Of a stretch of DNA of 64,000 bases, positions 1 through 64,000 are shown one piece after another. The stretch covers positions 1 to 64,000 of the forward strand of contig JAPPNK010000015.1 in assembly GCA_028818695.1 (NCBI GenBank), given 5' to 3'. The DNA is from Candidatus Poribacteria bacterium (GTDB lineage: Bacteria; Poribacteria; WGA-4E; GCA-2687025). The notes beneath the pieces are model-generated. The model did no database searches, was not told where the DNA came from, and saw nothing but the letters and a program-made list of their open reading frames with translations. Every line of letters begins with the position of its first letter. Position 1 is the stretch's first letter. Made by a program: the position numbers and the translations under genes.

Positions 1-2
1 CG

Positions 3-32
3 ACCCCTTAAGTATGCGCATACCTGAGGGGT
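3..32. repeat. 30-bp near-perfect palindrome
   Basis: The 30 bases read almost the same on both strands: arms ACCCCT..GTATGCGC with two non-Watson-Crick positions (one G-U, one A-C). It could be the end of an upstream terminator, an operator or a repeat-element end. The window starts here, so its context cannot be judged. There is no T-run after it. Confidence 0.5.
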
Positions 33-102
33 AAAGTAATCATGTAAATGACGGCGGGCGGTTGCGGCTTTTCGCTGGTCATGCGGTTCTTCGTCATGAC
101 AC

Positions 103-123
103 CCCAGCTTTACGCATGAGGTC
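103..123. repeat. 21-bp dispersed repeat, copy 1
   Basis: CCCAGCTTTACGCATGAGGTC at this position recurs with one mismatch at 59409-59429, in the intergenic region upstream of nuoA. Both copies are noncoding. At the second copy it lies inside a larger composite of inverted repeats, so this may be a remnant of the same element. Confidence 0.5.
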
Positions 124-134
124 GGGCAGACGTC

Positions 135-164
135 TTGACGAAAATAGGTTCGAAGGGGTATCAT
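135..164 (+). promoter_or_regulatory. sigma70-like promoter for thiO-thiS
   Basis: A -35 TTGACG (135-140) and a -10 TATCAT (159-164) are separated by 18 bases. The predicted start of transcription is about 60 bases upstream of the thiO start codon. Confidence 0.5.
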
Positions 165-229
165 GGGGAATAAGGGCGGCGGATGAGCGCGCCTCATTGA
201 TACGGGAGCGAATCGGGAAAGGGAAGCGA

Positions 230-1360
230 ATGGAGCGGGATCGAATCTTGATCGTAGGAGGCGGGGTTTGCGGCCTTGGCGTCGGATGGAAGCTCGCCAA
301 GGCGGGCAAGCGCGTTGTTTTGTTTGAAAAAGCCCCCCTCCGAACAGGCGCCACATGGGTTTCCGCCGGCATGCTCGCTCCGCAGATGGAGCTCAAAGAC
401 GAAGAAGAAACGGTCCTGCGGCTCGGGCGCGAATCGCTGCGCCGATGGAAAAACTACCGCGATGAGCTGGAAGCGGACGCCGACATGTCGGTTGACTACC
501 GAGACGACGGGACGCTGTTCGCCGCGTTTGGCAGAGACGACGTCACGCAGCTGCGCGAATTATACGAAGATCAGATTCGGACGGGTCTGGAAGTGGAGTG
601 GATGAGCGGGTCTCAGACGCGCGAAATGGAGCCATGCCTCTCCCGGCGCGCCTCCGCAGGGATCTACTCCTCAATTGAGCATCAGGTGGACGCCGCCGCC
701 GTTGGGGACGCGCTCATCCGCGCCTTTCAAAAGTGCGGGGGCGAAATACGCGACCATACGTCCGTTGAATCTGTTCTGATAGAAGACGGATGCGCTGTCG
801 GCGTCCAACTGGAGGGCGGCGTAGAGGAAGGCTCCGCGATTGTCGTTGCGGCGGGCGCATGGTCAGGGTTGCTTGGAGAGATGGGAGCGCTTTCGCCCGC
901 GCCGGTGCGTCCCGTGAAAGGGCAAATCTTCACGGTTCAGCAGCCGAAAGAGCCGCTCATACGGCGCGTTATTTGGGCGCTTTTGGACGGCGAATTCGTC
1001 TATCTCGCGCCGAAAAGCGACGGACGCCTGATGGTCGGCGCGACCGTTGAAGAGCGCGGATTTGACACGCAGCCGACGATTGGAGCGGCGTTGAAGCTGT
1101 TGCGCCCCGCGTGCGAAATGCTGCCCGGTCTGCGCGAGCTGCCGATGATCAAGTGGGGCGTCGGACTTCGACCTGGGAGCCGAGACAACGCGCCCATCTT
1201 AGGCAAAACGACAGTGGAGAGGCTGTTCATGGCGACGGGACACTACCGCAATGGAATCCTGTTCGCGCCTGTCACGTCGGAAGAAGTGTCTGCGGCGGTT
1301 CTCACCGGCGAAACGAGCGAGACAATCGCCCCTTACAGCCTGGAAAGATTTCAAAAATGA
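230..1360 (+). CDS. thiO: Glycine oxidase ThiO (FAD-dependent D-amino-acid oxidase family)
   Basis: A 376-residue flavoenzyme expected to oxidise glycine to iminoglycine for the thiazole half of thiamine. The N-terminus carries the dinucleotide-binding signature ILIVGGGVCGLGVGW, and the C-terminal half has the DAO-family blocks PVRPVKGQIF, GATVEERGFD and GLRPGSRDNAPILG, then GHYRNGILFAP. The frame is open upstream to 62, but I chose the ATG at 230: it follows a purine-rich GGGAAAGGGAAG site and places the Rossmann motif near the N-terminus, as is usual for the family (about 370 residues). The last four bases overlap thiS as ATGA, so the two are probably translationally coupled. No thiG or thiE is visible nearby, so the pathway must be completed elsewhere. 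Confidence 0.9.
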   Translation: MERDRILIVGGGVCGLGVGWKLAKAGKRVVLFEKAPLRTGATWVSAGMLAPQMELKDEEETVLRLGRESLRRWKNYRDELEADADMSVDYRDDGTLFAAFGRDDVTQLRELYEDQIRTGLEVEWMSGSQTREMEPCLSRRASAGIYSSIEHQVDAAAVGDALIRAFQKCGGEIRDHTSVESVLIEDGCAVGVQLEGGVEEGSAIVVAAGAWSGLLGEMGALSPAPVRPVKGQIFTVQQPKEPLIRRVIWALLDGEFVYLAPKSDGRLMVGATVEERGFDTQPTIGAALKLLRPACEMLPGLRELPMIKWGVGLRPGSRDNAPILGKTTVERLFMATGHYRNGILFAPVTSEEVSAAVLTGETSETIAPYSLERFQK

Positions 1361-1563
1361 GGCGAATACAGGTCAACGGCGAGGAGCGCGAGACGGCGGC
1401 GCGCTCCCTTGAGGCGCTGCTGAAGGAGCTTGGGATTGAGCCTGGCGCGAAAGGAGTCGCCGCCGCTGTCAACGAGAAGGTGGCGCCGAAGTCGCGGTGG
1501 CATGAAACGCCGCTTGCCGAAGGAGATCAGGTTGAGATCATTCGCGCTGTTCAGGGCGGCTAG
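1357..1563 (+). CDS. thiS: Sulfur carrier protein ThiS
   Basis: A 68-residue ubiquitin-fold sulfur carrier. It ends in the required Gly-Gly (…RAVQGG), which is adenylated and thiocarboxylated to donate sulfur to the thiazole ring. MRRIQVNGEERE opens the fold and 'VAAAVNEKVAPKSRWHETPL' matches the family core. The start overlaps the thiO stop (ATGA). The frame is open further upstream inside thiO, but nothing there resembles ThiS. Confidence 0.9.
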   Translation: MRRIQVNGEERETAARSLEALLKELGIEPGAKGVAAAVNEKVAPKSRWHETPLAEGDQVEIIRAVQGG

Positions 1564-1633
1564 CGGATAGAGAAGGCGCCGCCCGTCAGACCGCCGTTCT
1601 TTGCTTGACAGGGAAATCTAAAGAGCGCGGTTT

Positions 1634-1656
1634 GGATTTCCGCTGATGCGGGAATG
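1634..1656. repeat. REP-like palindrome (GGATTTCCGC..GCGGGAAT), copy A
   Basis: A small imperfect palindrome, TTTCCGC-TGAT-GCGGGAA, in the gap between thiS and the peroxiredoxin gene. The same GGATTCCCGC…GCGGGAATG core occurs at 34992-35019, 43889-43918 and 59330-59355. Such ATTCCCGC/GCGGGAAT elements are common dispersed intergenic repeats in bacteria. It could also act as a weak 3' stem for the thiOS transcript. Confidence 0.55.
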
Positions 1657-1730
1657 GTCGGCTTGCGCGCTTTCAAAATTTTCCAAAACAGCGTATCATT
1701 GCTTTCGATATCAACCGAAACGGAGAGCAG

Positions 1731-2198
1731 ATGGACATCAAACAAGGCGGCGATGCGCCCAATTTCAAGGCAAAAACCGAAGCAGGAGACGACGTTTCTC
1801 TCGATATGTTTAAAGGGAAACAGAGCGTCGTTCTGTATTTTTATCCAAAAGACGACACGCCCGGCTGCACGATCGAAGCGAAAAGCTTCCGCGACGCGCT
1901 CGGAGAATTTGAAAAACGCGGAGTCGCTGTCATCGGATGCAGCGGCGGAAATGCGCAAAGCCATCAGAAATTCATCGACAAATACGGCCTGAACTTTCCA
2001 CTGCTCGTCGACGAAGACCATGCCGTCGCAACCGCATACGGCGCATACAGCGAAAAAAAGATGTTCGGCAAGACATTCATGGGCGTCAGTCGAAAAACCT
2101 TTCTCATCGACAAAGAAGGCAAGATCGCCAAAGCGTGGGAGAAGGTGAAAGCGAACGGACATGCCGAAGAGGTTCTGAAAGCGATTGATGAGATGTGA
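1731..2198 (+). CDS. bcp: Thioredoxin-dependent peroxiredoxin, Bcp/PrxQ family
   Basis: A 155-residue thiol peroxidase of the AhpC/TSA fold, expected to reduce hydroperoxides in the cytoplasm. The peroxidatic cysteine lies in DTPGCTIEAKSFRD, with the family context VVLYFYPKD before it and NFPLLVDEDHAVATAYGAY after. The resolving Cys five residues on, seen in classical PrxQ (CTxEAC), is replaced by Lys. A second Cys occurs in VIGCSGG. The protein is therefore either 1-Cys or uses a non-standard resolving cysteine. The start at 1731 has a GGAGAG site just upstream. The gene is monocistronic. Confidence 0.93.
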   Translation: MDIKQGGDAPNFKAKTEAGDDVSLDMFKGKQSVVLYFYPKDDTPGCTIEAKSFRDALGEFEKRGVAVIGCSGGNAQSHQKFIDKYGLNFPLLVDEDHAVATAYGAYSEKKMFGKTFMGVSRKTFLIDKEGKIAKAWEKVKANGHAEEVLKAIDEM

Positions 2199-2260
2199 GG
2201 CGGGCGCGGTTTAAGATTCCCTCAATGGGTTGGCGGTCGTCTTAATTAAAAGGAGTCGAG

Positions 2261-3097
2261 ATGGCGATTGAACAACAGCGGGTGTTGGTGACAGGCGCGC
2301 GCGGAGCCGTCGGAAGCGCTGTCGCAAAAGAGCTGCGCCGCCGCGGCCATTTTGTGCGCGGCTTTGATCTGCGCCCGATGGACAATGTGGACGAGGCGCA
2401 TATAGGCGATCTGGCAAATCGAACCGCGGTCGAGACGGCTGTAGAGGGCATGGACGCGGTTGTGCATCTCGCCGCGACACCCGACGCCGCCGACTTCTTG
2501 ACGATGCTGCTTCAGCCGAACATCGTCGGCGTCTATCAAATTTTTGAGGCGGTAAAGAAGCGCGGCGTCCGGCGCCTCGTGTATGCCAGCACCGTTCAGA
2601 CCGTCATGGGTCCGCTGCCGTCTGGCGCGGGGTTGAGCGTTCAGCGCGGGCGCTCCATCCCGACCGGTCCAGACAGAGGGCAGTTTGCGCCCGACTTTGG
2701 CGAGCGTCTCATTCGTCTTGAGGATGGAACGGGACCGCCGAACCATTACGCCGTCACGAAGCTGTTCGGCGAGGCGATGTGCGCGATGTACGCCCATCAA
2801 TACGGCATTTCGGTCGCGGCTGTGCGCCTCGGCTGGCTTCCGCGCGCGCCGCATGACGTCGCCTCCATCGCGCAGCTGGAATGGGCGCAGAACATCTACT
2901 TTAGCCCAGGCGACGCGGGGCGGTTCTTCGCCCTCTGCGTTGAGGCGCAAGACCTTCCGCCCGTTGCGACGCTGTTTGCGTCCAGTCGTCCCAAAACGAG
3001 ACCCGTTTTAGACCTAGAGCCAGCGCGAAAATGGATCGGCTATGAGCCGCAGGACACATGGCCGGAAGGCGCGCCGCATCCGGTTCCAGAGGCGTAA
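2261..3097 (+). CDS. NAD(P)-dependent epimerase/dehydratase (extended SDR)
   Basis: A 278-residue Rossmann-fold protein. VLVTGARGAVGSAVAKELRRRG is a TGxxGxxG-type cofactor site in which the last Gly is kept as GAVG. HYAVTKLFGE is the YxxxK catalytic dyad, and VYAST precedes it as the SDR serine region. Substrate is not predictable; relatives act on nucleotide sugars or uronates. AAAAGGAGTCGAG gives a strong ribosome site for the ATG at 2261. Only three bases separate it from the following subtilase gene, so the two are probably co-transcribed. Confidence 0.88.
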   Translation: MAIEQQRVLVTGARGAVGSAVAKELRRRGHFVRGFDLRPMDNVDEAHIGDLANRTAVETAVEGMDAVVHLAATPDAADFLTMLLQPNIVGVYQIFEAVKKRGVRRLVYASTVQTVMGPLPSGAGLSVQRGRSIPTGPDRGQFAPDFGERLIRLEDGTGPPNHYAVTKLFGEAMCAMYAHQYGISVAAVRLGWLPRAPHDVASIAQLEWAQNIYFSPGDAGRFFALCVEAQDLPPVATLFASSRPKTRPVLDLEPARKWIGYEPQDTWPEGAPHPVPEA

Positions 3098-3100
3098 AGC

Positions 3101-4378
3101 ATGGGCTGGGCGTTGGCGGCGCTGTTGAGCGCGGGGCTTTACGCAGGAGCGGAGCATACGCCGCAGGCGTGGTGGCTTTTTTTAAAGGAGCCGCCTAGCG
3201 CGTCGTTTCGTTCCGCGGTGGAGGCGGTCGGCGCGTCTATCCGAACTGAAAGCCGATGGCTGCGCGCTGTGAGCGTCTCGGCGAACGAACGGCAGCGGGA
3301 GAAGTTGGCGCGTCTGCCGGGCGTTCTGCGGACGATGCGCGTCGCGTCCTATTCGCGCGTTGTTCAGTTTCCCGCTGATCCGAGCGGTCTCCCGACTCGA
3401 CATGCGCAGCCGGATTTGATGAACGCGGCGGCGTTGACGGAGGCGGGTCTGACAGGCGAAGGCGTCCGCGTCGGGATACTGGACGCCGGCTTTCGGCTGA
3501 CGCATCCCGCCTTTGAGCGTCTGCGCGTCGGAGCCGTCCTTGACGTAGTTCATCAGGACGAGAACGTCGATGACGAGCCTGGTCAAGACGACCCAGGCGA
3601 AGCCGCCCATGGAACCGCCATGCTGTCGATTGTCGCGGAACTGGCGCCGAACGCTGAATACTACTTAGCCAAAACGGAAGATATACAGCGCAACGGGCGC
3701 CATTTTGAGGAGCATATTGAGGAAGATTACTGGGTCGAGGGGCTGGAGTGGTGCGTCGAGAACGGCTGCGCGGTTGTCAACTCGTCGCTCAACTACGCGC
3801 TGGACTACGCTTTTGCGGAGATGGACGGACAGACCTCCCCCGCGTCGTTGGCGGCGGTTGAAGCGATGCGCCGAGGGGCGGTGATTGTGAACGCCGCCGG
3901 AAACGTCGGCGGCGACAACCTGTTTGGGCGCATCGCGCCTCCTGCCGATTCGGTCGGCGTCTTCACGGTCGGCGCGGCGCTTTCGAACGGGGAGCCTGCC
4001 GCGTTTTCCTCAAGAGGCCCGACAGCGGACGGACGCCTCAAGCCGGATGCGCTCGCGCTGGGCGTCGACGTTTCTGCCGCCGCGTTGGACGGGGAAGGGT
4101 TTCGGCTTGCGCAGGGGACCTCCGCCGCGTCTGCGTTGGCTGCGGGGGCTGCCGCGCTGCTGGTTGAAGCGTTTCCGTCCGCCTCTCCCGCCGAGATGAT
4201 GAACGCGCTGCGCTTGACCGCCTCAAGCGCGGACGCGCCCAACAACCGAAGAGGCTACGGAGTTTTGAACGCCGCGGGAGCGTATGAACATCTGCGCCGC
4301 GGATCGAATCCAGCCCATGTGGACGCGCCGAGGCGGCCCGCCGCTATTTTTCTCGCCGACCTGAAACGAGGCAGATGA
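3101..4378 (+). CDS. Secreted subtilisin-like serine protease (S8 family)
   Basis: A 425-residue protein with a short hydrophobic leader (MGWALAALLSAGLYAGAE), so probably exported. The catalytic triad is visible in family order: Asp in VGILDAGFRLTHPAF (about 125-140), His in EAAHGTAMLSI, and Ser in GTSAASALAAGAAALL (about 345). The oxyanion Asn is in VNAAGNVGG. The region before the Asp block (about 20-100) could be a propeptide. Its stop overlaps the next start as ATGA. It forms a unit with the upstream epimerase and the downstream TolB-like lipoprotein. Confidence 0.9.
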   Translation: MGWALAALLSAGLYAGAEHTPQAWWLFLKEPPSASFRSAVEAVGASIRTESRWLRAVSVSANERQREKLARLPGVLRTMRVASYSRVVQFPADPSGLPTRHAQPDLMNAAALTEAGLTGEGVRVGILDAGFRLTHPAFERLRVGAVLDVVHQDENVDDEPGQDDPGEAAHGTAMLSIVAELAPNAEYYLAKTEDIQRNGRHFEEHIEEDYWVEGLEWCVENGCAVVNSSLNYALDYAFAEMDGQTSPASLAAVEAMRRGAVIVNAAGNVGGDNLFGRIAPPADSVGVFTVGAALSNGEPAAFSSRGPTADGRLKPDALALGVDVSAAALDGEGFRLAQGTSAASALAAGAAALLVEAFPSASPAEMMNALRLTASSADAPNNRRGYGVLNAAGAYEHLRRGSNPAHVDAPRRPAAIFLADLKRGR

Positions 4379-5664
4379 TGAAACGTATCGCCGCCGTATT
4401 TGTCCTTGTCGTTTTCGCCGCCTGCGGAGAATCGCCTATCGATGAAGGATGGGAAGCGTATCGGCGGGAGGGTCCTGACAAGGCGCGCGAGGCGTTCATG
4501 CTCCTAACAAAAGACCCGAAGAGAAGCGCCGAAGCGGAGCTGGCGCTGGCGGAAATCGCCCTTGAGCAGGACGAGCTGAAGGAGGCGGCAAGCCGCTTTC
4601 AGAGCGCCGCGGCGAAAAAAGAGCTGTTTGCCGACGCATACGCCGGCCTCGGCGAGGCGCTGTACCGCATGGGTCGTCAAAAGGAGGCGTACGAGGTTTG
4701 GATCAAGGCGCTGGAACGGAAGCCGGACGGGGCGCACACGGAGCGAATCGGCGCGATGACCGGCAAAGCCTACCACACAACCCGACTCACAAGAGACGGC
4801 GCCGACAGCTACTTTCCGCGCTTCCATCCTGACGGTAAAAGCGTCGTCTTCACTTCGCACCGATACGAAAGCGGTGATCTTTTTCTGCTCCGCTTAGACG
4901 ACATGAAGCAGGAACGGCTGACCGATATGGACGACTCCAACGAGATCAGCCCTGTCTACTCGCCGGACGGCTCCGCGCTCATCTTTGCGGCGACGGAGCA
5001 TCGAACGGGCGTCGGCTACATCACGCTCCACGCCAGCGGCTCCTCCACTCGGCGCATTGTGCTGATGAAACGCGACTCTGCCGACGGTTCCGTTTCGCTT
5101 CTGACGCCCAATCCCAGTTCGGTCGCCAACCCGTTTCACCATCCTTCCAAGGAGCGCATCGCGTTCGAAGCGGCGGTAGAGGCGAATCTGGACATCTGGA
5201 CGATGGACGTTGAGGGCGGGGGGCGGGTTCGCCTCACGACAGGTCCTGAAGACGACGGGTCGCCTGTTTACACGCCGGACGGCCGCTCGATTCTGTTTGT
5301 TCAGACGCAGGAGAACAACTTTGAGTTGATGCTCATGAAGGCGGACGGGACGGGACTTGAGCAGGCGACGCGGACGCCGTATAATGAGTTTGTCGGTTCG
5401 TTTTCGCCGGACGGGCGTCTGCTGGTTTATTTTCGGCAGCGCGATTCGTATGAGCTGGCGCTGATGGACTGGAAGACGCGGCGGTCGCGCGTGTTGTGCC
5501 GATTGAAAGGGGACGCGATGCAGCCGTCGTTTTCGCCGGACGGGCGGCGCATTGTTTTTGTCAGCAACCAGAGCGACTACATGGAGCTGTATCTGCTGGA
5601 TCTGTCGCGGCCTGTGTCGGGCGCGTCTATTTTAGTTCGTCTGCGTTCGCTGCTCGCCTCATGA
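4375..5664 (+). CDS. TolB-like PD40 beta-propeller lipoprotein with TPR-like N-terminus
   Basis: A 429-residue predicted lipoprotein: MMKRIAAVFVLVVFAACGES has a signal sequence and an AAC lipobox. Residues of about 25-120 are Ala/Glu-rich helices in a TPR-like pattern (AELALAEIALEQDELKEAA, AGLGEALYRMGRQKEAYE). The rest holds WD40-like PD40 blades (FHPDGKSVVFTS, YSPDGSALIFAA, YTPDGRSILFVQ, FSPDGRLLVYF, FSPDGRRIVFVS), as in TolB and its relatives. The likely location is the periplasmic face of a membrane. Its role is unknown. It overlaps the protease gene by four bases, which suggests a shared envelope function. Confidence 0.85.
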   Translation: MMKRIAAVFVLVVFAACGESPIDEGWEAYRREGPDKAREAFMLLTKDPKRSAEAELALAEIALEQDELKEAASRFQSAAAKKELFADAYAGLGEALYRMGRQKEAYEVWIKALERKPDGAHTERIGAMTGKAYHTTRLTRDGADSYFPRFHPDGKSVVFTSHRYESGDLFLLRLDDMKQERLTDMDDSNEISPVYSPDGSALIFAATEHRTGVGYITLHASGSSTRRIVLMKRDSADGSVSLLTPNPSSVANPFHHPSKERIAFEAAVEANLDIWTMDVEGGGRVRLTTGPEDDGSPVYTPDGRSILFVQTQENNFELMLMKADGTGLEQATRTPYNEFVGSFSPDGRLLVYFRQRDSYELALMDWKTRRSRVLCRLKGDAMQPSFSPDGRRIVFVSNQSDYMELYLLDLSRPVSGASILVRLRSLLAS

Positions 5665-5737
5665 GAGCCGTTGAGCGGGTCAACGCGCTGCGTTTAAGTA
5701 CGGTCGGTTTTTAAAGCGCGCGCGTCGGCAAAAAAAG

Positions 5738-5766
5738 TTGAATGCGCAGCGAATCAATGGCATAGT
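5738..5766 (+). promoter_or_regulatory. Tandem promoter P1 (degenerate)
   Basis: TTGAAT (5738-5743), 17-base spacer, CATAGT (5761-5766), with TGG directly before the -10. It is the weakest of three similarly built promoter units upstream of the surface-protein gene, and shares the A-run + GTTGA..TGCG layout with P3. Confidence 0.4.
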
Positions 5767-5814
5767 AACGTCATCTGAGGATTCAGACATTTCAAATACA
5801 GGCGTTGGAAGCGG

Positions 5815-5843
5815 TTGACATGCGTTCGGCGTCTTGGTATGGT
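5815..5843 (+). promoter_or_regulatory. Tandem promoter P2
   Basis: TTGACA (5815-5820), exactly 17 bases, then TATGGT (5838-5843), preceded by TGG as an extended -10. The -35 is a perfect consensus. The region 5665-6056 holds no gene. Its only recognisable content is these three promoter-like units. Confidence 0.6.
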
Positions 5844-5916
5844 ATATTTTGCGCGCGGGGCGTTTTCGTTCCGCTAAGCAAGCGCGGCATGATTCAACGT
5901 GTAACGTAAAAAATAG

Positions 5917-5945
5917 TTGACATGCGCAGAGCGTTTTGGTATTGT
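5917..5945 (+). promoter_or_regulatory. Tandem promoter P3
   Basis: TTGACA (5917-5922), exactly 17 bases, then TATTGT (5940-5945), again with TGG before the -10. The predicted transcript start near 5952 leaves a leader of about 105 bases before the ATG at 6057. The P2 and P3 cores share TTGACATGCG and CTTGG/TTTTGG at the -10 boundary, suggesting duplication of one promoter. Confidence 0.6.
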
Positions 5946-6056
5946 GAATTCTGTTTGCGGAGGATGCGAGCGTCAACGCGTTGCTTGACGCAGTCATGAA
6001 ACTTTAGAACGAGCGAGGATGCGCTCTTGAGAATCAAAACTTTAAGGACAGAGCTT

Positions 6057-9000
6057 ATGAGAAAGATCTCTAAAGCGGCGTTCCCATGTCTGGGTCGATG
6101 GGCATTGACAGCGTCGCTTGCATTGATAGGACTGGGGCTGATCGGCTGCGGCACAACGCCGTTCGCCGAGCTGGGACCGCAGGAGCCGCTGCTGCCGGCA
6201 ATTGAAGGAGAATCGAAGTTCTCCGACCGCTTCGAACTGGAAGAAATTCCTCTGTTTTTCCATGATCTGTTCGGAAAAGAGCTGCTGGAAGGACACGAAG
6301 TCCATCACTACATGGAAGAGAAGCAATTCGATAATGCAGGCAACTTGGCCGCCGGTTTTAGCGGCCAATGGGACACGATTCGATTTGTTGTGGAGCTTGA
6401 CCACGAGGTTCTCACCCATGACACCTTTCGGGGCAGGCACGCGGAAGCAGCCATTGGCGACTATCTCCGCATTATGCCTGAGACGCTCTTTCCCGCCGCA
6501 TACATTATCCAAAAAACTGAATTTGACGGGCAGCGGTTCGACATTTCATTCTCTCACGAGCGTCATTTGTTCACGCTTCTCAACACGCGCGCGTCCAACA
6601 CCGTCTATATTCCGGATGCGGTCGGATTCAACGCACTCGGGGGCGGAGCCGGCAGGCGAACCTCTACAGAGGACATCGCCTTTCTCGCCAACTCCAGAAT
6701 CATCGGCTTCCGAGCGCAGGGGATGGTCGGGGACGTCTTTCGCGTCGGCGCGACCTATATGAACATGCGCCAGGAGTTCCATCAGCGAACGCACAACCCG
6801 TTCTTCGGCTCTGTGCCGAACACGCCTCCGCAGGTCATTGTTCTCACCTTCCGGGACGACTCGCCTGAAGACGGGCGCGTCGGAGCCGCCTTCCAGTCGA
6901 TGGATGTCGTCATACGATACAGAGAAGAATTGTATGATGTTGAAGTCATCACAGAAGACCCAAACACGGGCGAGCCGCTGGAAGAGCCGCTTGTCATCCG
7001 CACCCCGCACGAGACCGAAGAGCAGACGCTCACATGGCAGGTCTCCTACGATGAAATGCAGGACGGCAACCTGACGGGAGACGTACTTTTCGGCGGGTCG
7101 CCTGACCCAACCGTGACGACGGAGCTTCCCAGTTCCGACCCGCGCATTGTGCGCAATGTCGGCGCAGACAACGCCGATTATCCGTTCCTGGGCGACTGGC
7201 GCGTTGCGAACGGGTTTGACGCTTTCCATTACGCGCTTGATCTGACCAATTTGCCTGAAGTGGCTTCGAACGAGCTTGGGAGCCAGGTGTTGAACCCGGC
7301 GGTTGTCATCAGCGTTGAATTCAGGAACATCAAGGTGGCGGGCGACTACAACATCGTTATGAACGGATACAGCCCCGCCAACATCGGCGATGAAGACGGT
7401 CAGTTGCTCAATATGGATCCAAGCGGTCTCATCGTGATGCCGTATCGAGATGTGATTCAGGCGCCCGGCAACGTCGGTCAAGAGCAGGGTCAGGACATTG
7501 ACGTGTCTGATCCGAACGGATGGGAGCCGAAAACGATTTCGTCGCTGCAGTACGGCGCCCCTCGCTCCGCTGTCTTGGCGGGGATAGACCTTGAAGGGAC
7601 GATCGGCAATGTGCTGGTTCGGGCGCAGTATTCGGTCAACAACAAATACAAAGCGTACCCGACTGTCGCCGAAGACCGCATTGATATTCATCTGCTGACG
7701 CAGGATTCTGGGGTTGCGAACGCGACCGTTGGAGACGCCGCCGACTTCAAATACGATGAGGCGTCGGAGGGGCGAACCTTTTCAGCCAACAACGGCGCGG
7801 AGTTAAAATTCACGCCCGGCGGCGACAACCACGACTCTGCCGAGGTCGCTTGGTTTGTCCAGCTTGAACATCGGCTTGGGAGCATTCTGTTCAAAGAAGC
7901 GTTCTACCATATTGACCCTGGCTACACGACGAATTATTTTGGATGGGGCAGCAATACTGCCCGTGACGAGCCCTATGACGATCCATGGCCGGACGCGCGT
8001 GTTAACCTCGGCGCAGGCGGGACAGCAGCGATCCCTATCGATCCTTTTGACGACTACATCTACCATTTTGTTGAAGACGACGACGACCGCGACAGCTTTC
8101 CCGACAGCGAGGACTTTGACGGGGTCCTTCCGAAAGCGGACGACCGCGACCAGAACGGGATTCTGGACTACCAGGAAGACTTCCTCATCTTCGACGCCGA
8201 TCCGCCCATCTTTGACGACCTGGTTGACCACGACAACAACGGCATCATCGACTCGCTCGAAGACGACTACGAGCCTGATTATGCGTACGGCATCGATCGG
8301 CGCGGCTACCATATTGAGGTGGCGTGGGACATTTTTGATAACATGACGACCACTTTCGGATGGCTCAACGAATCGGAGGTGTCCAGCGCGCGGCGCAACA
8401 ATTCGCGCTATCTCCACTTCGATTTTCAGCGCGACATCGCTGAGCTCGGCACCTTCCGCCTGCAAGACCGCCTTCGCATTGTGGACGACGACATTCCCGA
8501 CTACTCCATCGCGCTGATCCCTGGAGCGCTTGGGGAAGCCCAGATAGAAGACCAGCTGGACTTCTACAACGCGACGGAGAACACGACGACGCTGCAGCTC
8601 CTCTACAACGCGATCAACAACCTGACGCTTGAGGGCAAGTATCTCTTCACGATCGGGCGTCAATCGCCGCCGTCGGAGGAGCGGCTGATCTTCCCGGACG
8701 ATCCGGATACGCCCGACATTGACGAGCGCATTGACCTGATGGTGCCGCAGACGCAGGTGGACATCAGCGGCGGGGAGCGGGAATATCCGTTCTATCCGGA
8801 CCCGAATCTGATCTTCGACATCGACAACTGGCAGGGGCGTCGATACGGGATTCAGAGCTACTGGGATGAAGAAGGCAACGTCATTACTGAAGAGGGCAAG
8901 ACCCTGAATCAGCAGCTGTTCCTTTTCCGCGCGCGGTATGAGATCCCGCTCAAGGAGATTGGCGGTCTGCAGAGCATCGTTGAGAGCATCAGCGAAGACA

Positions 9001-9506
9001 TCGTCATCACCCCTGTGTATAAGTACATTGTTGAGCGGAGTTCAGACCGAAGCCGCGATAGTCTTTACATCTCCCGCTTCAATTTGGGCGACTTTGAGAG
9101 AGGCGTGCGGTTCGCGCTTGACCCGATCAATGTCCATCCCAGCGACGCGGAGAGCCGAGAATATCTGCGCTTCAACAAGAACAGCCGCGAAATTGTCGAG
9201 GGCATCCGCTTCGACTATCAATTCACGCAGCGAACAGCCATCGTCGCCGGCTTCCAGTACCGCAAGTTCGTCAACAAGGACAAGGACTACCATCGGTATC
9301 TGTCGGTCATTCCGGACGGGTTTGACATAGCTCCGGTGGAGTACCGCCCCGATTCGCGGACTCGCATCTTTGAGCTGCAGTTGATCCAGGAAGGCGACTG
9401 GCAAGGTTTTGTTGTGGCGATCCTGTCGGGTTTCCGCATCTACAGGGATGTTCTCCACAATGTTGAGAGCAACAGCACCTACATTCGCGCGATGACCGGT
9501 TTCTAA
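6057..9506 (+). CDS. Very large outer-membrane-like lipoprotein/cell-surface protein
   Basis: A 1149-residue protein of no family I recognise. The N-terminus has a signal with a lipobox (LIGLGLIGCGTTPF), so the mature protein may be lipid-anchored. The frame is open from a TTG at 6027, but the ATG at 6057 gives a normal signal peptide. A stretch around residues 670-745 is extremely Asp-rich with dockerin/thrombospondin-type-3-like calcium patterns (DRDQNGILDYQED, DHDNNGIIDSLEDD). The C-terminal third alternates like beta-strands and the last residue is Phe (YIRAMTGF), the usual end of outer-membrane barrels. It heads a cluster with the ExbB/ExbD genes and is driven by three tandem promoters, so it may be the client or partner of that motor. 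Confidence 0.7.
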   Translation: MRKISKAAFPCLGRWALTASLALIGLGLIGCGTTPFAELGPQEPLLPAIEGESKFSDRFELEEIPLFFHDLFGKELLEGHEVHHYMEEKQFDNAGNLAAGFSGQWDTIRFVVELDHEVLTHDTFRGRHAEAAIGDYLRIMPETLFPAAYIIQKTEFDGQRFDISFSHERHLFTLLNTRASNTVYIPDAVGFNALGGGAGRRTSTEDIAFLANSRIIGFRAQGMVGDVFRVGATYMNMRQEFHQRTHNPFFGSVPNTPPQVIVLTFRDDSPEDGRVGAAFQSMDVVIRYREELYDVEVITEDPNTGEPLEEPLVIRTPHETEEQTLTWQVSYDEMQDGNLTGDVLFGGSPDPTVTTELPSSDPRIVRNVGADNADYPFLGDWRVANGFDAFHYALDLTNLPEVASNELGSQVLNPAVVISVEFRNIKVAGDYNIVMNGYSPANIGDEDGQLLNMDPSGLIVMPYRDVIQAPGNVGQEQGQDIDVSDPNGWEPKTISSLQYGAPRSAVLAGIDLEGTIGNVLVRAQYSVNNKYKAYPTVAEDRIDIHLLTQDSGVANATVGDAADFKYDEASEGRTFSANNGAELKFTPGGDNHDSAEVAWFVQLEHRLGSILFKEAFYHIDPGYTTNYFGWGSNTARDEPYDDPWPDARVNLGAGGTAAIPIDPFDDYIYHFVEDDDDRDSFPDSEDFDGVLPKADDRDQNGILDYQEDFLIFDADPPIFDDLVDHDNNGIIDSLEDDYEPDYAYGIDRRGYHIEVAWDIFDNMTTTFGWLNESEVSSARRNNSRYLHFDFQRDIAELGTFRLQDRLRIVDDDIPDYSIALIPGALGEAQIEDQLDFYNATENTTTLQLLYNAINNLTLEGKYLFTIGRQSPPSEERLIFPDDPDTPDIDERIDLMVPQTQVDISGGEREYPFYPDPNLIFDIDNWQGRRYGIQSYWDEEGNVITEEGKTLNQQLFLFRARYEIPLKEIGGLQSIVESISEDIVITPVYKYIVERSSDRSRDSLYISRFNLGDFERGVRFALDPINVHPSDAESREYLRFNKNSREIVEGIRFDYQFTQRTAIVAGFQYRKFVNKDKDYHRYLSVIPDGFDIAPVEYRPDSRTRIFELQLIQEGDWQGFVVAILSGFRIYRDVLHNVESNSTYIRAMTGF

Positions 9507-9532
9507 CAACGCTGTCGTTTGAAGGCAGGCAA

Positions 9533-10285
9533 TTGCGGAACGTTCTTACCATCATGATGTGCGCATGGGCACCGGTTCTGTGGATCGGCGTCCCCCATGC
9601 GCAAGGCTCCGTACAGACGGCGGCCCCTGCGGCCGCGCTGAGCGGCGTTGTGTTGAATCTGAGGGACGGGTCCGCGATTGAAGGCGCGGCGGTGAAGTAT
9701 GTCGGCGAAGAAGAGAGCGCCAAAGGCGAAACCAAAACCGACTCGAACGGCGAATTCCTCTTTAAAGGGCTTGCGCCCGGCGTCTATATGCTGACCATCG
9801 AAAAGATCGGCTATGGAAGCCGACGGGGCATCGTACGCCAGGCGGTTCAAAATGAGACAGCCTTCACCGAAATAAATATGCATGACACCGGCATCAAAGG
9901 CAGCATCGAGGATGTAACGCAGGGAGGCGCAGCTGTCGAGGGCGTGACGATCATGTATGTTGGTCGCGGCGAAGGCAACTCAGGTGAAGTCGTAAGCGAC
10001 CAGAACGGCGATTTTGAAATCTTTCCGCTTGCTCCCGGCGAGTACTCTCTCAGCGTTGCGGCGGACAGGTATCGGGACCGCGAAGACATCATTCGTACCG
10101 TCATCGACGGGCAGATGACGCCCATCGAAGTGAAAATGCGCAAAAAGACGACCTTCTTCAAGCTGTTTGACGATCGGTACGGCTGGAACGGAGCTCTGGT
10201 CCTGCTGTCTATCGTTGCGGTTATCGGGCTTATCTTTACGCTTACTGCATCATGGCTTATGCGAAAAGCGGAAAGGCAATCATGA
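9533..10285 (+). CDS. Exported protein with two carboxypeptidase-regulatory-like domains and a C-terminal membrane anchor
   Basis: 250 residues: signal peptide (about 1-25), two Ig-like CarboxypepD_reg-type domains (about 36-115, and 118-205 with DTGIKGS..DVTQGG), and one transmembrane helix near 222-243. The second domain and the first part of the helix are closely related to the matching part of the next gene, an ExbB fusion, so this looks like a truncated or partly duplicated ExbB paralogue that kept only the periplasmic domain and first helix. The TTG start at 9533 lines up with the GTG start of the next gene (start-R-x-x-L-x-I-M-M) and follows GAAGGCAGG. Its stop region also overlaps an ATG (10282) in the next frame. 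Confidence 0.75.
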   Translation: MRNVLTIMMCAWAPVLWIGVPHAQGSVQTAAPAAALSGVVLNLRDGSAIEGAAVKYVGEEESAKGETKTDSNGEFLFKGLAPGVYMLTIEKIGYGSRRGIVRQAVQNETAFTEINMHDTGIKGSIEDVTQGGAAVEGVTIMYVGRGEGNSGEVVSDQNGDFEIFPLAPGEYSLSVAADRYRDREDIIRTVIDGQMTPIEVKMRKKTTFFKLFDDRYGWNGALVLLSIVAVIGLIFTLTASWLMRKAERQS

Positions 10286-10365
10286 ATCAATTTCTCAACA
10301 ACAACGAAAAAGCGGCTCGACGATCGAACCGCTCAATAGTTTCAAACCTTATGGAGGCAAATCAA

Positions 10366-11427
10366 GTGCGTAAACTTCTTCCCATCATGATGTCGACGGC
10401 GCTGGCAATCTTCAGTCTCGGCGCTCAGGCGCAGGACGCGGCCGACGAGGATGTCGGCAGCGACCTCGGCAGCGACCTCGGCAGCATCGGCGCCGGGCTA
10501 GACGCGACCGCGACCGACACTGGCATCAAAGGCAGCCTCAAGGATGTAACGCAGGGAGGCAAAGCTGTCCCGAACGCGACCATCATGTATGTTGGGAGCG
10601 GCGAAGACAACTCGGGTGAGGTCATGAGCGACCCGAACGGCGAGTTTGAAATCACGCCGCTTGTCCCCGGCGAGTACTCTCTCAAGGTTGTGGCGGAAGG
10701 GTATCGGGACCGCGAAGACATCATTCGTACCGTCATCGCTGGACAGCTGACGCCCGTTGAAGTGAAAATGCGTGAAAAGACGACCCTGCTCAGGTTCGCC
10801 AGCCGATTTGGCTGGGTCGGCATTCCGCTTCTGCTCTGCTCCATCGCGGCGGTGACGTTCATCATTGAGCGCATCTTCACTTACGCGAAGCTGAACTCCG
10901 GCACCGAGGCGCTTCTTCACCGAGTGGACGAGGCGCTTGAGCATGACGACGTGAACGAAGCGCAGCAGGCGTGCGATGAGGTCGGGACGCCGATTGCGAA
11001 CGTTCTCAAGAGCGGGTTAACTCGCTACAGCTCCGGCCTTGTGCGAAATGAGCCGCCGACAAAGAGCGAGATTCAGGAGATGATGCAGGAAGGCGCCGCC
11101 CGCGAGCTGCCCGAATTTGAGAACAACCTGACCTGGTTGTCGATGATTGCGGTGGTGTCCCCGTTGTTTGGGCTGCTGGGTACGGTGCTTGGGATGATCC
11201 GCGCGTTCACGGTGATCGCGCTTGAAGGTACGAACGACCCGAACCGGCTGGCTGACGGGATTTCGATCGCGCTCTACACGACAGCGGCGGGTCTCTCGAT
11301 TGCCGCTCCTGCGCTGGTGTTCTATGCGATTTTCGAAAACATCGTCAACAAGAACACTCTCCGCATTGAAGATGCGGCTTCGAATTTGGCAAACAAGCTG
11401 ACCGCATCCGACGCTGCGGCTAGCTAG
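10366..11427 (+). CDS. ExbB/TolQ/MotA-family proton-channel protein fused to a periplasmic carboxypeptidase-regulatory-like domain
   Basis: 353 residues. A signal-like segment (AIFSLGAQAQ, about 1-23) is followed by a low-complexity GSDLGSDLGS stretch and an Ig-like domain (about 50-138). The TolQ/ExbB core follows: first helix near 150-170, then the family blocks WLSMIAVVSPLFGLLGTVLGMIRAF and GISIALYTTAAGLSIAAPALVFY. With ExbD it should form a proton-driven inner-membrane motor; the extra domain would sit in the periplasm. I start at GTG 10366 because GGAGG lies eight bases upstream and the start aligns with the preceding paralogue. An ATG at 10282 that overlaps the previous stop as ATGA would add 28 residues. 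Confidence 0.85.
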   Translation: MRKLLPIMMSTALAIFSLGAQAQDAADEDVGSDLGSDLGSIGAGLDATATDTGIKGSLKDVTQGGKAVPNATIMYVGSGEDNSGEVMSDPNGEFEITPLVPGEYSLKVVAEGYRDREDIIRTVIAGQLTPVEVKMREKTTLLRFASRFGWVGIPLLLCSIAAVTFIIERIFTYAKLNSGTEALLHRVDEALEHDDVNEAQQACDEVGTPIANVLKSGLTRYSSGLVRNEPPTKSEIQEMMQEGAARELPEFENNLTWLSMIAVVSPLFGLLGTVLGMIRAFTVIALEGTNDPNRLADGISIALYTTAAGLSIAAPALVFYAIFENIVNKNTLRIEDAASNLANKLTASDAAAS

Positions 11428-11440
11428 GGTCTTTCATTTT

Positions 11441-11476
11441 GCGCGGCCGTCCGTCTCATTCATAAGGCGGCCGCGC
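11441..11476 (+). promoter_or_regulatory. GC-rich hairpin between exbB-like and exbD-like genes
   Basis: GCGCGGCCG (11441-11449) and CGGCCGCGC (11468-11476) are perfect inverted arms around an 18-base loop. No T-run follows, so termination is unlikely. It may stabilise the upstream mRNA and help set a higher ExbB:ExbD ratio, as ExbB forms the larger oligomer. Confidence 0.45.
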
Positions 11477-11501
11477 ATCCACATTGAAAGGAGTCGCGGA
11501 C

Positions 11502-11951
11502 ATGTATGAAGAAAGCCAAGCCAAAGCTGCAATTATCGCCCGCAAGTCGCGGCGGGAGCCTACGGTGAACATGACGCCGATGATCGATTGCGTGTTTCTG
11601 TTGATCATCTTTTTCATGCTGGCGACCACCTTCTCGCCGCTGCCTGGTATGCGGGTCAAATTGCCGCCTCCGTCCCAGGCGCAGTCACAGACAAAGCCGG
11701 AACACTTCATCCTGAATATAAACAACCCAGAAGCGGGTGAGGCGGAAGGCTTCATGCAACTGAACGACCGAGAAGTGAACATGGTCGACCTGTCCGCTAA
11801 CTTCATGGCTGGTACCGAGAAGCAAAAAGAGACGCTCATCATCCGTTCCGGACGGCGTGTGAAGCATGAGCAGATCGTGACCGTGATGGACAAGGCGAAA
11901 CGGGCAGGCGTCAAAAAAATTGGATTTGCAATGGTCGCGAGCGCCTTTTGA
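11502..11951 (+). CDS. ExbD/TolR-family biopolymer transport protein (first copy)
   Basis: 149 residues with one N-terminal membrane helix. The conserved block VNMTPMIDCVFLLIIFFMLAT contains the membrane Asp that carries protons in ExbD/TolR. A periplasmic domain follows, ending DKAKRAGVKKIGFAM. The ATG at 11502 follows GAAAGGAGTCGCGGAC. An in-frame TTG at 11484 lacks a site and is less likely. It pairs with the ExbB-like protein upstream. Confidence 0.9.
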   Translation: MYEESQAKAAIIARKSRREPTVNMTPMIDCVFLLIIFFMLATTFSPLPGMRVKLPPPSQAQSQTKPEHFILNINNPEAGEAEGFMQLNDREVNMVDLSANFMAGTEKQKETLIIRSGRRVKHEQIVTVMDKAKRAGVKKIGFAMVASAF

Positions 11952-12006
11952 CAGACGCGCGCGCCGTTCAACCGCATCAACAGCTCAACTTTGAAAGGGT
12001 TGCGCC

Positions 12007-12414
12007 GTGAGATTGAAAAAACCGAAGGAGAAAGAGCCTCCCAAGCTGGTCATGGAGCCGATGGTCGACTGCGTGTTCCTTCTGCTCATCTTCTTCATGG
12101 TGGCGAACATTCTGAAACCCACCTTGCCGTTTTCAGTTGAACTGCCGGATTCCAAGTCCCGCGAGGAGTATGTCCGCAAAAAGTTCAACGTGTATATCAA
12201 CGCAAACGGACAGATGTCCGTCGACGACCAGGCGATGCGGGACTACGACGCTCTGGAAGATTATCTGTTGCCGCGCGTGAATGAAATCGAGACGCTGATG
12301 ATCCACGCCGACAAGAACACGAAGCATGGGGATGTGATTGACGCGATGGAACGCGCCAAACACGTCATGATCGACAATATCGCCTTTGTGTTGTCGGACG
12401 AGGAGATTGAGTAG
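12007..12414 (+). CDS. ExbD/TolR-family biopolymer transport protein (second copy)
   Basis: 135 residues. The membrane block is VMEPMVDCVFLLLIFFMVANI, with the proton-path Asp, followed by a short periplasmic domain (VYINANGQMSVDDQAM). GTG start with GAAAGGG upstream. Two different ExbD proteins beside one ExbB is common where a hetero-oligomeric motor drives an envelope machine. No TonB is visible in the window. Confidence 0.88.
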   Translation: MRLKKPKEKEPPKLVMEPMVDCVFLLLIFFMVANILKPTLPFSVELPDSKSREEYVRKKFNVYINANGQMSVDDQAMRDYDALEDYLLPRVNEIETLMIHADKNTKHGDVIDAMERAKHVMIDNIAFVLSDEEIE

Positions 12415-12424
12415 CGCCGTCCGC

Positions 12425-12452
12425 TTGACATTTCCCGCGCAGGTCCTATTTC
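12425..12452 (+). promoter_or_regulatory. sigma70-like promoter
   Basis: TTGACA (12425-12430), 16 bases, TATTTC (12447-12452), just after the second exbD stop and about 37 bases before the next start codon. This suggests a new transcription unit begins here. Confidence 0.45.
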
Positions 12453-12488
12453 TGGTTGAATCGAGAGTGACCAGTAAGGACGCTGAAC

Positions 12489-12740
12489 ATGGGAAACGGA
12501 ATGCGGCTGGCGGAGCAAGCGCAGCGGAGGTTGCGCATTGACGCGGCAAAGGAACATCTGACTCAGAAGGCGCTGAAACGCGCGCGCCGGCTCAACGGGC
12601 TTATGCGGGTTGTTGAGACGCCGATCTGCCTCAACTCGCGCGTGGAGGCTCTCGCCGCGCGTGAACTGGAATCGGAAGGATGGGCGACTCTCTGCGGACT
12701 TACATGCTGGTTTTTGGTGAAGCCTGGGAGCAGCCCATAA
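12489..12740 (+). CDS. Small hypothetical protein
   Basis: An 83-residue frame that starts 37 bases after a plausible promoter. Residues 5-42 are Arg/Ala-rich and helical; a Cys-containing hydrophobic segment (LCGLTCWFLVK) closes it. I do not recognise it. The frame could be chance, because GC-rich DNA yields such frames often. The good position after a promoter and before the next gene is the only support. Confidence 0.4.
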   Translation: MGNGMRLAEQAQRRLRIDAAKEHLTQKALKRARRLNGLMRVVETPICLNSRVEALAARELESEGWATLCGLTCWFLVKPGSSP

Positions 12741-12753
12741 GACGTCGTTCGGC

Positions 12754-13482
12754 ATGAGAGCGCTCAAGAGGCGGCTCGTTGCCGCATGGTCAGAACTTAG
12801 CGAAGGGTTGTCTGCCGAAGGGCGGGCCGCCCTTTTGCTTGCGCCTGTTTTTCTTACATTCCATCGCTACTGGATGCTTCCGAGCGACTTTGGCAGACTG
12901 TTCAGCGGCTTTAAAACGCACCCGCTTTTCGATCTCTATAAATACGCATGGTGGTATTTGGGGAGCGGCGTTTTTCTATGCGCGGTTCCTTATCTCATCT
13001 GGCGCGTGGTTTGGAAGCGGCGGTTTCGAGACTTTGGCGCGCGTCTGGGCGAGCCGAAGGAGGCGCAGGCGGCGCTCCCGGCAGGAGCTGTCATGGTTGC
13101 CGTTGCGGTCGCCGTCAGTTTTGTTCCCGATTTTCAAAACAAATATCCGCTGCTAAAAGACGCCCGAACGCGCCTGGATCTGTTTTTAGTTTATGAGCTG
13201 CTCTACGGCGTCTATTTTTTCATGTGGGAGTTTTTCTTTCGCGGATGGATGCTCCGCAGCCTGAAACGCGATTTTGGCGCCGGCTCCATATGGATACAGA
13301 CGATACCCTTCGCCGTGATGCATTTTGGAAAGCCGCTGCCTGAAACGCTGGGCGCAGTTCCCGCCTGCCTCTTCCTAGGATGGATCGCTTACAGAAGCGG
13401 TTCGTTTCTCTACGGCTGGCTTTTGCACTGGGCGGTTGCATTCTTTATGGACGTTTCAGCCTCGCTTCAGATACATTTATAA
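12754..13482 (+). CDS. CPBP-family intramembrane metalloprotease
   Basis: A 242-residue multi-pass membrane protein of the CAAX protease / bacteriocin-processing (Abi) family. The motifs are WEFFFRG (about 160; the first Glu of the usual EExxxR is Trp, a variant seen in many homologues), FAVMHFGKP with the metal-binding His, and LHWAVAFFMD with the second His/Asp. Substrates of bacterial members are mostly unknown. No clear ribosome site precedes the ATG at 12754, so the exact start is uncertain. Confidence 0.78.
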   Translation: MRALKRRLVAAWSELSEGLSAEGRAALLLAPVFLTFHRYWMLPSDFGRLFSGFKTHPLFDLYKYAWWYLGSGVFLCAVPYLIWRVVWKRRFRDFGARLGEPKEAQAALPAGAVMVAVAVAVSFVPDFQNKYPLLKDARTRLDLFLVYELLYGVYFFMWEFFFRGWMLRSLKRDFGAGSIWIQTIPFAVMHFGKPLPETLGAVPACLFLGWIAYRSGSFLYGWLLHWAVAFFMDVSASLQIHL

Positions 13483-13509
13483 TGGAACGACGCTGATTGA
13501 GGAGAGAAG

Positions 13510-14424
13510 ATGACGCCGATCATGCTGGGGATCATTGGAGCGCAGGGGTTCGCCAATTCGCCGCATAGTTCCGTTGTGGAGGCGCAGCCCGACAGGTTTC
13601 AGATCGCCGCCGTTTACGACCCGTCGCCAGGGCGCGGCCTTCAATGGTCGGGCCGTTCCCACGCTGCCGCGTATAACAGCCTTCGCGACCTGTTGTCGCA
13701 TCAGGAGTTGGACGCCGTTTTCATCGCGCGGAGCGCCGCCTCGGCGAGGTACGACGCCGCCCAGACGGCTCTGGAAGCCGGGCTGCATGTGGTCCTTGAA
13801 CGGCCGATGGCAGCCTCAACGGCGCAGTGCGACCAGTTAATACAGCGGGCGCGGCGCAAGGGCGTCACGCTCACCGTCGCGCATCTTCGGCGGTGGGATC
13901 ATCAAACGGCGCATGCGTTGTCGCGCATCGATAGCGGCGAAATCGGCGATCCGCTGATCGTCAAGATCGCCGGTCCCTTGCCTGAAGAGGGAGGACTTCT
14001 CTTTTCGGACGGCCTCGACATGCTGGATCTTGCGCAGCTGTTCAACGAATCGCGTCTTCAGGAGGTGTCTGCCGCGCCGAACGCTCGCAGCGACGACGCG
14101 CTGGAGTCGCTCACGGCGCTTTTTCGGTTTGAGGAGCCGCCGTGCGTTGAGCTGTCGCTGCTGCCATCTTCCAAGTCGCCGTTTCCGCTGCCAAGATTGA
14201 CGGTGATCGGAAAGCGCGGCGCGATCGTCGATTCGTCTCCGCTGGACGCTCCGAGCGCGCAAGGGTTTTACGATGGGCTATGGAAGTCGGTGCGCCAGCG
14301 GGCAAAGGCGCCGGTGATGGCGTCGTCGGCGCGCAACGCGGTCTATCTAGCAGAGAGCGTTCTGGAATCGGCGCGACTCGGGTGCGCCGTCCAAACGGAA
14401 CGGCTTCTCAAAGCGGTCGAATAG
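13510..14424 (+). CDS. Gfo/Idh/MocA-family oxidoreductase
   Basis: 304 residues. The N-terminal Rossmann region is LGIIGAQGFANSPH, followed by IAAVYDPSP and AVFIARSAASARYDAAQTALEAG in the order typical of the family. The usual catalytic EKP motif appears as LERPMAAS, so its Lys is Arg; activity is not assured. Substrate unknown, with sugars or inositols typical. The ATG at 13510 follows GGAGAGAAG. Confidence 0.82.
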   Translation: MTPIMLGIIGAQGFANSPHSSVVEAQPDRFQIAAVYDPSPGRGLQWSGRSHAAAYNSLRDLLSHQELDAVFIARSAASARYDAAQTALEAGLHVVLERPMAASTAQCDQLIQRARRKGVTLTVAHLRRWDHQTAHALSRIDSGEIGDPLIVKIAGPLPEEGGLLFSDGLDMLDLAQLFNESRLQEVSAAPNARSDDALESLTALFRFEEPPCVELSLLPSSKSPFPLPRLTVIGKRGAIVDSSPLDAPSAQGFYDGLWKSVRQRAKAPVMASSARNAVYLAESVLESARLGCAVQTERLLKAVE

Positions 14425-14452
14425 CGGCGAAACAAAAGAGAGGGACTGCCCA

Positions 14453-15937
14453 GTGAACGACGACATACGCGGCCTCACCGCCATGAGACGAGAGAAAGCG
14501 GCTAAAATGCGCGCCAAAGGCGTTGATCCGTACCCGCATCTCTTTGAACCGACCTGCTCATCGAAAGAGCTGTTGGAGCAATGGGCGGAAATGAAGCCAG
14601 GGGAGGCGAGCGAGGCGGAGGCGCGCATCGCCGGACGCATGATGTCGCGCAGGCTGATGGGCAAAAGCGCCTTCGCCCACCTGCAGGACGACGCCGGACA
14701 GATACAGATCTATGTGCGGCAAAACATGGTCGGCGACGACGCTTACGACGACTTCAAAACACTGTTCGACATAGGGGACATTCTCGGCGTTGAAGGTACC
14801 ATTTTTCGCTCAAGAATGGGCGAACTGACCGTGGAAGCATATAACGTAACGATGCTCTCCAAGGCGCTTCGCCCGTTGCCGGAGAAATTCCACGGGCTTA
14901 CGGATGTGGAGACGCGGTATCGGCAGCGGTATCTCGACCTGATCATGAACCGCGAGGTGCGCGATGTGATGGAAACGCGGACGCGCCTCGTGCGAGCCAT
15001 ACAGGGATACATGGACGGGCGCGGCTTTCTGGAGGTGGAAACGCCGATCTTACAGCCTGTTTACGGCGGGGCGGCGGCGCGCCCGTTCACGACGCGCCAC
15101 AATGTCCTGGACGAATTGCTCTATCTGCGCATCTCCAACGAACTCTACCTGAAGCGGCTCATCGTCGGCGGAATGGAGCGCGTGTATGAGTTCTCCAAAG
15201 ATTTTCGCAACGAAGGAATCGACCGCTCCCATAACCCTGAATTCACGATGATGGAAGCGTATCAGGCGTACGCTGATTACGAGACGATGATGGAGCTGGT
15301 TGAAAACATGTCGGCGCAGGCGGTGGAGGCGGCTGTCGGAAGCTTGAAGACGGAATGGCAGGGGAAGCCGCTGGACTGGACGCCCCCTTGGCGGCGCATG
15401 TCGATGGCGGAAAGCATACAGGAGGCGACCGGCATGGACATTCTGCAGTGCGGCGAGGCGGAGCTGAAGGCGGAGCTGGATCAGCGGGGGGTTGAGATTC
15501 CCGCCCATGTCAATTCATGGGGCTTGCTGGCGATGGAGCTGTTTGAAGCGGCGGTTGAGCGTCATCTTTTTCAGCCGACGATCGTCTACGACTATCCGCT
15601 GGAGACCTCGCCGCTGGCGAAGAAAAAGCGGGGAGACGAACGATTTGTGGAGCGGTTTGAGGCGTTTGTCGGCGGGATGGAGCTGGGGAACGCATACAGC
15701 GAGCTGAACGATCCGGACGATCAGCGGGCGCGGCTTGAGGCGCAGGCGGTTCAGCGGGAACGCGGCGACGACGAAAGCCATATGTTTGACGAGGACTTTA
15801 TCCGCGCGCTTGAATACGGCATGCCGCCGACGGGCGGAATCGGCGTCGGCATTGATCGGCTGGCGATGCTCGCGACGAACAGCGCATCCATCCGCGACGT
15901 CATCTTCTTTCCGCAAATGCGAACGCATACGCCATGA
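14453..15937 (+). CDS. lysS: Lysine--tRNA ligase, class II
   Basis: A 494-residue class II lysyl-tRNA synthetase. It has an N-terminal OB-fold anticodon domain (about 55-160, AGRMMSRRLMGKSAFAHLQD) and a catalytic domain with motif 1 (FLEVETPILQPVYGGAAARPF), motif 2 (FSKDFRNEGIDRSHNPEFTMMEAY) and motif 3 (TGGIGVGIDRLAMLATNS). Length fits the family. GTG start at 14453 after AGAGGGACT; an ATG at 14483 is an alternative. Its stop overlaps the ABC permease start (ATGA). Confidence 0.95.
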   Translation: MNDDIRGLTAMRREKAAKMRAKGVDPYPHLFEPTCSSKELLEQWAEMKPGEASEAEARIAGRMMSRRLMGKSAFAHLQDDAGQIQIYVRQNMVGDDAYDDFKTLFDIGDILGVEGTIFRSRMGELTVEAYNVTMLSKALRPLPEKFHGLTDVETRYRQRYLDLIMNREVRDVMETRTRLVRAIQGYMDGRGFLEVETPILQPVYGGAAARPFTTRHNVLDELLYLRISNELYLKRLIVGGMERVYEFSKDFRNEGIDRSHNPEFTMMEAYQAYADYETMMELVENMSAQAVEAAVGSLKTEWQGKPLDWTPPWRRMSMAESIQEATGMDILQCGEAELKAELDQRGVEIPAHVNSWGLLAMELFEAAVERHLFQPTIVYDYPLETSPLAKKKRGDERFVERFEAFVGGMELGNAYSELNDPDDQRARLEAQAVQRERGDDESHMFDEDFIRALEYGMPPTGGIGVGIDRLAMLATNSASIRDVIFFPQMRTHTP

Positions 15938-17226
15938 GCCTTCCTTGCGAGCGTCTTATCGGCTGGCGTTATCTGCGGGCGAAGCCGTTTCAAACGATCA
16001 TCTCCGTTTTGGGCGTTTTTTTAGGGATGGTCGCGCTCATTGTGGCGTATTCGATCTGGTCGGGCTTAGAGGCGATTCTGTATGATCGGCTCATCAGTTC
16101 GGAGCCGCATCTGACGGCGCAGAAGATCGGCAAGCGGTTCAACGACTACGAAGAGTTCATCGCCAACATGGAGACGAAGGAGAAGGTGGTCGCCGCCGCG
16201 CCGAGCGTTGAGCAGGTCGCGTTGATTCAGAATCTGATGAACGGGCGCCGCTCCGGCGTTCAGATACGCGGCATCGACTCCGAGCGGGGGGGCTTTGTGA
16301 CGCGCATCCATGGCGACCTGCAGAGCAATCAGATGAACCCGATGAGCGAGGATATGTTTGAAGAGGGCGGACCGATCAACTTCTATCGTCCCAACATTAT
16401 CAGTCTAGGCCGCTCCAAGCTGCCGGAGGGGGACACAATCGCGGGGGGCATCATTCTGGGCGAGGCGGTCGCGGCCACGCTGGGGATCGATATCGGCGAT
16501 CCAGCGCTGCTTTATACCGATGTGGAGCGCATCGCGGGGCGCATCGTCGCGAGCATCCGCACCTTTATTGTGATCGACTTTTATCGGTCGGGGGTGTATG
16601 CGCTGGACAGCCGCGTCGCGTATGTGGAGCTGTCCGCGGCGCAGCGCGCCTTCAACATGGGGGACGCCGTCACCCGCGTCGACATTCGCACCTCGGAGCC
16701 GGACGACGCGGACATTGTCAAGAAAGAGATCGGCGAGGAATACGGCGTCACCTACCATGCGCGGACATGGAAAGAGCGGTGGGGGGAGATGTTTGCTCTG
16801 CTTGAGCTGGAGAAGGTGGGCGCGGCAATCATCTTTGCGCTGATTGTGATTGTGGCAAGCTTCAGCATCGCCGTCATGATCCTGATGCTTGTCAAAGAAA
16901 AGACGCGCGAGATCGGAATCCTGAAAGCGATGGGAATGTCGGACAGGGCGGTTCTGCGCATCTTTGCGCTCTACAGCGCCGCTATCGGCGGGATGGGAGC
17001 TGTCGCCGGGACGCTCGGCAGCCTCGGCTTGTGCTGGCTCATCACGCAATTGGAGATACCGCTCCCGTCGCAGTTTTACTACATCTCGACGGTTCCTGTC
17101 GAGATCAGCTGGCCGTTTATCGGTTTGGTGAACGTATTGACAATGGCGGTGTGCCTTGGGGTGTCATTTTTGCCGTCTCGCCGCGCTTCGCTGATGAATC
17201 CTGTAGAGGCGCTGCGGTATGAATAA
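15934..17226 (+). CDS. ABC transporter permease, LolC/LolE/FtsX family
   Basis: 430 residues with the four-helix FtsX architecture: one helix near 20-45, a large periplasmic MacB-core-like domain (about 45-280), and three C-terminal helices starting at VGAAIIFALIVIVASFSIAVMI. The block KEKTREIGILKAMG is the hallmark coupling segment of LolC/LolE/MacB-type permeases. It overlaps the ATPase gene by eight bases, so the two form one exporter, plausibly for lipoprotein release from the inner membrane. A single permease gene suggests a homodimer (LolF type) or an unlinked partner. Confidence 0.88.
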   Translation: MSLPCERLIGWRYLRAKPFQTIISVLGVFLGMVALIVAYSIWSGLEAILYDRLISSEPHLTAQKIGKRFNDYEEFIANMETKEKVVAAAPSVEQVALIQNLMNGRRSGVQIRGIDSERGGFVTRIHGDLQSNQMNPMSEDMFEEGGPINFYRPNIISLGRSKLPEGDTIAGGIILGEAVAATLGIDIGDPALLYTDVERIAGRIVASIRTFIVIDFYRSGVYALDSRVAYVELSAAQRAFNMGDAVTRVDIRTSEPDDADIVKKEIGEEYGVTYHARTWKERWGEMFALLELEKVGAAIIFALIVIVASFSIAVMILMLVKEKTREIGILKAMGMSDRAVLRIFALYSAAIGGMGAVAGTLGSLGLCWLITQLEIPLPSQFYYISTVPVEISWPFIGLVNVLTMAVCLGVSFLPSRRASLMNPVEALRYE

Positions 17227-17911
17227 AACTAAGCCTTTCATTCGCGCTCAAAATGTGGTAAAAACGTTCCATGGCGTGGGCGAAGAACTTGCCGTTCTGC
17301 GCGGCGTCAATCTGCATATTCAGGAGCGGGAGATCTTGACCGTGGTCGGCGAATCAGGCGCTGGAAAAAGCACATTGCTGTATCTGCTGGGCGGTTTGGA
17401 CAAGCCGACCGAAGGAAGCGTTTTTTACGGGGACACCGACATTGCGGAGCTTCCGCCGCAGCAGTTAGCGCAATACCGCAGCCGGCATATCGGCTTTGTG
17501 TTTCAGTTTCACCATCTGATGCCTGAATTCACGGCTCTTGAGAATGTGGCGATGGCGGGGATGATCGCCGGAAAGACGCGCGGCGAAGCGACCGACCAGG
17601 CGCGCGATCTTCTCGTTGACGTCGGGCTGGGGGAACGGCTTGGACATCGTCCGCCGCAGCTCTCCGGCGGAGAACGCCAGCGGGTCGCGCTTGTGAGAGC
17701 CTTGACAAACGAGCCGCGCGTCGTCCTAGCCGACGAGCCGACCGGCAACCTCGACCGAAAAACGAGCGCAGCCGTCCATGACCTGATCTGGGAGCTGCGC
17801 GACAGGCTGGGGCAAACATTTGCCATTGTGACGCACAACCCGCAGCTCGCCGAGCGTTCCGACAGAACGGTGGAGCTGGTGGACGGACGCGCGCGTCAAC
17901 GAACAGGATAG
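17219..17911 (+). CDS. lolD: ABC transporter ATP-binding protein, LolD family
   Basis: 230 residues with complete nucleotide-binding motifs: Walker A GESGAGKST, the Q-loop in FVFQFHHLMPEFTALENV, signature LSGGERQRVAL, Walker B VVLADEPTGNLD and the H-loop in AIVTHNP. The FQFHHLMPEFTALENV stretch is characteristic of the LolD/MacB/FtsE group. It is the energising subunit of the upstream permease. Confidence 0.92.
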   Translation: MNKTKPFIRAQNVVKTFHGVGEELAVLRGVNLHIQEREILTVVGESGAGKSTLLYLLGGLDKPTEGSVFYGDTDIAELPPQQLAQYRSRHIGFVFQFHHLMPEFTALENVAMAGMIAGKTRGEATDQARDLLVDVGLGERLGHRPPQLSGGERQRVALVRALTNEPRVVLADEPTGNLDRKTSAAVHDLIWELRDRLGQTFAIVTHNPQLAERSDRTVELVDGRARQRTG

Positions 17912-17919
17912 GATTGGAC

Positions 17920-18813
17920 ATGCAAATATATCTGGACGGAGAGTTTGTCTCAAAAGAGAACGCTAAGATCTCCGTTTTTGACCACGGGCTGTTATACGGG
18001 GACGGCATCTTTGAAGGCATCCGCCTCTACAACAGCCGAGTTTTTAAACTGGACGAGCATCTGCGACGGCTCTACAACTCCGCCAAAGCGATCATGTTGA
18101 CGATACCGATGACCATTGAAGAGATGGAGGAGGTGGTTCTGGAAACATGCAGGCGCAACAACCTGACGGACGGATATATTCGGCTTGTCGTCACGCGCGG
18201 CGAAGGCGATCTTGGGCTGGGTCCTGAAAATTGTTCGAAAGCGTTTGTGATCTGCATCGCGGACGCGATCGCGCTTTATCCTGAATGGTGCTATCGGGAC
18301 GGCTTGACAGTTGTGACCGCTTCGACTCGGCGCAACCTGGCTGAGGCGCTGAATCCGCGCATCAAGTCGCTCAACTATCTCAACAACATTCTGGCGAAGA
18401 TTGAGGGTCAGGCGGCGGGAGCGCAGGAAGCGCTGATGCTGAACCAAGAAGGTTATGTGGTGGAATGCAGCGGCGACAACATCTTTATTGTGCAAGAAGG
18501 ACGGCTTTTGACGCCTCCGACGCTGGTCGGCGCGCTGGACGGCATCACGCGCGCGGTGACGCTGAAACTCGCCGAAGGCCTCGGCATTCCGACGCAGGAG
18601 ACGATCTTCACCCGATACGATATTTACACAAGCGACGAATGCTTTTTGACAGGGACAGCGGCGGAAATTGTGCCGGCGGTGTCGCTTGACCAGCGGCTCA
18701 TCGGCGACGGAAAGCCGGGGCATGTAACGCGCATGCTCATTCAAGCGTTCCGAAATATGACGAAGGCGAGCGGGACGCCGCTGCATCCGAGCGGCGCGGG
18801 CCGTTCACAATGA
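17920..18813 (+). CDS. ilvE: Branched-chain-amino-acid aminotransferase-like class IV PLP enzyme
   Basis: 297 residues, fold-type IV aminotransferase. Key blocks are FDHGLLYGDGIFEGIR near the N-terminus, the PLP Lys in NPRIKSLNYLNNILAKIEG, and ALMLNQEGYVVECSGDNIFI with the cofactor-binding Glu. The role is transamination of Leu/Ile/Val with 2-oxoglutarate. D-amino-acid aminotransferase and ADC lyase share the fold, so specificity is probable but not certain. I prefer the ATG at 17920, with AGGATAGGATTGG upstream, over an in-frame TTG six bases earlier. Confidence 0.88.
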   Translation: MQIYLDGEFVSKENAKISVFDHGLLYGDGIFEGIRLYNSRVFKLDEHLRRLYNSAKAIMLTIPMTIEEMEEVVLETCRRNNLTDGYIRLVVTRGEGDLGLGPENCSKAFVICIADAIALYPEWCYRDGLTVVTASTRRNLAEALNPRIKSLNYLNNILAKIEGQAAGAQEALMLNQEGYVVECSGDNIFIVQEGRLLTPPTLVGALDGITRAVTLKLAEGLGIPTQETIFTRYDIYTSDECFLTGTAAEIVPAVSLDQRLIGDGKPGHVTRMLIQAFRNMTKASGTPLHPSGAGRSQ

Positions 18814-18847
18814 ACTGAAGGCGCCGGCAGAGCGGAGGGGAGGCGTT

Positions 18848-21163
18848 ATGATACCCAACCAGGGTTTAACCGAAGGCGCCCGCAAGGCGTTTGGAGTCGC
18901 ATACGCCGAAGCGCGTAAGATGAGCCACGCCCATGTTTGTGTGGGGCATCTTCTGTTTGCGCTGCTGAAAGATGTGAACAGCTCCGCCGTTCAGTGTCTC
19001 GAAAGCCTGCATATCGACATTGAGACGCTGCAGAAGCGGCTTGAGCTGGAGCTGCAGCGTCTGCCGAAAGACCGCTACGCGCACGGAGACGCGCAATATA
19101 CGCGCCGATGCGCCTTAGCCGTCAGCCTCGCCCAAGAGGAGGCGCGCAGCTGCAAGAGCCATTTGACCGACACCTCGCATCTGCTTCTTGCCGTATTGCG
19201 CAGCGAGGGGGAAGCATCCGCCGCGTTGAAATACATGGGTTTGGATGAGAAGACGCTGCGCGACAGGATCTCGCGCTCCGCCGACTACGTCGATTCTGGG
19301 ACGGGCAAGCCGAAAATGGCGGAGAAAAGCCGCAAAGAGTCGCTGTTGGAGCAGTTTAGCCGAGACCTGACCGTCCTTGCCGCCGAAAATGAACTGGACC
19401 CGCTCATTGGGCGGAGCAGGGAGCTGGAGCGGTTGACGCAGGTTCTTCTTCGACGGACGAAAAACAACCCCGCGCTGATTGGGGAGCCGGGCGTCGGCAA
19501 GACGGCGATTGTGGAGGGCTTGGCGCAGAGAATCGCGGCGAAGAAAATCCCTCCCTCGCTTGCCGAGAAACGTCTCCTGTCGATCGATCTGGGCGCGCTC
19601 ATCGCCGGGACAAAGTACCGCGGGCAGTTTGAGGAGCGGTTCAAGGCGATCATGAAAGAAGCGGCTAATCGACAAAACGCGATTCTGTTCATCGACGAAC
19701 TGCATACGCTTGTCAACACAGGCGCGTCCGAAGGCTCCATCGATGCGGCGAATATGCTGAAACCTGCCCTGGCGCGCGGCGACATACAGTGCATTGGCGC
19801 CACCACCGTGCGCGAATACCGCAAGCATATTGAACGGGACGGCGCTTTAGAACGCCGTTTTCAGCCGATCATGGTTGAGGAGCCGTCCGAAGAGGAGACG
19901 ATACGCATCCTTCACGGTCTCAAATCGCGGTATGAGGATCATCATCGCGCGGAGTATGAGGACGGAGCTTTGGAGGCGTCTGTCCGGCTTTCGCAGCGGT
20001 ACATACAGGGGCGATTTTTGCCGGACAAGGCAATCGATGTGTTTGACGAGGCGGGGTCGCTGGCGCGCCTGCGTCAACCGCGCCCGATGGAAGCGGAGGC
20101 TTCTGCGGCAGAACGCGGACCCGTCCTCGTGACCTCTAACGACGCCGCGGAGGCGGTCTCGCGCTGGACCGGCATACCGGTGTCGCGTCTGGAAGAGGGC
20201 GAATCGGAGAAGGCGCTGCGCCTGCAATCGGAGCTGGAGGAGCGCATCATCGGGCAGGAAGAGGCGGTGCAGCTGGTGACGCGCGCGATACAGCGCTCGC
20301 GGGCGGGGATGAAAAATCCGCGGCGTCCAATCGGATCGTTTCTGTTTGTCGGACCGACGGGCGTCGGCAAGACCTACCTCGCCGAGCAGCTGGCGGAGCT
20401 GCTGTTTGACAGCCCGGACGCGCTCATCCGCGTCGACATGTCGGAGTTTATGGAGCGGTTCAACGTCTCGCGGCTCACGGGGGCGCCGCCGGGGTATGTC
20501 GGACACGGCGAGGGCGGGACGCTCATGGAGCGCGTGCGGCGGCGGCCGTATTCGGTCGTCCTGCTGGACGAGATCGAGAAGGCGCACCCCGACGTTTACA
20601 ACCTCCTGCTGCAGGCGCTTGAAAGCGGGCAGATCACCGACTCGCTTGGAAACATCGTCGATTTTCGGCACACGCTGCTCATCATGACCTCCAACGCGGG
20701 GACGCGCGGCTTGACGCAGGAGCGGTCGGTCGGCTTCGGTTCCGCGGAGGATGTTCCCGCGCCGCGCGAAACTATAGAGGGGCGCGCGCTGGACGCGCTC
20801 AAACAGACCTTCAGCCCGGAATTCCTAAGCCGCATTGATGAGATTGTGACGTTTCAAGCACTGGGGTTAGAGGAAATTCGGCGGATTGCCGACCTGATGA
20901 TCGATGATCTGAAGGCGCGGACATTGGAGCATGGGAACCGGCTGATTGTAGAGCCGGAGGCGATCGATTTTTTGGTTAAGGCAGGGTTCCATCCGTCGCA
21001 GGGGGCGCGCGGCTTGCGGCGCGAGGTTCGCCGCCGACTCGAGAACAGCCTTGCCGAAGAGATCCTGCGTTCCCAGCCGGCGCCGGGCGCCGCCATACGC
21101 GCGTTGATTCAAAACGGCGAGCTTCATATAGAGGTGGAGCCGTCGCCTGTCGCTGTCGTTTGA
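18848..21163 (+). CDS. clpC: ATP-dependent Clp unfoldase, ClpC/ClpA type
   Basis: A 771-residue double-AAA+ HSP100 unfoldase. Residues of about 1-145 are the repeat N-domain (GLTEGARKAFGVAYAEAR, SHAHVCVGHLLFALL). D1 has Walker A GEPGVGKTAIVEG and Walker B ILFIDELHTL; D2 has VGPTGVGKTYLAEQ and VVLLDEIEKAHPDVYN. The D1-D2 linker is short, so the long coiled M-domain of ClpB and the two-helix one of ClpC appear absent, as in ClpA. RSVGFGSAED lies where ClpP-binding loops (LGF/IGF) occur, so it probably feeds ClpP. GGAGGGGAGG precedes the ATG. The same-strand WD40 array begins 142 bases downstream. Confidence 0.93.
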   Translation: MIPNQGLTEGARKAFGVAYAEARKMSHAHVCVGHLLFALLKDVNSSAVQCLESLHIDIETLQKRLELELQRLPKDRYAHGDAQYTRRCALAVSLAQEEARSCKSHLTDTSHLLLAVLRSEGEASAALKYMGLDEKTLRDRISRSADYVDSGTGKPKMAEKSRKESLLEQFSRDLTVLAAENELDPLIGRSRELERLTQVLLRRTKNNPALIGEPGVGKTAIVEGLAQRIAAKKIPPSLAEKRLLSIDLGALIAGTKYRGQFEERFKAIMKEAANRQNAILFIDELHTLVNTGASEGSIDAANMLKPALARGDIQCIGATTVREYRKHIERDGALERRFQPIMVEEPSEEETIRILHGLKSRYEDHHRAEYEDGALEASVRLSQRYIQGRFLPDKAIDVFDEAGSLARLRQPRPMEAEASAAERGPVLVTSNDAAEAVSRWTGIPVSRLEEGESEKALRLQSELEERIIGQEEAVQLVTRAIQRSRAGMKNPRRPIGSFLFVGPTGVGKTYLAEQLAELLFDSPDALIRVDMSEFMERFNVSRLTGAPPGYVGHGEGGTLMERVRRRPYSVVLLDEIEKAHPDVYNLLLQALESGQITDSLGNIVDFRHTLLIMTSNAGTRGLTQERSVGFGSAEDVPAPRETIEGRALDALKQTFSPEFLSRIDEIVTFQALGLEEIRRIADLMIDDLKARTLEHGNRLIVEPEAIDFLVKAGFHPSQGARGLRREVRRRLENSLAEEILRSQPAPGAAIRALIQNGELHIEVEPSPVAVV

Positions 21164-21217
21164 TTTTCGCCGCTTGTCTCTGGCAATAGCGTCGTTTTTC
21201 AGACGCCGCCCGTTCTC

Positions 21218-21233
21218 ATGCGCGTTGGCGCAT
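21218..21233 (+). terminator. Weak candidate hairpin after clpC
   Basis: ATGCGC-GTTG-GCGCAT followed by TTCT forms a 6-bp stem with a 4-base loop in the clpC-WD40 gap. The T-run is poor, so read-through into the WD40 array is likely. Confidence 0.3.
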
Positions 21234-21305
21234 TTCTCCATCGGCAATGTATCATATCACAGGCGGCGCTTTTCTCGGCGGGCGTTCGGAGATTGACTGC
21301 GCACA

Positions 21306-23126
21306 ATGAACAAAACCCCAGATTATGTCCAACGGAACCTGCCTGAAGGCGCGGAGGCGCGTCTCGGAAAAGGGTATGTTCTGGACATCGTCTATTCGCC
21401 GGACGGAGAGACCATGGCGGCGGCAAGCAGCGCCGGCGTCTGGCTTTACGACGCAAAGACCGGAAAGGAAACGGCGCTGCTGGGCGTCCCAGGGGAGCAG
21501 ACGTATGCGGCAGCCTTTTCGCCTAACGGAAAGATTCTTGCCGTCTGCAGCGCCGATTTCCTATTCAGCGGCGTCCTGAGGTTATGGAACATTCAGACAG
21601 GAGATGTCCAATCAAGCATGGAGATGTCCCATTATTCCATTTGCGCGGACTTCTCTCCCGACGGAAGAACGGTCGTAACAGGCGGCGGGGACGATGTACA
21701 TCTCTGGGATGTCCGATTCGGGGAACTGATAGCGCCGCTGAAGGGGCATAAAGAGAATGTCGTGTCGGTCGCGTTCTCTCCCGACGGAAACATTGCCGCC
21801 AGCGGCAGCGACGACGACACGATACGGCTCTGGGACGCCGAGACGGGCGATCGGCTCAAGACGCTCAAGGGGCATTCCAGCAATGTCAATTGCGTTGCGT
21901 TTTCGCCGGACGGCGAGCTCCTTGCCAGCGGCAGCGACGACGACACGATACGGCTCTGGGATGTCCAATCAGGCGAATGCAGGGCGGAACTGAAAGGACA
22001 TGACGAGCGGGTCTTCTCGGTTGCGTATTCGCCGGACGGCAAGCGGCTCGTCAGCGCGGGGGGAGACAAGAAAATACGGCTTTGGGACGCGCAAACAGGC
22101 GCGCATAAGCAGCAGATGATTGGACATGTTGGGGACATCGATTGCGTCGCATATTCGCCGGACGGGAGGACGATTGTCAGCGGCGGCGGAGCGCGGGAAG
22201 ACGGCGCCCTTCGATGCTGGGACGCGCAAACAGGCGCCGTCCGGCAGATCATCGATGGACACACGCCGTTTCTTTTCGGGTTGTCTTTTTCGCCCGATGG
22301 ACAGATTCTTGCGGCGGGATACGGCGATGACGCGGTACGGCTCTGGGATGTCCAAACCTGCTCTCTTTTGAAGACGCTGCGCGGACATACGCGCGATGTC
22401 TATTGCGTCGCCTTTTCGCCGGACGGCGCGTTGCTTGCCAGCGGCAGCTTTGACACGACGATACGGCTTTGGGATGTCCAATCCGGCGAATGGAGAACGA
22501 CGCTTAAAGGACATATTGACGATGTCGATTCGGTTGCGTTTTCGCCGGACGGCAAGACGCTCGCGAGCGGCGGTCCAAATGAGGAGGTTTGCCTATGGAG
22601 TCTCCAAACAGGCAATAGACGGAAAATGCCGGATGGACACAATCTTGAAACAATCAATTGCGTCGTTTTCTCGCCGAACGGAGAGACGCTCGCGTCCGGC
22701 GGAGATGACGGGACGGCGCATCTTTGGGATGTCCATAAAGGTAAGCTGGAACGGATCCTTGGAGGATATAAAAGCGGCGTTGTCTCGACTCGGTTCTCGC
22801 CGGACGGCAAGATGTTGGTCACAGGATGCGTGGACGGCTTGATTCGTCTGTGGAATGTCGAAACAGGCGCGCATACGAAGACCTTCACTGGACATACCGA
22901 CGACGTCAATTCCGTCGTCTATTCGCCGGACGGCCGCGCGCTTGCGAGCGGAAGCAACGACGGAACCGCGCGGCTCTGGGATGTCCAAACAGGAGAGCAA
23001 ACGGCTGTTTTGAAAGGACATGGAAATGTTGTGGGCGAGGTCGCTTTTTCGCCGGACGGGCAGACGCTCGCCGCCGGAAGCCTTGACGGAACCATTTTGC
23101 TATGGACGCTGAATGAGTGGGGATAA
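21306..23126 (+). CDS. WD40-repeat protein A (14 repeats)
   Basis: 606 residues made only of WD40 repeats of about 42 residues. A short N-terminal module (PDYVQRNLPEGAEARLGKG) is followed by 14 F/YSPDG or SPNG blade cores, enough for two seven-bladed propellers. Typical blades read GHTRDVYCVAFSPDG and TIRLWDVQSG. There is no signal peptide, membrane helix or catalytic domain, so a cytoplasmic binding or scaffold role is likely. First gene of a six-gene head-to-tail array; only two bases separate it from the next. No strong ribosome site precedes its ATG. Confidence 0.88.
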   Translation: MNKTPDYVQRNLPEGAEARLGKGYVLDIVYSPDGETMAAASSAGVWLYDAKTGKETALLGVPGEQTYAAAFSPNGKILAVCSADFLFSGVLRLWNIQTGDVQSSMEMSHYSICADFSPDGRTVVTGGGDDVHLWDVRFGELIAPLKGHKENVVSVAFSPDGNIAASGSDDDTIRLWDAETGDRLKTLKGHSSNVNCVAFSPDGELLASGSDDDTIRLWDVQSGECRAELKGHDERVFSVAYSPDGKRLVSAGGDKKIRLWDAQTGAHKQQMIGHVGDIDCVAYSPDGRTIVSGGGAREDGALRCWDAQTGAVRQIIDGHTPFLFGLSFSPDGQILAAGYGDDAVRLWDVQTCSLLKTLRGHTRDVYCVAFSPDGALLASGSFDTTIRLWDVQSGEWRTTLKGHIDDVDSVAFSPDGKTLASGGPNEEVCLWSLQTGNRRKMPDGHNLETINCVVFSPNGETLASGGDDGTAHLWDVHKGKLERILGGYKSGVVSTRFSPDGKMLVTGCVDGLIRLWNVETGAHTKTFTGHTDDVNSVVYSPDGRALASGSNDGTARLWDVQTGEQTAVLKGHGNVVGEVAFSPDGQTLAAGSLDGTILLWTLNEWG

Positions 23127-23128
23127 AT

Positions 23129-24953
23129 ATGAAACGCGCGCCCGAATATGTCCAATGGAACCTGCCTGAAGGCGCGGAGGCGCGTCTCGGCAAGGGGTTT
23201 GTGTCGGACATTGTCTTCTCGCCGGACGGGGAGACCATGGCGGCGGCAAGCAGTGCCGGCGTCTGGCTTTACGACGCAAAGACCGGAAAGGAAACCGCGT
23301 TGCTGGGCGTCCCAGGGGAGATTGCGTATGCGGCGTCCTTTTCGCCCAACGGAAAGATTCTTGCCGTATGCAGCTCCTATGTTGTGAGCGGAGGCGTTCT
23401 GCGGCTATGGGACATGCGGACAATGGATGTCCAATCCTGTATGGAGATGTCCGAAGATTCCGTCTGTGTCGACTTTTCTCCCGATGGGAAAACCGTTGTA
23501 ACGGGAGGCGGAGACGACGTACATCTGTGGGATGTCCGATTCGGGGAGCTGATTGTCTCATTAAAAGGACACCAACATTGGGTCTGGTCGGTCGCCTTCT
23601 CTCCTGACGGAACCATTGTCGCCAGCGGCAGCAACGACATGACGATACGTAACATGGGACGCCGAGACGGGCGTACGATATAAGACGATCAAGGGACCTA
23701 CGGATTGGATCAACTCAATCGCCTTTTCCCCTGACGGCAAGACGCTTGCGTGCGGAGGCGACGACAAGATGATTTGGACATGGGATGTCCAAACGGGCGA
23801 CAACAAGGCGCGGCTCCGGGGACATCGATCCGACGTTACGTCGGTTGCATTCTCTCCTGACGGCAAGCGTATCGTGAGCGCCAGCAACGATAAGACGGTA
23901 CGGATATGGGACGCCCAGACAGGCGCGCATAAACAGCAGCTGATTGGACATACCAGTAAAATCGATTGCGCCGTCTATTCTCCAGACGGACGCTCGATTG
24001 TGAGCGGCGGAGGAAATCGGGAAGACGGCTCTCTTTTATGCTGGGATGTCCAAACAGGCTTCGTCCGCCAATCCGTCGTTGGACATACGCCGTTTCTTTT
24101 CGACATTTCTTATTCTCCTGACGGCAAGACGATCGCGGCGGGATACGGCGACGACGCAATTCGCGTTTGGGATGTCCAAACAGGCGCTCTTTTAAAGACC
24201 CTGCGCGGACACACCGACGACGTCGATTGCATAATGTTTTCCCCGGACGGGAAAATGCTTGCCAGCGGGAGCGAAGATCATACGGTACGGCTTTGGGACG
24301 CGAAGACAGGGCAGTGTATTAAGACGCTCAAAGGACATGGGGACAGGGTCTGGTCGCTTGCGTATTCGCCGGACGGCAAGACGCTCGCCAGCGCCAGCCT
24401 TGACGCAACCATTGGTCTATGGAATGTCCAAACCGGCGGGAGACATGCGACGTTCCTTGGACATGACGACTCTCATATTAATTGCGCTGTCTTCTCGCCG
24501 GATGGGCAGACGCTGGCAACAGGAGGAGACGACTGGACGGCGCACCTTTGGGATGTCCATACGGGAGAGATGATCAAAATTATTGGGGGATACAACAGCG
24601 GAGTCGAGTCTGTTCAGTTCTCGCCGGACAGCAAAACGTTGATCACTGGACACGGCGACGGCTTGATTCGCGCCTGGGATATCGAAACGGGCGCGCACTT
24701 GAAGGCTTTAACTGGACATACTGACCGCGTCAATTGCGTTGTCTATTCGCCGGACGGCCGGACGCTTGCCAGCGGAAGCCATGATGGAACCGCGCGGCTT
24801 TGGGATGTCCAAACGGGAGAGCAGACGGCTGTTATGAAAGGACATGGAAATGTTGTGGACGAGGTCGCCTTTTCACCGGACGGACAAACGCTCGCCACCG
24901 GAAGCTTTGACGGAACCATCCTGCTATGGCCGCTGAAGGAATGGAGTAAATGA
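23129..24953 (+). pseudogene. WD40-repeat protein B, broken by a +1 frameshift
   Basis: The first part reads from ATG 23129 to a stop at 23681-23683; the remainder is open in the next frame from about 23655 to 24953 (its first in-frame ATG is at 23769). In sister genes ATA CGG CTC TGG GAC joins the blade; here it is ATA CGTAACA TGG GAC, one base too many at about 23648-23654. Removing one base restores 607 residues and 14 repeats, exactly like the neighbours. It is therefore a recent inactivation, or a sequencing/assembly error. No slippery sequence suggests programmed shifting. The intact start has the shared module APEYVQWNLPEGAEARLGKG. Confidence 0.85.
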
Positions 24954-26785
24954 TGAAACGCGCGCCTGAATATATCCAACGGAACTTGCCTGAAGGCGCG
25001 AAGGCGCGTCTCGGCAAGGGTTTTATGCACAACATCGCCTATTCGCCGGACGGGAAGACCATGGCGGCGGCAAGCAGCGCCGGCGTCTGGCTCTACGACG
25101 CAAAAACAGGAACGGAAACCGCGCTGCTGGGCTTCCCCGGCGAGTGGACGCAGGCGGCCGCTTTTTCGCCCAACGGAAAGATTCTTGCTGTATGCAGCGC
25201 CAATGCTATATATGGCGTCGGCGCTCTGCGGCTGTGGAACATGCGGACAATGGATGCCCAATCCAGCATGGAGATGTCCACCGATTCTTTTTGCGCCGCC
25301 TTTTCTCCCGATGGAGAAACCGTTGTAACGGGAGGCTGCGACGATGTACAGCTGTGGGATGTTCAATCAGGCGAATGCAGGGCGGAACTGAAAGGACATG
25401 ACGGACGGGTCATGTCGGTCGCCTTTTCTCCCGACGGGAGCGTTGTCGCCAGCGGCAGCTACGACGGCACGATACGGCTCTGGAACGCTGAAACGGGCGA
25501 TCGGCTCAAGACGCTCAAGGGACATTCCAGGGATGTCGATTGCGTTGCCTTTTCGTGCGTTGTCTTTTCGCCGGACGGCAAGACGCTTGCCAGCGGAAGC
25601 GAAGACAGCGCGATACGGCTTTGGGATGTCCAATCAGGCGACTGCAGGACGGAATTGAAAGGACATGACGGATATGTCATGTCGGTTGCGTATTCGCCGG
25701 ACGGCAAGCGGCTCGTCAGCGCAGGCAAAGACAAAAAGGTACGCCTTTGGGACGCAGAAACAGGCGGGCGTCAGCAGGAGCTGATTGGACATGTCGGGGA
25801 GATCAATTGCGTCGCATACTCTCCGGACGGGGGGACGATTGTCAGCGGCGGAGCGCGGAGGGACGGCTCCCTTCGATGTTGGGATGCGCAAACAGGCACC
25901 GTCCGACAGATCATCGATGGGCACACGCCGTTTCTTTGCGGCGGTCTGTCCTTTTCGCCCGATGGACAGACTCTCGCTGCAGGATACGGCGATGATGCGA
26001 TACGGCTCTGGGATGTCCAAACCCGCTCTCTTTTGAGTACGCTGCGCGGCCATACGGACAAAGTCAATTGCGTTCTCTTTTCGCCGGACGGCAAGGCGCT
26101 TGCCAGCGGAAGCGATGACAAAACGATACGGCTTTGGGATGTCCAATCAGGCGAATGCAGGACGGAACTGAAAGGACATAACGGGCGGGTCTGGTCGCTT
26201 GCGTATTCGCCGGACGGCAAAACGCTCGCGAGCGGCTGTCCAGATGATGAGGTTTGTCTATGGAATGTCCAAACAGGCGATAGACGGAAAATGCCGCTTG
26301 GACACAATGGCGAGAGAATCTGTTGCGTCGCGTTCTCGCCGGACGGAGAGACGGTCGCGTCCGGCGGAGATGACGGGACAGCGCATCTTTGGGACGCTCA
26401 TAAAGGCGAGCTGAAGCGAATCCTTGGAGGATATAAAAGCCGCCGCGTCATCTCAATGCAATTTTCGCCGGACGGCAAGACGCTTGCCAGCGGAGACATT
26501 GACAACATGATACGGCTTTGGGATGTCGAAACTGGCGCGCATTTGAACGCCTTAACTGGACAGACCGACGGCATCACTTGCGTCGTCTTTTCGCCGGACG
26601 GTCGGACGCTTGCCAGCGGAAGCGACGACAACACGATACGGCTTTGGGATGTCCAATCCGGCGAATGCAAGAAGGTACTGAAAGGACACCACGGGGGCGT
26701 CTGGTCAATTGCATATTCGCCGGACGGTTGGACGCTTGCCAGCGGAGGCTTAGACGGAACGATTTTGCTATGGGAAACCGAATAA
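24950..26785 (+). CDS. WD40-repeat protein C (14 repeats)
   Basis: 611 residues with the array's N-terminal module (APEYIQRNLPEGAKARLGKG) and 14 WD40 blade cores. It starts inside the stop of gene B (ATGA), so translation is coupled. It carries a 15-base tandem duplication (25541-25555 and 25556-25570) that adds five residues (CVAFS-CVVFS) to the core strand of the fifth blade, which explains its greater length than A. No other domain and no export signal. Confidence 0.88.
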   Translation: MMKRAPEYIQRNLPEGAKARLGKGFMHNIAYSPDGKTMAAASSAGVWLYDAKTGTETALLGFPGEWTQAAAFSPNGKILAVCSANAIYGVGALRLWNMRTMDAQSSMEMSTDSFCAAFSPDGETVVTGGCDDVQLWDVQSGECRAELKGHDGRVMSVAFSPDGSVVASGSYDGTIRLWNAETGDRLKTLKGHSRDVDCVAFSCVVFSPDGKTLASGSEDSAIRLWDVQSGDCRTELKGHDGYVMSVAYSPDGKRLVSAGKDKKVRLWDAETGGRQQELIGHVGEINCVAYSPDGGTIVSGGARRDGSLRCWDAQTGTVRQIIDGHTPFLCGGLSFSPDGQTLAAGYGDDAIRLWDVQTRSLLSTLRGHTDKVNCVLFSPDGKALASGSDDKTIRLWDVQSGECRTELKGHNGRVWSLAYSPDGKTLASGCPDDEVCLWNVQTGDRRKMPLGHNGERICCVAFSPDGETVASGGDDGTAHLWDAHKGELKRILGGYKSRRVISMQFSPDGKTLASGDIDNMIRLWDVETGAHLNALTGQTDGITCVVFSPDGRTLASGSDDNTIRLWDVQSGECKKVLKGHHGGVWSIAYSPDGWTLASGGLDGTILLWETE

Positions 26786-26798
26786 ACGGAGTGGACGG

Positions 26799-28622
26799 AT
26801 GAAAGAGATTCCCGCGTATGTCCAATGGAACCTGCCTGAAGGCGCGAAGGCGCGTCTCGGCAAGGGGTATGTGACGGACATCGCCTATTCGCCGGACGGG
26901 GAGACCATGGCGGCGGCAAGCAGCGCCGGCGTTTGGCTCTATGATGCCGAGACGGGAGCTGAAACGGCTCTGCTGGGCGTGCCTGGCGAACGGGCGCAGG
27001 CGGTCGCTTTTTCGCCCAGCGGAAAAAAGATTGCCTCCGCCAACACTGGAGGGACGGCGCGGCTTTGGGATGTCCAAACGGGAAACCTGCTCGCCAGCTT
27101 TACGGAAAAGGACGATATCCTATGCGCCGCTTTCTCTCCCGACGGACGAACAATCGCAACCGGCGGGACGAGCGCCGCTGTCCATCTTTGGGATGTCCAA
27201 TATGCGCAGCTCATCACGGAGCTGAAGGGACACAGTGGGGCAATCCTGTCGGTCGCCTTTTCGCCGGACGGACAGACGCTCGCCAGCGGCAGCTCAAGCA
27301 TACGGATATGGGACGCGGCATTATACAGCAGAGGGAACAAATCGATCAAAACGCTCAAAGGACATGCGAACGCGGTGAAGGCTGTCGCCTTTTCTCCGGA
27401 CGGCAAGACGCTTGCGAGCGGAAGCGAGGACAAGACTGCCCGGCTCTGGGACGTCCAAACATGGGAATGCAAGGCGGAGCTGAAAGGACACAGCGAATGG
27501 GTCAAGTCGGCCGCCTTTTCTCCGGACGGCAAGACGCTTGCGACCTGCAGCGACGACAAGACGATACGGCTCTGGGACGGACAAACGGGGCTGTATAAAC
27601 AGCAGATGATTGGACATACGGGCGACGTGGATTGCGTCGCTTTTTCGCCCGACAGCAAGACGCTTGCGAGCGCGGGTCAATACAAAGATGTCCATATCCG
27701 TTTCTGGGACGCGCAAACAGCGGCAGAGCAGAGAACCATCGAAGGACATACGACCAATCTGGACACGGTCGCCTTTTCTCCGGACGGCAAGATACTCGCC
27801 ACTGGACACTGGGACGACGCGATACGGTTTTGGGATGTCCAATCAGGCGCGTTGTTGAGAACGGTCTTAGGACATACCAGCGATGTGAACTGCGCTGTCT
27901 TCTCGCCGGACGGCAAGATTTTAGCCAGCGGAAGCGACGATGAAACCGCGCGCCTTTGGGATGTCCAAACAGGCAAGACGCTGAAGATATTGAAGGGGCA
28001 TGGGAACGCTGTTTACCGCGCCGCCTTTTCTCCCGATGGACAAACGCTTCTCACGAGCAGCTACGATCATACGGCGCGGCTCTGGGATGTTCAGAAAGGA
28101 CGGCATAAAAGGACGTTGAATGGACATACAGCGGATGTGTGCGGCGCCGCTTATTCGCCCGATGGACAAACCGTTGCGACCGGCAGCGACGACAAGATGA
28201 TACGCCTATGGGACGCGGACACAGGGAAAGAAAAAACGGTTCTAGAAGGGCATACGGATTGCATCTGGTCGGTTCAGTTTTCGCCGGACGGGAGGCTGCT
28301 GGCGAGCGCAAGCGACGATCGGACCGTTCGCCTATGGAATGTCCAAAGGGGGAGGATCCATAAGACGCTGGAGGGGCATACGGACAACGTTATGTGCGCC
28401 ACTTTTTCTTCTGATGGACAGATGATCGCCAGCGGCGGCGAGGACCGCTCCGTCCGCATCTGGGATGTCCAAACGGGAGAGCAGACGGCGATCTTTAACG
28501 GGCATTCGAATCATGTATATGAGGTCGCTTTTTCGCCGGACGGCAAAACGCTGGCGAGCGGCAGCTACGACGGGACGGCTCTGCTCTGGACAGTCCCAAA
28601 TGACGAGGGGGATTCTGATTGA
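26799..28622 (+). CDS. WD40-repeat protein D (14 repeats)
   Basis: 607 residues, 14 blade cores, start module IPAYVQWNLPEGAKARLGKG. The ATG follows GGAGTGGACGG. Blades 2-4 differ from A-C and match gene E (for example SRGNKSIKTLKGH and KDVHIRFWDAQTAAE), so D and E form a subfamily. Bases 27881-28120 are identical to 29707-29946 in gene E. Its stop overlaps the TTG start of E (TTGA). Confidence 0.88.
   Translation: MKEIPAYVQWNLPEGAKARLGKGYVTDIAYSPDGETMAAASSAGVWLYDAETGAETALLGVPGERAQAVAFSPSGKKIASANTGGTARLWDVQTGNLLASFTEKDDILCAAFSPDGRTIATGGTSAAVHLWDVQYAQLITELKGHSGAILSVAFSPDGQTLASGSSSIRIWDAALYSRGNKSIKTLKGHANAVKAVAFSPDGKTLASGSEDKTARLWDVQTWECKAELKGHSEWVKSAAFSPDGKTLATCSDDKTIRLWDGQTGLYKQQMIGHTGDVDCVAFSPDSKTLASAGQYKDVHIRFWDAQTAAEQRTIEGHTTNLDTVAFSPDGKILATGHWDDAIRFWDVQSGALLRTVLGHTSDVNCAVFSPDGKILASGSDDETARLWDVQTGKTLKILKGHGNAVYRAAFSPDGQTLLTSSYDHTARLWDVQKGRHKRTLNGHTADVCGAAYSPDGQTVATGSDDKMIRLWDADTGKEKTVLEGHTDCIWSVQFSPDGRLLASASDDRTVRLWNVQRGRIHKTLEGHTDNVMCATFSSDGQMIASGGEDRSVRIWDVQTGEQTAIFNGHSNHVYEVAFSPDGKTLASGSYDGTALLWTVPNDEGDSD
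27881..28120 (+). repeat. 240-base tract identical to 29707-29946
   Basis: By eye I find no difference between these 240 bases in gene D and the tract 1826 bases downstream in gene E. A further 30-odd upstream bases differ at only two sites. Flanking sequence diverges more. Synonymous sites are also identical, so the tract reflects very recent duplication or gene conversion rather than protein-level constraint. Confidence 0.8.
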
Positions 28623-30445
28623 ACAAAGAACCTGAATATGTCCAATGGAACCTGCCTGAAGGGGCGCGGGCGCGTCTTGGCAAAGGATATGTGACATACA
28701 TCGCCTATTCGCCGGACGGGGAGACCATCGCGGCGGCAAGCAGCGCCGGCGCATGGCTCTACGACGCGAAGACAGGAGAAGAGGCCGCGCTGTTGAGCGT
28801 CCCAGGCGAACGGACGCAGGCGGTCGCTTTTTCGCCCAACGGAAAAATACTCGCCGCCGCCAACCTCGAAGGGATGACGCGGCTATGGAGCGTCCGAAAA
28901 GGCAAGCTTCTCGCCAGCTTGACACAAAACGGCGCTGTCCTGTGCGCCGCCTTCTCTCCGGACGGACGCACGCTCGCCACCGGCGGACACAACTCTGCGC
29001 TTCATCTTTGGGATGTCCAACACGGTCAGCTGATTGTCGCGCTGCAAGGACACCGCGACGATATTCTGTCGCTTGCGTATTCGCCGGACGGCGAAAAGAT
29101 CGCTAGCGGAAGTTTGGACACGGCGATACGCATCTGGGACGCGCAGCTGTACGCCCAAGGGAATAAATCGATCAAAACGCTCAAAGGACACAAGGCGCGG
29201 GTGAACAGCGTCGCGTTCTCGCCGGACGGCAGGACGCTCGCCAGCGGCAGCGCTGACAAGACGCTCCGCCTGTGGGATGTCCAAACATGGGAATGCAAGG
29301 CGGAGCTGAAAGGACACAAATTTCCTGTGAAATCGATCGCCTATTCGTCGGACGGGCGGCTTTTAGCGAGCGGGAGCGGAGACAAGACGATACGTCTCTG
29401 GGGGGGACAAACGGGGCAGTATAAACAGCAGATGATTGGGCATACAGGCCATTTGGATTGCGTCGTTTTTTCGCCCAACAGCAAGACGCTTGCGAGCGCG
29501 GGTGAATATAAAGATGTCCATATACGCTTTTGGGACGCGCAAACAGCCGCGGAGCGGCGAACCATCGAAGGACATACGACCAATCAGGACTCGGTCGCGT
29601 TCTCTCCTGACGGCAAAACGCTCGCCACTGGACACTGGGACGACGCGATACGGCTTTGGGATGTCCAATCAGGCGCGCTGTTGAGAACGGTCTTAGGACA
29701 TACCAACGATGTGAACTGCGCTGTCTTCTCGCCGGACGGCAAGATTTTAGCCAGCGGAAGCGACGATGAAACCGCGCGCCTTTGGGATGTCCAAACAGGC
29801 AAGACGCTGAAGATATTGAAGGGGCATGGGAACGCTGTTTACCGCGCCGCCTTTTCTCCCGATGGACAAACGCTTCTCACGAGCAGCTACGATCATACGG
29901 CGCGGCTCTGGGATGTTCAGAAAGGACGGCATAAAAGGACGTTGAACGGACATACAGAGGAAGTGTGCGGCGCCGCTTATTCGCCCAATGGACAAACCGT
30001 TGCGACCGGCAGCGACGACAAGACGATACGCCTATGGGACGCGGGCACAGGGGAAGAAAAAGCGGTTCTAAAAGGGCATGAGAAATGTGTCTGGTCGGTT
30101 CAGTTTTCGCCGGACGGAAGGCTGCTGGCGAGCGCAAGCGATGATCTGACCGTTCGTTTATGGAATGTCCAAAGAGGGCGGCTCCATAAGACGCTGGAGG
30201 GGCATACAGACGGCGTCGTATGCGCCGCCTTTTCTCCTGATGGACAGATGATCGCTAGCGGCGACGACCGCGCCGTCCGCATCTGGGATGTCCAAACGGG
30301 AGAGAAGACAGCGGTCTTTTACGGACATTCGCGTCATGTATTTGAGGTCGCATTTTCGCCGGACGGGAAGACGCTTGCAAGCGGCAGTTATGATGGAACG
30401 GCTCTGCTCTGGACAGTCCCAAATGGCGAGGAGGCCTCTGATTGA
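28619..30445 (+). CDS. WD40-repeat protein E (14 repeats)
   Basis: 608 residues, 14 blade cores, TTG start overlapping the end of gene D. The module EPEYVQWNLPEGARARLGKG again precedes the first blade (YSPDGETIAAASSAGAWLYD). It is the closest sister of D, including a 240-base identical tract covering blades 9-10. The last blade ends SGSYDGTALLWTVPNGEE, nearly the same as D. No catalytic or membrane segments. Confidence 0.88.
   Translation: MNKEPEYVQWNLPEGARARLGKGYVTYIAYSPDGETIAAASSAGAWLYDAKTGEEAALLSVPGERTQAVAFSPNGKILAAANLEGMTRLWSVRKGKLLASLTQNGAVLCAAFSPDGRTLATGGHNSALHLWDVQHGQLIVALQGHRDDILSLAYSPDGEKIASGSLDTAIRIWDAQLYAQGNKSIKTLKGHKARVNSVAFSPDGRTLASGSADKTLRLWDVQTWECKAELKGHKFPVKSIAYSSDGRLLASGSGDKTIRLWGGQTGQYKQQMIGHTGHLDCVVFSPNSKTLASAGEYKDVHIRFWDAQTAAERRTIEGHTTNQDSVAFSPDGKTLATGHWDDAIRLWDVQSGALLRTVLGHTNDVNCAVFSPDGKILASGSDDETARLWDVQTGKTLKILKGHGNAVYRAAFSPDGQTLLTSSYDHTARLWDVQKGRHKRTLNGHTEEVCGAAYSPNGQTVATGSDDKTIRLWDAGTGEEKAVLKGHEKCVWSVQFSPDGRLLASASDDLTVRLWNVQRGRLHKTLEGHTDGVVCAAFSPDGQMIASGDDRAVRIWDVQTGEKTAVFYGHSRHVFEVAFSPDGKTLASGSYDGTALLWTVPNGEEASD
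29707..29946 (+). repeat. 240-base tract identical to 27881-28120
   Basis: Partner of the identical tract in gene D. It spans blades 9 and 10 of protein E. Confidence 0.8.
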
Positions 30446-31371
30446 ACAAAGAGCCTGAATGCGGCCAATGGAACCTGCCGAAAGGGGCGCGGGCGCGTCT
30501 CGTCAAAGGGGACCCCTCCATCGCTTTGAGCTGCGCCTATTCGCGCGACGGCCGGGCGCTCGCGACTGGACATCGGGACGGCGCGATTCGCCTGTGGGAC
30601 GCCTATACCGGCGCGCTCATGAAATCTTTGCGCGGACATATCGGCGATGTCAACAGCGTTTCGTTTTCGCCGGACGGCAGGACGCTTGCCTCTGCCGGCG
30701 ACGATGAAACGGTACGCCTATGGAGCGTCCACACAGGCGCTCTTCAAAAGACGCTCAAAGGACATATCGATTGGGCTTTGTCGGTCGACTTCTCGCCGGA
30801 CGGAGAAACGGTTGTCAGCGTCGGCGACGACGGGGCGATTCGCGTCTGGAACGCCTCAACAGGAGGATGCGAAACTGTCCTGAATGAAGCGCATGCCGAC
30901 CTCATCAATTGCGTTGCCTATTCGCCGGACGGCAAGACGCTCGCCAGCAGGAGCGACGATCTGTCTGTCCGCATATGGGATGTCCAAACAAGAGCGCGTT
31001 TGAGAACGCTTATTGGACACGCCGACGATGTCAACGGCGTGTCGTATTCTCCGGACGGGCGTTTTCTTGCCAGCTGCGGCGCCGACCAGAAGATAACGAT
31101 ATGGAATCTGGCGTCGGGAGAGGTTCAGAAAACATTGATTGGACATGAGAGCGAGCTTTATGGAATTGCGTATTCTCCGGACGGGCGTTTTCTCGCCAGC
31201 TGCGGCGCTGACAAAGCTGTATGGGTCTGGGATGTCCAAACAGGCGCGCCGAAAGCGGGATTGAAAGGACACAACGGGAATGTGTATGAGGCGGCGTTTT
31301 CGCCGGACGGCAAGACGCTCGCCACCGCAAGCCATGACGGAACCGTTCTTCTTTGGACAGTTCAGTCTTAG
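30442..31371 (+). CDS. WD40-repeat protein F (7 repeats)
   Basis: 309 residues and seven blade cores, i.e. a single propeller, half the size of its five upstream neighbours. TTG start overlaps the stop of E. The N-terminal module persists in altered form (PECGQWNLPKGARARLVKG), but the first 'SS.G.WLYD' blade is missing. It closes the array and its stop overlaps by four bases the convergent gene on the other strand, leaving no room for a separate terminator. Confidence 0.87.
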   Translation: MNKEPECGQWNLPKGARARLVKGDPSIALSCAYSRDGRALATGHRDGAIRLWDAYTGALMKSLRGHIGDVNSVSFSPDGRTLASAGDDETVRLWSVHTGALQKTLKGHIDWALSVDFSPDGETVVSVGDDGAIRVWNASTGGCETVLNEAHADLINCVAYSPDGKTLASRSDDLSVRIWDVQTRARLRTLIGHADDVNGVSYSPDGRFLASCGADQKITIWNLASGEVQKTLIGHESELYGIAYSPDGRFLASCGADKAVWVWDVQTGAPKAGLKGHNGNVYEAAFSPDGKTLATASHDGTVLLWTVQS

Positions 31372-31886
31372 CGGACGCGAAAAAGCAGCCCGTCTTTGTA
31401 AAGGTGGCTTGCGTATCCCGTCACGGCGGAGGCGTAGAGCGGCAGCCCGACCCAAACCGCCTCCCCGCCTGTCAGCAGCGGCGCGAGAAGCAGCGGCGAC
31501 GGCAGGAGAATCATCGCGGCGCGCGAATGCGTCCATCCGCGGTGCTTGCCGAAGAGAGGCGTCATCGCCGCCAGCCCAAGATACGCTGCGCCCAGCAGGT
31601 ACAGCGTCTCCCCCGTCCAATGGAATGCGCCGATGAGACACAGGTCAACGAGAGCGAGCGCCCGATAAAACAGCCGCTGCGGCTTCGACTTGATGTCCAT
31701 GTCCGGAAACAGCGCGAACCCGACCGCCAGCGCGAACCCGATCAGCGCGCCCCCCGCCAGCTGCGCTCCGTTCCACGGAATCTCAATCTGCAGCCGCTCC
31801 TTGAAGAGCAGCAGCCCTCCGCCGACGCCGAGCAGCGCCGCATACGCCCCCGCCCCCGCTTTAAGATGTTCCTCCATGTTCGCCAT
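31368..31886 (-). CDS. YdjM/DUF457-like membrane-bound metal-dependent hydrolase
   Basis: 172 residues, about four or five membrane helices. GFALAVGFALFPDMDIKSKPQR and GKHRGWTHSRAAMIL carry the conserved Asp and His residues of the YdjM (LexA-regulated membrane hydrolase) family; SHLYKDGLLF ends it. The natural substrate is unknown in the family. The start sits inside the end of panC (26-base overlap); I use the first of two close ATGs, at 31886, which follows GGGGCGGCGC. Last gene of the EF-G2-panC unit. Confidence 0.75.
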   Translation of the reverse strand: MANMEEHLKAGAGAYAALLGVGGGLLLFKERLQIEIPWNGAQLAGGALIGFALAVGFALFPDMDIKSKPQRLFYRALALVDLCLIGAFHWTGETLYLLGAAYLGLAAMTPLFGKHRGWTHSRAAMILLPSPLLLAPLLTGGEAVWVGLPLYASAVTGYASHLYKDGLLFRVR

Positions 31887-32739
31887 GCGCCGCCCCGTCG
31901 ATCTCAATGAGAACGTTGTCGATGAGCCGCACAGAGCCGAAATAAGCGGCTGCTGCGGCCAGCGTCCGTTTTTTTAACGAAGCGCAAGGCTCAAACGTGT
32001 CAGGGTCCACCAACTCGGCGTACTCTAAGCGAGCGTTTTCTAGGGCGTTGATGCGCTCGGCGATGCCGTTCTGCAGGACAAAGGCGCGCCGCTCCCCCTC
32101 AAGCGCGCTGCGGCGGGCGGCGTCCAGAGCGGCGTACAGCTCCCGCGCCTGCCGCCTCTCTGACTTGGACAAGAGCGCGTTTCGGCTGCTGAGCGCGAGG
32201 CCGTCGCTGTCCCGAACCGTCGGAATGCCGACGATCTGGACACTCCAGTTCATGTCCAATGCCATACGGCGGATGACGGCGAGTTGCTGCGCGTCTTTTT
32301 GTCCAAAATAGGCGCGGTCTGGACATACCAGGTGGAACAACTTGGACACCACGGTCGTCACGCCGCGAAAATGTCCAGGGCGCGACGCCCCGCACAACCC
32401 CGCCGTGAGCTGCCCCTCCACCTCAACGTATGTGGAATAGCCTGCGGGGTACATTTCCTTGTCGCTGGGGGCGAAGAGTATGTTGACGCCTTCGGCTTCC
32501 AGCGCGGCGGCGTCCCGTTCCAGATTGCGCGGATAACGGCACAAATCGTCCGCCGAATTGAACTGCGTCGGGTTCACATAGACGCTGACGACGACGCGGG
32601 CGCACTCCGCGCGGCAGGCGCGCGTGAGCGACAGATGCCCTTCATGCAGCCCGCCCATCGTCGGGACAAAGCCGACCGCGCCTCCCCGTTGGCGGGAGCG
32701 CCATCTCCGCATCTCATGCGCCGTTTGAATGCGCCGCAG
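31861..32739 (-). CDS. panC: Pantothenate synthetase PanC, apparently starting at CTG
   Basis: Joins pantoate and beta-alanine with ATP to make pantothenate. The family blocks are GFVPTMGGLHEGHLSLTRAC with the HxGH motif, SVYVNPTQFN, FGQKDAQQLAVIRRMA and DGLALSSRNA. The first ATG (32712) would begin within the conserved N-terminus. The frame continues upstream as L-R-R-I-Q-T-A-H-E-M-R, which matches the usual PanC opening. No ATG, GTG or TTG lies there, but CTG 32739 is eight bases after GAGGA and five bases after the EF-G2 stop. I therefore start at CTG (292 residues); 32712 is the fallback. Confidence 0.85.
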   Translation of the reverse strand: MRRIQTAHEMRRWRSRQRGGAVGFVPTMGGLHEGHLSLTRACRAECARVVVSVYVNPTQFNSADDLCRYPRNLERDAAALEAEGVNILFAPSDKEMYPAGYSTYVEVEGQLTAGLCGASRPGHFRGVTTVVSKLFHLVCPDRAYFGQKDAQQLAVIRRMALDMNWSVQIVGIPTVRDSDGLALSSRNALLSKSERRQARELYAALDAARRSALEGERRAFVLQNGIAERINALENARLEYAELVDPDTFEPCASLKKRTLAAAAAYFGSVRLIDNVLIEIDGAAHGEHGGTS

Positions 32740-32743
32740 CGCT

Positions 32744-34810
32744 CTATTCCTCGTCTTCGTCTTTCGCCTGCGCGATCACCTTTTCCTGCTCATTCGCGGG
32801 CGCCTGCTCGTAACGCTCAAGCTCCATCGTGTAGGTTCCGCGCGCGCTCGTCATCGACTTCAGGTCGGTCTGATAGCGCATCATTTCCGACAGGGGGACG
32901 GTCGCCTTGATGAGCTGCCGCTTGCCAACCTGCTCCATGCCCATGACGCGCCCGCGCCGTCCGTTCAGGTCGCCGATGATGTCGCCCATCAGCTCTTCAG
33001 GGACGAAGATGTTGACCGCCATGATCGGCTCAAGGATGACGGGGTTCGCCTGTTTCATCGCCGCTTGGAAAGCGCCGCGCCCGGCAATCTGAAACGCGAT
33101 GTCCTTTGAATCGACAGGGTGCGTCTTGCCGTCCATGAGTCGCACCTTTATGTCGACCACTTTGTAGCCCGCCAGCGGTCCCGATTCCATCGCCTGCCGA
33201 ACGCCCTTGTCGACGCTTGGGCGGAACTGCTGGTCAATGGAGCCGCCAAAGATTTCGTCCACAAACTCATATCCGCCGTCCCGCTCCATCGGCTCAACGG
33301 CAATGATGACGCGCCCGTATTGACCCGCCCCGCCGGACTGCTTTTTATGGGTGTATTCTACGGACGGCACGGCGCGCGTGATCGTTTCGCGGTACGCCAC
33401 CTTCGGGATTTCCAGCCGCGCGCCCGCTTTGAACTTCTGCTTCGCCCGAATCAACGCGAGCGAAAGATGCTGATCGCCGTACCCCTCCAGCAGCGTCTGG
33501 TTCGTCTCCCTGTCGCGGCGGACGCGAAGCGTTGGATCCTCTTCTGTCAGACGCGCGAGCGCGGCGCTGAGGCGGTCGTCGTCGCCCTCTTTTTCTGGAA
33601 AAACGGCGCGCGAATAGGTCGGATTCAGAAACTCGATCGGCGGAAGCGCGTAACGTTTGTCGGAGCGGGCTAAGGCGTTCCCCGTCGCCGACTCGGTCAG
33701 CTTCGCCACCGCGCCGAGGTCTCCAGCTGAGACGGCGTCCGTTTCGATGTCGTTTTTGCCGCTGCGGTAGGCGATCTTTCCGAACCGCTCCGAGGTGTTT
33801 TTGGAGACATTGTAGATCGCTTCGGCGCCAACGGAGCCGGAATACACCTTGAAGAGCGAGAGGCGTCCAGAATACGGGTCGAAGATCGTCTTGTAGATGC
33901 GGGCGACAAGGGGGCCGTCGGCGTCTGCCGGGAGCTCCAGTTCCTCTCCGTCCAGCTCAACGGCGACGGTCTTGTCGGTGGGGGGGGGGAACACATCAAC
34001 GATGAAGTCGAGTATCGACTGGAGGCCGACCGCTTTTTCAGCCGAAACAGCGAAGGCGGGGGCGACGCTGCAATCGGCAAAGCCCGCTTTGAGACCCGCC
34101 CATATGTCCTCGGCTGTCAGATCGTCCTCTTCAAAATACTTTTCAAGCAGCTCCTCATCCGACTCGGCGGCAGATTCGACGAGCGCGGCGCGCATCTCCT
34201 CGGCGAGGCCTGTCAGATCGTCCGGTATGTCGGCGGCGGTTGCGTCCGCTCCGTCGTATAGAAACGCCTGTCCGCGCGGTATGTCGACGACGCCGTTGAA
34301 CGCCTGCCCCGTTCCGATGGGCAGGTTGACGGCGATGGGGTTTGCGCCAAGCATGTCGACCGTCGTCCCGATCGCTTTTTGGAAGTCTGCCTGCTCCGCA
34401 TCGAGTCGATTGACGACAACAGCGCGCGGTATTTTGTGCCGGTTTAAAATTTCCCACAGCTTTTCGGTCCCGCTTTCGACGCCGCTTTCGCCGTCGATGA
34501 GCAGGATGGCAGCTTCGGCGGCGCTGAGAGCGCATTCGACGTCGCCGTACAGGTCTTCGGCTCCGGGCGTGTCGATCCAGTTGATCTTGCAGTCTTTCCA
34601 TTCGAGAATGCAAGGCGTCAAGCTAAGGCTGGAGCCGCGTTCGATTTCAAGCGGGTCGTAGTCGGAAGCGGTCGATCCGTTGGAGATGGAGCCCATTTTG
34701 GAGATTGCTTGGGCGTGGAACAGCGCCGCTTCCAGCAGCGTTGTTTTTCCGACGCCTGCATGTGAAACGACAGCGATGTTGCGGATCGACTCGGGCGAAT
34801 ACTGTTTCAT
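32744..34810 (-). CDS. EF-G-like translational GTPase (EF-G2 type)
   Basis: 688 residues with all EF-G domains. G1 is SHAGVGKTTLLEAALF, G3 is DTPG, and G4 is NRLD instead of NKxD. Domain IV/V blocks GAGQYGRVIIAVEP and GDIIGDLNGRRGRVMGME match. The G1 (AHIDAGKTT in true EF-G), switch (RGSSLSL) and G4 variants place it with EF-G2/TetM-like paralogues rather than the housekeeping factor, so the canonical fusA should lie elsewhere. Upstream frame is open to 34852, but ATG 34810 has AAAAAAGG nine bases before it. First gene of a three-gene unit with panC and the hydrolase. Confidence 0.88.
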   Translation of the reverse strand: MKQYSPESIRNIAVVSHAGVGKTTLLEAALFHAQAISKMGSISNGSTASDYDPLEIERGSSLSLTPCILEWKDCKINWIDTPGAEDLYGDVECALSAAEAAILLIDGESGVESGTEKLWEILNRHKIPRAVVVNRLDAEQADFQKAIGTTVDMLGANPIAVNLPIGTGQAFNGVVDIPRGQAFLYDGADATAADIPDDLTGLAEEMRAALVESAAESDEELLEKYFEEDDLTAEDIWAGLKAGFADCSVAPAFAVSAEKAVGLQSILDFIVDVFPPPTDKTVAVELDGEELELPADADGPLVARIYKTIFDPYSGRLSLFKVYSGSVGAEAIYNVSKNTSERFGKIAYRSGKNDIETDAVSAGDLGAVAKLTESATGNALARSDKRYALPPIEFLNPTYSRAVFPEKEGDDDRLSAALARLTEEDPTLRVRRDRETNQTLLEGYGDQHLSLALIRAKQKFKAGARLEIPKVAYRETITRAVPSVEYTHKKQSGGAGQYGRVIIAVEPMERDGGYEFVDEIFGGSIDQQFRPSVDKGVRQAMESGPLAGYKVVDIKVRLMDGKTHPVDSKDIAFQIAGRGAFQAAMKQANPVILEPIMAVNIFVPEELMGDIIGDLNGRRGRVMGMEQVGKRQLIKATVPLSEMMRYQTDLKSMTSARGTYTMELERYEQAPANEQEKVIAQAKDEDEE

Positions 34811-34880
34811 GCGGGAGAACCTTTTTTCGGTGAATGAATCCTGTAAATGCATTTTTTATGGGCAGTGTGCCGTTGGACAC

Positions 34881-34909
34881 ATGATAATGCTTTATGGCGG
34901 AGGTGTCAA
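34881..34909 (-). promoter_or_regulatory. sigma70-like promoter for EF-G2-panC operon
   Basis: On the minus strand TTGACA (34909-34904), exactly 17 bases, then TATCAT (34886-34881). The leader to ATG 34810 is about 65 bases. Confidence 0.7.
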
Positions 34910-34935
34910 TAGGCGGCGTTGAGGTCGGCGTTTGA

Positions 34936-35020
34936 GCTGGAACAATTTTGATTGACGTCGTACCGCAAGGGAGGATGCCGTCTGTTGAACTCTGGATTCT
35001 CGTTTGCGCGAAAATGACGA
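34936..35020. repeat. Dispersed repeat, copy B (with decayed REP-like palindrome)
   Basis: TTGAGCTGGAACAATTTTGA (34933 onward) resembles the TTGAGTTAGAACAATTCTGA arm at 63919. Further on, CTGTTGAACTCTGGATTCTCG…AAAATGACG (34981-35019) resembles the 59319-59354 copy. The palindrome arms have drifted. It fills most of the gap between the EF-G2 promoter and the terminator at 35058. Confidence 0.5.
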
Positions 35021-35057
35021 AGGAAGGGGCGCGGAAATCGGGCGAAGGAGGCGCGTC

Positions 35058-35093
35058 AAAAAAAGCGGCGGCTCCTGTGTAGGAGCCGCCGCT
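35058..35093 (-). terminator. Strong rho-independent terminator
   Basis: A perfect 13-bp stem AGCGGCGGCTCCT / AGGAGCCGCCGCT with a 4-base loop. On the minus strand it is followed by seven T. It lies just after the stop of the beta-propeller gene at 35125 and ends the S55-bioB operon. Confidence 0.92.
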
Positions 35094-35124
35094 TGTTTAT
35101 CCAACAGAGTTGACAACCGCCGCT

Positions 35125-37131
35125 TCAGTAGCGGAGGCGGGCAGATTGCGAATGTCCGGCTGCGTCTCGAACGCGGACAGCCACCGAGCCGCGTTCCGGG
35201 GCGTCCTCCGGCGCGTAGAACAGGAACTCCTCCCGCTGACTATCGAAGATCGAATCGTCCGGGTGGAGCGTGTACCAGTCCTCGCCGTTGAACGAATAGA
35301 CCGCCGAGACGATGTAGCTCGTTCCGTCTTCTGCGACAAACGAGACCATCACGCCTTCTTCGCCGCGCTCCGCCTTCAGATTGGAGATTGTTGGCTGCGT
35401 GTTGTCAATGCGAAACGTGCTGCGCGCGACATATTCAGCCGACTCTTCCGATCCGCGCGGGTTGGAGCGTTTGTCGGTCGCCGTCACTTTCAGGCGGTAG
35501 TCGCCGTCCGGCATCGGCCGCGAGTCGAACATATGCGCCGGCGCCATCAGCTCGTCCTCAATGAGCGTCCACAACTCTTCGCCTTCAGGCCGAACGTACA
35601 AGGCGAACTCGAGGCGGTCGCCGTTCGGGTCGGCTGCGCTCCACTGGGCGCGCAGGCGGGTTGAATCGCCTTCCTCGTCTGCGCTTACCCGTATCGAGGC
35701 GATCATCGGCGCCGCGTTGCCCTGCAGATACGCCGCCCGCAACAGCCGCGCCGTCGGCGTCGCTTCCATGTTCTCCGACGACAACTTCAGCCGTATCTGC
35801 AGATAGCGCGCGTCCGGGCTGAGTATCTTATCGGTCGTTGCTTCCCATTGGCTCCAGGTGCTGTCCGGTTTGCGTGTGTTGCCGCTGCGCGTCTCGGTCG
35901 CCACGCCCGCTCTTTCAGGCGTTTCGCCTTCCACCAGAAGCGAACCCCAGCGCGACACCAAACCGGCGTCCTGCGGCTCCGACTCCCACGTTCCTTCCTT
36001 CGCCACCTTCATTCCGAGCGACTGAATCTTTCCAGAGTTGCCGGTCGCAATGATGTAACGCCCGTCGCCCGCGAGTATGTCGAGCGTCTGCGATTCGGAC
36101 ACATTGCCGAGCGACATCCAGGTCTGGTCCGCATGCACAACGTAAAGCTTGCCTTCGTCGCCCGTTCCGACAATCAGCCCGCCCTCGCCGTTCGGCACAA
36201 CGGCGTGGATCACGCCCGCCGGGCTGGTCCATAAGGTTTTCACGACGCCGTTCGGCAGTATCTGGTAGAGTATGCCTTTCGCTTCCATCTGATCGCGCGA
36301 GGGGGGCGGGGCGCCGGGTATCTGCGGGCGCGGCACCGGTCCTGTTGAGGCGTTGATGACGAGGCCGCCCTCAATGTCGGTCAGGATATGCTTCACCTCT
36401 TTTTGCTGCGTGTCGTATACCGCAAACGCTTTCTTTGGGGCGCTCGGATCAATGCGGTAGAGCCTTCCTTCGTTGTCGCTGCCGGCGTAGATCATCCCGT
36501 CATGGTAGGCGAGGCTCAGAAGATGCGGGTCGTCCGCGTCAAACGCGACAGCCGCCTTGTAGGAGCCTGGGTTTTCTTCGTCCGGCGCGATCGAGTAGAG
36601 CTTGCCCTTGTCGCCTGTCGCGGCGTAGATGGGTCCGCCGTCTTCCGGCTGAATCAGCGCCCACACATATTTTTCGCCCTCTTGGAAGATCGTCTTGGGC
36701 GTCGGCTTATCCATAGACGGGTCGATCTGATACACGATGCCGTCTGGGGCGCCGCCGGCGTAGAGCATTCCGTCGCTTCCGATGAGCAGGCATGTGATGG
36801 CGATTTCGGGCGTGTCGACCAGTATCTGCGCCTCATCGCTGTCCGGGGCGATCTTATAAATGCGCCCGCTGTTGCCGGCTCCCGCGTAGATCGTTCCGTC
36901 TTCATTTTGGGCTAAGCACCAGAGGAACGGGTCTTCGGTTTCGGCGATGTCCTTGATTTCGGGGGCAAGCTGGATTTGTCCCATGCTGGTGACGGCGACC
37001 TTTTTGAGGTCTCCGCTTTCGAACCCAGACCGTCCTTGCACGGTGAAGTAGCGCGTGTTGACGGCGAGGGAAGGCAGCGCCATGGCGGTCGCGGCGGCGC
37101 AGATGAGCAGTTGTAAGCAGCGTTTTTTCAT
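35125..37131 (-). CDS. Secreted beta-propeller protein with C-terminal Ig/Fn3-like region
   Basis: 668 residues with a signal peptide (KKRCLQLLICAAATAMALPSLA). Residues of about 50-390 contain repeated blades of the form G.IYAG(A)G..G.IY.I (DGTIYAGAGNSGRIYKI, DGMLYAGGAPDGIVYQI, GPIYAATGDKGKLYSI), an NHL/Kelch-like propeller. The C-terminal third looks like Fn3/Ig domains (GDYRLKVTATDKRSNPRGS, AVRVRDAAGHSQSARLRY). No enzymatic motif seen. The ATG at 37131 overlaps the bioB stop (ATGA); an in-frame GTG sits six bases upstream. Last gene before a strong terminator. Confidence 0.8.
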   Translation of the reverse strand: MKKRCLQLLICAAATAMALPSLAVNTRYFTVQGRSGFESGDLKKVAVTSMGQIQLAPEIKDIAETEDPFLWCLAQNEDGTIYAGAGNSGRIYKIAPDSDEAQILVDTPEIAITCLLIGSDGMLYAGGAPDGIVYQIDPSMDKPTPKTIFQEGEKYVWALIQPEDGGPIYAATGDKGKLYSIAPDEENPGSYKAAVAFDADDPHLLSLAYHDGMIYAGSDNEGRLYRIDPSAPKKAFAVYDTQQKEVKHILTDIEGGLVINASTGPVPRPQIPGAPPPSRDQMEAKGILYQILPNGVVKTLWTSPAGVIHAVVPNGEGGLIVGTGDEGKLYVVHADQTWMSLGNVSESQTLDILAGDGRYIIATGNSGKIQSLGMKVAKEGTWESEPQDAGLVSRWGSLLVEGETPERAGVATETRSGNTRKPDSTWSQWEATTDKILSPDARYLQIRLKLSSENMEATPTARLLRAAYLQGNAAPMIASIRVSADEEGDSTRLRAQWSAADPNGDRLEFALYVRPEGEELWTLIEDELMAPAHMFDSRPMPDGDYRLKVTATDKRSNPRGSEESAEYVARSTFRIDNTQPTISNLKAERGEEGVMVSFVAEDGTSYIVSAVYSFNGEDWYTLHPDDSIFDSQREEFLFYAPEDAPERGSVAVRVRDAAGHSQSARLRY

Positions 37132-38123
37132 TGACACGGTTGCCTCGTTGGAGTTATGGTAGCGGTCAGGGACGCTTCGGAACCGGCGTCCAGACCTAAA
37201 CGTTCAAACAGTTCGGCGTCTTGCGCGGCGGAAGGATTTTCTGCCGTCAACAGACGATTTCCCAAAAAGATCGAATTTGCCCCGGCGTAAAAACAGAGCG
37301 ACTGGGCGGCGGCGTTCATGGCGTTGCGCCCCGCCGACAAGCGCACCCGCGTCCGCGGCATCATGGCGCGGCAGCATGCGATAAAACGCACAACCTCTAT
37401 GTCCTCGACAGGCGTCGCCTTCTCAAGCGGCGTTCCCGGCATCGGCATCAGGCGGTTCACCGGCAGACTCTTCGGATGCTCAGGCAGATTCGCCAGCGTA
37501 CAAAGCATGGACGCGCGGTCTTCCAGCGTTTCGCCCAAACCTAAAATGACGCCGCAGCACACCTTCATTTTCGCCTCTCGCACAATGCGCAGCGTCTCCA
37601 GGCGGTCTTGAAAGACGCGTGTCGTAATCACATTCGCATAATGCTCTTCGGAGGTGTCGATGTTGTGATTCACATAGTCCAGCCCCGCCTTTTTGAGACG
37701 TTCCGCCTGCGCGCGCGTCAACATTCCGATCGTCATGCATGTTTCCATGCCGAGCGATTTGACAGCGCGGATCATGCCGCACAGCGCGGGAATGTCTCGG
37801 TCGTTGGGGCTGCGCCAGGCGGCTCCCATGCAAAATCGGGTTGCGCCTTGGCGCTGCGCGTCTTCTGCCTTGCGCTTCACCTCGTCAACCTGCATCAGTT
37901 TTTGGGCGGGAAGGCCGGTTGGATAACGGGCGCTCTGGGCGCAGTAGGCGCAGTCTTCGGGGCAGCCGCCCGTTTTAATGCTCAGCAGGGCGCACTTTTC
38001 CATCGCGTCCGCCTTGAAATGCCGCCGATGGACGGCGCGCGCCTCGTCCAGCAGCTCAAAGAGCGGCTTGCGGAGCAGAGCCTCCGCCTCGTCTTGCGTC
38101 CATCTGCGCTTCGCCGCGTTCAT
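37128..38123 (-). CDS. bioB: Biotin synthase BioB
   Basis: A 331-residue radical SAM enzyme that inserts sulfur into dethiobiotin. The SAM cluster is KTGGCPEDCAYCAQSARYPTG (CxxxCxxC). Other family blocks are GAAWRSPNDRD, the NHNIDTS region, VCCGVILGLGET and the auxiliary [2Fe-2S] Arg in RVRLSAGRNAM. Start ATG 38123 overlaps the preceding stop (TGATG); the TTG just before it is less likely. Its position between a protease and a beta-propeller gene is unusual; no other biotin genes are nearby. Confidence 0.95.
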   Translation of the reverse strand: MNAAKRRWTQDEAEALLRKPLFELLDEARAVHRRHFKADAMEKCALLSIKTGGCPEDCAYCAQSARYPTGLPAQKLMQVDEVKRKAEDAQRQGATRFCMGAAWRSPNDRDIPALCGMIRAVKSLGMETCMTIGMLTRAQAERLKKAGLDYVNHNIDTSEEHYANVITTRVFQDRLETLRIVREAKMKVCCGVILGLGETLEDRASMLCTLANLPEHPKSLPVNRLMPMPGTPLEKATPVEDIEVVRFIACCRAMMPRTRVRLSAGRNAMNAAAQSLCFYAGANSIFLGNRLLTAENPSAAQDAELFERLGLDAGSEASLTATITPTRQPCQ

Positions 38124-40024
38124 CAAGGCGCTTTCGTATCGATGAGGATGGTCATAGAAGCGCTTCCACTTGCCAAAAACGGCGTTTCCCGCCGCTCTTC
38201 TAAGATGATGGATCCGTCGGTCAAGCCCGCCCCGCCTCTGTGCTGCGGCGCGTCCATGACGTTCAGCATGGTCAGGGGGACGTTCGGCAGTTCCCCGCCG
38301 TTCACCGCGACGCCGCGCCGCGCCGAGACGAGGCTGACAACGATCCCGCGTTGACTGCCGCCGCGCGCTAGATTCTCAATCAGCTGCTCCAAGTTTGTCT
38401 CCTGGTACCGCTCATACGCGCGCGACCGCTCCCATCTTTCATGCGAATCGGGCGCGCCGACGAATAGCTGCGCGTAGCCTGTCGGCGCGTTCTCTGGAAT
38501 CTTTATCTGATACCGCTTCACAACAGGGCTTTCAAGATAGGGGCGGAAGGTTATCGCCAGCTCCACATGCTCGCCTGGGCGGACGCGCCGTTTTCCGATG
38601 CGCGCCATCTGAATGAGCGCGTTCTCCCGTTTGTCCCGGTACTCCGCCTCCAGATGAATGCGCTTGATGGAAACCTCGTCGTACCAGTTGTTTAAAATGG
38701 GCGTGACGGGCGACATCATGGACGCGGCAGCCCAGCCCGGGCCGGCAGTTCCTGAAAATACGTTCCGCTTGCGCAGCGGCTTTAAGCTGGTCGACTCGTC
38801 AAATTCCACCGTCAGTTCAGCTGAGAGGGCGTACTTGCCAAAATACTTCTCCGAAGTGTCCAGCGAAATGCCCGCCGCCGTCCGCGCCAGAGAACCTGTC
38901 ATGAGCGGATCGGTCATCAGTTCGTAGTTGAAGGTCTCCGTTTCGCCGCTCTGCTTATGTACGGTCACCGACATGGGAATATACGGCGGCATATGGCCGA
39001 TGACGCCGGCGATGGCAGGTTCTCTGTCCTGCGTCATGGTCCCGACAACCTGCGCGCCGGAGGCAGCTTTGGACGATTTGACGCGGCTTGCGATGATGTA
39101 ATGAACCGTGCCGGAGGAGAGCGGAACATATGTGTCGCCTTCGCCGTCGCGCGGATGTCCATAGGCGAGTATCTTGTCGCCCTCGCGGTAGGTGAGCGTG
39201 CCGTATCCGAACATGGCGTAGTCGCCGCGCATATACTCCGTGCCGATGACGGAGCCGGCGACGACGGGCGGGTTCGCGTCCGAGGGCGCTGTTCCGCTTC
39301 CCGCGCCTTGAAGAACGACCATGCCGCGTTTTGCAAACAGCTCCTCAATGAACGGAGCCATCGCCGCGTTGAAGCCGCTCACGGAGACCGGCATATCAAG
39401 CTGCCGCATGCTTTCTCCGCGCAGATATTCGTACTGCGGCGCCGTTCTCAAAATCTCTTCAGGAATCTCATGCAGCCGCTCGCGCAGGCTGTCCAGCTCT
39501 TCAGCCGCCTCCACAAACTCCTCGTAGTCCGGCAGAATGGCGAAGGCTCCAGAGGCGCCGCCTGTCTTGCGGCTCGGCGGCGTCGGAACCATGTTGCGCT
39601 CCCATACCGTCAACATCTGCTTGATGGGGCGAATGCCGATGAGCGGGTCTTTGGCGTTCGAGTAGCCGTAACCGTACGCCCCAATCAGTTTTCCGTCCAC
39701 ATAGGCGGGGCTTCCGCTCATGCCGCGGACGCTTCCGGTGTGGCGGAACTTGTCGCTCGTTCCGACCGCCCAGATCAGATCGCCTTTTGGGAAGCGGTTT
39801 TTGCGGACGCTCAAGATTTCAAACGACAGCTTTTCGATCTTTGCGTCCTCAACGACGGTCAGGACATACCCTTTCATTCCGCGCCGCAGCTTTGTATGGT
39901 CTAAAAACAGCTCTCCGTCGCTTCCCTGCTGCGCAAGAAGCGCGCCGGCAGACGCAAAGACGCATACGCAAAGAGCCGCCCAAAACGGACGCAGCCTGTA
40001 TGCGCGCCTTCCGTTTTTCCACAT
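38123..40024 (-). CDS. SpoIVB/S55-like exported serine peptidase, paralogue 1
   Basis: 633 residues. An N-terminal export signal (RPFWAALCVCVFASAGALLAQQ) precedes the S55 signature VRGMSGSPAYVDGKLIGAYGYGYS (Ser region 103-105) and, about 185 residues later, ILAYGHPRDGEGD (His 290). The family includes SpoIVB, which cleaves signalling proteins in the envelope; targets here are unknown. ATG 40024 follows AAAGGAGAAGCGT; the open frame upstream to 40090 is not used in my view. The C-terminal 300 residues are beta-rich (RRVRPGEHVELAITFRPYLE). 46 bases after its paralogue. Confidence 0.82.
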   Translation of the reverse strand: MWKNGRRAYRLRPFWAALCVCVFASAGALLAQQGSDGELFLDHTKLRRGMKGYVLTVVEDAKIEKLSFEILSVRKNRFPKGDLIWAVGTSDKFRHTGSVRGMSGSPAYVDGKLIGAYGYGYSNAKDPLIGIRPIKQMLTVWERNMVPTPPSRKTGGASGAFAILPDYEEFVEAAEELDSLRERLHEIPEEILRTAPQYEYLRGESMRQLDMPVSVSGFNAAMAPFIEELFAKRGMVVLQGAGSGTAPSDANPPVVAGSVIGTEYMRGDYAMFGYGTLTYREGDKILAYGHPRDGEGDTYVPLSSGTVHYIIASRVKSSKAASGAQVVGTMTQDREPAIAGVIGHMPPYIPMSVTVHKQSGETETFNYELMTDPLMTGSLARTAAGISLDTSEKYFGKYALSAELTVEFDESTSLKPLRKRNVFSGTAGPGWAAASMMSPVTPILNNWYDEVSIKRIHLEAEYRDKRENALIQMARIGKRRVRPGEHVELAITFRPYLESPVVKRYQIKIPENAPTGYAQLFVGAPDSHERWERSRAYERYQETNLEQLIENLARGGSQRGIVVSLVSARRGVAVNGGELPNVPLTMLNVMDAPQHRGGAGLTDGSIILEERRETPFLASGSASMTILIDTKAP

Positions 40025-40070
40025 ACGCTTCTCCTTTCGACGCCGCCGTACGCCCAGCCGCTTCATTTGG

Positions 40071-41957
40071 TTACGGCGCCAGCGGGTCAATGAAGAAGGT
40101 CATGAGCGCGCTGCCGTTCGGCAAAAACGGCGTTTCGCGCCGTTCCTCAAGGATGATGGAGCCGCTGGTAAGTCCGGTGCCGCCCCGGTGCTGCGGCGTG
40201 TCCATGACGTTCAGCATCGTCACAGGGATATTCGGCAGCTCTTCGCCGCTCACCGCGAGACCCATTCGCGCGGACACAACGCTGATGACGACGCCGCGGT
40301 CGCCTCCGCCGCGCTCAAGGTTCTTGACCAGCTGCTGAACGCTATTCGCCTGATACCGCTGAGAGGCGCGCTGTCGTTCCCAAAATTCATGCGAGCTGGG
40401 GTCGCCGATAAAGAGGAACGCGAACCCTTCCGCCGCGTTCTCCGGTATCTGTATCTTATACCGCTTCACGACAGGCGCTTCCAAATACGGGCGGTAGGTG
40501 ACCGCAATCTCCACATGCTCGCCCGGTCGAACGCGCCGTTTTCCGATGCGCACCTTCTGAATGGCAGCGTTTTCGCGCTGATCCCGATATTCCAACTCCA
40601 GATGAATGCGCTTGACGGCGACCTCGTCGTACCAGTTGTTTAAAATGGGCGAGATGGGCGACATCATAGACGCCGCGGCGAAGCCAGGGCCGGCGGCGCC
40701 GGAGAAATTGTCCCGCTTGCGCAGCGGTTCCAAACCGGACGCCTCGTCAAACTCGATGGTCACGTCAGCCGAGAGGGCGTACTTGCCAAAATACTTCTCC
40801 GCCGTGTCCAGCGACACGCCCGCCGCCGTCCGCGCGACCAAGCCTGTATAAAACGGCTCGTCGATCAGTTCATAGTTGAAGACGCGGTCCTCGGTCCCCT
40901 CTTTTTTGACGACGACCGTCATGGGAATGTAAGCGGGGGCGTCGCCGACGACGCCGGCAATGGCAGGTTCGCGGTCCTGCGTCATCGTTCCAATCACCTG
41001 TAAGCCCGACGCGACCTTTGAAGAGCGGACGCGGCTCGACACCACAAAATGCACCGTGCCGGATGACAGCGGAAGGTAGACGTCCCCCTCGCCGTTCGCC
41101 GGATGCCCGTAGGCGAGTATCTTGTCGCCCTCGCGGTAGGTGAGCGTGCCGAATCCGAACATGCCGTAGTCGCCGCGCATATACTCCGTGCCGACAGCGG
41201 AGCCGGCGACGACAGGCGGGTTCGGGTCAACGTTGTTGGGGTTGCCGCTTCCTGCGCCTTGTAAGACCGTCATGCCGCGTTTGGCGAACATCTCTTCGAT
41301 GAACGGCCCCATCGCTTGGCTGAAGCCCGTGACGGCGACCGGCACGTCGAGTCGGCGCATCGTTTGTCCGCGCAGGTAGTCGTACTGCGGGGCGCCTTTT
41401 AAGACCTCTTCCGGCATCTCGTACTGCAGTTCCATCTGGTCGTAGACGCCGTCGGCTCCGTTTTCGAGCGCATCCGTCCACATGCGCATGTCGGGCAGTA
41501 TCGCCCCGGCGCCGGGGGGAGCCGATTTTCGACCTGGCGGCGTCGGGACCATGTTGCGGTCCCAGACGGTCAGCATCTGCTTGATGGGAGTGATGCCGAT
41601 GAGCGGGTCTTTTGAGTTGGAGTAACCGTAGGCGAGCGCGCCGATAATTTTCCCATCAATGACGGCGGGGCTGCCGCTCATCCCGCCGACCGTTCCCATA
41701 TGCTGAAACTTGTCGCCCTTGCCGACCGCCCAGATCAGGTCGCCTTTAGGGAAACTGTTTCTTTCGACGCTGAGTATTTCGAAGGGCAGTTGCTCAACTA
41801 TGGTGTCTTCAACGACGGTGAGGATATGTCCAGTCATTCCGCGCTTGAGATTTTCTGCCCCCATGAATTTGGCGGGGTCCCATGTCTGCGCGTTGAGAGC
41901 CGCGGCGGCGAGCATCATTCCGCACAGCGGCGCCAGGAGCTTGTAGGTACGTTTCAT
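40071..41957 (-). CDS. SpoIVB/S55-like exported serine peptidase, paralogue 2
   Basis: 628 residues with a signal peptide (MKRTYKLLAPLCGMMLAAAALNAQ), GGMSGSPAVIDGKIIGALAYGYS and ILAYGHPANGEGDVYLPLSSG. It aligns with paralogue 1 from end to end, differing mainly in residues of about 140-190, so the pair arose by tandem duplication. The frame is open upstream to 42158, but a promoter at 42022-42050 lies inside that stretch, so ATG 41957 is the reasonable start, although its ribosome site is weak. First gene of the S55-S55-bioB-propeller operon. Confidence 0.82.
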   Translation of the reverse strand: MKRTYKLLAPLCGMMLAAAALNAQTWDPAKFMGAENLKRGMTGHILTVVEDTIVEQLPFEILSVERNSFPKGDLIWAVGKGDKFQHMGTVGGMSGSPAVIDGKIIGALAYGYSNSKDPLIGITPIKQMLTVWDRNMVPTPPGRKSAPPGAGAILPDMRMWTDALENGADGVYDQMELQYEMPEEVLKGAPQYDYLRGQTMRRLDVPVAVTGFSQAMGPFIEEMFAKRGMTVLQGAGSGNPNNVDPNPPVVAGSAVGTEYMRGDYGMFGFGTLTYREGDKILAYGHPANGEGDVYLPLSSGTVHFVVSSRVRSSKVASGLQVIGTMTQDREPAIAGVVGDAPAYIPMTVVVKKEGTEDRVFNYELIDEPFYTGLVARTAAGVSLDTAEKYFGKYALSADVTIEFDEASGLEPLRKRDNFSGAAGPGFAAASMMSPISPILNNWYDEVAVKRIHLELEYRDQRENAAIQKVRIGKRRVRPGEHVEIAVTYRPYLEAPVVKRYKIQIPENAAEGFAFLFIGDPSSHEFWERQRASQRYQANSVQQLVKNLERGGGDRGVVISVVSARMGLAVSGEELPNIPVTMLNVMDTPQHRGGTGLTSGSIILEERRETPFLPNGSALMTFFIDPLAP

Positions 41958-42021
41958 GCTGGTTAAGTGTTTCAATGAACGCCATCCCTTCGGTTTATGG
42001 ACACATCGGCTTGAGCGTCCT

Positions 42022-42050
42022 CCTATAATACACAATCTTTTTAGATTCAA
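42022..42050 (-). promoter_or_regulatory. sigma70-like promoter for the S55-bioB operon
   Basis: Minus strand TTGAAT (42050-42045), 17 bases, TATAGG (42027-42022), in an A/T-rich patch. Transcription would start near 42015, about 58 bases before the start codon at 41957. Confidence 0.6.
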
Positions 42051-42147
42051 CAACCTTTTCTTTCTGACCTCATGCCTAAGTTGGAACGCCATGATGACAA
42101 CTGCAATAACCAGCGGAAAAGCCGCCGCGCCGCCCGTCGTCTGAAGG

Positions 42148-43839
42148 CTAAGAGGCAATATCCGAAAACAGGTTTTGCCGCGCCGGCTTGCCGGTGAACG
42201 GGTCCAGCATCAGAGGGAGCTCAATGACGCGCTTCCAGTCGCCCTGCTTTTCAAAGTACTCCTGGATGGAGAAGGGCTGCATGGACGGATACGCCCTGCC
42301 GCTCACCTCAACAGACGGACGCTTGGAGCCTTGCTCCCACTCGCGCCATTTCGTCTGCGTCTCCAACGTGATGAGTATGCCCATCGCCGCCTCGTTGTCG
42401 TCCAGAACGCCTTTGAGAGCGCGGTATTTGCCGACCTGCGAGCCGGGAGAGCCGGTGACCTCCGCAATGACCCCGCGCAAATCGCAGTTGACAGGCTTAG
42501 ACGCCATGACCCCCGCCCCGTCCACGCCGCCGTCTCCCGATTTCTTCGGGTTCACAGCCAGCCCAGGAATGAGCGACACCGCCCAGTCCTGAAACATATA
42601 AGGGTCTTGCGTGTGCAAGAAACGCGCCTCCGTCAAGTTGGTCGGCGCGCCCTTCACCGGCAGCGCAGGACGCCCCTGCGGAACGATGCGCAGATCGTTG
42701 ATGAGGTTCAGCGCCGGCGCGTAAATATCGATGCCGACGGCGAGGCGTTTGTTGTTGAGCGCCGACTCCGTAGAAGTCCCGCAGCCGCAGAACGGGTCCA
42801 GAACAATGTCGCCCTCGTTGGACGAGGCGCGGATGATGCGGTCTAGGAGGGCGAGCGGTTTCTGGGTCGGATAGCCCAGCTGCTCATTTTTCGGCGTCGG
42901 CGGAATGTCAAGGATGAGGCTCTGCAAGGGTTGGCCGCTTTTTTCTGTGAGATAGCGTTTGAACCGCGGCTGTCCGCCTTCTTTCTTCGGCCAGTGTATG
43001 AGTCCCTGTTGGTCTAGGACATCAAGCTTTTCCCTCGGTTTGAGTTGCGCGTACCCGTCAGGAAATACGAACCAATCGGGGAAAGAACGGTCTGGCGGCA
43101 GCGCCCAGTGCCTCCCTCTTCCGCTTTGAGCGGGGTTGTAGTTGCGCCATGCTTTTCCTGAATCGCCGCTGCGTTTGCCAGAGCCTGTTAAGTCGCTAGT
43201 TGTGAAAACGCCTTTCTCATCTTCGAAAGGATAGAATTTGTCGATGTGGTCTTGGGTGAAGGACTGCAGGACGCGGTTCCATGCGCATTGCTCGGTTTTG
43301 CTGTAGTAAAGCAGCGTGTCATGGATCGGTCCCCACCGCTTTGCGCTGTTATGGCTTGAGGTGCGCTTCCACACGATTTCGTTTCGAAAATTCTTTTCGC
43401 CGAAAATCGCGTCCATGATGACCCGCAGATACGAGTTCGCCGTCGGGTCGCAATGCAGATACAGCGACCCCGTCGGTTTCAAAACCCTCCAGCATTCAAA
43501 CAGCCGCTCCGCCATATAGGAGGTGTAGGAGAGCATTTTGGATCTCGGCATGAACAGCTCAAAGCCCTGTATCACCTTTGAGGCGGGGTTGGCGGCGGCG
43601 TTTTTGACGCGCTCCAAACGATCAAACGCCTCATCGCTCCATGTCCAGATGTCCTCGTACGCCTTCACCTGCGGATTGAGCGACTTGCCGAACAACCCGC
43701 TGCCCTTGAAGATGTTGTTGTAATTCGCGTCCGAGTTGAACGGCGGATCCAGATAGACAAGGTCGGCGCATTCCGAAGACCAACCGCGCATGATCTGCAA
43801 ACAATCGCCGAAGTAGAGCGTGTTTTCTTCAAATTTCAT
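42148..43839 (-). CDS. Site-specific DNA methyltransferase fused to a C-terminal nuclease-like (Mrr-type) domain
   Basis: 563 residues. Motif IV DPPF (residues 31-34, in DLVYLDPPFNSDANYN) and motif I VLDPFCGCGTSTESAL (about 360) identify an N4/N6 amino-methyltransferase of beta-type motif order. The last 170 residues resemble the PD-(D/E)xK domain found in related methylases: KKSGDGGVDG, then VIAEVTGSPGSQVGKYRALKGVL…GILITLE. The expected V-x-V-K-(S/G)G strand reads AEVTG (about 459-463), so the catalytic Lys is Thr and cleavage may be lost. ATG 43839 is the start; the open frame back to 43950 only translates a REP-like repeat. Confidence 0.87.
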   Translation of the reverse strand: MKFEENTLYFGDCLQIMRGWSSECADLVYLDPPFNSDANYNNIFKGSGLFGKSLNPQVKAYEDIWTWSDEAFDRLERVKNAAANPASKVIQGFELFMPRSKMLSYTSYMAERLFECWRVLKPTGSLYLHCDPTANSYLRVIMDAIFGEKNFRNEIVWKRTSSHNSAKRWGPIHDTLLYYSKTEQCAWNRVLQSFTQDHIDKFYPFEDEKGVFTTSDLTGSGKRSGDSGKAWRNYNPAQSGRGRHWALPPDRSFPDWFVFPDGYAQLKPREKLDVLDQQGLIHWPKKEGGQPRFKRYLTEKSGQPLQSLILDIPPTPKNEQLGYPTQKPLALLDRIIRASSNEGDIVLDPFCGCGTSTESALNNKRLAVGIDIYAPALNLINDLRIVPQGRPALPVKGAPTNLTEARFLHTQDPYMFQDWAVSLIPGLAVNPKKSGDGGVDGAGVMASKPVNCDLRGVIAEVTGSPGSQVGKYRALKGVLDDNEAAMGILITLETQTKWREWEQGSKRPSVEVSGRAYPSMQPFSIQEYFEKQGDWKRVIELPLMLDPFTGKPARQNLFSDIAS

Positions 43840-43888
43840 CGTTCGTCCATCCAATCCGCCCCCATAGCCAGCCCCTGTGAAAACAGGG

Positions 43889-43918
43889 GTCATTCCCGCG
43901 CAAGCGGGAATCCAGAAT
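43889..43918. repeat. REP-like palindrome, copy C
   Basis: TCATTCCCGC-GCAA-GCGGGAATCCAGAA, a clean palindrome of the same family as copies near 1640, 35000 and 59340 (opposite orientation to 59340). Read through, it gives the spurious peptide GFWIPACAGMT at the front of the methyltransferase frame. Confidence 0.75.
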
Positions 43919-43970
43919 CCCGGCAGAAACCGTCCGCGTCTGTACCTCATGCCCGCGCCGTCACACGGTC

Positions 43971-44062
43971 AATCTTAAAATCTTTTCAATCCTGCAAATC
44001 CTAGTTCAGACAATCAGCCGCCGCCCAAGGCGCAAATCCCCCAGCCCGCCTTACAAAGGGGT
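43971..44062. repeat. Two further dispersed-repeat types in one gap
   Basis: Bases 43971-44016 contain AATCTTTTCAATCCTGCAAATCCT…TTCAGACAATC, a motif type widespread between genes in many bacteria. Bases 44035-44062 contain AATCCCCC…GCCTTACAAAGGGGTG, a decayed relative of the CCCCCTT-GACA-AAGGGGG hairpin at 46182-46199. With copy C (43889-43918), three repeat families lie in about 175 bases between the methyltransferase and the nuclease-like gene. Confidence 0.5.
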
Positions 44063-44066
44063 GAGT

Positions 44067-44666
44067 CTAGGAATCCGCCGCGCCCGCCGATTGAGCAGCG
44101 GCTAGGATGCTCAATATGCGCTCCCAAGAGATTTCCTCGTTCACAGCAATGTTAATGCTGATGTTTTTGTGCGCCATCCGCATCATCCTGTGGGGGTCCT
44201 CGCGGATTTCCTCCCTATACCAGGATTCGTCCTCTTTGTAGGGCTGCTCGCTGATGAGGATGTAGCATAACGAAACTTGCGCGCCGCCAAGGCTGACCTC
44301 AGCCAGAACTTTACAAACAGCGCGCAGATATTCGATGAGCGGGCGCGACCACCGCAGCTGCTCCATGTGATCATATAGATCGTCCCTGCGCAGCGTTTTT
44401 TTCAATTCAACCAACAGCGCGCAGTCGTTTCCGTCCACCTGAAACGCCAGCAGGTAGTCGCATGACTTCTTCCAGCCGCCATCCCTGAAACCCGCCAATT
44501 GCGCAATCTTGCCAATCTCTCTTATGTCCACTGCGACCAGATCGGAAGGCGCGTCAAACAACAGCGCCCGCTGATGTCGATCTTTAAGCTCAATGCGGCC
44601 GTTCTTTGGCGACTCGACAGCGCCGCGTATCAATATCTCGCGCAGGCTTTCCGCAAAGCTCGCCAA
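44067..44666 (-). CDS. PD-(D/E)xK nuclease-like protein paired with an ATPase
   Basis: 199 residues, no named family recognised. It contains Asp70 in KKSCDYLLAF and E87-L-K89 in CALLVELKKTL, the spacing of a PD-(D/E)xK catalytic core with the right strand pattern around it. TTG start directly abuts the stop of the ATPase gene (zero gap), with GGAAAAAG upstream, so the two are translated together. I infer an effector nuclease regulated by the ATPase. A non-catalytic partner is the alternative. Confidence 0.7.
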   Translation of the reverse strand: MASFAESLREILIRGAVESPKNGRIELKDRHQRALLFDAPSDLVAVDIREIGKIAQLAGFRDGGWKKSCDYLLAFQVDGNDCALLVELKKTLRRDDLYDHMEQLRWSRPLIEYLRAVCKVLAEVSLGGAQVSLCYILISEQPYKEDESWYREEIREDPHRMMRMAHKNISINIAVNEEISWERILSILAAAQSAGAADS

Positions 44667-46058
44667 CTACTTTTTCCGTTCAGCCCAGACATGTTCAGCG
44701 AAGGCTCTTGCCCGTCGGTTGACATTGTTGATCGTCTCGTCAAAGTTCGGGTAATCGATTCCGTAGTCGTTCATATCGCATAGCTTCAAGCCGTTCTTTT
44801 CAGCGATATAGCCGCGGACCTGGTTGGCGTCCAAACATTCGCCTTCGTCGTATCCGTATTTTTTGGCGACCCGCTCTTTGTCTCGGAAATCTCTGCCCAG
44901 CATGATCAGGTTGTTGATCTCCTTGACGATGTAATCGCTGTGCGTCGTGATGAAAACCTTCATCCCCGCCCGCGCCAGCCGCGCCAGCAAACGCGCCATT
45001 TCAATCTGGTTCGCCGTGTCCAGATGCGCCTCCGGCTCATCCACCATGAGAAGCTGCCCTGGTTCGGCGACATGGCGCATGTAAAAATACATATCCGAAA
45101 GCCCCCGCGCCGACGAGGACGCCCGATACAAAGGAATATTGAACCGCCTGTCTCCACGCGCTGTAGAGACGAATCGGACGCCGCCGTTTTCGACGCGGTA
45201 GTAGCCCTGCATCATGCGCTTGATGTCGTCATGCCGCTTCTGCTCATACAGCCCGCTTTTCCGGTCTGCCCAGTCGGGAATGTCGCGCGTGAAATTGAGG
45301 TTGTCCCGGATCGGGCGAGCGTATCGGCTGGCCGCTTTCTTGATCAGGTCAGAACGCGCTCCGCTTTCTTTTTCGTTGTCGTCGGATCTCATTTGCAGCA
45401 GCTTCTCCACTAGCTCGCTCCTTGCGAAATCGAGCTCGCGGTGAAAAATCGAAATGCTGAACCGCTCGCTTGTCAGAATAAACGGTTTCGGGACGGCAAA
45501 AAGCAGCTCTGGAAACATAATATGAAGATAGGAGTGCGCAAGATCAATAAAATAAGAGCTTCCCTGAGGATGCGCTACCTTGGGAGACAATATCCATTCG
45601 TCGCCTTCTTGATTCAAAGACAGCCACGAATCCCTGAACCGCTCAGGATCTATGTCTGGAGGATCGCGCAGCAGAACGTCGAAAGATGCGTTCTTAAACG
45701 CTTCGGCGTCTGCGTTGAACACCTCGGGCAGCGTATACTCAGAATAGTGTTGTGTGATCCATTTAAGGATCTCTGTTCGACGCAGTTCCAACGCTTTTTG
45801 ATCGGTCGGCAGCTTAAGCATTCCCGCTTTGCCAGCTTCCAAGACCAGTTGACTGAACGGAGGTACCGTTAAGCTCCTAGCGTCTGCTATGATGGGAAAA
45901 GGCCATCTTTTCAGAAAGCCGTAAAGCGCGTAGGCGACATACGTTTTGCCGGTGTTGTTGCGCCCGGCGATGATCGTCAGGTCGCCCAGCTCCAGCTCGG
46001 CTTCTTTGATGGGTCCGAGGTTTTTAAACAAAAATTTCGGGCGGGAGCCGTTGTTCAT
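44667..46058 (-). CDS. AAA15/OLD-like ABC-type ATPase
   Basis: 463 residues with a split SMC/ABC-like ATPase: Walker A AGRNNTGKTY (31-40), a long helical insert with a signature-like SSSARGLSDMY, Walker B LLMVDEPEAHLD and H-loop VFITTHSDYIV. It opens FKNLGPIKEAELELGDLTII, as OLD-family and AAA15 proteins do, but lacks the TOPRIM nuclease of OLD; the nuclease-like role may be supplied by the next gene. GAGGG lies eight bases before the ATG. It has its own promoter. Such ATPase/nuclease pairs are frequent in phage-defence loci. Confidence 0.8.
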   Translation of the reverse strand: MNNGSRPKFLFKNLGPIKEAELELGDLTIIAGRNNTGKTYVAYALYGFLKRWPFPIIADARSLTVPPFSQLVLEAGKAGMLKLPTDQKALELRRTEILKWITQHYSEYTLPEVFNADAEAFKNASFDVLLRDPPDIDPERFRDSWLSLNQEGDEWILSPKVAHPQGSSYFIDLAHSYLHIMFPELLFAVPKPFILTSERFSISIFHRELDFARSELVEKLLQMRSDDNEKESGARSDLIKKAASRYARPIRDNLNFTRDIPDWADRKSGLYEQKRHDDIKRMMQGYYRVENGGVRFVSTARGDRRFNIPLYRASSSARGLSDMYFYMRHVAEPGQLLMVDEPEAHLDTANQIEMARLLARLARAGMKVFITTHSDYIVKEINNLIMLGRDFRDKERVAKKYGYDEGECLDANQVRGYIAEKNGLKLCDMNDYGIDYPNFDETINNVNRRARAFAEHVWAERKK

Positions 46059-46106
46059 GCCGCTGTCCCTCTGCGTTGGTCTTGGGCGTTTCTGCCTGCG
46101 TTAAGC

Positions 46107-46136
46107 ATTGTAACGCACACCGCCTCTTTTGCGCAA
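46107..46136 (-). promoter_or_regulatory. sigma70-like promoter for the ATPase-nuclease pair
   Basis: Minus strand TTGCGC (46136-46131), 18 bases, TACAAT (46112-46107). The leader to ATG 46058 is about 42 bases. The pair is thus independently expressed from the nuo operon upstream. Confidence 0.5.
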
Positions 46137-46181
46137 ATCGGCGCGCTTTTTCCGCTGCCCCGCCCTTTAAACTCCCCTAAC

Positions 46182-46199
46182 CCCCCTTGACAAAGGGGG
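46182..46199. repeat. CCCCCTT-GACA-AAGGGGG palindrome
   Basis: A perfect 7-bp stem with a 4-base loop in the gap after the antiporter gene, with a degenerate relative at 44035-44062. It lacks a T-run but could slow transcription leaving the nuo operon. The two copies bracket the ATPase/nuclease pair. Confidence 0.6.
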
Positions 46200-46223
46200 A
46201 ACGAATCGCCTTGCGCATTCCCG

Positions 46224-47774
46224 CTAAATGACAACGATGAACAGCAGCGTCGCGACAATGAAGATCGGTATCAGGATCGCCGCCGACCAGCCCATATATC
46301 CGAAGAAGGAGGGCATTTTCACCCCGTCCTGAATGGCGATGGAGCGCACCATGAAGTTGGGCGCGTTGCCGATGTAGGTGTTCGCCCCCATGAAGACGGC
46401 GCCCATCGAGATCGCTTTCAGGAACGCTTCAAACTGCTGCAGGTTCGTTCCGAGCTGCTCCGCCGTCATATTGAGATCGGGATGGTTCTGCATGATCTGC
46501 TGAACGAGCTGCGGGTCGGCGGCGGCCGCGGTGAACCATGGGAGCGGCGAATTGCGCAGGAACTCGCCGACCGCCGGCTCTGTCAAGCTCAACTTGCCGA
46601 GCGCTGTGTTGAAGAAGGTCAGATAGGTCGGCGCGTTGTCTAAGAAGCTGGAGAGTATGCCTGTGAGCCATAGATACGCCGTCTCCGAACTGGCGGCGCG
46701 GATGATCGGAGCGAGCGCGCCCTCCTCGCCCGCCTTCAAAATAGCGATGGCGGGGATGATCGTCATGAAGATGCCGGCGAAGAGTATCCCCACCTCGCGG
46801 ATCGGCTCCCATGTGTAGCGGTTCTCCTCGCGCAGTTCTCTCTTCGTCGTGAGAAACGCGAGCGCGGAGATGCCGAGTATGATGCCGTCGCGCAAGAGGC
46901 TGGAAGGGCTGACCTTCACCCCAAGGATCATGACCTCTTCAGGGCGCCAGACGCCGCTCATCAAGACGGCTCCCATGATGCCGAGCAGGTAGAGAAAGTT
47001 ATGTCCGCCGGCGATGGACAGCGGCGTCGTTTCGGTTGGCGAATGCGTCTCTTCTTTGGCGTCCATCTTCTTATCCAAGAAATAAAAGACCGCCAAAACA
47101 ATCAGAATCACAAACAGCATCTGCGGCAGCAGGCTGAGCGTCCACTGGAACGGCACGCCATGCAAAAAGCCGAGAAACAGCGGCGGATCGCCCAGCGGCG
47201 TCAAGGAGCCGCCGATGTTGCTGACGAGAAAGATGAAGATGACGACGATATGAATGCGCCGCTTGCGGTGCGAGTTCGCGCGCAGGAGCGGCCTGATGAG
47301 CAGCATGGAGGCGCCTGTCGTGCCGATGAGCGACGCGAGAACCGAGCCGACGGCGATGAAACCGACATTCACGATCGGCGTCCCGACGAGCGTCCCGCGC
47401 AGCACAATTCCGCCGGACGCGACAAACAACCCGCCAAGCAGGATGATGAACGGGAAATAGTCGACCAGGTAGATATGGAGAATCTCGTGCATCGCCGTGT
47501 AAAATTTGCCGCCCATGGAGTATAAGGCGACGAACGGGACGGCAAACGCCAGCGTCCAGAATAGGGTCACCTTCGGGTACTGCTTTTCAAACCAGTGATG
47601 GTCGACAACGGGGCAGATGGCGATGGAGAGCAGCATGCCGACAAACGGGATGATCCACCAAAGCGACAGCTCAGCCCCGATGCCCGGGCCGGCGGCTTCG
47701 GCGGCGCCTGCCGCTGTCGTAAAAAACATCAACGCGAGAGCGGCAACGGAGCCTCGAACTGCGCGGCGTACCAT
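46224..47774 (-). CDS. nhaD: NhaD-type Na+/H+ antiporter (IT superfamily)
   Basis: 516 residues, a cleavable-looking signal (ALALMFFTTAAGAAEA), then 11-13 membrane helices. Family blocks: SIAICPVVDHHWFEKQYPK, TTGASMLLIRPLLRAN, VSNIGGSLTPLGDPPLFLGFL and SSFLDNAPTYLTFFN. Exchanges Na+ for H+ across the inner membrane. ATG 47774 overlaps the nuoM stop (TGATG), so it is a genuine last gene of the nuo operon, in the position where nuoN normally stands. This suggests sodium and proton circuits are coupled, but NhaD is unrelated to NuoN and cannot replace it structurally. Confidence 0.9.
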   Translation of the reverse strand: MVRRAVRGSVAALALMFFTTAAGAAEAAGPGIGAELSLWWIIPFVGMLLSIAICPVVDHHWFEKQYPKVTLFWTLAFAVPFVALYSMGGKFYTAMHEILHIYLVDYFPFIILLGGLFVASGGIVLRGTLVGTPIVNVGFIAVGSVLASLIGTTGASMLLIRPLLRANSHRKRRIHIVVIFIFLVSNIGGSLTPLGDPPLFLGFLHGVPFQWTLSLLPQMLFVILIVLAVFYFLDKKMDAKEETHSPTETTPLSIAGGHNFLYLLGIMGAVLMSGVWRPEEVMILGVKVSPSSLLRDGIILGISALAFLTTKRELREENRYTWEPIREVGILFAGIFMTIIPAIAILKAGEEGALAPIIRAASSETAYLWLTGILSSFLDNAPTYLTFFNTALGKLSLTEPAVGEFLRNSPLPWFTAAAADPQLVQQIMQNHPDLNMTAEQLGTNLQQFEAFLKAISMGAVFMGANTYIGNAPNFMVRSIAIQDGVKMPSFFGYMGWSAAILIPIFIVATLLFIVVI

Positions 47775-49435
47775 CAATGATCCTCGTCCATTTCGGAAGG
47801 CGTAGAGATTGGCGGAGCGGGCTGCTCCATTGGCGGCGGCGGTTCGACCATCGCCATCTTTGCGATTCCGGGTTTTGTTAAGGCGCTGATGGAGCCGTCG
47901 GCGTCCATTTTGTCAAGAAACGGCGTCGGGCTGAGGCCGATCCAGAAGACGGCAACAATCAACGGCAGCGCGGCGATCATCTCCCGCGCGTTCAGGTCTT
48001 TCAGAGACTCGTTCGCTTTCACCTTGATCGGTCCGAAGAAGACGCGCTGAACCATCCAGAGCATATAGACGGCTGCCAGAATGACGCCCAGCGCCGCAGC
48101 GATCGCGTACGCCTCGCGCCCCTCTGTCATGAAGGAGCCTGCCAAGATCAGGAATTCGCCGACGAATCCGTTCGTGCCGGGGAGTCCGATGGAGGCGAAA
48201 GTGATGATCAGAAAGACGGCGGCGTAAGCGGGCATTTTCTTGGCGATGCCGCCAAACTCCTTGATCTGCCGCGTATGGCGTCTGTCGTAGAGCATTCCGA
48301 CCAGCATGAAGAGCGCGCCGGTGGCGATTCCATGGTTCACCATCTGCAGGACGGCGCCTTTCGTTCCCATTTCGCTCCCGGCGAAGAGTCCTAAAACGAC
48401 AAAGCCGAGGTGGCTGACGCTGGAGTAGGCGACGAGACGTTTCATGTCGGGCTGAACCATCGCGACGAGCGCGCCGTAGAGAATGCCGATGACGGCGATG
48501 AGCGAGACGATATCCGCGTTCGCGGCTGCGGCTTCAGGAAAGAGCGGAAGGCAGAAGCGCAGGATGCCGTACGCCCCCATCTTCAGCAGGACGCCCGCCA
48601 GCAGCATGGAGCCGGCGGTGGGCGCCTGGGTGTGCGCGTCGGGGAGCCAGGTGTGAACGGGAAAGAGCGGAACCTTGATTGCAAAGGCGGCGAAAAACGC
48701 CCAGAAGAGCCATACCTGCGCCTTTGCGCCGAAGCCCGTGTTGGCGGCGTACTCCATAATGGCGGTCAGGTCGAAGGTTCCCGTCTGCATGCGTATGTAT
48801 AAGATGCCGGCGAACATGAGCGCGCTGCCCGCCATCGTATAGAGAACGAATTTGAGCGTCGCATAGACCCGCTCGGAGACCTGCCCGAACAGGAACGTTT
48901 GACGCCAACCTGGGCTGCCCCATATGCCGATGATGAAATACATCGGGATGAGCGTCATCTCCCAGAAAATGAAGAACAGGACCAGATCGAACGCGGCGAA
49001 TGTTCCGAGCATCGCCGTTTCAAGCGTCAGCAGCAGGGCGAGAAAACCGCCCGCGCCTCTTTCATGCTGCGGGTATTCGTCGGACGGGTAAGCGTCGCGC
49101 TGTCCGGAGTCGGGGATGGAGATGTTGCGCCAGGAGGCTAAGATGCAGATCGGGGTCAGAAAGGTTGTTAAAACGACCAGCCAGAGCGAAATGCCGTCGA
49201 TGCGCAGATGGAAGCTGGAGCCGACGCTGGGCAGCCAGTCGCGCTGGACCGTTTCGCCGCCGTTGAAAACGAAATAGAGCGACAAGCCGAAGGTTACGAG
49301 CGAGACGATCAACGCCCCGATCTTGAGTCCTTCGTTTCGGAGCCGCTGGTCGGGCGCCTTGGCGGTTGCGACCGACGCGATTCCGAGCGCGGCCGCTCCC
49401 AGCAGCGGGAGAAAGATGGTTGAAACCAGTATCAA
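47774..49435 (-). CDS. nuoM: NADH-quinone oxidoreductase subunit M
   Basis: 553 residues, about 14 membrane helices, an antiporter-like subunit of complex I. ETAMLGTFAAFDLVLFFIFWEMTLIPMYF contains the key membrane Glu, and HTWLPDAHTQAPTAGSMLLAGVLLKMGAYG is the central Lys/His helix block. TTG start with AGGAGG eight bases upstream. The extended C-terminal tail is Pro/Glu-rich and probably disordered. Confidence 0.95.
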   Translation of the reverse strand: MILVSTIFLPLLGAAALGIASVATAKAPDQRLRNEGLKIGALIVSLVTFGLSLYFVFNGGETVQRDWLPSVGSSFHLRIDGISLWLVVLTTFLTPICILASWRNISIPDSGQRDAYPSDEYPQHERGAGGFLALLLTLETAMLGTFAAFDLVLFFIFWEMTLIPMYFIIGIWGSPGWRQTFLFGQVSERVYATLKFVLYTMAGSALMFAGILYIRMQTGTFDLTAIMEYAANTGFGAKAQVWLFWAFFAAFAIKVPLFPVHTWLPDAHTQAPTAGSMLLAGVLLKMGAYGILRFCLPLFPEAAAANADIVSLIAVIGILYGALVAMVQPDMKRLVAYSSVSHLGFVVLGLFAGSEMGTKGAVLQMVNHGIATGALFMLVGMLYDRRHTRQIKEFGGIAKKMPAYAAVFLIITFASIGLPGTNGFVGEFLILAGSFMTEGREAYAIAAALGVILAAVYMLWMVQRVFFGPIKVKANESLKDLNAREMIAALPLIVAVFWIGLSPTPFLDKMDADGSISALTKPGIAKMAMVEPPPPMEQPAPPISTPSEMDEDH

Positions 49436-49456
49436 AGCCGAAGCCTCCTATTTCGT

Positions 49457-51352
49457 CTAGAGAAGCCGAATCAACACGAGAAGCACGGCTCCCGCAAAAA
49501 TGACCGCCGCGTAGGTCTGTATCATGCCGTTCTGGGTGAAGCGCAGGATGGAGCCTGCCGCGTTCATCAGCGCGCCGGCAACGTTCACGGCGCCGTCAAT
49601 GAGACCCTTGTCGATGACGCGCCAGAGCGCGGAGCTGGACAGCCATTTCAGCGGACGGACGACCGCCCTGTCGTACAGCTCGTCCACCCAGTATTTGTTC
49701 CGCCAGAGCTGGACGAGCGCGTTTGCGCGTTGCAGGTCTTCCGCCGATTTGTCTTTATACATGAAATACCCGGCTGCGATGCCGACCAGTCCGAGAGCCG
49801 TTCCGATGAGCATCGCCGGGTTGAAAAAGGAGGCGTGGTGTTCGCCGTGGAAGACGCTCTCCAACGCTTTGTAGAACGGACCCGACTCGCCGAAACCTAG
49901 AAAGGCAAATCCGCCGACAACGGACAATGCCGCCAGAACGATGAGCGGTATCGTCATGACGAGGGGGGACTCGTGGGCATGTTCGGTCAGGTCCTTATCT
50001 CTGCTCTCGCCCATGAACACGACGCTGAACAGCCTGAACATATAAAACGCGGTCAGCCCTGCTGTGACGGCTCCGATTGCGAAGATCGCCATGCTCTGTT
50101 CATACGCATAGACCAGTATGGCGTCCTTGCTGAAAAAACCGCTCAATAGCGGGAAGCCGGAGATGGCGAGCGCGGCGGCAAGGAATGTCGCAAACGTGAT
50201 CGGCATTTTGCCGCGCAAGCCGCCCATCCGCCGTATGTCGCCGACATCATGGAGCGCATGCAGGACGCTTCCCGCTGCGAGAAAGAGCAGCGCCTTGAAA
50301 AAAGCGTGCGTCATCAGATGCGCCATCCCTGCGGCGTAGGCTCCCATGCCGACGGCGGCGATCATGTAACCAAGCTGGCTGATTGTGGAATACGCGAGAA
50401 CGCCTTTGAAGTCGAACGAGGCGACCGCCATCGTCGCGGCAAAGAGCGCCGTTGCGATGCCGACCCAAGCGACGATCCCGCCCGCGCCGGACAGATCAAA
50501 CAGGACATGGGAACGCGCGACCATATAGACGCCCGCGGTGACCATCGTCGCGGCATGGATGAGCGCGCTGACAGGCGTCGGACCTTGCATGGCGTCGGGG
50601 AGCCAGACATGGAGCGGAATCTGCGCCGACTTGCCGACCGCGCCCAAAAACAGAGCGACGCACGCCCACCAGAGCGGCGTTTGTCCCAAGAAGAGCGGAG
50701 CGTCGGGCGCGCCCTTGGCGGCATCGAAGACCGCGTCAAAATTGAGCGAGCCGAAGGTCGCAATTAAAATGAACATCCCGATCAGAAAGCCGAAGTCGCC
50801 GATGCGGTTCACAATGAACGCTTTTTTTGCCGCTTCTGCCGGCCAGGTGGAGTCTCCCTCTTTGCGCTCTCGGTCGTACCAGAAACCGATGAGCAGATAG
50901 GAGCAGAGGCCGACGCCCTCCCAGCCCACAAACATGAGCAGAAAGCTGTTGCCCATGACCAAAATGAGCATGGAGAAGACAAACAGGTTCAGATAGGCGA
51001 AGAAACGGGAGAAGCCGCGTTCATCCTCATGGTTCATATATCCGACGGCGTAGATGTGGATCAGCAGGCTGACGCCTGTCACGATGAGAGCCATGATCAT
51101 GGAGAGGGAGTCGAACTTGAAGGCGGCTTGGACGGTCAGTCCGCCGGCGGAGATCCATGTCCAGACGGCTTGGTCGTCCACATTTCCGCCGTTCACCGCC
51201 GGAATAATCGTGAGCGCTCCGGCGAACGCCGCCGCGATAGCCCCGACGCCGATGAGAGCCGAGACGCTTTTCTTGAACTTGGCGCCGGCGATTCCGTTCA
51301 GCAGCGCGCCGAGAAGCAACGGAAGAAACAGAAGTATGATCGTTAGGTTCAT
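49457..51352 (-). CDS. nuoL: NADH-quinone oxidoreductase subunit L
   Basis: 631 residues. The distal antiporter-like subunit with the long lateral helix. LLMFVGWEGVGLCSYLLIGFWY (Glu) and LHVWLPDAMQGPTPVSALIHAATMVTAGVYM are diagnostic. The C-terminal HL-helix region (EDLQRANALVQLWRNKYWVDELYDRAVV) and the final membrane helix are intact, so length is normal. Confidence 0.95.
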   Translation of the reverse strand: MNLTIILLFLPLLLGALLNGIAGAKFKKSVSALIGVGAIAAAFAGALTIIPAVNGGNVDDQAVWTWISAGGLTVQAAFKFDSLSMIMALIVTGVSLLIHIYAVGYMNHEDERGFSRFFAYLNLFVFSMLILVMGNSFLLMFVGWEGVGLCSYLLIGFWYDRERKEGDSTWPAEAAKKAFIVNRIGDFGFLIGMFILIATFGSLNFDAVFDAAKGAPDAPLFLGQTPLWWACVALFLGAVGKSAQIPLHVWLPDAMQGPTPVSALIHAATMVTAGVYMVARSHVLFDLSGAGGIVAWVGIATALFAATMAVASFDFKGVLAYSTISQLGYMIAAVGMGAYAAGMAHLMTHAFFKALLFLAAGSVLHALHDVGDIRRMGGLRGKMPITFATFLAAALAISGFPLLSGFFSKDAILVYAYEQSMAIFAIGAVTAGLTAFYMFRLFSVVFMGESRDKDLTEHAHESPLVMTIPLIVLAALSVVGGFAFLGFGESGPFYKALESVFHGEHHASFFNPAMLIGTALGLVGIAAGYFMYKDKSAEDLQRANALVQLWRNKYWVDELYDRAVVRPLKWLSSSALWRVIDKGLIDGAVNVAGALMNAAGSILRFTQNGMIQTYAAVIFAGAVLLVLIRLL

Positions 51353-51362
51353 CGCGCTCTTT

Positions 51363-51674
51363 CTATCGCCGCAGCAGTTTCAGCTCATCCACATTGACGC
51401 TGGCGCGCGTCCGGAAGACGGTCACAATGATGGCGAGTCCGACGGCGACCTCCGCCGCGGCGACCGCCATGACAAAAAAGACGACTGCCTGTCCGTTCAA
51501 CACCCCCAGATGGCGCGAGAAGGTCACAAACGCAAGATTGGCGGCGTTCAGCATGAGCTCAATGCACATGAAGATCACAATGGCGTTTCGGCGTATCAAA
51601 ACGCCGGCGACGCCGACGGCGAACAGGACGGCGCTGAGCGTCAAGCAGAGCCGGTAGGTCAGTTCAGGCGTCAT
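51363..51674 (-). CDS. nuoK: NADH-quinone oxidoreductase subunit K
   Basis: 103 residues, three helices. [23 protein letters not shown] and [15 protein letters not shown] carry the two conserved membrane Glu residues of the E-channel. Its start overlaps the nuoJ end by 11 bases. Confidence 0.94.
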
Positions 51675-52209
51675 TCGATTCCTCCGAGTTGTCGGACGAC
51701 GGGCGGCCGTGGAAGCGTATCAGCACAACGACCCCGATCAGCGCCGCCAGCAGAATGAGCGAGACCGCTTCAAACGGGACAAGGTTGTTTTTGAACAGCA
51801 GGCGGGCAAGGCTTTCCGTATGCCCTTCGTCTTTGAAGACCTCCGCCGATTTTGAAAATTGATCGGGGGAGAGAACCGCCCACATCGTGCCGCCGGCGAC
51901 GCCGATAAACAGCGCGCCGAGCAACGCTCCGACGGCGGCGCGAAGTCCGAAGGACTCTTTCAGCGCTTGCTGATTGCGCAGATTCAGCAGCATGATGACA
52001 AACAGGAAAAGGACGACGATGGCGCCTGCGTACACGAGCGCCTGCGCAACAGCGATAAAATAGGCGCCCATCATGACATAGATCGCCGAGAGCGCAAACA
52101 TCGTCAGGACGAGGCTCAGGGCGGAATAGACAGGGTTTCGGTAGAGAATCACCATCACGGCGCCGGCGGCGGCCGTCAGCATGAACGCAGCCATGATCCA
52201 AGCAGACAT
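51664..52209 (-). CDS. nuoJ: NADH-quinone oxidoreductase subunit J
   Basis: 181 residues, five helices; [52 protein letters not shown] is the family core (quoted in parts: [24 protein letters not shown]). I start at ATG 52209, which overlaps the nuoH stop as TGATG, not at the upstream limit of the frame inside nuoH. In most operons nuoI lies between H and J; here H and J are fused head to tail without it. Confidence 0.93.
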
Positions 52210-53363
52210 CAGGCTTGCGACCTCTGCGCGTCGGCGCGCGCGTTCAAGACGGAGGTCAACACAACCGCGCCAATCAGCGCCAGCTGTCCAGCCGCCATGA
52301 CCGGCCACAGCGGCGCGCTCCACATTTCATGGAGGGCTATCGCCCCCGCCGTTACGATCACATTTCCGAGAGCCAACGGCAACGCCATTTTCCATCCAAG
52401 CCGCATCAACTGATCAAATCGAAAGCGCGGAAACGTCCAACGAACCCATAAAAACACAAACAGAAACAGCAATACCTTGCCGATAAAAATCAAGAATGTC
52501 AAATACCACGGGATCATCTCTTCAAGCCCGAAGAGCGTCCAGCCGCCCAAGAAAAGCGACACGTTGAGCGCCGAGCTCATCGCCATGTTGCCGTACTCGG
52601 CGAGAAAGAAGGTGGCGAAGGTCATCCCGCTGTATTCGGTATGGTATCCGCCGACCAGCTCCTGTTCGCACTCGGCGAGGTCGAACGGGGCGCGGTTCGT
52701 TTCGGCGAGCGCCGTCACCGAAAAGAGAAACCAAGCGACCGGCTGATAGAAAATAAACCAGCCGGCGCCAGCTTGCTGCTCCACGATCTTATCGACCTGA
52801 AGCGTTCCCGCCATCAGCAGGACCGCCAGAATGGAAAGGCCGAGCGACAGCTCGTAGCTGATGACCTGCGCGGAGGCGCGCAGCCCCCCAAGGAGCGTGT
52901 ATTTATTGTTGGACGCCCAGCCGGCGAGTATGACGCCGTACACGCCGAGCGAAACGATGGCGAGAAAGTAGAGAACCCCGACATCGATTCTCGCCAGCTG
53001 AAACGGTATGCCGTCCGGCGACCAGTTTTCCGCCGACAGCAGATTGCCGATGAAGCTGTCTGCCGGTATCGGTTTTGACCAGGGGATGATCGCGCCGCTC
53101 ATGAGCGCGGGGACGAGCAGCAGAGCCGGGGCGGCAAAGTACAGCTTGCGGTCGACGCTTTTTGGCGCCAGAACCTCCTTCGCCAGAAACTTGATGCCGT
53201 CTGCGAGCGGTTGAAGCAAGCCTCCCGGACCGACGCGGTTGGGACCGTGCCTGTCTTGAATCCATCCGCTCACCTTGCGTTCGCCGAGGACAAGCATCGG
53301 CACAATTGCGAGAATGAACGCGACGATGAACACCGCCTTCGCCGCTGTCGCCGCCAGTTCCAT
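52209..53363 (-). CDS. nuoH: NADH-quinone oxidoreductase subunit H
   Basis: 384 residues, eight helices, the membrane subunit that forms the quinone chamber entrance with NuoB/NuoD. ERKVSGWIQDRHGPNRVGP, TALAETNRAPFDLAECEQEL and the ELVGGYHTEYSGM block are diagnostic. Length and motifs are intact. Confidence 0.95.
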   Translation of the reverse strand: MELAATAAKAVFIVAFILAIVPMLVLGERKVSGWIQDRHGPNRVGPGGLLQPLADGIKFLAKEVLAPKSVDRKLYFAAPALLLVPALMSGAIIPWSKPIPADSFIGNLLSAENWSPDGIPFQLARIDVGVLYFLAIVSLGVYGVILAGWASNNKYTLLGGLRASAQVISYELSLGLSILAVLLMAGTLQVDKIVEQQAGAGWFIFYQPVAWFLFSVTALAETNRAPFDLAECEQELVGGYHTEYSGMTFATFFLAEYGNMAMSSALNVSLFLGGWTLFGLEEMIPWYLTFLIFIGKVLLFLFVFLWVRWTFPRFRFDQLMRLGWKMALPLALGNVIVTAGAIALHEMWSAPLWPVMAAGQLALIGAVVLTSVLNARADAQRSQA

Positions 53364-53402
53364 GAGCGCGTAATCTTCTATCGTTCGTTCCTTCCCGCGC
53401 GT

Positions 53403-55043
53403 TTACCGCCAGAAGCGGGAGGCGTACGCCCAGTTTTCAGGCGCGGTCTCTTCCGCTTCGCCGCCGTCCGTTTTTTCTTCAAGGCAGAAGCCGCGCCAGT
53501 CGATCGCCTCGTCCACAGCGCCATGAAACGCGGCGACCGTCGACGCAAGGTCGTCTGTGATCTGGGCGGCCGATTCATACTCGATATTCGCCCCCAGCGC
53601 GTTCGCCAGATACGCCGCGAATTGCCACTCCGCCAGCGCGTTTCCGAGGTTCGGCAGCGCCTTGGAAAGCCGTTGAACCCGCTTCGCCGAGTTTGTGAAG
53701 CAGCCCTCTTTTTCGGTGAACGCTGTGCCGGGCGCGGCGGCGTCCGCGGCTTCTGTCAACGCGGACGGCAGAATATCGACCGTGAGCAGATACTCAAGCG
53801 CGGTCAGCCGATCCATGAGCGCATCGTCAAGCGGGGCGCCCGGAATTCCGCCAAAGAACACAGCCGCCTTCGCGCCGTCCAGCGCCTCCGCCGCCGTTTT
53901 CAAGCCGTCTCCAAAGATGAGTTCGGCTCCCGCGCGGTTCGGATTCTTGTCCCGCTCTATGACAAACTTGGGAAAAACCTCGTCTTCGTCTTCAACCGGA
54001 CCTTCAAACAGCCCGATCCGCTCCGTCCCGACGCCCTCTTCGGCGAGGCGCTTGACCGCATACAGCTCCTCGTTCGTCATCCACGCGGAGGTGATCACCG
54101 CGGTCTGCTCTCCGCCGAGCGCCTGAATTTTCTCCGCCGCCGTTTCGAGCAGCTCGCGCCAGCCGGCGGGAATCAGCTCGCCGTCCTTGCGCAGCGCCGG
54201 AAGCCGCAGCCTGTCGGGGCTGTTCACATATTCGTAGCCGAACCGCCCGTCGTCGCACATCCAGAAGTCGTTCACGTCGGCGTGGTATCGGGGGCGCAGG
54301 CGGGCGACCTCTCCTTCGCGCGACTCCACATGGATATTGCAGCCCTTGGAGCAGCGGTTGCAGACGCTTGGCTTCTTTGTCAAAAACCAGGGGCGGGAGC
54401 GGTAAAGAAAATCTTTGCTGACAAGCGCCCCGACGGGGCAGATGTCGACCACATTGCCCGACAGCTTGTTGTCAAGCGGCTTGTCGGGCGCGACATCGAT
54501 CTCGTCATGGACGCCGCGATGCATCAAGCCGATTTCGGCGCCGCCGGAGATCTCCTCGGTGAAGCGAACGCAGCGGGTGCAGACGATGCAGCGCGTCGTG
54601 AACAGATCGACCGTCGGACCGAGCGATTTGCGCGGCGGGACGTTCTTTATCTCCTGATAGACGCTGCGGTCATGCCCGAATTCGTACGCATAATCTTGGA
54701 GAAAGCATTCGCCCGCTTCGTCGCATGTTGGGCAGTCGAGCGGGTGGTGCGCCAGGAGAAACTGAAGCGTCGTCGCGCGCGCCTGTTTGACTCTCGGCGC
54801 GGAGTTGGAGATTTCCATTCCGTCGCCGACGCGCGTTGTGCATGCGGTTGTCAGCTGCCGTATCGGTCCGGGAGCGCCGGGCGGCGTCAGTTCAATGAGG
54901 CACATTCGGCAGTTGGCGGGCGCGCCCAGCGACGGATGGTAGCAGTAGTGCGGTATCGTCACGCCGACCTCCGCCGCCGCCTGCACGACGCTGATGCCGT
55001 CGCTCACCTCATACTCTTGTCCGTCCATGATGATCTTAGCCAC
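53403..55043 (-). CDS. nuoG: NADH-quinone oxidoreductase subunit G
   Basis: 546 residues. N-terminal [2Fe-2S] ferredoxin domain (HYCYHPSLGAPANCRMC), the His-Cys3 cluster block LAHHPLDCPTCDEAGEC, [4Fe-4S] Cys in TTRCIVCTRCVRF and CPVGAL, then a molybdopterin-oxidoreductase-like region starting with KPSVCNRCSKGCNI, in which the C-terminal part is short (E. coli NuoG is about 900 residues). GTG start at 55043 with CGAGGA upstream. Belongs to the NADH-dehydrogenase arm with NuoE and NuoF. Confidence 0.94.
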   Translation of the reverse strand: MAKIIMDGQEYEVSDGISVVQAAAEVGVTIPHYCYHPSLGAPANCRMCLIELTPPGAPGPIRQLTTACTTRVGDGMEISNSAPRVKQARATTLQFLLAHHPLDCPTCDEAGECFLQDYAYEFGHDRSVYQEIKNVPPRKSLGPTVDLFTTRCIVCTRCVRFTEEISGGAEIGLMHRGVHDEIDVAPDKPLDNKLSGNVVDICPVGALVSKDFLYRSRPWFLTKKPSVCNRCSKGCNIHVESREGEVARLRPRYHADVNDFWMCDDGRFGYEYVNSPDRLRLPALRKDGELIPAGWRELLETAAEKIQALGGEQTAVITSAWMTNEELYAVKRLAEEGVGTERIGLFEGPVEDEDEVFPKFVIERDKNPNRAGAELIFGDGLKTAAEALDGAKAAVFFGGIPGAPLDDALMDRLTALEYLLTVDILPSALTEAADAAAPGTAFTEKEGCFTNSAKRVQRLSKALPNLGNALAEWQFAAYLANALGANIEYESAAQITDDLASTVAAFHGAVDEAIDWRGFCLEEKTDGGEAEETAPENWAYASRFWR

Positions 55044-55073
55044 GCGGACATCCTCGGTTAGCGTTCAATATGA

Positions 55074-56480
55074 TTAATAGTCCCATGTCGGTTTCCGCTC
55101 CACTTCAGGCAATTCCTGCGGCCATGCGTAATTTTCCTCCGGCGGCGCGACCGCCTCGCTCACCGGGAGCGTGACGCATTTGCCCTGCTCAATATGCGCC
55201 TCAAACTCTGGGCGGAACTTGCGCGCAAAACTGACCGCCGGCCACGACACCGCAATGCCGAAGACGCAGATCGTGTTCCATGTAAACGTGTCAATGTTGG
55301 CGACATTGTTCGCCACTTCGATGAGATGGTCAACATCGCCCGGGCGCCCTTTTCCCGCCTCAATGCGCGCCACGATGTCGCGCGTCCAGGGCGTCCCGAC
55401 GCGGCAGGGCGTGCATTGTCCGCATGACTCATGCGCGTAAAAATCCATCAGGTTCTCCAGCGCGCGCACCGTGCAGGTTGTTTCGTCCATGACGATGATG
55501 CCGCCGGATCCGAGCATCGTTTTCGCCATCTGCAGGCAGGTGAAATCGACAGGGACGTCCAGCTCATACGGCGTCAAGACGGGGGCGGAACTTCCGCCGG
55601 GGATGACCGCCTTCACCTCGTTTCCGCCTCGGACTCCGCCCGCCAGCTCAACCAGCTCGCGCACCGTCAGACCCATTTCCACCTCGTACACGCCTGGCTT
55701 CTCCACATGCCCGCTGACGCAGTACAGCTTCGTCCCTGTGTTCATCGGGTCGACTCCGCGCGGGGTGTCCTTATAGACGGCGCCGAGCGACTGGTACCAC
55801 TCCGTTCCGTTATTAATGATGTACGGCAGATTGGAGAGCGTCTCCACATTATGCACCATCGTCGGCTGCATGAAGACGCCGATGGCGGCGGGGAAGAAAG
55901 GCGGCTTGACGCGCGGCTGCCCCCGTTTGCCTTCCAGCGATTCGATGAGGCCCGTCTCTTCGCCGCAGATATACGCCCCTGCGCCCGCATGCGTGTAGAT
56001 GTCAAGCGCAAAATCATGCCCCGCGACCGACTCGCCCAGGATGCCCGCCTCATACGCCTCCTGAATCGCCGCGTCAAGACGCTTCTTGCCGAGCGTGAAT
56101 TCGCCCCGTACATAAACGTATGCCTTGTGGACGCCGAGCGACCATGCCGCGATGATCATTCCCTCAATGAGCATATGCGGCTTGTGCTGCAGGATATACC
56201 GGTTGCTGAACGTCCCAGGCTCCGATTCGTCCGCGTTGGCGATCAGGTATTTCGGTTCTCCCTGACCCATCAGGTTCCACTTGAAACCGGCGGAGACGCC
56301 TGCGCCGCCTCGTCCGCGCAGACCTGAATCGCGCACTATGTCAAGCAGCTGCTCGGCGTTCAGGTCGAACAGCTTCTCAAGGGACGCATAGCCGCCATGA
56401 CGGCGGTAAACATCCAGCGTGTGCATATCGGGAGCGTCAATGTTCTCGTAAAGTATGCGTCGTTCTTTAGGTTTGCCCAT
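55074..56480 (-). CDS. nuoF: NADH-quinone oxidoreductase subunit F
   Basis: 468 residues, holds the NADH site, FMN and the N3 cluster. SGLRGRGGAGVSAGFKW is the NADH/FMN loop; AYICGEETGLIESLEGKRGQPR follows; the [4Fe-4S] ligands are in ESCGQCTPCRVGT. It begins one base pair beyond the nuoE stop region (two-base gap). Confidence 0.95.
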   Translation of the reverse strand: MGKPKERRILYENIDAPDMHTLDVYRRHGGYASLEKLFDLNAEQLLDIVRDSGLRGRGGAGVSAGFKWNLMGQGEPKYLIANADESEPGTFSNRYILQHKPHMLIEGMIIAAWSLGVHKAYVYVRGEFTLGKKRLDAAIQEAYEAGILGESVAGHDFALDIYTHAGAGAYICGEETGLIESLEGKRGQPRVKPPFFPAAIGVFMQPTMVHNVETLSNLPYIINNGTEWYQSLGAVYKDTPRGVDPMNTGTKLYCVSGHVEKPGVYEVEMGLTVRELVELAGGVRGGNEVKAVIPGGSSAPVLTPYELDVPVDFTCLQMAKTMLGSGGIIVMDETTCTVRALENLMDFYAHESCGQCTPCRVGTPWTRDIVARIEAGKGRPGDVDHLIEVANNVANIDTFTWNTICVFGIAVSWPAVSFARKFRPEFEAHIEQGKCVTLPVSEAVAPPEENYAWPQELPEVERKPTWDY

Positions 56481-56482
56481 GT

Positions 56483-56962
56483 TTATTCCAGCGCATCCAT
56501 CAGCTCGTCCACACGTTCAAGGGTTAGGCGTCCATGCAGGTCGTCGTTGATCATCATCACGGGCGCTTGGTCGCATGCCGCGAGACATTCCGAGCTCAAC
56601 AGGGTGACGCTGCCGTCCTCGGTCGTTTCGTCAAAGTCGACCTCCAGCCGCTCCTTTATATGTTCAATGATCTCCCTACATCCGCACAGGTCGCACGAAA
56701 GCGTTTTGCAGACCCGCACAATATGCTTGCCGACCGGCGCGTCAAAGAACATCGGGTAGAAGGTGACGACATCCAGAACCTGCGCCTCGGAGACGCCGAG
56801 CAGACCCGCCACATACGCTTGCACATCCTGCGAGAGGTAGCCGTTCTGCTCTTGGGCGAGGTGAAGCGTCGGAAGCATGGCGGCGCGCGCATGCTCCTCC
56901 GGATAATGCGTCAACAGCTCATGAAACTGCGCAAGCCGCTCAGGAGTGAATTCAAAAGCCAT
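56483..56962 (-). CDS. nuoE: NADH-quinone oxidoreductase subunit E
   Basis: 159 residues, thioredoxin-fold [2Fe-2S] protein. The four ligands are in CKTLSCDLCGC and SSECLAACDQAP. The N-terminal helical bundle YPEEHARAAMLPTLHLAQEQNGYL is typical. Two bases after nuoCD. Confidence 0.95.
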   Translation of the reverse strand: MAFEFTPERLAQFHELLTHYPEEHARAAMLPTLHLAQEQNGYLSQDVQAYVAGLLGVSEAQVLDVVTFYPMFFDAPVGKHIVRVCKTLSCDLCGCREIIEHIKERLEVDFDETTEDGSVTLLSSECLAACDQAPVMMINDDLHGRLTLERVDELMDALE

Positions 56963-56964
56963 AA

Positions 56965-58761
56965 TTACCGATCTAGCTCTCCGGCGATCACATTCAAACT
57001 GCCAAGCGCCGTCACAACGTCGGACATCATATGCCCTTCCAGCAGGCGCGGCAAACTCTGGTAATTGTAAAATGAGGGCGGACGGACGCGGACGCGGTAA
57101 GGCGTTCCGCTGCCGTCGCTCACAATGTAAAAGCCCAGCTCCCCGTTCGGCGACTCGGTCGCGCAGTACGCTTCGCCCGCCGGGACAGGGACGCCATGCC
57201 CGTCCATGTTCACCTTAAAGTGATGGATCAGCCCCTCGATGGAGCCGTACGGCTGGGTCGGGTCGTACGGATGCGTATGGTCGGGCGTTTTATACACATG
57301 CGACTTGTCCGCAAAACGCAGCTTATGGTCTTCGACGTTGACCGGCCCGTCCGGCATATTGTCCAGCGCCTGTGTGATGATGCGGCAGCTCTGGCGCAGC
57401 TCCTCTAGGCGGACGAGATACCGGTCGTAGGTGTCTCCGCTGGCGCCGACGGGGACGTCAAACTCAAACTCCTCATAAGAAGAGTACGGCTCCGTCTTGC
57501 GCAGGTCGCGCCGAACGCCGCTGCCGCGCAGGCATGGACCTGTCAAGCCGTAGCTGACCGCCTCCTCGGCGGAGATGACGCCGACCCCCTGCGTCCTGTC
57601 GATCCAGATGCGGTTGCGCGAGAGCAGCTTTTCAATTTCAGGCAGCGCCTCGTCGGTGAATTCCTTCACAAAGGCGCGCATCATCGGCTCAAACGATTCG
57701 GGCGCGTCGTAGAAAAGTCCGCCGACGCGCGTGTAGCTGATCGTCAAGCGCGCGCCGGCGCACGCTTCAAAAATCTCATACGCCTTTTCGCGCTGCTGAA
57801 AAGCGTACAGAAACGCCGTGAACGCCCCGATGTCCAGCGCATGCGTCCCAAGCCAGACCATGTAATCGGCGATGCGGGCAAGCTCCGCCAGCGCAACGCG
57901 GATATACTGCGCCCGCTTCGGAATCTCAACCCCGATCAGCTTCTCCACCGCCAGCACATATCCGAAGTTGTTTGACAGCGGGGAGAGATAGTTCATCCGA
58001 TCCGTCACGACGATCCACTGGTTCCAGTGCATCGCTTCCGCCAACTTTTCAAAACCGGTGTGGAGGTACCCGAGGTGGGGCGTTGCGCGGACGATGCGCT
58101 CGCCGTCCAGCTCCACCTCTAGATGGAGCGTGCCGTGCGTCGCCGGGTGCTGCGGTCCGATGTTCAGCACCATCGTTTCCGATTCGATGGCGTCCTCTCC
58201 GCGATCAGTCGAGTCGCTCTTGCCGACGAGGTTGGAGGCGGAGGTTTCAAAGTTGAAGGCAGCGCGTTCGCCGAGGCCCTTTGTCGGGTAATCTTTGCGC
58301 AGCGGATGCGATGTGAAATTGTCCGGCATGAGAATGCGGCGCAGGTCGGGGTGATTCTCAAATGCGATGCCGAACATGTCGTATACCTCGCGTTCCGCCC
58401 ATCCGGCGGCCGCCCAGATGTCGGAGACGGTCGGGGCTGTCGGGTTCTCGTCCGTTACAGGCGTTTTGACGCGGAGGCGCGTTTCGTTTTGGGGAGAGTA
58501 GAGATGGTACACGACCGCGTAGCGCGCGCCGTCCAACCCCGGCTCGGCGCGGTTCAGCTGGGACAGGTCGACCGCTGTCAGGTCGCTCAGATGCTCATAG
58601 GCGAGCTCGCTGTCCGACGCCAGAAACTGCAGCGCCGCATGGATCGAGTCCAGCGCGACGACAGCGCTCCATTCGCCTAGCGCTTCGCCAGTATGCAGGA
58701 CGGCGCCGCCGAAGGCGTCTACCAGCTTTTCGATGGTTTGAGGTTTGCCGTTCGCGCTCAT
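56965..58761 (-). CDS. nuoCD: NADH-quinone oxidoreductase fused subunit CD
   Basis: 598 residues. NuoC occupies about 1-190 (LRVKTPVTDENPTAPTVSDIW, WAEREVYDMFGIAFENHPDL, PLRKDYPTKG). NuoD follows from about 195 (LNIGPQHPATHGTLHLEVELDGE, ending ASLPRLLEGHMMSDVVTALGS-like QSLPRLLEGHMM). The C-D fusion is known from enterobacteria and others. It directly follows nuoA with a four-base gap: nuoB, normally between them, is missing. ATG 58761 is the start; the frame is open upstream inside nuoA. Confidence 0.94.
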   Translation of the reverse strand: MSANGKPQTIEKLVDAFGGAVLHTGEALGEWSAVVALDSIHAALQFLASDSELAYEHLSDLTAVDLSQLNRAEPGLDGARYAVVYHLYSPQNETRLRVKTPVTDENPTAPTVSDIWAAAGWAEREVYDMFGIAFENHPDLRRILMPDNFTSHPLRKDYPTKGLGERAAFNFETSASNLVGKSDSTDRGEDAIESETMVLNIGPQHPATHGTLHLEVELDGERIVRATPHLGYLHTGFEKLAEAMHWNQWIVVTDRMNYLSPLSNNFGYVLAVEKLIGVEIPKRAQYIRVALAELARIADYMVWLGTHALDIGAFTAFLYAFQQREKAYEIFEACAGARLTISYTRVGGLFYDAPESFEPMMRAFVKEFTDEALPEIEKLLSRNRIWIDRTQGVGVISAEEAVSYGLTGPCLRGSGVRRDLRKTEPYSSYEEFEFDVPVGASGDTYDRYLVRLEELRQSCRIITQALDNMPDGPVNVEDHKLRFADKSHVYKTPDHTHPYDPTQPYGSIEGLIHHFKVNMDGHGVPVPAGEAYCATESPNGELGFYIVSDGSGTPYRVRVRPPSFYNYQSLPRLLEGHMMSDVVTALGSLNVIAGELDR

Positions 58762-58765
58762 CTTT

Positions 58766-59149
58766 TCAGTCCCAATCGAGTCCTCCCTTTCGCCAGACAT
58801 AAGCATAACCGAGAGCGAGTATGGCGACAAATACGAGCATTTCCCATAAGATGAGCGGGCTTTCTTTCACCATGTCGCGGAAGACGACCGCCCACGGATA
58901 GAAGAAGACGACCTCAATATCGAAGATGATGAAGATCATCGCGACGAGGTAAAACTTGATCGAGAAGCGCAGGCGCGCGTCTCCGAGCGGGTTGACGCCC
59001 GACTCATAGACGGTGTATTTCGCTTCGCCTTCGCGCGGTTTAATGGCAAACCGCGTGATGAGGCGCGCGATGAGCAGGATCACGCCCGCGAGAACGACAG
59101 CGATCACAAACAGCAGCAGTATCGGAAAATATGTATCAGCGGCCGGCAC
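58766..59149 (-). CDS. nuoA: NADH-quinone oxidoreductase subunit A
   Basis: 127 residues, three helices. YTVYESGVNPLGDARLRFSIKFYLVAMIFIIFDIEVVFFYPWAV is the conserved loop-helix region (Cys of the usual ESGxxP motif context absent). GTG start with GAAAGG six bases upstream. First gene of the eleven-gene operon. Confidence 0.94.
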   Translation of the reverse strand: MPAADTYFPILLLFVIAVVLAGVILLIARLITRFAIKPREGEAKYTVYESGVNPLGDARLRFSIKFYLVAMIFIIFDIEVVFFYPWAVVFRDMVKESPLILWEMLVFVAILALGYAYVWRKGGLDWD

Positions 59150-59183
59150 AGGCGCCTTTCATGTAAACCCAACGACAGAAGCA

Positions 59184-59211
59184 ATCATAGCGCCCTTTGC
59201 AAAAAATGCAA
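59184..59211 (-). promoter_or_regulatory. sigma70-like promoter for the nuo operon
   Basis: Minus strand TTGCAT (59211-59206), 16 bases, TATGAT (59189-59184). The leader to the GTG at 59149 is about 28 bases. The TTGCATTTTTTGCAA region around the -35 is itself a small inverted repeat and could be an operator. Confidence 0.55.
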
Positions 59212-59282
59212 GGGCGGCAACATAGGATTGTTCCAAATGCTGAGGCGGATGTCAAGCCCGATTTTGTGACCTTAGGGCTTTA

Positions 59283-59414
59283 GTTAGGACATGTCGGCAT
59301 GCGAACGCGGACGTCGTCTGCTGGACTCTGGATTCCCGCTTTCGCGGGAATGACGGCCTGGTTGGCGGCGTCTCTTCCCATAAATAGAGCGATCATTCGT
59401 TCAAATGTCCCAAC
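59283..59414. mobile_element. Candidate 132-bp miniature element with inverted ends
   Basis: The ends GTTAGGACA (59283-59291) and TGTCCCAAC (59406-59414) are inverted with one mismatch. Inside lie a tract shared with the end of the window (CATGTCGGCATGCGAACGCGGACGT…) and the REP-like palindrome copy D (59330-59355). It contains no gene. Another GTTGGGACATGTCGGC end lies at 59455-59470, so two elements may be nested. The region 59212-59586 has no gene otherwise. Confidence 0.5.
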
Positions 59415-59464
59415 TTTACGCATGAGGTCAGCGATTTTCTGATGCGGCGCTTGGGTTGGGACAT
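59405..59464. repeat. 60-bp inverted-repeat unit
   Basis: ATGTCCCAAC (59405-59414) and GTTGGGACAT (59455-59464) are perfect 10-base inverted arms around 40 bases containing the second copy of the 21-bp repeat first seen at 103-123. It could fold as a long hairpin in RNA, or represent a solo or nested element next to the 132-bp one. Confidence 0.5.
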
Positions 59465-59586
59465 GTCGGCGGAAGGAGAGGCGGATGGTCTCCGCGCGCT
59501 CAACCTTTCGCCGCCCTGCGCGTCTAAATGATAACGTAGGAGCGACATATGCGCTCCGCTTCTTCATCTATGAAAGGTTCCGAAAC

Positions 59587-60180
59587 ATGAAACGATCACA
59601 TCTTCTTACCCTTCTCGCCGTTTGCTTCGGCCTTGCCGCTTTTGGCGCGACCGTTCTCGCGCAGCGCCCTGGCCAAGGAGAGGGACAGGGCCAACGTCAA
59701 GGACAGCAGCGCGAAATTCCCGCAAACTTCCAAATCAGGGGCATCCAGGAGATGACCGAAGGGGCGCAGCAGAGCATGTGGGCGTTCGTCTCTCTTGAGA
59801 TGGACACCAGCGACGAGCAGCTGATCGCCCTGCGCCCCATCGTCGCAAAGTCCTGGAAAGAGACGCAGGCGATCTTCGCCGCCGTCGAGGAGGCGGGTGA
59901 AGCGGCTGACATCGCTGCGGCCGTGCGGTCGGCGACCCAGAATATTTCTGCGCTGCGCGAATCTGTCCGAGATCAATTGAACGACGAACAGAAGGAATCT
60001 CTGAACGCATGGTTCGAAGAGCAGCGGGCAGCGATTGAGCGGCAACGACAACAGCGGCGGCAGCGTTTCGGCGACTTCCAAGGGCGGCAGCGCGGCGACG
60101 GCGAACAAACAGCCCCCCGCGAAGGACGGCGCCCAGCCCCTGAAGCAGAACGCGACAACGACAGCGACAACGACGACTAA
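59587..60180 (+). CDS. Small secreted Gln/Arg-rich periplasmic protein
   Basis: 197 residues, signal peptide (KRSHLLTLLAVCFGLAAFGATVLAQ). A GQGEGQGQRQGQQRE linker leads to a helical region of about 100 residues (SDEQLIALRPIVAKSWKETQAIF…LNDEQKESLNAWFEEQ) with the flavour of Spy/CpxP-like LTxxQ periplasmic proteins, but I cannot assign it. The tail is Arg/Gln- then Asp/Asn-rich (ERDNDSDNDD). ATG 59587 follows GAAAGG; the open frame back to 59485 runs through repeat DNA. Convergent with the glycosyltransferase by a four-base overlap. Confidence 0.75.
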   Translation: MKRSHLLTLLAVCFGLAAFGATVLAQRPGQGEGQGQRQGQQREIPANFQIRGIQEMTEGAQQSMWAFVSLEMDTSDEQLIALRPIVAKSWKETQAIFAAVEEAGEAADIAAAVRSATQNISALRESVRDQLNDEQKESLNAWFEEQRAAIERQRQQRRQRFGDFQGRQRGDGEQTAPREGRRPAPEAERDNDSDNDD

Positions 60181-61385
60181 ACCTGCCCGGCGACCCGTTC
60201 GCAGAACGCGCGCATCTTCGCGCCGATGGCTTCCCACCCGTAACGCTCTTCGACGCGCTTGCGGGCGGCGGAGCCTAAGGCGCGGCGGGCGTTCGCGTCG
60301 GTCGCCAGACGAACCGCCGCGTCCGCAAAGGCGCCTGGGTCGTCGGCGAGCTCCAGATCGCGCCCGTTTTTCATCTCAAGCCCTTCCGCCCCGATCGTCG
60401 TTGAGACGACCGCTTTTTCCATCGCCATCGCTTCCAGTATCTTTAAACGTGTGCCGCCGCCCATGCGCAGCGGGACCGCAAAGACGGACGCCTGCGCGAT
60501 GTGTTCCTGTATGTCGTCCACCCGCCCTGTGACGACGATGCCGTTTTGTCCATGGAGGGCGAGCATCGCCGCGGTCGGGCGTTTTCCGACGGCTCGAAAT
60601 TGCGCGTTCGGCAGCGCGGCGCGGATGCGCGGCCAGATGTCAGCGCAGAAATAGGCGGCAGCGTCCGCGTTCGGCTCCCAGTCGTAACTTCCTGTATAAA
60701 CAAAGGTTGCGGGACGCTCCTTGTCGAAGCTGGGGCGGTAGGCGTCCAGGTCGACTCCGTTGTCGATAGCGGCGGCGAGCGCGTTTGGGGCATGTTGGCG
60801 CAGGGCGTCGGCGTCCCGCTTCGATACGGCGGCGAGCGCGTCAAACTTCGGGCAGAGGCGCCGCTCGGTTCGGCGAAACACGTTCGCCTGCCATCGATAC
60901 GCGGCTCGTCGCAGGCGGCTTTTCTGCCTTTCCGCCGCCCTGTCCCACACCTCCGAGTCCACATTCTGCGTTGAAAGCAGCGCGGGAGCGTTTGAGAGGC
61001 GGCGCGCCGACGGCAGATACGGCGCCGTATGCATCATCTCAAACAGCAGCAGGTCGAAAGGTTCGGCAAGTTCCTCCGCCAGGGCGCGCCGCATCGGTTT
61101 CAGCTGGTATTTGGAAACGGCGAGCGGCATTCCGCGCAGAAGCGAGCGCGCCGCGGAAACAGGCGTCAAGGAGGGCGGGTTTGGATCTCCGAGCGGGATC
61201 AGCCGCGCGTCGATGCCGGCTTCCTTGAGCGGCTGTATCGAGTCGCGGTCGGTCGGTTCCGTTTCAAGAGCGGCAAGCCGCACCGAATGCGTCCGCGCGA
61301 GTTGGCGCAGCAGGTTAAAGACGCGGATTTTCCCGCCGTCCGTCAACGGATACGGCAGCGATGTGGACAGAGCGAACAGCTTCAT
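60177..61385 (-). CDS. Glycosyltransferase, GT4-like (GT-B fold)
   Basis: 402 residues. The N-terminal acceptor domain opens LFALSTSLPYPLTDGGKIRVFNLL, the glycine-rich entry typical of GT4. The donor domain contains FVYTGSYDWEPNADAAAYF, VVTGRVDDIQEHIAQASVFAVPLRMGGGTRLKILEAMAMEKAVVSTTIGAEGL, in which the EAMAMEKAVV block is the nucleotide-sugar (EX7E-like) site. Likely adds a sugar to a surface polysaccharide or lipid; donor and acceptor unknown. No polysaccharide cluster is nearby. Confidence 0.88.
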   Translation of the reverse strand: MKLFALSTSLPYPLTDGGKIRVFNLLRQLARTHSVRLAALETEPTDRDSIQPLKEAGIDARLIPLGDPNPPSLTPVSAARSLLRGMPLAVSKYQLKPMRRALAEELAEPFDLLLFEMMHTAPYLPSARRLSNAPALLSTQNVDSEVWDRAAERQKSRLRRAAYRWQANVFRRTERRLCPKFDALAAVSKRDADALRQHAPNALAAAIDNGVDLDAYRPSFDKERPATFVYTGSYDWEPNADAAAYFCADIWPRIRAALPNAQFRAVGKRPTAAMLALHGQNGIVVTGRVDDIQEHIAQASVFAVPLRMGGGTRLKILEAMAMEKAVVSTTIGAEGLEMKNGRDLELADDPGAFADAAVRLATDANARRALGSAARKRVEERYGWEAIGAKMRAFCERVAGQV

Positions 61386-61465
61386 GGCGGCCGGTATGCA
61401 GGGTGAATCTGGTCTGGGGATGATAGCATAGGCAGGGGGGCGTTTCCATGCCGGCGTTTCCGGCG

Positions 61466-61496
61466 TTGACGCTAGGCGCGCCGTTTAGGCTATAAT
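61466..61496 (+). promoter_or_regulatory. Candidate promoter for the paralogous pair
   Basis: A perfect -10 TATAAT (61491-61496) with TTGACG (61466-61471) 19 bases upstream. The spacing is long, so strength is uncertain. Confidence 0.45.
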
Positions 61497-61571
61497 GAGT
61501 CGAAGGCGGCGCAGACTGCGGCGGAAGCGGCGGCGGTCATGAGCGAAACAAGTGGAAGGAAGGGTTTTCGA

Positions 61572-62075
61572 GTGAGGATTGCGTTCGGGGTCGGGTTGAG
61601 GCTGAAGGAAGAGTCCGACTGGGATGTTCGGAACCGTTTGTGTCTGGAGCTTGCGAGAACGGCGGCTCGTTACGGTTACGGGATTCAGCTTACGAAATGG
61701 TATGTCAGCGTACTGCTGGAAATACGTTTCATCGTGACGGCGTCGCCGGCGGCCGACTCAGCCCACAACATTTTCAAAAAAGAGCTCCAAGACCCGCTCA
61801 ACTGGGAGACGATACGCTTTCCGAACTTTCTTCTGGAAATATGGCAGCTGCCGGAAACGCAGGAAGCCGTTTTTATCCGAACGACGGACGGAGCGGAACT
61901 GCTGGAGGAAAACGCTTTGTCAATACAGGAAATGGCAGAACGCCCTAAGCCCGTTTCCATCTACCGCGCGATGGACGCGGTCGTCGCATTGAGAGCAAAC
62001 GTTGAGCCGAGTCGAACGCTTTTCTATCTCAACAAAAAGGCGAGCGTTCTTCACGATCATTTATTGGAGAGATGA
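61572..62075 (+). CDS. Hypothetical protein, member 1 of a tandem paralogous pair
   Basis: 167 residues, family not recognised, no signal or membrane segment. It aligns with the next protein throughout: DPLNWETIRFPNFLLEIWQLPE, VSIYRAMDAVVAL and FYLNKKA here against EPLDWSKVQFPTFLLRLWQLPE, MSIYKAMEGVVSN and FYLDKKS there. I choose GTG 61572 (after GGAAGGAAGGG) over ATG 61539 because the paralogue's Met aligns to it and the ATG lacks a ribosome site. Confidence 0.65.
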   Translation: MRIAFGVGLRLKEESDWDVRNRLCLELARTAARYGYGIQLTKWYVSVLLEIRFIVTASPAADSAHNIFKKELQDPLNWETIRFPNFLLEIWQLPETQEAVFIRTTDGAELLEENALSIQEMAERPKPVSIYRAMDAVVALRANVEPSRTLFYLNKKASVLHDHLLER

Positions 62076-62573
62076 ATGAGCATTGTATTCGAGGGCGTTT
62101 TGAAACTCCGAGACGGGACGGATCGAGACATGTTCTCGCGCAAGATGATGGAGACCGCTCTCCACTTCGGCTACGGACTGCGTTTTGAACCTAGCAAACA
62201 TGACGTTCAATGGGCATCCGAAGCGGTTGAAAAGCTGGGCGGCGGCGAAACTGCCATGTACTTTGAAGCGGTCAGCGAGCCGTCTAACATCAACGCGGAC
62301 GCTATATACTGCCTTGAATTGTGGGAGCCGCTGGACTGGTCAAAAGTGCAGTTTCCGACCTTCCTGTTGAGGCTGTGGCAGTTGCCTGAGGTGGAAGCGG
62401 CGCTGTTTGTCCGCTACGACGGCGACATGGAAAACCTAGAAAAAGAAGACGGGCTGCCCCAACCCATGTCTATCTACAAAGCGATGGAGGGGGTTGTTTC
62501 GAACTGGGACGGCACTGCTCGGCAGTTTTATCTGGACAAGAAAAGTCCGGAGCCTGTTTGGCGGGGCGAATGA
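62076..62573 (+). CDS. Hypothetical protein, member 2 of a tandem paralogous pair
   Basis: 165 residues, begins on the base after its paralogue's stop, with GGAGAGATGA as ribosome site, so co-translated. The conserved W-QLPE core and the C-terminal FYLDKK motif are shared. Slightly acidic, soluble, no known domain. Pairs like this often form heterodimers, but there is no direct evidence. Confidence 0.7.
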   Translation: MSIVFEGVLKLRDGTDRDMFSRKMMETALHFGYGLRFEPSKHDVQWASEAVEKLGGGETAMYFEAVSEPSNINADAIYCLELWEPLDWSKVQFPTFLLRLWQLPEVEAALFVRYDGDMENLEKEDGLPQPMSIYKAMEGVVSNWDGTARQFYLDKKSPEPVWRGE

Positions 62574-62740
62574 GAATCTACTCCCCGGACGCCTTCGGGT
62601 TGCCGTCGGACTTTTACTTCTGACATTGCGTCCGATTTGAACAGGATTTTCGTATATCGTCGTTTATAAAGAACACCCATCAAAAATTTCGTTGATGTCT
62701 ATGTCAGCCGTTGTTATCATGGCGCGTCGGGAGGGCGTAC

Positions 62741-63862
62741 ATGGGCAAGGTTGGACGTTGGAAGCTGGTCGGTTATGCGGCGGCGCTTTTTTGGCTTCGA
62801 CCCAACGCGTTCAAATCGGTTTCGCCGAGGATGGTCTTGCCTGGACATGCCGGCGGGGTCAAAACTGTCCTATTTTTACCAGATCATAAAACGCTCCTCA
62901 GCGCAGGCGTTGACAACGCTATCCGCCTCTGGGACGCCGAATCTGGACGGCTTCTTCAAACAAAAAGGTTCGCCTCCGTCTCCGGCGCGTCGGTTTCGAG
63001 CGACGGTCGAACCATCGCCTTCGGCGGCGATTACGCAGAATTGCGTCTATGGGACGTCTCGACCGGCGAGATCAAAACCTTGAGACTGGCGAAAGCTGGT
63101 TCCATACACACGCCTAGGTTCTCCCCCGACGACCGAAAGATCGCCGCTGTCTTTGACGATGGCGGGACGCATTCGATCTATATTTGGGATGTCGAGACGG
63201 GAGCGCTGCTCCATACGCTCCATGGAAAGCGTCTTTATCCGCTTAGCTTCGCGTATTCGCCAGGCGAAAGCCAGACCGCTGGGACGCTTGCGGCTAGCGG
63301 TGAGGATCTTACAGTCAAGGTTTGGGATCTGAATACAGGCGCACTGCTCCATACGATTGGACACTCTGCCGCGATCAATTTTATCGCATATTCGCCGGAC
63401 GGGAAGAGCGTCGCCAGCGCCAGCCGCGACGATACCGTCAAGGTCTGGGATGTGAAGACGGGCGCGCTGATCCATAGGCTCAATGGGCATAGCGACTGGG
63501 TCTTTTGGGTCTCTTACTCGCCGGACGGGAAAAGAATTGTCAGCGTCAGCCGCGATAAGACCGTCAAAATATGGGACGCGGCTGCAGGCGTCCTGCTTCA
63601 AACGCTGAACGACAGCGGGAAGAACCTCTTTGCTGCCGTATATTTTCCGAACGGGAAGAAGCTGATCAGCTTCAGCCACAAAGCCGTCAAGATATGGGAC
63701 GCAAAGACAGGGGAGCGTCTTCAAACGTTTGCTCATTCTTCGAAATGGATCAATTACTACGCGTTTTCTATAGACGGAAAGGCGCTCGCCGGCTCCAACA
63801 ACAACGGCGAGATTCTGGTTTGGGACATTGAAGAGGAGCCGCTGCCGCAACAGCGCCGATAG
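62741..63862 (+). CDS. WD40-repeat protein G, solitary
   Basis: 373 residues with about eight WD40 blade cores (FLPDHKTLLSAG, YSPDGKSVASAS, YSPDGKRIVSVS, FSIDGKALAGSN). The N-terminus has a short hydrophobic stretch (LVGYAAALFWL) that could be a weak membrane anchor, and lacks the LPEGA..RLGKG module of the 21-31 kb array. Blades differ from the array at many positions (VKIWDAAAG, VKVWDVKTG), so it is an older relative, not part of the recent expansion. ATG 62741 follows GGGAGGG. Confidence 0.82.
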   Translation: MGKVGRWKLVGYAAALFWLRPNAFKSVSPRMVLPGHAGGVKTVLFLPDHKTLLSAGVDNAIRLWDAESGRLLQTKRFASVSGASVSSDGRTIAFGGDYAELRLWDVSTGEIKTLRLAKAGSIHTPRFSPDDRKIAAVFDDGGTHSIYIWDVETGALLHTLHGKRLYPLSFAYSPGESQTAGTLAASGEDLTVKVWDLNTGALLHTIGHSAAINFIAYSPDGKSVASASRDDTVKVWDVKTGALIHRLNGHSDWVFWVSYSPDGKRIVSVSRDKTVKIWDAAAGVLLQTLNDSGKNLFAAVYFPNGKKLISFSHKAVKIWDAKTGERLQTFAHSSKWINYYAFSIDGKALAGSNNNGEILVWDIEEEPLPQQRR

Positions 63863-63921
63863 ACGACAGCATTCATCGCTTTCAGGTACTGTCAAAGGGA
63901 GAAGCCGACCTCGTCCCTTGA

Positions 63922-63994
63922 GTTAGAACAATTCTGAATGCGAATCCAGCGTCCAGCAGACAACGTCCGCGTTCGCATGCCGACATGTTCCAAC
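63922..63994. mobile_element. Candidate 73-bp miniature element, copy E
   Basis: Ends GTTAGAACA (63922-63930) and TGTTCCAAC (63986-63994) are inverted with one mismatch. The interior, read on the minus strand, matches 59291-59335 with only about two or three differences. It lacks the REP-like palindrome of the 59-kb copy. No coding sequence; the last 138 bases of the window hold nothing else I can identify. Confidence 0.5.
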
Positions 63995-64000
63995 TAAAGC

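Follow-up and report, generated by a model that had tools for sequence, protein, structure and literature searches.

Apparently cytosolic WD40 double propellers in a lineage-specific tandem array of a Candidatus Poribacteria genome

What use might a bacterium have for a 10-kb block of genes that encode propeller repeats and nothing else? The question was raised by six back-to-back coding regions on the + strand, which occupy positions 21306-31371 of the window (the whole 64,000-nucleotide stretch analysed, from contig JAPPNK010000015.1 of Candidatus Poribacteria assembly GCA_028818695.1). That WD40 proteins are abundant in Poribacteria and often carry Por-type tails was known already (Kamke et al. 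2014, PMC3909097); the present analysis supplies a defined family and a testable binding face.

Gene content and predicted fold of the array

The following features were assigned in the array:

21306..23126, + strand: gene A, 606 aa, 14 WD40 blades, leader MNKTPDYVQRN, signal peptide absent
23129..24953, + strand: gene B, 14 blades over two frames, +1 frameshift at ~23651-23654
23651..23654, + strand: frameshift site of gene B, AACA in place of one codon (CGT AACA TGG)
24950..26785, + strand: gene C, 611 aa, 14 blades, signal peptide absent
26799..28622, + strand: gene D, 607 aa, 14 blades, two seven-bladed propellers in the model
26832..26867, + strand: residues 12-23 of gene D (LPEGAKARLGKG), modelled as the N-terminal strand by which the C-terminal propeller is closed
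28619..30445, + strand: gene E, 608 aa, 14 blades, TTG start, 81-82% identity to D
30442..31371, + strand: gene F, 309 aa, 7 blades, single propeller, leader strand LPKGARARLVKG as in the long genes

Blades were counted as [FY]SPDG-type cores, which gave 14, 14, 14, 14, 14 and 7 for genes A-F, and a blade HMM made from the array genes returned an identical tally, so that the counts given in the initial annotation hold. Its description of tight packing with overlapping starts was likewise confirmed: the spacing is operon-like, with 3 nt from the A stop to the B start, a gap of 13 nt between C and the start of D, and 4-nt overlaps of C with B, E with D and F with E. Pfam searches of the five intact genes returned WD40/beta-propeller models only and no enzyme domain in the array proteins, and no hydrophobic leader was present on A-E or visible on F (polar leaders of 11-12 residues), in line with the proposed lack of enzyme and export segments. 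Rfam and tRNA searches over the 64-kb window gave no matches. The six genes were recovered as described, with the exception that gene B is not a single open frame. Its frames (23129-23683 and 23769-24953) connect only via an extra base at ~23651-23654, and its downstream half is open for more than 400 codons; gene B is thus either a pseudogene, a sequencing or assembly error or a frameshift site.

The structure of gene D was predicted by AlphaFold2 with 19 relatives (pLDDT 93.8, pTM 0.89). The model consists of an N-terminal strand (residues 16-20) and 14 blades, of which blade 14 is without a fourth strand. Solved seven-bladed chains superposed on the model over ~288 residues at 0.9 Å, in a range from residue 14 to 598-600, and one ring is therefore predicted to comprise the N-terminal strand and the C-terminal blades (as read from alignment ranges, not from coordinates). 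The long array proteins are thus shown by the model as two closed seven-bladed rings, closure being read from the same ranges, and the earlier proposal of closed rings in whole units is upheld by the prediction. LPEGA..RLGKG, which had been described as a separate module, is instead part of the fold in this model, namely the strand with which the C-terminal ring closes, and it takes the place that strand d with the GH dipeptide has in an ordinary blade. Since the C-terminal ring is completed by an N-terminal strand, a ring would be removable as a unit, as in gene F, for which one ring with the same leader strand was modelled (single sequence input, pLDDT 84); a single strand that closes the last ring, so that rings behave as units, would be the structural logic of these proteins. 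In a blade comparison, the first two blades and the last blade of gene F were closest to indices 8, 9 and 14, and its middle blades did not fit an exact loss of blades 1-7 from a neighbour.

Outside the array, a further WD40 protein (383 aa, 62711-63862, + strand) is encoded near the window end. On the - strand, a DNA methyltransferase (42148-43950), a 199-aa gene (44067-44666) and an AAA ATPase matching PD-T4-4_A (44667-46058, PADLOC E 7e-101) lie side by side, and 42148-46058 is likely an anti-phage locus.

The LPEGA family, array history and cellular location

The array genes conform to a motif of an LPxGAxxR(L/I)GKG strand plus 14 blades (gene F with 7 blades and LPKGARARLVKG), for which a family, the Poribacterial LPEGA double-propeller family, was defined in this analysis. 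Genome matches of strand-plus-14-blades proteins came nearly all from Candidatus Poribacteria MAGs, and the N-terminal query was matched in 80 of 84 Poribacteria genomes, ordinary WD40 repeats being counted in. By HMM, 14 blades was the mode (exactly 14 in 60 of 103 members), a few members had 7, 21 or 28, and the class scored at 15-16 blades results at least partly from HMM over-splitting. A signal peptide is present in most members (usual, not universal), some carry C-terminal sorting (Por/FlgD-type), cohesin or dockerin domains, and four checked members carry an N-terminal ECF sigma factor (match regions L056, L061, L075 and L104). At least one of these ECF sigma-propeller fusions has a hydrophobic, probably membrane-spanning segment between the two parts, and the fusions are possible propeller-sensing transcription regulators. 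A WD40 protein with an apparent DnaJ-like J-domain at its start (by eye) was noted at G000:C23:32891-35020 (L037).

Many tandem WD40 clusters are present in the window's genome. One of them, the C9 array (G000:C9:1-8831; L021:1-9473), is a second leaderless array with at least five double-propeller genes; it reaches a contig end, follows immediately on an ECF sigma gene and contains one gene split over two frames. In a quick tree of 89 members, with SH-aLRT as the support measure, the window and C9 genes formed one clade (SH-aLRT 100) beside exported paralogs from the same genome. The simplest reading of the sequences is that the signal peptide was lost once before both arrays formed, followed by tandem growth. 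As a check put forward in the initial annotation, the locus was compared in two same-family genomes: the upstream block lysS-lolC/E-lolD-ilvE-clpC is kept there and is followed by bamA-skp-lpxD without WD40 genes (gene names from lysS to lpxD are our reading of translations), and the array is thus a lineage-specific insertion here. A functional link of the array to clpC was considered and rejected, as the block is conserved in relatives that have no WD40 genes in it; the adjacency is probably accidental.

The closest kin of the window genes within the genome carry export leaders. Cysteine content per 100 aa was 1.2-3.1 in the window proteins (1.0-3.1 with C9 included), whereas the 74 exported members had a median of 0.17; independently leaderless members elsewhere tended to be higher as well (0.4-1.7). 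A rank test gave p=2e-8 with relatedness ignored; the tree gives three supported independent contrasts, two on average as expected, which are too few for significance. The high cysteine content of the array proteins is what would be expected of cytosolic proteins, and both the loss of the signal peptide and the gain of cysteines point to a cytosolic location. The same two observations, together with the absence of secretion genes beside the array, count against host-interaction effectors that would leave the cell non-classically and act on the sponge. We consider such effectors very improbable, even though Poribacteria live as symbionts of sponges and encode many eukaryote-like repeats (PMC3909097) and the closest relatives within the genome are exported.

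Divergence among paralogs

In fungal HNWD proteins, positive selection was reported at repeat codons 7, 9, 25 and 27, which flank conserved positions 8 and 26 (PMC1805685). These codons correspond to positions 3, 5, 21 and 23 here, which flank a conserved V and D, and the four top-face positions were taken from that work ahead of the final dN/dS test. Blade alignments were anchored on the SPDG and WD motifs, and dN/dS was determined by a counting method. At the four positions, the median dN/dS was 0.85 between paralogs (n=12) and 0.34 (n=10) between ortholog-like pairs from different genomes (p=0.002), the latter picked by identity without a synteny check and dS being disturbed by gene conversion. 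The remaining repeat positions did not differ (0.22 in paralogs vs 0.19 in ortholog-like pairs), and the ratio of top-face to remaining positions was 3.7 in paralogs vs 1.9 in ortholog-like pairs (p=0.0005; sister pairs). Top-face dN/dS was raised in all window pairs and by the counting method was confidently above 1 only for A-C (1.45, bootstrap 1.01-2.08). At the level of these codon counts, the paralogs are shown to diverge mostly at four top-face residues per blade, which agrees with the earlier suggestion of a diversified binding family with excess variation at top-loop positions.

Overall dN/dS amounted to 0.29-0.43 among A, B and C and to 0.31 between D and E; at core positions it was close to 0.2. 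These values, and the intact reading frames of all array genes but B, argue against a burst of tandem copies that are decaying under weak selection and have no function, an explanation that would fit the frameshift of gene B and the C9 gene in two frames and that we regard as improbable.

One further feature was assigned to gene D:

27881..28120, + strand: recent gene-conversion tract, 240 nt identical to E at ~29707-29946, blades 9-11

The longest identical run in shuffles was 76 nt, and by this measure D and E are shown to have exchanged the tract through recent gene conversion. The best match of each D blade in E was at the same index (14 of 14), and mean identity among blades within one protein was 40-46% (~44%); judged from these comparisons, the paralogs were copied as whole genes. 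Repeat shuffling of the HNWD type was rejected on the same two findings. The resemblance to HNWD receptors noted in the initial annotation is therefore apt for the top-face residues that vary and does not extend to mechanism: blade number is stable, shuffling is absent, the blades are not highly identical to each other as those of HNWD are, and NACHT/nSTAND1 was absent over cut-off. Its statement that no STAND NTPase is linked was correct for the array proteins (Pfam), and the genome had none over cut-off. Repeat number, whose fixity combined with a lack of excess loop variation had been named beforehand as a refuting outcome, is stable across the family, as the HMM counts above indicate.

Toxin-fused relatives and comparison with known systems

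When N-terminal matches fetched from other genomes were inspected for leaders, three with a short leader were noted in addition to the genes of the window and of C9, namely in G081 (L175), G069 (L174) and G045 (L176). L175 is a propeller-DarT fusion (PF14487, E 4.5e-19) that adjoins a NADAR-DarT1 antitoxin gene (PF22397, E 8e-87); L174:2809-7006 is a long propeller that has no leader and is joined to a PRTase (PADLOC PsyrT, E 1.3e-19; ShosT/PsyrT-like), and it adjoins a DprA-like gene (PADLOC PsyrA, E 2.5e-46; ShosA/PsyrA-like); L176 is a leaderless propeller without a fusion. A targeted DarT search found propeller-DarT beside NADAR in G012 (14 blades), G044 and G045 (7-8 blades) and G063 and G065 (11 by HMM). 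Propeller-DarT with an adjacent NADAR gene thus occurs in at least six Poribacteria genomes and the ShosT/PsyrT-like fusion in one; G042 and G050 have split or truncated propeller-DarT versions, and other DarT loci have no propeller. Propeller-DarT fusions (7, 11 or 14 blades) with an adjacent NADAR-DarT1 gene were located at:

L175:3389-6813 (G081)
L228:2459-5770
L231:2935-5883
L232:2881-5814
L227:3089-5691
L233:589-3149

A bSEFIR defence gene lies next to one toxin-fusion locus. Propellers are unmentioned in the DarT-NADAR literature examined, and the propeller-toxin fusions appear to be undescribed so far. Diversification of the DarT-fused propellers was considered and gained no support: in the lone close pair (L231/L232) the propeller is more conserved than DarT. 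Across the phylum, the same double propeller is found exported, on ECF sigma factors or fused to toxins of toxin-antitoxin systems.

In the tree, the propellers with a fused toxin lie elsewhere and do not form the sister group of the window clade, so propellers turned cytosolic on several occasions, at least two of them in a toxin context. DarT was found neither in the window proteins (Pfam) nor in the window's genome, and no toxin, NTPase or antitoxin was found beside the window array or the C9 array. The characterization as pure binding domains without an effector accordingly holds for the array, but not for those cytosolic family members of other Poribacteria in which DarT or PRTase is fused and antitoxins are adjacent.

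It was considered whether each propeller could serve as an adaptor in one endogenous complex, with a top face specialized after duplication and conserved thereafter. The fairly conserved top face of ortholog-like pairs is equally compatible with fixed partners and with an arms race, and specialized housekeeping scaffolds account for this conservation nearly as well; the divergence of paralogs, the stable 14-blade architecture, the lack of a linked effector and the scaffold role of eukaryotic double propellers of similar fold (UTP12, CFAP52) fit them too. Against scaffolds stand the conserved lysS-to-clpC locus without an array in family relatives, the frameshifted array member and the fact that, among the first three leaderless members recovered from other genomes, two are toxin fusions. 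We regard housekeeping scaffolds as possible, with limited confidence.

The reading that we prefer, with about even confidence, is that the array is a lineage-specific tandem set of cytosolic WD40 propellers from a formerly exported LPEGA family, most likely recognition parts that gate a response encoded elsewhere. An exported LPEGA double propeller would have lost its signal peptide and given rise to a cytosolic array in which five genes (one of them frameshifted) encode double propellers and one encodes a single propeller; the top face of each protein would bind a different protein or peptide ligand, and these parts may gate or regulate a response, for example in conflict or stress, whose genes lie at another place in the genome. 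This functional reading is by analogy, because the toxin-fused propellers are not sisters of the window clade, and on the same analogy the array proteins are possibly conflict sensors. That the array and C9 together form a cytosolic modular recognition repertoire, with a top face diversified like that of immune receptors and a sensor that is separate from its effector here and fused to DarT or PRTase in related genomes, seems doubtful to us. The DarT and PRTase fusions offer a direct laboratory route to propeller ligands and are the most useful lead.

Among known systems, the exported LPEGA double propellers share with the array the LPxGA..R(L/I)GKG strand, 14 blades, genome and phylum, and tandem arrangement; a signal peptide and a low cysteine content are typical of them, and Por/FlgD-type tails, dockerin domains or fused ECF sigma factors occur in some, whereas the array has none of these. 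The DarT-NADAR (DarTG1) and ShosTA/PsyrTA-like loci of other Poribacteria contain cytosolic LPEGA-type propellers, mostly of 7 or 14 blades, with a toxin domain and an adjacent antitoxin, both of which the array lacks. The two-ring arrangement is also found in matched structure entries that we take to be UTP12/WDR3 and CFAP52, and in AIP1 (TM 0.78, 0.77 and 0.60 to the query, in this order), which are eukaryotic scaffolds with ~20% identity to the array query. Fungal HNWD/NWD proteins of Podospora have in common with the array the excess change at four top-face positions per blade; the array differs by its fixed repeat number and by the absence of NACHT, HET and repeat shuffling. In vWA-MoxR ternary conflict systems with beta-propellers, a vWA-propeller protein and a MoxR ATPase are encoded in one locus (PMC7159879); no such arrangement was noticed among the proteins looked at here. 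The best full-length match in structure and sequence is Npun_R6612 of Nostoc punctiforme (2ymu, WRAP), with 14 blades, two rings and 42-44% identity; in WRAP, nearly identical blades are joined to a STAND ATPase (PMC9218822), whereas the array blades are ~44% identical and stand without STAND.
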